Virus record (IMG/VR): IMGVR_UViG_3300019776_000554
Location: 1 to 23,368 of that record
Length of the DNA stretch: 23,368 bases
Direction: 5' to 3' (one strand)
From: a virus
In this document: positions 1 to 23,368 of the stretch, one piece after another
Numbering within the stretch: the stretch's first letter is position 1
Layout: the number at the start of each line of letters is the position of its first letter
The notes under the pieces: model-generated
Seen by the model: the letters and a program-made list of their open reading frames with translations, nothing else
The model's database searches: none
Told to the model about the DNA's origin: nothing
Program-made: the position numbers and the translations under genes

Positions 1-419
1 GGCTCATTGCGTTCGATATAACGCCAATGGATCGTATGGATGGGAGCTTTAATCTCGATGATTCCTTGGCGATCATGAATAAAGCCATCAATCGAGCAGC
101 CAAATTTCTCGCCCTCATGGTAGGCAAAGCCAATTTGCTCGACTAAATTGCCTGTTTGCATTTCATATAAGGCCCGGGCTTCGGGTTCAAGAGCAGTACC
201 TCTGGCCATGTGTTCATTGACCTTGGTGTAATCGCCTGATTTGCCTGTAATGCGCTCTAAAGCCAATTGATAGATGTACGAGCTGCGGGTTTTTGATTCA
301 GTTCCCTTAGTGCGGCCCTTCGCCAGAATGCAATCGGCCTTTGATCCCGTTGCTTTTCCTAAGCGATCAGCTAACCATTCGGGAGTGCCTTGCTCGGCAG
401 CGCAAATAATTAAGCTCAT
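1..419 (-). CDS. YqaJ/lambda-Exo-like viral recombinase exonuclease (3' end outside window)
   Basis: The first 139 residues are present; the C-terminus lies beyond the left edge. The frame opens with MSLIICAAEQGTPEWLADR, the G-T/S-x-E-W-x-x-x-R start typical of YqaJ-type alkaline exonucleases. It continues with GTALEPEA (acidic residue E78) and a PD-(D/E)XK core: D111 in SIDGF and E122-x-K124 in IIEIKAP. The family degrades one strand of duplex DNA 5'-3' and hands the resulting single strand to an annealing protein. The ATG (417-419) overlaps the stop of the ERF annealing protein gene by 4 bases (ATGA), so the two are translationally coupled and form a two-component recombination system like lambda Exo/Beta or P22 Erf. 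The motifs are seen directly; the role is family knowledge. Confidence 0.88.
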   Translation of the reverse strand, partial: MSLIICAAEQGTPEWLADRLGKATGSKADCILAKGRTKGTESKTRSSYIYQLALERITGKSGDYTKVNEHMARGTALEPEARALYEMQTGNLVEQIGFAYHEGEKFGCSIDGFIHDRQGIIEIKAPIHTIHWRYIERNE

Positions 420-1054
420 TGCGCCTCCTTAGCTAATTCAATTTCAATATCAATTGCCTCTTTCTCAAGTGCCATCTTTTCCTCTTCTCGTTTTTTCATC
501 GTTTCGTTATCGACCTGATAGCAAGCAGCAATCAAAGCCTCCTTATTAGCGTTCCACACTTTGTCTTTAACTGTTGATTTAGGAATTTGCTGCCAAGTTT
601 CATCAAAGGTTTTTTTGCCAAGGAGGGAGGCATCTCGGAGCTTTTGCAAGATGTCTTTTTCGATGTCGGCGGGAGAAGGTTCTCCATCCAAATCCTCTTG
701 AGCCACACCAAGCCCGGCCAGAGAATAGCGTCTTAAGTAGGTCACATCGCTACCCAGTCCTTGGGCAAGGCCGTCTTTGCTGGTCTTACACGAGATCTTC
801 CAAGAAATGTATTCGCCTGATTCATGCATGAGGATAGTTTCGACCTCGGTGCGATCAGCCTCTATTGAAGGGCATTGCAAAACCGATAGGCCATATTTGG
901 CGAGTACCGGGCGAATGGTGGCTAAGATCTCAGCTAAATCCGCATACCAATTTTTATAGTGCGGATTAAACGCATTTTTATTGGGATTTTGGAATTCTCC
1001 TTGCGCCTTGGCAAGGGCGGAGGCCAGATCTTTAATCGATTGAGAGGAGTTCAT
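416..1054 (-). CDS. ERF-family single-strand DNA annealing protein
   Basis: A 212-aa protein with the ERF signature. It has NPHYKNWYADL at residues 30-40, followed by a helix containing IRPVLAKYGLSV, and SDVTYLRRYSLAGLG at 102-116 followed by EDLDGE at 120-125. The C-terminal third is charged and helical (KKREEEKMALEKEA). ERF proteins form rings, anneal complementary single strands and drive phage recombination or genome circularisation. The gene is followed with a 4-base overlap by the exonuclease gene and preceded 9 bases upstream by a small membrane-protein gene, all read leftwards from the PL-like promoter near 1462-1490. The start at 1054 has only a weak purine-rich leader. Family assignment is confident. 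Confidence 0.9.
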   Translation of the reverse strand: MNSSQSIKDLASALAKAQGEFQNPNKNAFNPHYKNWYADLAEILATIRPVLAKYGLSVLQCPSIEADRTEVETILMHESGEYISWKISCKTSKDGLAQGLGSDVTYLRRYSLAGLGVAQEDLDGEPSPADIEKDILQKLRDASLLGKKTFDETWQQIPKSTVKDKVWNANKEALIAACYQVDNETMKKREEEKMALEKEAIDIEIELAKEAQ

Positions 1055-1063
1055 TATTTTCTT

Positions 1064-1315
1064 TTAGTTTTTGGTGAGAAGGGTGATGAAGTTGGTAAAA
1101 ATCGGAGAGGCGATCAGATAGATCAGAAAGACACCAATACCCAAAATGCATAGGCAGCCGAATAGGTCTTTGATTAATCGCCAAGTGCGCTGGGCATCAG
1201 ATTCGCAACGCCACAGGCCAGTTGCGTAGTTCGCATCTTTGAAGGCTTCGCTAGCGGAGGAATAGGTGCGCCCCATCCCAAAGTGAGGTTGATTGCTCCA
1301 ATGTGATTCGCTCAT
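1064..1315 (-). CDS. Small single-span membrane protein of the leftward operon
   Basis: An 83-aa protein of unrecognised family. The N-terminal half is polar and aromatic (MSESHWSNQPHFGMGRTY, then a short helix SEAFKDANYATGLWRCESD). The C-terminal half holds one strong hydrophobic segment at about residues 50-70 (LFGCLCILGIGVFLIYLIAS), so it probably sits in the inner membrane. I chose the ATG at 1313-1315 because GGAGAG lies 6-7 bases upstream. A longer reading from 1360 would start inside the neighbouring ORF and has no such site. It is in the place where lambdoid phages carry small accessory early-left genes; exclusion or host-modulation roles are possible but nothing in the sequence shows one. 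Confidence 0.6.
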   Translation of the reverse strand: MSESHWSNQPHFGMGRTYSSASEAFKDANYATGLWRCESDAQRTWRLIKDLFGCLCILGIGVFLIYLIASPIFTNFITLLTKN

Positions 1316-1398
1316 GCTCTCTCCGCTTGCCCTAAAGGGTGGAGAGAAAAGACTTGCCAAGAGCTATCGGTGCATATACCTCGTCTTGTTACCATCAT
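1312..1398 (-). CDS. Possible 28-aa first ORF of the leftward operon
   Basis: A 28-aa frame (MMVTRRGICTDSSWQVFSLH, ending QAERA) begins 4 bases after a good Shine-Dalgarno GGAGAG (minus strand, 1403-1408). It ends with TGA sharing an ATGA overlap with the start of the 83-aa membrane protein gene, which argues for a genuine coupled cistron or leader peptide. It would be the first frame translated from the PL-like promoter. No family is recognised. The case rests on the ribosome site and the overlap only, since the frame is too short for composition to help. Confidence 0.45.
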   Translation of the reverse strand: MMVTRRGICTDSSWQVFSLHPLGQAERA

Positions 1399-1461
1399 CG
1401 TTTCTCTCCATGATCAATGCGCTGCTATTCGATGTATTGATCGTAATGAGAGAAAAACGAA

Positions 1462-1490
1462 AACTTACCAACTGAAAATTGGTTTGTGAA
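1462..1490 (-). promoter_or_regulatory. Candidate PL promoter for the leftward early operon
   Basis: Read on the minus strand: -35 TTCACA (1490-1485, 5 of 6 to consensus), a 17-base spacer, then TAAGTT (1467-1462) preceded by TGG, giving an extended -10. The -10 itself is only 3 of 6. One palindromic operator fills the spacer, so a bound repressor would block polymerase. The right-hand module has exactly the same arrangement. Predicted start is near 1455, about 57 bases before the first ORF. Confidence 0.5.
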
Positions 1491-1515
1491 AATTTAATTC
1501 CAATTTGAAATTGGT
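1467..1515 (-). promoter_or_regulatory. Left operator module (OL-like): two palindromic sites 32 bp apart
   Basis: Two 15-bp dyads centred at 1475 and 1507 lie between the repressor gene and the leftward operon. The one at 1500-1514 is a perfect palindrome, CCAATTTGAAATTGG. The other, 1468-1482, is degenerate in one arm. Read leftwards, the 49 bases match the module at 2133-2181 at 43 of 49 positions, including 25 consecutive identical bases in the middle. Centre spacing is 32 bp in both modules, about three helical turns, so dimers on the two sites would sit on the same DNA face. Binding by the adjacent repressor is inferred. Confidence 0.75.
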
Positions 1516-1944
1516 TTACTTCTTTCCAAACTTATCCAGCAGTACGGATCGAAGTTGAGCAAAGATAGTATTAAGCTCAATATTCTTTTTATATAACACG
1601 CAGTTATCGCATAAAAAAGTAGGTGAGAGTTGCCTTTGCGCCATTGATTCGGCGCAATCAAAGATCTGATTGAAATCTACTCCAAGCCAGCGAAACAAAA
1701 CAAGCTGATGCATCAACTCTGGAAAGCGTAAGCCTCGCATCCATTGGCGCACAGTCTCACGAGAGACTTGATCAGGAAAGGCGCAACGCAAATTAAATTG
1801 ATTGGCCAGATATGCTGCCGAGATGGTTTGGCCGGGAAAACGGGACTCGATTGCTTTCTCAAACGAGTCAGAAAACTTTTTGAGTAGATCATTTCGAGTC
1901 GTAACTGGCTGGTGTAAACCCGGGGATTGAATTGGTCTTAGCAT
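1516..1944 (-). CDS. Putative phage repressor (CI-position), HTH protein without peptidase domain
   Basis: A 142-aa protein. Residues 40-90 form a compact helical DNA-binding region: SAAYLANQFNLR, then VSRETVRQWMRGLRFPEL, where the VSRETVRQWMRG stretch reads as a recognition helix. LFRWLGVDFNQIF follows. The rightward gene at 2246-2680 has the same block order, so the two are paralogues. The C-terminus is short, with a C-x-x-C pair (C112, C115) and a terminal helix (ELNTIFAQLRSVLLDKF) that could mediate dimerisation. There is no LexA/CI-type Ser-Lys peptidase domain. Position between two copies of one operator module is the lambda cI position. Translation starts at ATG 1942-1944 with no Shine-Dalgarno. 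The repressor role is inferred from context and the HTH. Confidence 0.68.
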   Translation of the reverse strand: MLRPIQSPGLHQPVTTRNDLLKKFSDSFEKAIESRFPGQTISAAYLANQFNLRCAFPDQVSRETVRQWMRGLRFPELMHQLVLFRWLGVDFNQIFDCAESMAQRQLSPTFLCDNCVLYKKNIELNTIFAQLRSVLLDKFGKK

Positions 1945-1985
1945 GATTTTTATTATTCATTTAGTTAGTTATAACCCTTAGAAAA

Positions 1986-2014
1986 GTTATAAAAACCCCC
2001 TTTAAAGGCACAAA
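1986..2014 (-). promoter_or_regulatory. Weak candidate promoter for the repressor gene
   Basis: On the minus strand TATAAC (1991-1986) matches a -10 box at 5 of 6. TTTGTG (2014-2009) lies 17 bases upstream but is a poor -35; TTGTGC with a 16-base spacer is the alternative. GTTATAA occurs twice on the plus strand (1968-1974 and 1986-1992), so a second, closer -10 is possible. The predicted leader would be about 35 bases or shorter without a ribosome site. This is a guess based on position and one good hexamer. Confidence 0.3.
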
Positions 2015-2048
2015 TTAATGAATTCTATCTATTGCTGAAAACCAAATT

Positions 2049-2062
2049 TTGATAAATATCAA
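2049..2062. promoter_or_regulatory. 14-bp inverted repeat between repressor gene and OR
   Basis: TTGATAAATATCAA is a perfect dyad (TTGATA/TATCAA, 2-base centre) in the divergent regulatory gap. It is unlike the CCAATTT-n-AAATTGG operators, so if it is a site it would be for a different protein, or an extra site for the Cro-position protein. In AT-rich DNA a 14-bp dyad can also arise by chance. Confidence 0.3.
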
Positions 2063-2132
2063 TTTTTTGTCGGGTTCTTAAAAAAATCAATAACTTAAGT
2101 AGTTTGATGGCGTTTTTAACGCTTTATTTCAT

Positions 2133-2181
2133 GCCAATTTTAAATTGCAATTAAATTTTCACAAACCAATTTTAAATTGGC
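2133..2181 (+). promoter_or_regulatory. Right operator module (OR-like): two palindromic sites 32 bp apart
   Basis: The dyad at 2166-2180, CCAATTTTAAATTGG, is perfect. The one at 2134-2148, CCAATTTTAAATTGC, has one mismatch. Centres are 32 bp apart. The whole module is an inverted copy of the one at 1467-1515, on the other side of the repressor gene, and both read outward in the direction of early transcription. Repressor binding to both, perhaps with looping over the roughly 620 bp between them, is inferred by analogy with lambda OL/OR. Confidence 0.75.
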
Positions 2182-2186
2182 AAGAT
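2158..2186 (+). promoter_or_regulatory. Candidate PR promoter for the rightward early operon
   Basis: TTCACA (2158-2163; 5 of 6 to the -35 consensus), a 17-base spacer holding the perfect operator palindrome, then CAAGAT (2181-2186) preceded by TGG, an extended -10 form. The -10 hexamer is weak. Predicted start is near 2193, about 50 bases before the Cro-position gene. Confidence 0.5.
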
Positions 2187-2245
2187 TTTGAAATTCGGAC
2201 TTTACCATTTTCTTAATTTATGAAAAACAGAAAATGGAATTGGTG

Positions 2246-2680
2246 ATGACTAAAAAAGCCACCCCAGTAGAGCGTTCAAAACTAAACGAATCGTTTGCAG
2301 AAATTTTGCAATACGCATTGATCAAGAAATACAAATCCATTCCGGCGGCAGCCTTCATTGCCAAGGAATTTAATAATCACACAAACCACGCCTACAACAT
2401 GACCTCCGAAGGCGTTCGTCTGTGGTTACAAGGCAAAACCATTCCAGAGTTTGAGCGATTGGTAATGCTCAAAGATTGGCTGGGAATTGATCTCAATGGT
2501 TTTGGTAAATGCCCGGATAGTGAGGCTGTGGCCGAAACCGCTGCCAGTTTGCAGCCGGGAGGGCTAATCCCATCCGATCCCCATTTTGATCGGATTAAGC
2601 AACGCCATATTTACGACTTTCAAGAACTTCAGAACTTATTACACGAGACAGTAGATAACTACATTCGCAGATTGCGTTAA
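2246..2680 (+). CDS. Cro-position HTH regulator, paralogue of the divergent repressor
   Basis: A 144-aa protein with the repressor's block pattern: PAAAFIAKEF (residues 33-42), then TSEGVRLWLQGKTIPEFERL (53-72) and LKDWLGIDLNGF (75-86). These align with AAYLANQF, SRETVRQWMRGLRFPEL and FRWLGVDFNQI of the divergent gene. The C-terminal half differs: a Gly/Pro-rich linker, then a basic helical end (YDFQELQNLLHETVDNYIRRLR). I prefer ATG 2246, with GGA 7 bases upstream, over ATG 2234, which lacks a ribosome site. As first gene after the PR-like promoter it is in the lambda cro place and may repress both operator modules or activate early genes. Only the relationship to the repressor is visible. 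Confidence 0.65.
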   Translation: MTKKATPVERSKLNESFAEILQYALIKKYKSIPAAAFIAKEFNNHTNHAYNMTSEGVRLWLQGKTIPEFERLVMLKDWLGIDLNGFGKCPDSEAVAETAASLQPGGLIPSDPHFDRIKQRHIYDFQELQNLLHETVDNYIRRLR

Positions 2681-2683
2681 GCA

Positions 2684-3412
2684 ATGCACTATTACCAGTT
2701 CAATATCAAGAGCTATAACTCGGCTACGAATCACTTATCCAATGGTGAGGATTTAGCCTTTCGGCGGCTGCTCGATTTTTACTACGGCAACGAAACTCCA
2801 ATATCTGCAAAGCCAAATAAACCCACCGCTTTGGCAAAACTATCCCACCGCTTACGCTTGGATATTAACGACCTCGAATTTGTGCTTGATGAGTTCTTTA
2901 TTTTCGATGAAGAGTGCTGGAAACATGATTATTGCGATCAAGTGATTGCAGATTTTCAAGCCTTTCTTGAGAAGCAAAGAGCCAATGGCCGTAAGGGCGG
3001 CAGAGGAAATAAGAAAAATGATCAAGCCAATGTAAACCCAAATAAACCCACCGCTTTGCCAAATAAAGCCAAGCCCAAGCCAACAATAAACAATAAACAA
3101 GAAACCATAAACAATAAAAAACCTATTACGCCTATCGGCGTTAGTGAAGAAGTCTTTCAAGATTTTTTAAAACTGCGTGGATCAAAAGCACCCGTCACAG
3201 AAACCGCTATACGAGGTTTAGAGCGTGAATCAAAAAAAGCGGGGCTAACCCTTCAAGAGGTACTCGAACTCTGCTGTAAGAACGGATGGAGAGGTTTTGA
3301 GGCCGCATGGATTAACAAGAACAAAACTGCCGGAGAAAAAAAGCAAGAAGTGCTATCTGGCTTAACTCGTGGATTACTCGGGGGTGGCAATGCCAACATA
3401 CTCACAAGCTGA
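2684..3412 (+). CDS. DUF1376-family phage replication protein (lambda O-like position)
   Basis: A 242-aa protein starting MHYYQFNIKSYNSATNHLS, the DUF1376 (YdaU) N-terminal signature. It continues with EDLAFRRLLDFYYGNE at about residues 23-38 and a winged-helix-like region to about residue 90. A low-complexity basic linker follows (about 95-150, rich in N, K, P), then a C-terminal helical domain (SEEVFQDFLKLRG, WRGFEAAWINK). Such proteins sit where lambda O sits and are thought to start phage replication. It begins 3 bases after the Cro-like gene and overlaps the P-like gene by 23 bases. The linker DNA is a candidate origin. The initiator role is inferred from family position. Confidence 0.8.
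   Translation: MHYYQFNIKSYNSATNHLSNGEDLAFRRLLDFYYGNETPISAKPNKPTALAKLSHRLRLDINDLEFVLDEFFIFDEECWKHDYCDQVIADFQAFLEKQRANGRKGGRGNKKNDQANVNPNKPTALPNKAKPKPTINNKQETINNKKPITPIGVSEEVFQDFLKLRGSKAPVTETAIRGLERESKKAGLTLQEVLELCCKNGWRGFEAAWINKNKTAGEKKQEVLSGLTRGLLGGGNANILTS
3028..3120 (+). other. Candidate replication origin inside the DUF1376 gene
   Basis: The linker-coding DNA contains ATAAACAA three times (3086-3093, 3093-3100, 3107-3114), all phased by multiples of 7 bp, in a strand-asymmetric A-rich stretch. The second copy of an exact 21-bp direct repeat starting CCAAATAAACCC lies at 3038-3058; the first is at 2813-2833. Lambda places its iterons and AT-rich unwinding element in the equivalent linker of O. 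The caveat is that DUF1376 linkers are often Asn/Lys/Gln-rich anyway, which makes A-rich repeats without any origin function. Confidence 0.3.
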
Positions 3413-3779
3413 TTTTTGCATGACAGAGATCGGATTAGATTATTTATTTGGAAAAATGAGTGCAATTTACGGCGCATCATTTACCCGCCATTGGGAGAAC
3501 ATCGATCCCATGCTCATTCGCCAGACTTGGGGCGAAATGCTCGGGCCATATGCCAGTTATCGGCCCGCTTTGGACTTTGCGCTAACGCATATGGATAAAA
3601 CCTTTGTGCCATCAGCCTTAGCTGTTTTGGATCTATGTCGGCAAGCGGGGCGCATTCCCGATAAACCCCATTCCATTATTACCAAACAAGCAACTCAGGC
3701 TGAAATCGCTCGAGATGAATTAAATAAAGCGGAGGCATTAAGAAAGATTCGTGAATTTACTCGATCCATTACCCATTGA
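3390..3779 (+). CDS. Putative replication partner, lambda P-like helicase loader
   Basis: A 129-aa protein from ATG 3390, which has a GGGGGTGG ribosome site just upstream; an in-frame ATG at 3369 is less likely. The pattern FGKMSAIYGASFTRHWENID, then WGEMLGPYASYRPALDFAL and FVPSALAVLDLCRQA, resembles the core of phage replication protein P and related helicase-loading accessory proteins. Residues at the C-terminus are basic and helical. It directly follows the DUF1376 gene, as P follows O in lambda. It is shorter than lambda P, so the assignment is by pattern and position. It overlaps the following gene by 29 bases. Confidence 0.6.
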   Translation: MPTYSQADFCMTEIGLDYLFGKMSAIYGASFTRHWENIDPMLIRQTWGEMLGPYASYRPALDFALTHMDKTFVPSALAVLDLCRQAGRIPDKPHSIITKQATQAEIARDELNKAEALRKIREFTRSITH

Positions 3780-3996
3780 AGATGATCTCGCCTGTAAATA
3801 CTGTCAGCAAGCCAAAGAAATGCCCTATTTTGGCTGCTATTACTTTTCATGCGTTCATTGCTGCGCTCGGTTCGTGTTAGCCATGCCAGACGCTCAAAGA
3901 ATTTATAACGCATACGATATCTTTCGTGGCCGGATGCATTCCCCAAGTATTGAGCGGATTGAGGCTGAAGTGCTGCGGATCAAATCAGGTGTGTAG
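3751..3996 (+). CDS. Small Cys-rich (zinc-ribbon-like) protein of unknown function
   Basis: An 81-aa protein from GTG 3751, inside the end of the P-like gene. GGAGG at 3731-3735 is rather far upstream (15 bases). It has CKYC and CVHC pairs 17 residues apart (C15, C18, then C34, C37), a plausible four-Cys zinc-binding knuckle. The remainder is a short helical region (MPDAQRIYNAYDIF, IERIEAEVLRIK). Its place between a replication gene and NinB is typical for the many small accessory genes of lambdoid early operons. No family is recognised. Confidence 0.6.
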   Translation: MNLLDPLPIEDDLACKYCQQAKEMPYFGCYYFSCVHCCARFVLAMPDAQRIYNAYDIFRGRMHSPSIERIEAEVLRIKSGV

Positions 3997-4000
3997 GGTT

Positions 4001-4409
4001 ATGCATACATTCCAATTGATCCATATAAGTCACTCTAAATGTAGAGGGTTTGTGGAAAACCATACACAACCCTACATTGTTCGAAATTAGAGAGCATCGC
4101 CAAATGCAAAACTTAGCCCAACAACGCAAATACCACGCCATGATTAATGAGGTGGCAGAACAAGCCAAGCATCTAGGCAGCCAATGGGAGTCCGATGATT
4201 GGAAACGCTTGCTCTTGGATAAATTTGCTCGGGATACCGGGAGATCGCATGGCAAGGTTATTGCCAACTTAGATCTCAATGGAGTTGTACAAGTTGGCTT
4301 GCAGTCCCGTAAGTTCAATAAGCCCGATGCTGCTGAATTTATTGAGTGGCTCATGGCTTGGGGGATTGAGAATGGGATTTCTTGGCCAGCATATGAGTAT
4401 GAGGGCTAA
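4001..4409 (+). CDS. ninB: NinB-family recombination protein, apparent +1 frameshift near 4084-4086
   Basis: Two frames together make one NinB-like protein of about 135 aa. The first, from ATG 4001, reads MHTFQLIHISHSKCRGFVEN...PYIVR and hits TAG at 4088. The second continues from about 4086 as IREHRQMQNLAQQRKYHAMI and runs to 4409, with DDWKRLLLDKF and the conserved ending FIEWLMAWGIENGISWP. Leaving out one A of AAA (4084-4086) joins them as PYIVR-IREHR, the expected NinB strand leading into the N-x-x-x-A-Q-x-R helix. NinB binds single-stranded DNA and acts with ORF/Rap-type recombination functions in lambda. If the base is real, the gene is broken or depends on recoding. The second frame alone could start at TTG 4050 or ATG 4104 but would lack the first strand. 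Confidence 0.75.
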
Positions 4410-4892
4410 TTGAAAACAGTTCATATGAATCGTCAGGAGATTGCAATTGCAAATCTCATTGGTAATTTGCGTAATTGCGTTGCTCGCAGCCTCAATGTGG
4501 GTGATAAAAAAATGGGTAAGCAAGATCCTTTAGAAATTGATGTCGATGGAATGCTTGCTGAGATGGCTTTTTGCAAAGCATGGAATATCTACCCAGATTA
4601 CACAATCAATCCTCGTCAGGGCGGCGTTGATGCAATAACTAAGAATGGAACAAAAGTTGATATTAAATCGACTAGAAACCCAAATGGTCGTTTATTAATT
4701 CATAAAAATAAAAAAGTAGGAGAAGTTGATAGATATGTACTGGCCATTATTGACGGGGATAAGGTCTATTTAGTTGGATTCATAGATGAAAAATCTGCTC
4801 TCGACTCTAAATATTTAAATGATTTAGGGCATGGAGAAGGATTCGTTATTCCACGAGCGGCATTAATTCCCTTTGAATCTTCCAATGACTAA
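4410..4892 (+). CDS. Phage protein with PD-(D/E)XK nuclease-like core
   Basis: A 160-aa protein. TTG 4410 follows GAGGG by 4 bases and abuts the NinB stop; ATG 4425 (MNRQEIAIAN) is the alternative. Features: DVDGMLAEMAFCKAWNIYPDY (conserved acidic helix at about residues 44-65), then GGVDAITKNGTKVDIKSTR, a D-x(9)-D-x-K arrangement like the active site of PD-(D/E)XK nucleases, then a strand YVLAIIDGDKVYLVGFI. I have a general memory of similar hypothetical proteins in phage replication/recombination operons but no functional assignment. Nuclease or structure-specific DNA-binding activity is an inference from the motif and the NinB/NinG neighbours. Confidence 0.65.
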   Translation: MKTVHMNRQEIAIANLIGNLRNCVARSLNVGDKKMGKQDPLEIDVDGMLAEMAFCKAWNIYPDYTINPRQGGVDAITKNGTKVDIKSTRNPNGRLLIHKNKKVGEVDRYVLAIIDGDKVYLVGFIDEKSALDSKYLNDLGHGEGFVIPRAALIPFESSND

Positions 4893-5439
4893 ATGCGCCA
4901 TCTGCAAAGCCGTCTATATCAAATGGTCAATGAGCCAAAAGGTGTGCGGCAAGGTCGAATGCGCTAAAGCCTATGCAAGAAAAGTCATTCTAAGGATTGA
5001 GCAGAAAGCTAGAAAAGCCGAGGCAAAAGCAATATTTCAAAGAAAAATGGAGCTTAAGCCAAGATCTTATTGGATCAGAACGGCTAAACGCTATTTCCAT
5101 CGCTATATCCGCATGAGGGATAAAGATCAGCCATGTATTAGTTGCGGAACAACCCTGCAACCCAATAAATTCGGGGGTAGCGTAGATGCTGGCCACTTTA
5201 GGTCTGTGGGATCAGCCAAGCATTTAGAGTTTGATTCCTACAATGTCCACGCTCAATGCAAGCGATGTAATCGAGATCTCTCTGGCAATCACTCCGAGTA
5301 TCGCAAGGGCCTAATTGAGCGCATAGGCATGGGTAATGTGGAATGGCTTGAGGCAAATCAAGACACTCGGAAATTGTCAATCACCGAACTGAAAGAAATT
5401 ATTTCTATTTATAAAACTAAATGGGAGGAGTTGCAATGA
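4885..5439 (+). CDS. ninG: NinG/Rap-family recombination endonuclease
   Basis: A 184-aa protein that resembles lambda NinG throughout. There is an N-terminal Cys cluster (CAICKAVYIKWSMSQKVC, then VECAKAY), a long Lys/Ala-rich helix, LKPRSYWIRTAKRYFHRYIR, CISCGTTLQPNKFGG, DAGHFRSVGS and the HNH-like end VHAQCKRCNRDLSGNHSEYR. NinG (Rap, recombination adept with plasmid) is a structure-specific nuclease that targets D-loops and Holliday junctions. I chose ATG 4885 (MTKCAICK) because lambda NinG also begins just before its Cys cluster; it overlaps the previous gene by 8 bases. No key residue seems missing. Confidence 0.92.
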   Translation: MTKCAICKAVYIKWSMSQKVCGKVECAKAYARKVILRIEQKARKAEAKAIFQRKMELKPRSYWIRTAKRYFHRYIRMRDKDQPCISCGTTLQPNKFGGSVDAGHFRSVGSAKHLEFDSYNVHAQCKRCNRDLSGNHSEYRKGLIERIGMGNVEWLEANQDTRKLSITELKEIISIYKTKWEELQ

Positions 5440-5573
5440 ACGATTTGCGTGTGTTGCGGGAAATATGCGATTGGTTATCTCAGCAAAAGGGCATGATTCC
5501 CCAAGCCTATGCCAAGGAGTTGGGCAAGTTCATCCTTAATTTCAATCGCATGAATCGGGAACGCAATGACTGA
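5436..5573 (+). CDS. 45-aa protein between ninG and the Q-like gene
   Basis: A short frame starting MNDLRVLREICDWLSQQKG, with GGGAGGAG 6-13 bases upstream and a 4-base overlap (ATGA) with the ninG stop. Its own stop overlaps the next gene by 8 bases. Both junctions and the strong ribosome site argue that it is real and translationally coupled. The sequence is a pair of amphipathic helices (DLRVLREICDWLSQQ, PQAYAKELGKFILNFNRM) with no recognised family. It may be an accessory partner of the late regulator, but this is only position. Confidence 0.65.
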   Translation: MNDLRVLREICDWLSQQKGMIPQAYAKELGKFILNFNRMNRERND

Positions 5574-6126
5574 AGAAGGCTTATTTAAAAGCACTCACAA
5601 TGCGGTTGTTTTCGCATTAAATCAACAATACGGGACTTTTCAAAGGCCCATGATTAATCGAATGGCCTACCCATCGGCAATTGGTCACGGGATTGGTGGC
5701 TATGATGCTGCTGCTCAAGCTGGGATGGTATTGGCTGAGATGAAAAAACTCGGTTTTATTCGGGAGGCGATCATCATTGCTCGATCCGCACCCAAGCGCC
5801 GACCCTGTGATTGTGGCTCTCGTTGTTGCTCCAAAAGCTATGAAAACAAAGACTGGAAAGAGGCAATTTTTCTCATAAACAATCACTTACGAGACATGGC
5901 GAACATGAAAAACCTCACCTTTCAACTACGAGATGCTTTGATTCGAAAATATTTCGGATCGGAAGAACAACAGAATAAGATTGCCGAGCGTTGCTTCGTG
6001 CATCGTGACACAGTTGCAGTCCAGTATTCAAGAGCAGTTAAGGAGCTAACTTTGCTTGAAAAATCGGCATGGCGCAAGATCGATGAATACCTTATTCAAT
6101 GTGGAATGATTGAATCATCGCAATAA
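5566..6126 (+). CDS. Putative Q-like late-gene regulator (antiterminator)
   Basis: A 186-aa protein, last gene of the early operon. It has a Cys cluster CDCGSRCC at about residues 80-87, then a helical segment FQLRDALIRKYFG and a C-terminal HTH-like region (QQNKIAERCFVHRDTVAVQYSRAVK, about 136-160). This organisation resembles DUF1133/phage antitermination Q-type proteins, many of which combine a metal-binding patch with a DNA-binding helix pair. Context is strong: NinG and a tiny ORF just before it, and a promoter followed by two intrinsic terminators just after it, ahead of the late genes. Q proteins bind near the late promoter and make polymerase ignore terminators. The function is inferred from context plus fold-level pattern. 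Confidence 0.6.
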   Translation: MTEEGLFKSTHNAVVFALNQQYGTFQRPMINRMAYPSAIGHGIGGYDAAAQAGMVLAEMKKLGFIREAIIIARSAPKRRPCDCGSRCCSKSYENKDWKEAIFLINNHLRDMANMKNLTFQLRDALIRKYFGSEEQQNKIAERCFVHRDTVAVQYSRAVKELTLLEKSAWRKIDEYLIQCGMIESSQ

Positions 6127-6132
6127 TTTTTC

Positions 6133-6150
6133 GCCCGATGTTAACCGGGC
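6133..6150 (+). other. Hairpin at the end of the early operon
   Basis: GCCCG (6133-6137) pairs with CGGGC (6146-6150) around an 8-base loop, 7 bases after the Q-like stop codon. No T-run follows, so it is at best a 3'-end stabiliser or a factor-dependent terminator. Confidence 0.35.
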
Positions 6151-6320
6151 TAATGTCAAGAAATTAATAACTTATGGGGCTGCAAGCCTCATTTTTATTG
6201 GGATAAATATATTTTCTCCAATTTTGTTATTTATTGGAGATTGTGGTTTAAGGATGCATTAAGTACAACCTTACAAGTAAAAATCGCAGATTTATAGGAA
6301 TGTCAATAGCGTATTAGCTT

Positions 6321-6350
6321 ATCGCGACTTAACGCGACTTAACGCGACTT
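6321..6350 (+). repeat. Three tandem copies of a 10-bp repeat
   Basis: The core CGCGACTT occurs three times at an exact 10-bp interval (6323-6330, 6333-6340, 6343-6350), joined by AA, and is followed by AGCGAGTC. The spacing is close to one helical turn, so a protein binding each copy would line up on one face. The repeat is GC-richer than its surroundings. The site lies about 130 bp upstream of the late promoter; no matching sequence is seen elsewhere in the window. Confidence 0.7.
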
Positions 6351-6480
6351 AGCGAGTCAGGAATTGTTTTTTTAATCTACTCAATCGTGCCGCTAAATTC
6401 GTTTTTGTAAGGTGTATACAATCTGGCCCATTAAATTAGTTTGGATTTAACTAACTCATGCCACTTTTTATTTAGGGGTA

Positions 6481-6508
6481 TTGACATTCCGCAAATCATG
6501 CGGAAAAT
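6481..6508 (+). promoter_or_regulatory. Candidate late promoter (PR'-like) with a dyad in its spacer
   Basis: A perfect -35 TTGACA (6481-6486), a 16-base spacer and GAAAAT (6503-6508; 4 of 6) as -10. The spacer and -10 edge form TTCCGCAAATCATGCGGAA (6487-6505), a 7-bp perfect dyad with a 5-base centre. Lambda Q binds between the -35 and -10 of PR', so this dyad is a natural candidate for the late regulator's site. Predicted start is near 6515, about 30 bases before the first terminator. Confidence 0.6.
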
Positions 6509-6546
6509 ACGAGTTAATTAAGTAGTTTCACAACTGCGCCCATCAC

Positions 6547-6576
6547 AAACCCGAGCCATCGTCTCGGGTTTTTTTT
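6547..6576 (+). terminator. Strong rightward intrinsic terminator (tR'-like)
   Basis: AAACCCGAG (6547-6555) pairs perfectly with CTCGGGTTT (6563-6571) around a 7-base loop, and a run of eight T (6569-6576) follows. It lies just downstream of the candidate late promoter and before all late genes, so late transcription must read through it. Confidence 0.88.
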
Positions 6577-6592
6577 ATTGTCTTTTCGCAGC

Positions 6593-6635
6593 AGCCTAAT
6601 CTCCTAGGCTTTCCCGGCTAAATGCCGGGTTTTTT
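6593..6635 (+). terminator. Second rightward intrinsic terminator, preceded by a hairpin
   Basis: CCCGGC (6613-6618) pairs with GCCGGG (6624-6629) around a 5-base loop and is followed by six T (6630-6635). Immediately before it AGCCTA (6593-6598) pairs with TAGGCT (6605-6610), a hairpin without its own T-run. With the terminator at 6547-6576 this makes a tandem block ending 20 bases before the HNH gene. Confidence 0.82.
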
Positions 6636-6655
6636 ATTCCTCAAGCTGGTTCGCT

Positions 6656-7057
6656 ATGCCACCAAGACCCAAGACTCCCTGTCGATATCCGGGATGCAAG
6701 GCGGTATTGAGCGAGCCGGGCTATTGCAGTCGGCATCAATTCTTTGATAAAGAACAAGATCGCAAACGCCGGATTATTTCTGATCAATCACGAAAAAGTG
6801 CAAAAGAAAGAGGCTATTCGTTTAGTTGGCATAAGGTTCGCACCCTGTATCTACAAGCCAATCCACTTTGCGTGAGTTGTGAAAAGAAAGGGCGCTTAAC
6901 GCCAGCAACTTGTGTCGATCACATCATCCCCCACCGAGGGGATGACGCTTTGATGTGGGATGAAGATAACTTTCAATCCCTTTGTCAATCATGCCATTCC
7001 CGAAAGACTGCCAAAGAAGATGGCGGCTTTGGAAACAAGATTAGCGATTCCCGCTAA
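6656..7057 (+). CDS. HNH endonuclease
   Basis: A 133-aa protein. An N-terminal Cys knuckle (CRYPGCKAV, then GYCSRH) is followed by a basic helix, then the HNH core: ANPLCVSCEKKGRL, CVDHIIPHRGD, then DEDNFQSLCQSCHSRKTAKE. The catalytic DHI, the Asn of DNFQSLC and the zinc-type C-x-x-C/C-x-x-C-H pairs are all present. Phage HNH proteins of this size usually lie beside the terminase and portal genes and are needed for packaging or cos cleavage in several HK97-type phages. Here four small or medium genes lie between it and the terminase. It is the first gene after the tandem terminators, so probably the first late gene. The ribosome site is weak. Confidence 0.9.
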   Translation: MPPRPKTPCRYPGCKAVLSEPGYCSRHQFFDKEQDRKRRIISDQSRKSAKERGYSFSWHKVRTLYLQANPLCVSCEKKGRLTPATCVDHIIPHRGDDALMWDEDNFQSLCQSCHSRKTAKEDGGFGNKISDSR

Positions 7058-7091
7058 TAACGCAGTTCAAACCCTCCTAAAAGGAAAAACA

Positions 7092-7523
7092 ATGAAATCA
7101 GTTCTCTTGGCAACTTTGTTGCTATCTTGTGGCATTGCAGTCGCTGGTCAATCTCAGTCTCAATCATCCGGCGTAACTGGCTCTGCTAGTTCTGCATCAG
7201 GTGGCGTAGCGGCATCGTTAGCAACTAATGGTAGCAAGGGTAGTTCAACTCAGTCAGCCAATGCCAAGACAAATGGCTCTGCATCTGTATCTGGTAAAAC
7301 AACTGGCAATAGCGCAAATGTTAAGACATCTGCAACCCAATCAGCCAATGCAAAAACAACTGGCACAAAGACTGGTAGCGGATCAGGCGGCTCATTAGCG
7401 GCTGGCGGCTCTATCTCTGGTGCTTATGGCATTGCGGCCATACCATCTATCCCCGGCAACGGCGGCGGCAATGGTAATGGTAATAACGGCAATGGCAACG
7501 GCAACGGCGGCGGTAGAGACTAA
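7092..7523 (+). CDS. Exported low-complexity Ser/Thr/Gly/Asn protein
   Basis: A 143-aa protein from ATG 7092, with AAGGA 8 bases upstream. It begins with a clear Sec signal (MKSVLLATLLLSCGIAVAG), then Gln/Ser, and a long Ser/Thr/Ala/Asn/Lys region with an internal near-repeat (TQSANAKTNG and TQSANAKTTG). It ends with a Gly/Asn tail (GNGGGNGNGNNGNGNGNGGG). There are no cysteines after the signal region and no hydrophobic segment, so the mature part is probably disordered and periplasmic or outside the cell. No family is recognised. It forms a pair with the next exported protein, with a 2-base gap between them, so they are likely co-translated. Confidence 0.75.
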   Translation: MKSVLLATLLLSCGIAVAGQSQSQSSGVTGSASSASGGVAASLATNGSKGSSTQSANAKTNGSASVSGKTTGNSANVKTSATQSANAKTTGTKTGSGSGGSLAAGGSISGAYGIAAIPSIPGNGGGNGNGNNGNGNGNGGGRD

Positions 7524-7525
7524 TT

Positions 7526-8026
7526 ATGAAAAAGACCATTGCTATGTTGTGCTTAGTGCCATTCGTGGCAATGGCACAAACAACGACATCCAACTCATCC
7601 TCTGAGACATCATCCAGAGCATCGGCCAACAATAACGGCAACGCCCAAAGCATCACCTATAACAACCCGTCAGGATTAAATTATGGCGGGTCATACACGA
7701 CCACTGTACGCAGCACAGGCACAGCAATTATGGGTGGTTTTAGCGGCTCTTTTTCGGGGGACTACTGCGGCGGTACTGCACAAGGTGCATTAGGTTTAGT
7801 TGGATTCTCATTTGGTGCGGGTGCGCCAGTTATTGACTCCTCATGTGTATTACTTAGAACATACGAGCGCACGATGCAAGCGGCAGCCAGTACCAATGAT
7901 CCTATCCAAGCAATCACCATTCGTAGTGCTGCATTAGAACTCTTAGCCGAGATCAACCCAACTGTTCGTGATGTGTTTGAGCGTAAAGGATTAGTCATGA
8001 TTAAGCCTATCGAACCAAAGCAGTAA
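7526..8026 (+). CDS. Exported phage protein with two conserved-looking cysteines
   Basis: A 166-aa protein starting 2 bases after the previous stop. It has an N-terminal Sec signal (MKKTIAMLCLVPFVAMA), a Ser/Thr/Asn-rich stretch to about residue 50, then a Gly-rich part with DYCGG (C at about 81) and SSCVLLRTYERT (C at about 107). The C-terminal helical part reads AALELLAEINPTVRDVF. The order Cys-Gly-rich, Cys-x(4)-R, then a helix ending in a P-x-V-R-x-x-F motif resembles small secreted proteins I recall from other tailed phages, often near lysis or fibre genes, but their function is unknown to me. A periplasmic disulfide-stabilised fold is plausible. A 36-aa membrane protein follows 10 bases later. 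Confidence 0.75.
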   Translation: MKKTIAMLCLVPFVAMAQTTTSNSSSETSSRASANNNGNAQSITYNNPSGLNYGGSYTTTVRSTGTAIMGGFSGSFSGDYCGGTAQGALGLVGFSFGAGAPVIDSSCVLLRTYERTMQAAASTNDPIQAITIRSAALELLAEINPTVRDVFERKGLVMIKPIEPKQ

Positions 8027-8036
8027 GGAGATCGTC

Positions 8037-8147
8037 ATGAGTCTATTGGATCGCATCAAAGAGTTACTCAACAAGCAATACTCAACCATCAATTGGATTT
8101 GGGCATTGATTTTGGTATTCATCATCGTTTATTCGATAGCAAACTAG
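8037..8147 (+). CDS. 36-aa single-span membrane protein
   Basis: The frame MSLLDRIKELLNKQYSTINW continues as a hydrophobic segment (IWALILVFIIVYSIA) and ends. A strong ribosome site AAGGAG sits 6 bases upstream, overlapping the stop region of the previous gene. The N-terminal amphipathic helix plus one C-terminal membrane span is seen in small holin-like and accessory lysis proteins, but also in unrelated small phage proteins. It has no charged C-terminal tail, unlike most class III holins. Its pairing with two exported proteins suggests a shared envelope-directed task. Confidence 0.65.
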   Translation: MSLLDRIKELLNKQYSTINWIWALILVFIIVYSIAN

Positions 8148-8263
8148 GTGGGACGGGGGCGGTCAAAAAGTTAAAAAGGCCCTCCCAAAAAACCGCGCTT
8201 GGTTGGACAAATTTTTACAAAGCCAAAATGAAGTAGGGGGGGTTATCCCTCAAAGGAGCAAAA
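8148..8263. other. 116-bp gap upstream of the methyltransferase/terminase genes; possible packaging site
   Basis: The gap contains two G-runs (GGGACGGGGGCGG near 8150 and AGGGGGGG near 8233), A-rich patches (CAAAAAGTTAAAAAGG) and an ACCGCG box near 8192. It is the only sizeable noncoding gap between the HNH gene and the terminase small subunit. Gaps of this kind in HK97-type phages can hold cos or the terminase-binding sites. No terminator or clear promoter is seen. It ends with the AAAGGAG ribosome site (8252-8258) of the methyltransferase gene. Confidence 0.25.
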
Positions 8264-9502
8264 TTGATCGAAGTTCAAAAAAAATATGAGCAATGGGACA
8301 TAAATAAACTAGTTCCGTACGCTCGTAACGCAAGAACGCATTCTGATGAGCAAATCGCTCAACTGGCCGCCTCTATCAAAGAGTGGGGATGGACCACTCC
8401 GGTATTGGTTGATCCAGACGGGGGAATTATTGCTGGTCATGGCAGAGTAATGGCGGCAAGAAAACTAGACATTCAGCAAATCCCAGTATTAATTGCCGAT
8501 GGATGGTCGGACTCTCAAAAAAGAGCCTACATTCTTGCCGATAACAAGTTGGCAATGAACGCTGGTTGGGATGTGGAGTTATTGGCCCTTGAGTTAAGCG
8601 ATCTCAAAGAGTTCGACTTTGATTTAAACCTCATAGGTTTTGGCGATCAAGAGATTGCCGATTTATTGCAAAACGGAATCGATGGGTTAACTGATCCTGA
8701 TGAAGTTCCAGAGTTGCAAGAAATCAACATAAATGTACCGGGTGACCTCTGGCAACTAGGACCTCATAAATTATTGTGCGGGGATTCAACTATCCTGACT
8801 GATGTTGAAAAGTTGATGGGTGAGGTCAAGGCCGATATGTGCTTTACCGACCCTCCCTACAATGTGGACTACGGCAATAGCGCAAAAGACAAAATGCGGG
8901 GAAATGATCGCCGCATTATGAATGATGCTTTGGGTGAAAATTTTTATCAGTTTTTATTAGATGCCTGTAGCAATATCCTCTCTGTAACTAAGGGCGCTTG
9001 CTATATCTGCATGAGTTCCTCCGAACTTCATAACCTGCAAAGAGCATGGATAGAGGCTGGTGGCAAATGGTCAACTTTCATAATTTGGTCAAAAAACACA
9101 TTCACATTGGGCCGATCTGATTATCAGCGACAGTACGAGCCAATCTTATATGGCTGGCGGGAAGGAACGGATCATTTTTGGTGTGGCGATAGAAGCCAAA
9201 GTGATGTCTGGAATTACAACAAACCGCATAAAAACGATCTGCATCCGACCATGAAACCCGTTGAACTAGTGGAGCGGGGCATTCGCAATTCAAGCAAAAC
9301 TCAAGACATTGTGTTTGAGCCTTTTGGCGGCGGCGGATCAACTCTCATCGCCTGTGAAAAATCAGGAAGAGTGGCTAGGGTCATTGAGTTAGATCCGAAG
9401 TATTGTGATGTGATTATCCGTAGATGGCAATCGTTTACAGGGCAAAAGGCCACCCTTATTTCGGATGGCAGAACATTTGAAGAGGTTGAAAATGGTCGGT
9501 AG
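8264..9502 (+). CDS. ParB-domain DNA methyltransferase (beta-class N6-adenine/N4-cytosine type)
   Basis: A 412-aa protein from TTG 8264, supported by AAAGGAG five bases upstream. Residues 1-140 are a ParB/Srx-like domain (LVPYARNARTHSDEQIAQL, then GIIAGHGRVMAARKL and ADNKLA). The rest is an amino-methyltransferase with motif IV DPPY at 196-199 and the SAM-binding motif VFEPFGGGGSTLIACE at 350-365. The order IV before I is the beta class. DPPY is usual for adenine-N6 enzymes. No restriction gene is adjacent, so it is an orphan phage enzyme that may protect phage DNA or mark it for packaging. It overlaps the terminase small subunit gene by 11 bases. Confidence 0.93.
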   Translation: MIEVQKKYEQWDINKLVPYARNARTHSDEQIAQLAASIKEWGWTTPVLVDPDGGIIAGHGRVMAARKLDIQQIPVLIADGWSDSQKRAYILADNKLAMNAGWDVELLALELSDLKEFDFDLNLIGFGDQEIADLLQNGIDGLTDPDEVPELQEININVPGDLWQLGPHKLLCGDSTILTDVEKLMGEVKADMCFTDPPYNVDYGNSAKDKMRGNDRRIMNDALGENFYQFLLDACSNILSVTKGACYICMSSSELHNLQRAWIEAGGKWSTFIIWSKNTFTLGRSDYQRQYEPILYGWREGTDHFWCGDRSQSDVWNYNKPHKNDLHPTMKPVELVERGIRNSSKTQDIVFEPFGGGGSTLIACEKSGRVARVIELDPKYCDVIIRRWQSFTGQKATLISDGRTFEEVENGR

Positions 9503-9947
9503 AAAACCAAAACCCACACAGTTAAAACTCGTACAAGGCACATTGCGCCCTAGTCGAGAAAATAAAAAAGAGCCAAAACCCACAGGCGATTTACAGGATG
9601 CTCCAAAGACGCTATCTGACGCAGAGAAAGAGATTTGGGACTATGTGATCTCAAAAGCCCCAAAAGGTCTGTTAAAACATCTCGATTTTTCAACTTTAGA
9701 AATATGGGTGACGGCATATATTTCATATCAAGATGCAAAGTCTAAAGTTCGTTATCAAGGGCAAATTGTTAAAACTGCCAGCGGCTTTCCAGTGCTAAAT
9801 CCCTACATGGCCAATGTCAATAAACAGGCTCAGATCATGTTGAAATGCTCATCTGAAATGGGTTTTACGCCCGCATCCCGCTCTCGAATTCATATTGAAA
9901 ACGAATCTAGCGAGGAAAATCCTTTCGCCATGTTTGCCGTTGAATGA
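9492..9947 (+). CDS. Terminase small subunit, P27 family
   Basis: A 151-aa protein starting MVGRKPKPTQLKLVQGTLRP, the hallmark opening of P27-type (Terminase_4) small subunits, with EPKPTGDLQDAPKTLSDAEKEIWDYV next. The middle is helical and the end acidic. I chose ATG 9492, preceded by GAGG, over an upstream frame extension from 9465, because the family begins at GRKPKP. It recognises the packaging site and loads the large subunit. It overlaps the methyltransferase gene upstream by 11 bases and the large subunit gene downstream by 4 bases. Confidence 0.93.
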   Translation: MVGRKPKPTQLKLVQGTLRPSRENKKEPKPTGDLQDAPKTLSDAEKEIWDYVISKAPKGLLKHLDFSTLEIWVTAYISYQDAKSKVRYQGQIVKTASGFPVLNPYMANVNKQAQIMLKCSSEMGFTPASRSRIHIENESSEENPFAMFAVE

Positions 9948-11638
9948 GTCGGGATTATTGCGTAATCGCTCTTGATTATGCGAAAAGAATAGTTGGTAAG
10001 AAGATTCCAGCCTCACAGTTTGTCATTAACTCATGCAAAAGACAGATTCAAGATTTAAAAAAATGGAGAGGCAAATCAGGGTCTTTCATTTTTGACAAGG
10101 AAAAGGCTGCAAGAGTTTGTCATTTCATAGAGCAATTGCCACATATTAAAGGGCCATTAACTGGTAAAAAAATCCATCTTGAACCTTGGCAGATTTTTAT
10201 TCTTACCACTTTGTTTGGGTGGGTAAAAACTGACGGCACACGAAGATTTCGCAGAGGCTACATTGAAGTCCCAAGGGGTAATGGGAAGTCGGCCATTAGT
10301 TCTGGTCTTGGCCTTTATATGCTTTGTGCTGATGACGAGGGTGGAGCCGAGGTTTATTCATTTGCCACCACTAGAGATCAAGCCAAGATTGTGTTTGGTG
10401 ATGCTCAAAACATGGTACGCAAAACCCCCATGATTAAGACGCATTTTGGGGCTGATGTGAATGCACACAACATCAACATCAAAAGAACCATGTCTAAATT
10501 TGAAGCCCTTTCAGCAGAAGGCTCAACTTTAGATGGGCTTAATACCCATTTTGCTTGTATCGATGAGCTACACGCCCATAAGACTCGGGCCGTTTACGAT
10601 GTGGTCGAAACTTCGATTGGTAAGCGAGCGCAGTCGCTGCTCTGGGTAATTACCACCGCCGGATCAAATCGTGCGGGAATTTGCTATGAAGTCAGATCTT
10701 TTGTAAAAAAGGTCTTACTTGATGGCGCTTTGGATGAGTCTCAATTTGGAATCATCTATGGCCTTGATGCTGATGATGATTGGACTACCGAAGAGGCTTT
10801 GATTAAAGCCAACCCCAATTGGGGAATCTCGGTGATGCCCGATATATTGCTGCCTTTACAGGCCAAGGCGATGTCCATGCCCAGCGCAGCCAATAACTTT
10901 AAGACTAAGCATCTTAATGAATGGGTCAATGCCGATGTCTCATGGATGGATATGCGGGCTTGGGAGGCTTGCGCTGATCGCAGCCTCGATAAGAATGCGT
11001 TTCTAGGTGAGCCAGCATGGATAGGCTTAGACCTTGCAAGCAAAACCGATATTGCGGCCAAGATGACAGTCTTTAAACGCAGCATTGAAGGCGTTGATCA
11101 TTTTTATTGCTTTGGCGAGTATTTTTTACCGAGATACACAGTTGATCTTGGTGAAAACTCGCAGTATCAAGGCTGGGAAAACGAAGGGCGATTGACTGTC
11201 ACAGGCGATGCCGTCATTGATTTTGCCGTTATTGAAGACGATATTTTGCAAGATAGTCTGAAATATCAGGTTAAAGAGATTCCTTACGATCCCTTTCAAG
11301 CCACGATGCTCTCAACCCGGCTTATTGCTAATGGTGCGCCCATGTTGGAGGTGCGGCCCACAGTTTTAAATTTCTCTGAACCGATGAAACAAATTGAGGC
11401 CCTTGTACTTCAAAAGCGATTGCATCACGATGGCGATCCCGTTCTCGAATGGATGATGAGCAATGTGGTGGCGCATTTAGATGCCAAAGACAATATTTAT
11501 CCACGCAAAGAACGCCCCGAAAACAAGATTGACGGGGTAGTTGCTCTCATTATGGCTATGAGTCGTGCCGTCTTCGATAGTGAAGAGCAGGGCGATTTAG
11601 ATGGCTTTTTGGGTGCGCCAATCAATATGAAATGGTAA
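9944..11638 (+). CDS. Terminase large subunit (packaging ATPase and nuclease)
   Basis: A 564-aa protein of normal length for the Terminase_1 family that goes with P27 small subunits. Motifs seen: Walker A PRGNGKS at 110-116, Walker B ACIDELHAH with D207/E208, coupling motif VITTAGSNRAG near 238-248, and the nuclease domain opening IGLDLASKTD with D363. A further region IPYDPFQA follows near 450. The enzyme cuts concatemeric phage DNA and pumps it into the prohead. The gene sits in a coupled series with the small subunit and portal. No missing motif was noticed. Confidence 0.96.
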   Translation: MSRDYCVIALDYAKRIVGKKIPASQFVINSCKRQIQDLKKWRGKSGSFIFDKEKAARVCHFIEQLPHIKGPLTGKKIHLEPWQIFILTTLFGWVKTDGTRRFRRGYIEVPRGNGKSAISSGLGLYMLCADDEGGAEVYSFATTRDQAKIVFGDAQNMVRKTPMIKTHFGADVNAHNINIKRTMSKFEALSAEGSTLDGLNTHFACIDELHAHKTRAVYDVVETSIGKRAQSLLWVITTAGSNRAGICYEVRSFVKKVLLDGALDESQFGIIYGLDADDDWTTEEALIKANPNWGISVMPDILLPLQAKAMSMPSAANNFKTKHLNEWVNADVSWMDMRAWEACADRSLDKNAFLGEPAWIGLDLASKTDIAAKMTVFKRSIEGVDHFYCFGEYFLPRYTVDLGENSQYQGWENEGRLTVTGDAVIDFAVIEDDILQDSLKYQVKEIPYDPFQATMLSTRLIANGAPMLEVRPTVLNFSEPMKQIEALVLQKRLHHDGDPVLEWMMSNVVAHLDAKDNIYPRKERPENKIDGVVALIMAMSRAVFDSEEQGDLDGFLGAPINMKW

Positions 11639-11643
11639 ACACT

Positions 11644-12900
11644 ATGACTTTTTATCAAACTCTTCGCAGTTGGTTTGGGGGAATTGGAGCGACTGGGCAG
11701 CAAAACGGCATCCAATATCCTGAGCCACTCTCCATTGTCTATAAACAAAACACGACTTATGGGACAGATGGGGCATTACAAGTAGCCGCAGTCTGGGCTT
11801 GCATCGAGTTATTGACCGATAACATCGCCTCGCTGCCACTCTTTGTTTATGAACGGGCCGGAGATGATCAAGGCAACAAGACTTTGGCTCGAGATACTCG
11901 GCTTTGGACTTTATTGCACGATAACCCTAATCGCCGCCATACCCCAATGGAGTTTTGGCAATTCATGCTGATGAGTTTTCTTTTGCGTGGCAATGCTTAT
12001 GCCAGATTAGTCAGGGGAACAAATAATGAAGTGATCGAAATGTGGCCCTTATCAGCAGATCAGGTCGAAGTAGAGGTGCTGCCTGATCAGTCGATCATTT
12101 ACAAATACAACTATGACGGCAAAGTGGCCGTATATAGCGAAGACTCCATCTTTCATTGGCGTGATAAGGGCAACGGCATCGTAGGAATGAGCCGTCTGGA
12201 CTATATGCGGAACTCGGTTGGGGTAGCAATTGAGGCTCAAAATCAAACGCAGCAATTATTTGCAAATTCGGGCAAACGGCCCGGCGTATTCATGATCGAT
12301 AAGTTATTAACTGCCGAGCAACGAGACAAGATTCGCCAAAACTATCAAGGCTTGGTCGAGGGCGGCCAAGATGATCTGCTCGTTCTCGAGGCGGGCGCAA
12401 AATTTGAGCCACTAGCGATGAGTCCGGCAGATATGCAGCTGCTCGATACCCGCAGATTCTCAGTTGAGGATATTGCCCGCTGGTTTGGTATTTCTTCAGT
12501 TCTGATTAACGATACGGCCAAAACTACGACTTGGGGAACGGGCATTAGCCAACTCATTGAGGGCTTTTATAAGTTTCGGCTGCGCCCTTTGCTTGAATCA
12601 TTGGAGCAATCCATTGAAAGAAGGGTGCTGACCAGCCGCCAGCGTGAACTATATGCGGTGGAATTCTCACTCGAGGCCATTTTAAGAGGCTCATTAACTG
12701 AGCGACTTGATGCGGGATCGAAAGCCGTACAAAACGGCCTGATGACTCGTAATGAGTGGAGGCAATTAGAAAACTTACCTCGCCAAGATGGAGCGGATGA
12801 ACTAACTGCTCAATCCAATTTAGTTCCATTAGCCCGCATGGGCGAAATTACCAATACAGGAGCAAATAATGCTACTTCACAAGAGCCTATCGCTCAGTAA
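11644..12900 (+). CDS. Portal protein, HK97 family
   Basis: A 418-aa protein. Typical features are VAAVWACIELLTDNIASLPL near the N-terminus, LLHDNPNRRHTPMEFWQFM, then LLRGNAYARLVR and FHWRDKGNGIVGMSRLD. FEPLAMSPADMQLLDTRRF and a helical clip/crown region (WFGISSVLINDT, GFYKFRLRPLLESLEQSI) follow. It forms the dodecameric ring through which DNA enters the head. ATG 11644 gives the family-like start MTFYQTLRSWFGG; ATG 11632 would add 4 residues and overlap the terminase stop. Neither start has a good Shine-Dalgarno. Confidence 0.93.
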   Translation: MTFYQTLRSWFGGIGATGQQNGIQYPEPLSIVYKQNTTYGTDGALQVAAVWACIELLTDNIASLPLFVYERAGDDQGNKTLARDTRLWTLLHDNPNRRHTPMEFWQFMLMSFLLRGNAYARLVRGTNNEVIEMWPLSADQVEVEVLPDQSIIYKYNYDGKVAVYSEDSIFHWRDKGNGIVGMSRLDYMRNSVGVAIEAQNQTQQLFANSGKRPGVFMIDKLLTAEQRDKIRQNYQGLVEGGQDDLLVLEAGAKFEPLAMSPADMQLLDTRRFSVEDIARWFGISSVLINDTAKTTTWGTGISQLIEGFYKFRLRPLLESLEQSIERRVLTSRQRELYAVEFSLEAILRGSLTERLDAGSKAVQNGLMTRNEWRQLENLPRQDGADELTAQSNLVPLARMGEITNTGANNATSQEPIAQ

Positions 12901-13594
12901 TTGCGATATTAAATTAAAGCCCCGAAATTCTGAAGATCCTTTCTGCAAATTTTCGGGATACGCCTCTACCTTTAATGGGGTCGATTCTTACGGCGATACG
13001 ATTTTGCCAAGTGCTTATGACTCGGTAATTAAATCGATCTCCGATGGCTCAATGCCGATGCCCAAAATGTTCATCAATCACAAATCTTGGGATTTACCGA
13101 TTGGGAAATGGACTTCGCTTTCTAAAGATGAGCATGGACTCAAGGCTGAAGGGGAGCTAACCCTTGGAAATCCTCAAAGTCAGGCCGTTAAAGCCTCGCT
13201 AGAGCATGGCACGATTGATGGCCTTTCCATTGGATTTCGCTTAAGTCCTGATGATGTTGAGATGACAGAGCAGGAAGATCAAAAAATCCGAGTCATTAAA
13301 AATATTGCGGATTTAGTTGAGGTCTCTGTGGTGACATTCCCAGCAGATTCAGAGGCCAGAGTCGATCTCTCGAGCGTAAAAAGTGCTTTGGAAATGATTA
13401 ACGATATTCGGGATTTTGAAAATTTCTTGCGTGATGCCGGAGGGTTTTCAAAATCGTTGGCAAAGGCTACGGCAAGCCATGCCAAGCGCATTTTTGCTCA
13501 TCGAGATGATGAGATTGCGTTAGAAGATTTGCAATTGCCATTAGAAGTGCGACAACTCATTGCCGCCAATCTCTCTCATTCACTCAATTTATAA
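12869..13594 (+). CDS. HK97-type prohead protease (peptidase family S78)
   Basis: A 241-aa protein with the S78 core. GYASTFNGVDSYGDTILPSAY leads in, then FINHKSWDLPIGKW with His71, then GTIDGLSIGF with Ser120, and IADLVEVSVVTFPADSEA. These match the His/Ser residues of the phage maturation protease, which removes the capsid protein's N-terminal delta domain. The C-terminal helical extension (residues 170-241) may bind inside the prohead. Its start, with AGGAG upstream, overlaps the portal gene by 32 bases, and the capsid gene follows after 10 bases. Confidence 0.93.
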   Translation: MLLHKSLSLSNCDIKLKPRNSEDPFCKFSGYASTFNGVDSYGDTILPSAYDSVIKSISDGSMPMPKMFINHKSWDLPIGKWTSLSKDEHGLKAEGELTLGNPQSQAVKASLEHGTIDGLSIGFRLSPDDVEMTEQEDQKIRVIKNIADLVEVSVVTFPADSEARVDLSSVKSALEMINDIRDFENFLRDAGGFSKSLAKATASHAKRIFAHRDDEIALEDLQLPLEVRQLIAANLSHSLNL

Positions 13595-13604
13595 GGAAAC
13601 TATC

Positions 13605-14789
13605 ATGAGCGATCAAATTATGGAAATTAAATCCCTTGCCGAAGTGCAAGGTAAGTTATTGGACACCACTAAAGAATTGAAGTCTGCTTTAGAAAAAGCC
13701 AATGGCGAAATCAGCGAATCTCGCAAGACTGAAACTGAAACTCAGGCCACGATTGAGAAACTCTCGATCAAGGCAGCCGAATTAACCGATAAATGCGTAC
13801 TGTTAGAGCGCAAAATCACCGATCAAGAAGTAGCGCATGAAAAACAAGAGGAATCTGCTGGCGAGATGCTGACAAAATCCGAAATGTTTCAAGCGATGCA
13901 AACTGGTCGTGCGAAATATGCTCGTGTTGAAGTCAAAGCCATCATCAACGCTACAGGCCAAAACCAGCCTTTAGTTGCTGATATGCGTGTTCCGGGCATT
14001 GTGGCTAACCCGCAGCGTATTTTGACTATTCGTGATCTATTGCCTATTGGCCGTACAAGCTCGAATTTGATTCAATACACTCGTGAAAACACATTTACCA
14101 ATAACGCTGGCCCACAGTATGTATCTCCAGCCGTTGAGAATGTGACTAAGCCTGAGTCCAACATTACTTTCACTCTAGAGAATGCTCCAGTAGTCACTTT
14201 GGCCCATTGGATTCCAGTATCTCGCCAAGTGTTAGATGATGCGCCTCAGCTGCAATCCTATGTCAATGGTCGTTTAATGTACGGCATGAAATTGATCGAA
14301 GAAGATCAATTGCTCAATGGCGATGGCTTAACTGGCAATATCTCAGGTCTCCTAGATAGCGGCAACTATACGGCTTTTAATCGCCAACAAACTGGGGACA
14401 CAAATATTGATGTTCTTCGCCGAGCCATTACTCAGGCAGCTTTATCCGAATTTACCGCCGATGCGATTGTTCTCAATCCAGAAGATTGGGAAGAGATCGA
14501 GTTGACTAAAAATACGGATGACTCCTACATCATGGCAAACCCTGTAATGTTGGCTGGCCCAACCCTGTGGGGCAAGCGTGTAGTGGCAACCAATAGCATT
14601 GCCCAAGGCACTTTCCTTGTGGCTAATTTTGCTATGGGAGCGCAGCTCTGGGATCGCATGGATGCCGCAGTAGCAATTTCTTATGAAGATGGTGACAACT
14701 TCAAAAAGAATATGGCTACCTTGCTCGCTGAAGAGCGTATCGCTTTGACTGTATTCCGTCCAAGCGCATTTATCTCTGGTTCATTCTAA
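13605..14789 (+). CDS. Major capsid protein, HK97 fold
   Basis: A 394-aa protein. Residues 1-95 are a charged coiled-coil delta domain (LLDTTKELKSALEKANGEIS to VAHEKQEESA), expected to act as internal scaffold and be removed by the upstream protease. The HK97-fold body follows, with VPGIVANPQRILTIRDLLP, then ENAPVVTLAHWIPVSRQVLDDA, NGDGLTGNISGLL and the conserved ending ERIALTVFRPSAFISGSF. ATG 13605 has AAGGAAA upstream; the reading frame extends 15 codons further up without a ribosome site. An intrinsic terminator lies 20 bases after the stop, which would favour capsid over downstream expression. Confidence 0.95.
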   Translation: MSDQIMEIKSLAEVQGKLLDTTKELKSALEKANGEISESRKTETETQATIEKLSIKAAELTDKCVLLERKITDQEVAHEKQEESAGEMLTKSEMFQAMQTGRAKYARVEVKAIINATGQNQPLVADMRVPGIVANPQRILTIRDLLPIGRTSSNLIQYTRENTFTNNAGPQYVSPAVENVTKPESNITFTLENAPVVTLAHWIPVSRQVLDDAPQLQSYVNGRLMYGMKLIEEDQLLNGDGLTGNISGLLDSGNYTAFNRQQTGDTNIDVLRRAITQAALSEFTADAIVLNPEDWEEIELTKNTDDSYIMANPVMLAGPTLWGKRVVATNSIAQGTFLVANFAMGAQLWDRMDAAVAISYEDGDNFKKNMATLLAEERIALTVFRPSAFISGSF

Positions 14790-14809
14790 GTAGTCGTTTT
14801 TAACTAAAT

Positions 14810-14839
14810 CCCGCCTCTAGCGATAGGGGCGGGTTTTTT
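14810..14839 (+). terminator. Intrinsic terminator after the capsid gene
   Basis: CCCGCCTCTA (14810-14819) pairs with TAGGGGCGGG (14824-14833) with one G-U pair around a GCGA tetraloop (GNRA type), followed by six T. It probably limits but does not abolish transcription of the following genes; if the Q-like protein antiterminates, late transcripts would pass it. Confidence 0.9.
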
Positions 14840-14855
14840 ATTGGGAAACCCATTT

Positions 14856-15302
14856 ATGGAAATGGTCGATATTGTTGCTACCTCGAATTTTGTCAATAAC
14901 AAAATCGGTAGTGTCACTCGCAAGCAAAGACTGCGAGTCTCCAAAGTATTAGCCGAAGAATTCATTAGCTTGGGAATTGCCAAGCTAAACCCCCTAATGA
15001 CAGTTTGCCGCAACCAACCAGCATTGACCGAGCCACCGGACGATGGTGGGGGCGAACTGTCTGCATCATCGCAAGTGGCCCAAGCCTCACCCAAGAAGAC
15101 TGCGATCTTATTGCAAGGTGCGCCTTGTGGAAGTCCATCGCAGTCAATGACAGTTTCCAACGATTACCCAGCGCCGATGTTCTCTGGGCCTGTGATGGAG
15201 CATGGTGGCGAGTCCACTACGAAAAAGTCAAACAAAGCTACCAAGGCGAGTGCTGGACGCAAGACCATAAAACTTCGCTCAGATTTGGAATTAATCGAGT
15301 AG
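14856..15302 (+). CDS. Small post-capsid protein with C-terminal part overlapping the next gene out of frame
   Basis: A 148-aa frame from ATG 14856. The first 45 residues (MEMVDIVATSNFVNNKIGSV, then RLRVSKVLAEEFISLGIAKL) look like the short beta-rich proteins often found right after capsid genes. The remaining roughly 100 residues are low complexity (EPPDDGGGELSASSQVAQAS, later a Lys-rich ESTTKKSNKATK) and lie entirely within the 5' part of the next gene in another frame. Either both frames are used or a former stop has been lost. The N-terminal part is more believable than the tail. An alternative ATG is at 14862. Confidence 0.55.
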   Translation: MEMVDIVATSNFVNNKIGSVTRKQRLRVSKVLAEEFISLGIAKLNPLMTVCRNQPALTEPPDDGGGELSASSQVAQASPKKTAILLQGAPCGSPSQSMTVSNDYPAPMFSGPVMEHGGESTTKKSNKATKASAGRKTIKLRSDLELIE

Positions 15303-15649
15303 GCAGCGTTGATAGGCCCGGCCTTGGGAAAGAAGGAATTATTCACCAAGGCGGCAATGGTGGTTATCAAGCGATCAATTTAGCGTGGTTATGGGGTGCA
15401 AAACGCATCCTCACCATTGGCCTTGATTGCAAGCCCGGAGCGCATGGCAAAGCCCATTGGTTTGGCCAGCATGGTCGCAATTTATCAAAAGTACAGAACT
15501 ATAAGCATTGGAACAATGCTTTCCCACAACTGGCCGCTGATTTAGCCCAAGAAGGCGTTGAGGTATTCAACCTCTCTCGAGAAACGGCTCTGGATTGTTT
15601 TCCTCGAATGACTCTTGAAGAGGCCATTCTCAAATTTAAGGATGAGTAA
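15005..15649 (+). CDS. Glycosyltransferase-like phage protein (DUF115/sialyltransferase-type pattern)
   Basis: A 214-aa frame from TTG 15005, which has no good ribosome site. The frame is open from 14969 but contains no ATG in the right place. Coding character is clear from GRTVCIIASGPSLTQEDCDL near residue 16 (a nucleotide-binding-type loop), then SADVLWACDGAWWRVHYEKV, LTIGLDCKPGAHGKAHWFG and the ending LSRETALDCFPRMTLEEAI. Phage proteins with this CIASGPSLT opening and H-W pair are relatives of the DUF115/6-hydroxymethylpterin-like and sialyltransferase-like Rossmann enzymes, with no proven phage role. It precedes a GT2-like gene with a 1-base overlap (TAATG), so they probably act together. 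Confidence 0.75.
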   Translation: MPQPTSIDRATGRWWGRTVCIIASGPSLTQEDCDLIARCALWKSIAVNDSFQRLPSADVLWACDGAWWRVHYEKVKQSYQGECWTQDHKTSLRFGINRVGSVDRPGLGKEGIIHQGGNGGYQAINLAWLWGAKRILTIGLDCKPGAHGKAHWFGQHGRNLSKVQNYKHWNNAFPQLAADLAQEGVEVFNLSRETALDCFPRMTLEEAILKFKDE

Positions 15650-16344
15650 TGCTGACATTGATTACCTTAACTGGCAATCGCCCGAAGGCATGGGCTTTAT
15701 GTGAATTCTTTATGCATCGCCAAACCTATCAAGGAGCGGTGCGCTGGATCATTGTTGATGATGGCGAGATCGCCCAGCCCATAGCATTTAAGCGTGATGG
15801 CTGGACATTAGAAGTCGTTCGGCCCGAACCATTTTGGCAAGAAGGGCAGAACACCCAATCTCGCAACTTGATTGCCGCATTAGAGCAAGTCAATGATCAG
15901 GATCGGATTGTCTTTATTGAAGATGATGATTGGTACTCCCCTCATTGGCTATCTATCGTAGATGAAAAGCTCAACGAGGCCGATTTAGTTGGTGAGCGTT
16001 TTGCTTTTTATTACAACATCCAACTCAAGCAATGGCAGCAATTAAAAAATGGCTCACATTCAAGCCTTTGCTCTACGGCTATTAAGGGAAAGGCAATTGC
16101 CGTTCTCAAACAGATTAGTCAAGTTAATCACAAGTTTATCGATCTCGCCTTATGGCGAACACCAATGCCTCGCCGTTTGTTTACAGGCGGCAATGTCATT
16201 GGCATGAAGGGATTGCCGGGTCGTGGTGGTATCGGAATGGGCCACCAACGCCAGCCGCAATTTAAACCTGATCAATCAGGTGAAGTTTTACGCAAGATGA
16301 TCGGCGAGGATGCCGATCTTTATTTCAATTTAAACCTTAATTAA
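15649..16344 (+). CDS. GT2-like (GT-A fold) glycosyltransferase
   Basis: A 231-aa protein with a GT-A layout. An N-terminal strand and helix with Arg (LTLITLTGNRPKAWALCEFF) is followed by WIIVDDGE (first Asp pair near residue 37) and SRNLIAALEQV. RIVFIEDDDWYSPHW supplies the D-x-D-type metal/nucleotide-sugar site near residues 91-95. A later GMKGLPGRGGIGMGH is a Gly-rich loop specific to this protein. The family moves sugars from nucleotide donors. AAGGA lies 7 bases before the start. With the preceding gene it forms a two-enzyme cassette between the capsid and giant-protein genes, so a virion protein is a likely target; this is inference. Confidence 0.85.
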   Translation: MLTLITLTGNRPKAWALCEFFMHRQTYQGAVRWIIVDDGEIAQPIAFKRDGWTLEVVRPEPFWQEGQNTQSRNLIAALEQVNDQDRIVFIEDDDWYSPHWLSIVDEKLNEADLVGERFAFYYNIQLKQWQQLKNGSHSSLCSTAIKGKAIAVLKQISQVNHKFIDLALWRTPMPRRLFTGGNVIGMKGLPGRGGIGMGHQRQPQFKPDQSGEVLRKMIGEDADLYFNLNLN

Positions 16345-16355
16345 GGAGTTTTATC

Positions 16356-16745
16356 ATGGCAAAATTTGCTCACGCTGATGTTTTAGATCAAGGCCCAAAC
16401 TTTATTAAAACCAACTGCACTAAAATGGCAGTCGTAGTTTCATATACCTTTGGTGATTCTTACGCAACTGTTACTGGCGGCTCAAATATTTTGGCTGAAG
16501 CCACAATGTCTTCAACCGATTTCACCTTAGCAACTGCAACCAATGATCGCACCCTCACTACTGCTGCGGGTAAGAGCGATTCTTCAGCAAACAATACAGG
16601 CGCAGCATCTCACCTAGTATTTCTTGATGTATCCAATACTAAAGTTTTATGGGTAACTGAAGAGACATCTGGTCAGACAATTACGACAGGAAATGTCGTG
16701 AACTTTCCGCAATTAGTCTATACCGCCAAGCAGCCAACTGCTTAA
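16356..16745 (+). CDS. Small beta-rich virion-type protein
   Basis: A 129-aa protein with a perfect ribosome site (AAGGAG) upstream. It starts MAKFAHADVLDQGPNFIKTN, followed by alternating strands (VVVSYTFGDSYATV, DFTLATATNDRTLTTAAG) and a conserved-looking end: GAASHLVFLDVSNTKVLWVT, then TTGNVVNFPQLVYTA. This matches a widespread family of small phage proteins encoded just before fibre or neck genes, often annotated as head decoration or structural protein. No enzyme motif is present. Assignment to the virion is family memory plus context. Confidence 0.7.
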   Translation: MAKFAHADVLDQGPNFIKTNCTKMAVVVSYTFGDSYATVTGGSNILAEATMSSTDFTLATATNDRTLTTAAGKSDSSANNTGAASHLVFLDVSNTKVLWVTEETSGQTITTGNVVNFPQLVYTAKQPTA

Positions 16746-16751
16746 TCGGCT

Positions 16752-16769
16752 TTACTAAGGCTTTAGTAA
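16752..16769 (+). promoter_or_regulatory. Hairpin covering the ribosome site of the giant gene
   Basis: TTACTAAGGCTTTAGTAA is a near-perfect dyad (7 of 8 pairs) ending one base before the GTG start at 16770. It includes the only Shine-Dalgarno-like bases AAGG (16757-16760). Folding would hide the site and lower translation. The stem is AU-rich and weak, so the effect may be small. Confidence 0.4.
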
Positions 16770-19700
16770 GTGTCCATCACTTTCCAAACCCCGGGGGCAG
16801 TAGCTTACTCGTCCCCGCAAAACGCAACTTCAATTTCGGTAGCGTATCCCGCATCGAATGCAGTAGGGGAGAAGCTCATTCTTATTTTGGGAATGAAACC
16901 CACAGTTGCCAACGGCGGATCGGTATCTACGCCCGGATCTTGGAATTTAGTAACAAGCCTTACTGGGGCAGGAGGTTATGGCTCAACGCTCGGTGCTGAT
17001 ACAGGCAATACTAATCTTTTTGTCTATGAGCGCACAGTTCCGGCGGGTGGATTAAGTGGCAATTTAAGTATTACTTTATCTGGCAGCAATATAAGCTGGG
17101 CTTTTATGGCCCGCTTAACCAATACTTCTTTGTACTCATGGGATAGCATTGCAGCGGCAACGGGTAGTCAAACGGCTGCGGGTAATGTCAATATTACTTT
17201 TGGCTCAAACCCGGGGGTCACGGCTAATGATTACATCATTGGCGCAATGTGCATACCAACTGATATTGGCGGCGGCACAAATTTCTCCGCTGAGGCTTTC
17301 TCGCAAACGAGCGTCACCTTTGGCACAGTAACTGAAATTAATGAGCCACAATCTGGAACGGGTAATGATATTGGCGGATTTTCGTGTCGATCATTAGTTA
17401 GTAGCGGAACGGGGTCAGCTAACCCAGTAATGACGGCAACTTTTGGCACGACTAATACCAATATTCGAGGCCCAGCCGTATTCGTTCGGATTCGTGAGAA
17501 ATTAACCACTAATAATTTAACGGGCAATAACTGTAATCAACCCAATACAACCACTACTGGCGCATGGTCTGGCCCAGTAACTTTAACAGGCAATAACTGC
17601 AATCAATCTAATAAAACCACAATGGGTGGCATTGGACTGACAGGTAATCGCTATTGGGTGGGTGGTACAGGAACTTGGGACGGAACGGATACCTCGCATT
17701 GGTCAGATATTTCGGGGGGCGCATCGGGCGCATCCGTACCAACATCGACCAATGATGTCTTTTTTGATAGCAACTCTAATACCGGAACTTCGGCTTTTAC
17801 TGTCTCAGTTTTAACAACGGCAGGAAACTGTCGGGATTTAAAAATTTGCACACTAGATGGTGCGATGACGCTATATCCCGACAAAGAAATTAATATTTAC
17901 GGGAATCTTGCTTGTCCAACTACCAACTTTAGTCTGCAATACAATTTTGTAAATATTAATCTTGTCAAAGCATCGGGTTCAGCGACTATTGATTTGCATG
18001 GTGGGTCTAATCTTGCGAATTTGCGATTAAGTGTTAATGGTGACGCAACATTTACCTTAATTAACCATCTTGATGTTGGTACATCTTTAAATTTAATAAA
18101 AGGCACTCTTGATTTTGCTAATTACGATGTCAGAATTGGCGGATTTGGTTCAACTGGAAATGATGTTAGAACTTTATATTTACGCAACAGTAATATATAT
18201 TCGGGAAATGTGAATGTAAGCGGCAATAATTTCACTTTAGATTGTGGCAATTCCACTTGGCATCAAATTTCAAGCACTTTTGGTTGGTCAGGCTCTTATC
18301 GTTTTTGGATATTGGATTGTGCCGCTGACTTTAGCAATATTTGGGTATCAGGCACACATACTTTTCACGATTTAACTCGCACCTCTGCAATCAATGGCGT
18401 AGGATTTTTATTTGATAACGGCGCAACATTTGAGGCGCTCACAATCAGCGGGACATCTGGCAATTTAGTTAGATTAGGTACAAATAATGGCACGAATCAA
18501 TGGACTTGTACTGTTACATCAGGTGTTGTTGATCTTGATTATTTAAATCTAAGTTACAGCACCGCTACTGGTGGTGCGGTGTTTTATGCTGGCTCACATT
18601 CCACTAATGGCGGTAATAATATTAATTGGAATTTTGCTGATCCAGTTTATGTTACTTTAACTGGCAATAGCGTAAATCAGCCCAATACAAGCACAACGGG
18701 CGCTATTGAAGCCTTTGAAGCTCGTTACTGGGTAGGCGGTGCTGGAACTTGGGATGCCAGCTCGACAACGCATTGGTCAGCATCATCGGGCGGTGGAGGC
18801 GGAGCATCCGTTCCCAATTCAGCAACGAATGTTTTTTTTAATGGCTCATCTGATACGGGAACGGGCTTTACTGTCACCTTGTCAGGAACGATTGCTTGTC
18901 GTAATTGGACTGTCGAAAATCACGATGTCACCATAACTTTTGATGGCAGCCCAACCTTATCGGTATATAAAGATATTCGCTGGATTCCAGTTAGCACCAA
19001 CATTTCAGCAAGTGGTCTAAGTGGTACTTGTAAATTGGTTGGGGGCGCTGGCGCATCTCAAAGCATTTTATTTAACAACATCACAGTTGGTCTTAATTTA
19101 CGCTTTGATGGCACAAGCACAACGACCTATAACTTTGCAAGTGACTTTACGGGTAACTCCAATTCGGTATTCACTTTAATCAATGGTATTTTAAATACCG
19201 CCAATTACACCCTTAGCGTGGATCATTGGACTACCTCAGCTGGTACATCCACTACCAATCTGGGTTCTTCTTTAATTATTATCTCTGGTTGGCAAGGTTT
19301 AAATTATGTAGCGGGTAGCACAATTAATGCTGGCACTTCAACTGTGCGCTTTACAACTACTGCTGGTGTTACTGGCAACATTACCTTACCTAATTACACT
19401 TTAAATAATATTGAATTCCCCAGCACAAGCAAAAACGATTTTATTATTAACCAAGACGGCGGTAATTTAAATTGTAATAATTTGTCCATAACTAACGCCA
19501 CAAACGGGCGTAAATATTTCATCCTAGGAAGCTCAACCTCAGTAAGTGGTTTTGTCAATCTGACCATTGCTGGCACATTCACAGTTACTGGCAGTAGTCA
19601 TAAAAATTGTTCAGTCTTTATACCTAATTTTTTCCTTTACACATCGCCCACGACAATTAGTGCAAATGCCGTTAGCCTTAGTTATGTTAACTTTTTGGGT

Positions 19701-22700
19701 ATTGCCGCCACAGGATCAGCAGCTCCGTTTTCGGGAACTTCAATTGGTAATATTGGGTTTAATTCAGGAATTACCTTTACCACCCCTAAAACGACCTACT
19801 TTAGAGGTGCGGCTGGCACGACTGTTTGGGATGGCAGCAATGTCTTTAGTGCCACTAGTGGTGGGGCGGGGGCAGAGGCAAATTATCCTTTGCCACAAGA
19901 TACAGTTATCGTTGATGAAAATACGCTATCAAGTACGATCAGCTCGACAAGTAGCAATATTCGGATAGAGTTTTCTACCTTTGATGCCAGCACTCGCACG
20001 ACTGCTTTAACTTTTTCACGAAATTCAGCAATTTTTGTTGGAGGCCAAGCGGGTGCAATTAAAACTCCCGCTGCAATCACATGGACTGCAACTGGAGATG
20101 GAATTTATATCCATTCTGATTGCGATTTAGATATTGTCAATGCGTTAAATACTCCCATTACTATGCGGGTACGCAAACAAGGCACACCATCAAGCGGCAC
20201 AGTTAAATTACTTCGCAACTTAACGCATAACAGTCAATATGGATTGACCAATATTGGCGGCACACTCGATTTAAACGGATTTACTTTAAAGGTGTGGAAT
20301 TACACATCTGGCACTATTGCTACAACCGCTAGTAATCTGCGTGGGCTTTGGATTCATGGTGGCGCAATGCAAATTGAGTATTCCGCTACTTTTTCAATTC
20401 ATTTTGATTGCACTTATAACCTTGGCCATACTTTTGTAGATGGTGAGTATGTTGATTTGGTAGGTAGTCATCCCGCAGATACCATAAGAGTTAATGGTGG
20501 TAGTAGTGCAGGGTTAGATAATGCTCCGAGCATTCGACTCAATGGTGCTTATAGCGCATATTACACATCCACTACTTATTACAACAGTATTGATGCCACC
20601 AATGGTAGTGGTAGCTTAACAATTGGCAACTCGAAAGAATATTACGGCGATATTACTCTTGGTTCAAGTGTGACCATGACTGCGGACGGAACAGGTTTTA
20701 CTTTCATTGGCAGTAAAAATAGTGCAATTAATTCCAATGGTGTTAGTTTTAAATGTCCCATTACGATTAATAAATCGGTGGGATACGATGTCACGCTATC
20801 GAGCAATGTCACTATTACAGATGGATATAATTTATATTTGACCCAAGGCAATATTAGCCTTAGTAGCTACACCTTCCAAGTCAATCGCTTTTCTGTTACA
20901 GGAACATCCAGCCGTACTATTAAATTTGATACTGGCACGATTGCCGTTTCGGAAAATGGAACTCCTTGGGCAAACAGCAATGCAACTAATTTAAGTATTA
21001 CTGGGCAAAGCACCGGAAAAATTAAATTACTTAGCACTACTGGGTCATCTAATTTTCAAGGTCAAGGATTATCGTATCCCAATTTAGAACTGGCGGGTGC
21101 GGGTGATATTGCAGTTACGGGCGCAAATACTTTTTATAATTTGACCAATTCGGTTCAGCCCGCCTCGATTACGCTACCAGCATCGACAACCACTACCTTT
21201 GAATCATTTAGCCTTCGGGGTACGGCGGGCAATTTAGTCGTAGTTAAATCAAGCAGCTCAACATTAAAAGCCACGCTCTATAAAGCGTCTGGCGATGTGG
21301 ATTGTAATTATCTCAATATTAATGACAATGCGGCAACAGGGATTTCGGCATGGTATGCGGGCGCAAATAGTACGGATGGCCTTGATAACACCGGATGGAT
21401 TTTTGCGAACAAGCCTGTAGCAAAAAATCTCACCGGAAATAATTGCAATCAACCCAATACCACGACAACGGGTGCGATTACTCGAGTTCTGACGCTCACC
21501 GGAAATAATTGCAATCAACCCAACACCACTACATCGGGTGCAATCTCTCAAACGCATAAATTAACTGGGGCAAGCTGCAATCAACGCAATACCACCACAA
21601 CCGGGGCAATTAATCGCACACTCACGCTCACCGGAAATAATTGCAATCAACCCAACACCACTACAACGGGAGCGATTAGCCGAGTCTTAACGCTGACTGG
21701 GAACAACTGTAAACAACCAAATTCCACTACAAGCGCAGCAATCAATCGAACTCTCACGCTAACTGGTAATAATGTCAATCAGCCGAACACAACCACGACA
21801 GGGCGGATCGCTCGGGTTCAAACGATTACTGGGAATAATTGCAACCAACCAAATACGACCACGACTGGTGCGATTACTCGAGTTTTAACCTTAACTGGGA
21901 ATAATTGTAATCAGGCCAATAGAACAACTACAGGGCAAGTAACTAAAGAGCAAATGCTGACTGGCAACAATGTTCAGCAAGTCAATAAATCTACCAATGC
22001 CAGTATTACGCAAACCCATAAGATTTATGGCAATAATGTTCAGCAAAGCAACCGATCAAGTTCGAGCGCAATTAGTCAAACCCATAAACTGACTGGGAAT
22101 AGTTGTCAGCAAGCCAATCAGAGTACCAGCGGGGCTATTAATAGAACTCTGACCCTTACTGGCAATAGTGTTCAGCAAGCTAACAAATCAACCTCGGCGG
22201 GGATTAGTCAAACCCATATTCTCTCGGGTGCAAACTGCCACCAATCCAATCGTTCGAGTAATGGTCAAGTCTCATTATTTGAGGATTTGATTGGCAATAA
22301 TGTCACGCAACACAATTACTCAACCTCAGCCAGTATTAGCCAGACCCATAAGATATATGGCAATAATGTTAACCAGCCCAATAGCTCTGCAACGGGAGCG
22401 ATTTATAAAACCCTGACGCTCACCGGGAACAATGTTCAGCAAAGTAATCGGTCAAGCTCGGCAGCAATTAGTCAGACCCATAAATTAGTCGGGGCGAACT
22501 GTCAGCAAAGTAATCGATCAACTAGCGGCGCAGTTATTCAGACTCAAACCCTAGTTGGTAACTCTGTTTATCAAAGCAATTTGTGCGAGCAAGGGGCAAT
22601 TAGCCAAACGCATATTTTGGCTGGCAACAATGTTAATCAACCCAATAAATCGACTAGCGCATCAATTGGCGGCACGATCACTCTGACTGGGAATAATGTT

Positions 22701-23345
22701 AATCAGCCCAACACCACGACTACGGGCGCAATTAATCGGGTACTGACGCTGACTGGCAACAATGTCCGGCAAGCCAATCAATCGACAAACGGATCAATTG
22801 CCCAAGCCCACGATATTCATGGCAACAATGTACGCCAACTTAATCGAAGCACTTCAGGCGCAATAGATCAGGCGGGAAGTTTGACGGGCAACTCTGTTAC
22901 TCAGTCCAATCGTTCGACCTCGGCTGCAATTACGCAAACCCATAAACTGACTGGTGCAAATTGCGTACAAGCCAATCAATCGAGTACGGGTGAGATTGCG
23001 ATTGAATATGTCTTAAGTGGCAATAATGCTCAACAAGTTAATACCAGCACAACTGCCAACATCGAGCAAATTCATGTCTTACAGGGCTTTAATTGCAATC
23101 AGCTCAATAAATCCACTACTGGGATTGTCGTAGTTCAAGGTCGTTTACTCGGGGCAAATTGTATTCAAGCCAATAGCAGCACTTCGGATCGAATCTACGC
23201 TTATCCCGTTGAAAACGCTCCAGCCGGATCAGCCTTTAATCGCTATCGCTTTAATCCCAATCGCCCGGTATCTAGCAACATGAATCGCCCAGATTTTATT
23301 AATACTCAGAGGCCATCCAATACGAATGTGATTGGGCCACTCTAA
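16770..23345 (+). CDS. Giant modular repeat protein, probable virion fibre or adhesin (2191 aa)
   Basis: Domains in order. Residues 1-245 are a beta-rich N-terminal domain (MSITFQTPGAVAYSS, WNLVTSLTGAGGYG, FVYERTVPAGG), typical of phage fibre/tail-surface proteins. Two 22-residue repeat units lie at 250-293. Module 1 opens RYWVGGTGTWDG at 294. One more unit sits at 630-651, then module 2 opens RYWVGGAGTWDA at 652 and a divergent module 3 opens YFRGAAGTTVWDG near 1011. Modules 1 and 3 end in similar motifs (YAGSHSTNGGNNINWNF, YAGANSTDGLDNTGWIF). Residues 1554-2147 are exactly 27 tandem 22-mers. The tail ends in NRPDFINTQRPSNTNVIGPL. No signal peptide or enzyme motif is seen. The start is GTG 16770. 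A surface fibre is inferred from composition and position. Confidence 0.85.
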   Translation: MSITFQTPGAVAYSSPQNATSISVAYPASNAVGEKLILILGMKPTVANGGSVSTPGSWNLVTSLTGAGGYGSTLGADTGNTNLFVYERTVPAGGLSGNLSITLSGSNISWAFMARLTNTSLYSWDSIAAATGSQTAAGNVNITFGSNPGVTANDYIIGAMCIPTDIGGGTNFSAEAFSQTSVTFGTVTEINEPQSGTGNDIGGFSCRSLVSSGTGSANPVMTATFGTTNTNIRGPAVFVRIREKLTTNNLTGNNCNQPNTTTTGAWSGPVTLTGNNCNQSNKTTMGGIGLTGNRYWVGGTGTWDGTDTSHWSDISGGASGASVPTSTNDVFFDSNSNTGTSAFTVSVLTTAGNCRDLKICTLDGAMTLYPDKEINIYGNLACPTTNFSLQYNFVNINLVKASGSATIDLHGGSNLANLRLSVNGDATFTLINHLDVGTSLNLIKGTLDFANYDVRIGGFGSTGNDVRTLYLRNSNIYSGNVNVSGNNFTLDCGNSTWHQISSTFGWSGSYRFWILDCAADFSNIWVSGTHTFHDLTRTSAINGVGFLFDNGATFEALTISGTSGNLVRLGTNNGTNQWTCTVTSGVVDLDYLNLSYSTATGGAVFYAGSHSTNGGNNINWNFADPVYVTLTGNSVNQPNTSTTGAIEAFEARYWVGGAGTWDASSTTHWSASSGGGGGASVPNSATNVFFNGSSDTGTGFTVTLSGTIACRNWTVENHDVTITFDGSPTLSVYKDIRWIPVSTNISASGLSGTCKLVGGAGASQSILFNNITVGLNLRFDGTSTTTYNFASDFTGNSNSVFTLINGILNTANYTLSVDHWTTSAGTSTTNLGSSLIIISGWQGLNYVAGSTINAGTSTVRFTTTAGVTGNITLPNYTLNNIEFPSTSKNDFIINQDGGNLNCNNLSITNATNGRKYFILGSSTSVSGFVNLTIAGTFTVTGSSHKNCSVFIPNFFLYTSPTTISANAVSLSYVNFLGIAATGSAAPFSGTSIGNIGFNSGITFTTPKTTYFRGAAGTTVWDGSNVFSATSGGAGAEANYPLPQDTVIVDENTLSSTISSTSSNIRIEFSTFDASTRTTALTFSRNSAIFVGGQAGAIKTPAAITWTATGDGIYIHSDCDLDIVNALNTPITMRVRKQGTPSSGTVKLLRNLTHNSQYGLTNIGGTLDLNGFTLKVWNYTSGTIATTASNLRGLWIHGGAMQIEYSATFSIHFDCTYNLGHTFVDGEYVDLVGSHPADTIRVNGGSSAGLDNAPSIRLNGAYSAYYTSTTYYNSIDATNGSGSLTIGNSKEYYGDITLGSSVTMTADGTGFTFIGSKNSAINSNGVSFKCPITINKSVGYDVTLSSNVTITDGYNLYLTQGNISLSSYTFQVNRFSVTGTSSRTIKFDTGTIAVSENGTPWANSNATNLSITGQSTGKIKLLSTTGSSNFQGQGLSYPNLELAGAGDIAVTGANTFYNLTNSVQPASITLPASTTTTFESFSLRGTAGNLVVVKSSSSTLKATLYKASGDVDCNYLNINDNAATGISAWYAGANSTDGLDNTGWIFANKPVAKNLTGNNCNQPNTTTTGAITRVLTLTGNNCNQPNTTTSGAISQTHKLTGASCNQRNTTTTGAINRTLTLTGNNCNQPNTTTTGAISRVLTLTGNNCKQPNSTTSAAINRTLTLTGNNVNQPNTTTTGRIARVQTITGNNCNQPNTTTTGAITRVLTLTGNNCNQANRTTTGQVTKEQMLTGNNVQQVNKSTNASITQTHKIYGNNVQQSNRSSSSAISQTHKLTGNSCQQANQSTSGAINRTLTLTGNSVQQANKSTSAGISQTHILSGANCHQSNRSSNGQVSLFEDLIGNNVTQHNYSTSASISQTHKIYGNNVNQPNSSATGAIYKTLTLTGNNVQQSNRSSSAAISQTHKLVGANCQQSNRSTSGAVIQTQTLVGNSVYQSNLCEQGAISQTHILAGNNVNQPNKSTSASIGGTITLTGNNVNQPNTTTTGAINRVLTLTGNNVRQANQSTNGSIAQAHDIHGNNVRQLNRSTSGAIDQAGSLTGNSVTQSNRSTSAAITQTHKLTGANCVQANQSSTGEIAIEYVLSGNNAQQVNTSTTANIEQIHVLQGFNCNQLNKSTTGIVVVQGRLLGANCIQANSSTSDRIYAYPVENAPAGSAFNRYRFNPNRPVSSNMNRPDFINTQRPSNTNVIGPL
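17517..17648 (+). repeat. Two 66-bp (22-aa) repeat units before module 1
   Basis: Two units, LTGNNCNQPNTTTTGAW... and LTGNNCNQSNKTTMGGI..., match the C-terminal array consensus although they lie nearly 3.8 kb away. They separate the N-terminal domain from the first YWVGG module. Confidence 0.85.
17649..21428 (+). repeat. Three long YWVGG-type protein modules
   Basis: Modules start at codons 294 (17649), 652 (18723) and about 1011 (19800), so the first two are each about 358 residues. The third runs on to 1553. Each opens with Y-W/F-V/R-G-G/A-x-G-T-x-W-D, then an S-G-G-Gly-rich-P segment and a T-N-D/N-V-F-F-type strand, with Asn/Thr-rich beta-solenoid-like sequence behind. They are diverged at DNA level, so this is an old duplication. 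Confidence 0.75.
18657..18722 (+). repeat. Single 66-bp (22-aa) repeat unit between modules 1 and 2
   Basis: LTGNSVNQPNTSTTGAI plus five residues matches the array consensus and sits exactly between the end of module 1 and the RYWVGG opening of module 2. Confidence 0.85.
21429..23210 (+). repeat. Array of 27 tandem 66-bp (22-aa) repeats
   Basis: Twenty-seven uninterrupted units without a single insertion or deletion. Consensus by position: L-T-G-N-N-[CV]-x-Q-x-N-x-[ST]-[ST]-[ST]-[GA]-x-I-x-[QR]-[TV]-[HL]-x. Gly3, Gln8 and Asn10 are kept in every unit. Units 1, 2 and 4 (21429, 21495, 21627) share their first 29 bases exactly, which suggests recent duplication or gene conversion. The fixed length and polar ladder fit a beta-solenoid with one coil per unit. 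Confidence 0.95.
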
Positions 23346-23356
23346 AAGGATTTTAT

Positions 23357-23368
23357 ATGGCAATCAAA
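23357..23368 (+). CDS. Start of a further gene cut by the window edge
   Basis: ATG GCA ATC AAA follows AAAGGA by 6 bases and lies 11 bases after the giant gene's stop. Only four codons are visible (MAIK), so nothing can be said of its product. Confidence 0.5.

Follow-up and report, generated by a model that had tools for sequence, protein, structure and literature searches.

The stretch of DNA analysed here, referred to below as the window, comprises positions 1-23,368 (23,368 nt) of the viral contig IMGVR_UViG_3300019776_000554, a phage whose hosts are probably freshwater Polynucleobacter-type bacteria. Comparisons are drawn with a sister phage (contig IMGVR_UViG_3300020048_000292, G001), which was reached via its terminase large subunit, TerL, 91% identical to that of the window. 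The window phage is temperate-looking; the sister encodes an integrase (L217:93-1154, PF00589, E 4e-23) and a possible excisionase, and the window contig ends short of the region where the sister has its integrase. The window locus of interest centres on the gene for a 142-aa repressor candidate, around which the order of functions is that of lambda, and includes the following genes:

1-419, minus strand: YqaJ-type exonuclease of the left operon (PF09588, E 2e-17), cut by the window end
416-1054, minus strand: ERF single-strand annealing protein of the left operon (PF04404, E 9e-19)
1064-1315, minus strand: small protein, the first larger gene of the left operon, starting at ATG 1315; 54% in the sister
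1312-1398, minus strand: 28-codon leader ORF in the PL leader, its stop overlapping the next start (ATGA)
1516-1944, minus strand: CI-position repressor candidate, 142 aa, with a predicted lambda-repressor-like helix-turn-helix (HTH) fold and no S24 domain
2234-2680, plus strand: Cro-position regulator, 148 aa (144 aa from ATG 2246), a paralog of the 142-aa protein
2684-3412, plus strand: DUF1376/primosomal O-like replication protein of the right operon
4873-5439, plus strand: NinG/Rap recombination endonuclease of the right operon (PF05766, E 2e-49)

Terminase, portal and other structural genes follow rightward beyond NinG. Just ahead of the terminase, at 8264-9502, a ParB-N domain is fused to an N6/N4 DNA methyltransferase that is 49% identical in the sister, against 76-91% for its terminase and portal neighbours. 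A 2191-aa open frame occupies 16770-23345, and its second half contains numerous LTGNNCNQPNTTTTGAI-type repeats; its position suggests a tail/fibre-like or surface protein. Scans of the whole window for tRNA genes and Rfam families returned no matches.

The repressor candidate is flanked by two 49-bp modules in inverted orientation, at 1467-1515 (minus) and 2133-2181 (plus), to which the first-pass annotation had drawn attention, and their identity at 43 of 49 bases held on recounting. The inverted repeat around them extends over 75 nt at 80%, with 619 nt separating the arms, and its best 49-nt inverted match (44 bases) was reached in none of 1000 dinucleotide-preserving shuffles of the two intergenic stretches, where the maximum was 32. 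Each module holds two dyads, which constitute the predicted operators:

1468-1482, minus strand: left inner operator, CCAACTGAAAATTGG (minus reading CCAATTTTCAGTTGG), two mismatches to CCAATTTnAAATTGG, in the putative PL spacer
1500-1514, minus strand: left outer operator, CCAATTTGAAATTGG (minus reading CCAATTTCAAATTGG), a perfect dyad with no mismatches
2134-2148, plus strand: right outer operator, CCAATTTTAAATTGC, one mismatch
2166-2180, plus strand: right inner operator, CCAATTTTAAATTGG, a perfect dyad with no mismatches, in the putative PR spacer

The two dyads lie 32 bp apart in both modules, as had been described, but the description of all four as palindromes was too generous, for only one per module is perfect. 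On the left it is the outer site and on the right the inner one, which makes the modules unequal; if affinity follows symmetry, the PR spacer would hold a strong site and the PL spacer a weak one. In the 23 kb, three dyads come within one mismatch of CCAATTTnAAATTGG, and all three lie inside the modules; shuffles yield 0.03. When each site was left out in turn, all four led the window, with at most two further positions scoring as well (in these counts, here and for the sister, the sites themselves and the same dyads read backwards are set aside). The stop codon of the repressor candidate lies two bases from the left outer dyad. A terminator-like hairpin is found at 2109-2123, just ahead of the right module, and a separate dyad, TTGATAAATATCAA, occupies 2049-2062 in the 190-bp untranslated stretch ahead of the repressor gene.

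Three promoters can be proposed around the inner dyads, two facing outward and one facing the repressor gene:

1462-1490, minus strand: putative PL, TTCACA (1490-1485), 17 bp, TGG-extended TAAGTT (1467-1462), 8.9 bits
2158-2186, plus strand: putative PR, TTCACA (2158-2163), 17 bp, TGG-extended CAAGAT (2181-2186), 8.2 bits
2155-2183, minus strand: candidate PRM toward the repressor gene, TTGCCA (2183-2178), 17 bp, TG-extended GAAAAT (2160-2155), 10.0 bits

Under the scoring matrix used, which consists of approximate E. coli frequencies taken from general knowledge, the putative PL and PR are the top of their region and direction, at scores that arise about 0.5-0.9 times per kb per strand. Of the earlier proposal that one dyad per module lies exactly between a TTCACA -35 and a TGG-extended -10, the geometry survives, the inner dyad filling the 17-bp spacer. 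The hexamers fare less well: each -10 matches the consensus at just three of six positions, and the -35/-10 elements are not kept in the sister, where the equivalent places score about 3 bits on the right and 0-2.5 bits on the left. Both phages do keep TGG(C/T)AAG at the edge of the inner dyad. In the inward direction, this motif supplies a TTGCCA -35 and thereby a candidate promoter for the repressor gene, whose sister equivalent, TTGCCA-16-AAAAAT, scores 7.9 bits under the same matrix.

A conserved leader begins 24 nt past the TGG of the left module in both phages, which fits a transcription start near that module. This PL leader takes lambda N's place (window 1455-1312, minus; sister L165:2250-2105, minus). 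It opens in both phages with a 17-nt block, TTACGAT..A.ACATCG, and contains an ORF of 26-28 codons that begins ATGGTAACAAG and whose stop overlaps the next start (ATGA/TTGA), together with a long GGAGAGA-TCTCTCC hairpin (z -1.8 and -2.4), the 3' arm of which could have the GGAGAG Shine-Dalgarno of the following gene as an alternative partner. It looks like an element of translational or antitermination control.

The two regulators, of 142 and 148 aa, are paralogous (29% over 86 aa, E 1e-12). Neither has a meaningful match in Pfam, PHROG, NCBIfam or PDB, and neither retrieved anything when searched directly against IMG/VR and INPHARED. An AlphaFold model of the 142-aa protein, built on a four-sequence alignment, places helices at 17-35, 43-53, 62-70 and 77-86 in blocks of pLDDT 77-92, with a C-terminal helix of low confidence. 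XRE-type proteins head its Foldseek matches, followed at lower rank by P22 c2 and lambda CI; all of them have E-values of at least 0.08, weak enough that the predicted HTH domain of the lambda-repressor-like general fold is supported rather than proven. No match to an S24 (LexA-like) peptidase/oligomerisation domain was obtained in the proteins of 142 and 152 aa that were scanned; RecA-stimulated cleavage of the lambda type is therefore not expected, and induction cannot run as in lambda.

Profile searches recovered the HTH family of the regulators in 31 of 186 genomes of a Polynucleobacter-centred genus search and in 174 of 399 genomes of a wider family search (Burkholderiaceae), where some members have the HTH followed by a PAS-like domain. 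A phage-internal duplication may be the origin of both regulators, an AU test giving neither proof nor rejection (p = 0.34). At L168, L170 and L171 (about 4400-5400), chromosomal relatives lie directly 3' of a gene for an alanine-rich coiled-coil-like protein, and the two genes form a conserved host gene pair in three genomes.

The sister, the only such phage found, carries a matching divergent pair of paralogous regulators, and its own dyads sit where the window predicts them, immediately past the repressor stop and, on the other side, about 50 bp ahead of the Cro-position gene, with TGGCAAG at their ends as in the window:

L165:2259-2275, minus strand: equivalent of the left inner operator, GCCTCTCCGAAAGTGGC
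L165:2291-2307, minus strand: equivalent of the left outer operator, GCCTCACTAAAATTGGC, 32 bp from the inner one
L165:2964-2980, plus strand: equivalent of the right outer operator, GCCTCTGCAAAATTGGC
L165:2995-3011, plus strand: equivalent of the right inner operator, GCCTCGCCAAAGGTGGC, 31 bp from the outer one

These sites are half-symmetric only (four to five of eight pairs). When each is left out in turn, the remaining three single it out among 84,182 positions, no more than two others being as good. With its own matrix, each operator set reaches 20-24 bits; with that of the other phage, it falls to between -1 and 7. An exact search of IMG/VR for the paired dyads found none. Looking for the dyads in related phages, as the first-pass annotation had suggested, thus gave a divided answer: pairing, position and the 31-32 bp spacing are kept, while the dyad sequence differs at all four sites. 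The count of only two operators per side applies to both phages. Two further sister sites that were considered as extra operators, G001:32220 and 19758, were rejected, the first lying inside a coding end and the second being a terminator-like hairpin after a gene. The sister's intergenic region between the repressor and Cro-position genes also contains a 21-bp near-perfect dyad, CCATTTCCAATTTTGAAATGG (L165:2892-2912), which scores 14.5 bits under the window operator matrix, with about 0.01 expected in that stretch; it is perhaps a relic or a site of the other regulator.

Among the early proteins, the CI-like one has diverged most between the two phages (36% over 83 aa, its neighbours ranging over 39-91%), as would be expected if immunity specificity had changed. 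Four sites flanking a gene have changed together while retaining their position and spacing, and the window phage and its sister look like two immunity types of one switch. Nothing argues more strongly for binding of the dyads by a phage regulator than this co-change of operators under a fixed geometry, which provides strong, if indirect, evidence for genuine switch sites.

On a rival reading, the dyads would serve mainly the 148-aa Cro-position protein, or a host regulator of the same family, with the 142-aa protein acting elsewhere, for example at the other dyads in its own 190-bp leader, of which the window has TTGATAAATATCAA (2049-2062) and the sister CCATTTCCAATTTTGAAATGG (2892-2912, the 14.5-bit match). 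Both phage proteins do belong to one family that is also present on Burkholderiaceae chromosomes, and CB and Cro of the telomere phage phiKO2 differ in the sites that they bind (PMC4997575). We nevertheless regard this assignment as unlikely, for the operators have diverged as far as the CI-like protein, while the Cro-like HTH is still 65% identical between the phages, and the left module, which adjoins the 142-aa gene, would have no evident role in a Cro-only circuit. Still less credible is a recent inverted duplication that left the second module functionless on one side: the window modules are indeed very similar (43/49), the 19 bp between the dyads included, but the sister too has dyad pairs on both sides, of other sequence and changed in concert, and both modules point at early operons. 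Hardly any weight attaches to RNA hairpins (terminators or attenuators) or replication iterons, since the window dyads, although self-complementary, give a weak hairpin (-3.5 kcal/mol) with no T run after it, one sister dyad folds with an energy no better than that of its shuffles, and the four sites form two inverted, outward-facing pairs around the repressor gene and no iteron array.

We assign a probability of roughly 0.84 to the preferred reading, in which a lysis-lysogeny switch of lambda style has one of the inverted modules as its left operator/promoter region and the other as its right one. The left module faces the recombination operon (ERF, YqaJ) and the right one the lytic operon (148-aa regulator, replication protein, NinG). 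Of the OL/PL - cI - OR/PR logic with unrelated sites that the first-pass annotation had recognized, the OL - cI - OR layout is borne out by the flanked repressor-type gene, by the two early operons running outward from it and by the repetition of this geometry in the sister. From these comparisons, the modules can be regarded as a well-supported predicted operator system. In layout and inferred logic the system is lambda-like; by protein, its regulators are outside the lambda CI/Cro family. Neither this point nor the paralogy of the first lytic gene with the repressor had been noticed in the first-pass annotation.

In the proposed mechanism, the 142-aa HTH protein, probably as a dimer, would bind the four dyads of about 17 bp and repress both outward promoters through the inner dyads, with the outer dyads helping. 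Leftward shut-off would silence the recombination operon, and rightward shut-off the operon headed by the 148-aa paralog. The paralog would act as antagonist: it probably binds these sites, or a subset of them, with a preference of its own and turns off the repressor, and this antagonism would give rise to two stable states. A repressor loop would have to span 634 bp between the outer dyads or 698 bp between the inner ones. This is physically feasible but speculative, for the 142-aa protein lacks an oligomerisation/peptidase domain of the lambda CI type and its C-terminal part is modelled at low confidence.

A more specific version is put forward tentatively, at somewhat less than even odds: that the switch is built from two paralogous small host-type HTH regulators of a family not previously modelled in phage databases and without a RecA-cleavable domain, that it uses two operators per side and perhaps looping over 630-740 bp, and that the immunity of the sister differs through four operators replaced in step with the repressor. 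No account of a phage of this kind turned up in literature searches. A lambda-like switch would be present in a phage lineage of abundant freshwater Burkholderiales, where annotation by family models misses it, neither regulator being modelled. The phage pair offers a natural experiment in which a repressor and four operators shift specificity together with their spacing retained, and it raises the question of the route by which a prophage with a non-cleavable repressor is induced.

Among known systems, the Burkholderiaceae chromosomal regulators share the HTH family of the phage pair, but occur as single genes at the inspected loci and as same-strand tandem copies in the match lists, and no divergent pair with mirrored operators was seen among them. 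The S24-type CI repressor of the viral contigs L240 and L241 has an HTH domain that matches the family profile (E 1e-7); its C-terminal half reads, by eye, as an S24-type peptidase domain, which the window repressor lacks. The immB region of phiKO2/N15 likewise follows a lambda-like order, its prophage repressor gene having operators to either side, two of them on the left, where OL adjoins repA; it differs in having three OR operators, against two on the right in the window phage, and encodes a 37-kDa CB repressor and an 8-kDa Cro that binds OR3 only (PMC4997575).

A close parallel in layout is lambda itself, which also has its repressor gene between inverted operator/promoter regions, a recombination operon on the left and Cro-position and replication genes on the right, an operator within the promoter spacer (of putative promoters in the window) and an HTH repressor of the general fold predicted here. 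Lambda has three operators per side and about 2.3 kb between its operator regions (PMC5880393), whereas the window phage and its sister have two per side and about 620 bp lie between the window modules. The operator sequence of the window is unrelated to that of lambda and rex genes are absent; the 142-aa repressor belongs to another family than CI, without the S24 peptidase/oligomerisation domain, and the Cro-position protein is, unlike that of lambda, a clear paralog of the repressor that it would oppose.
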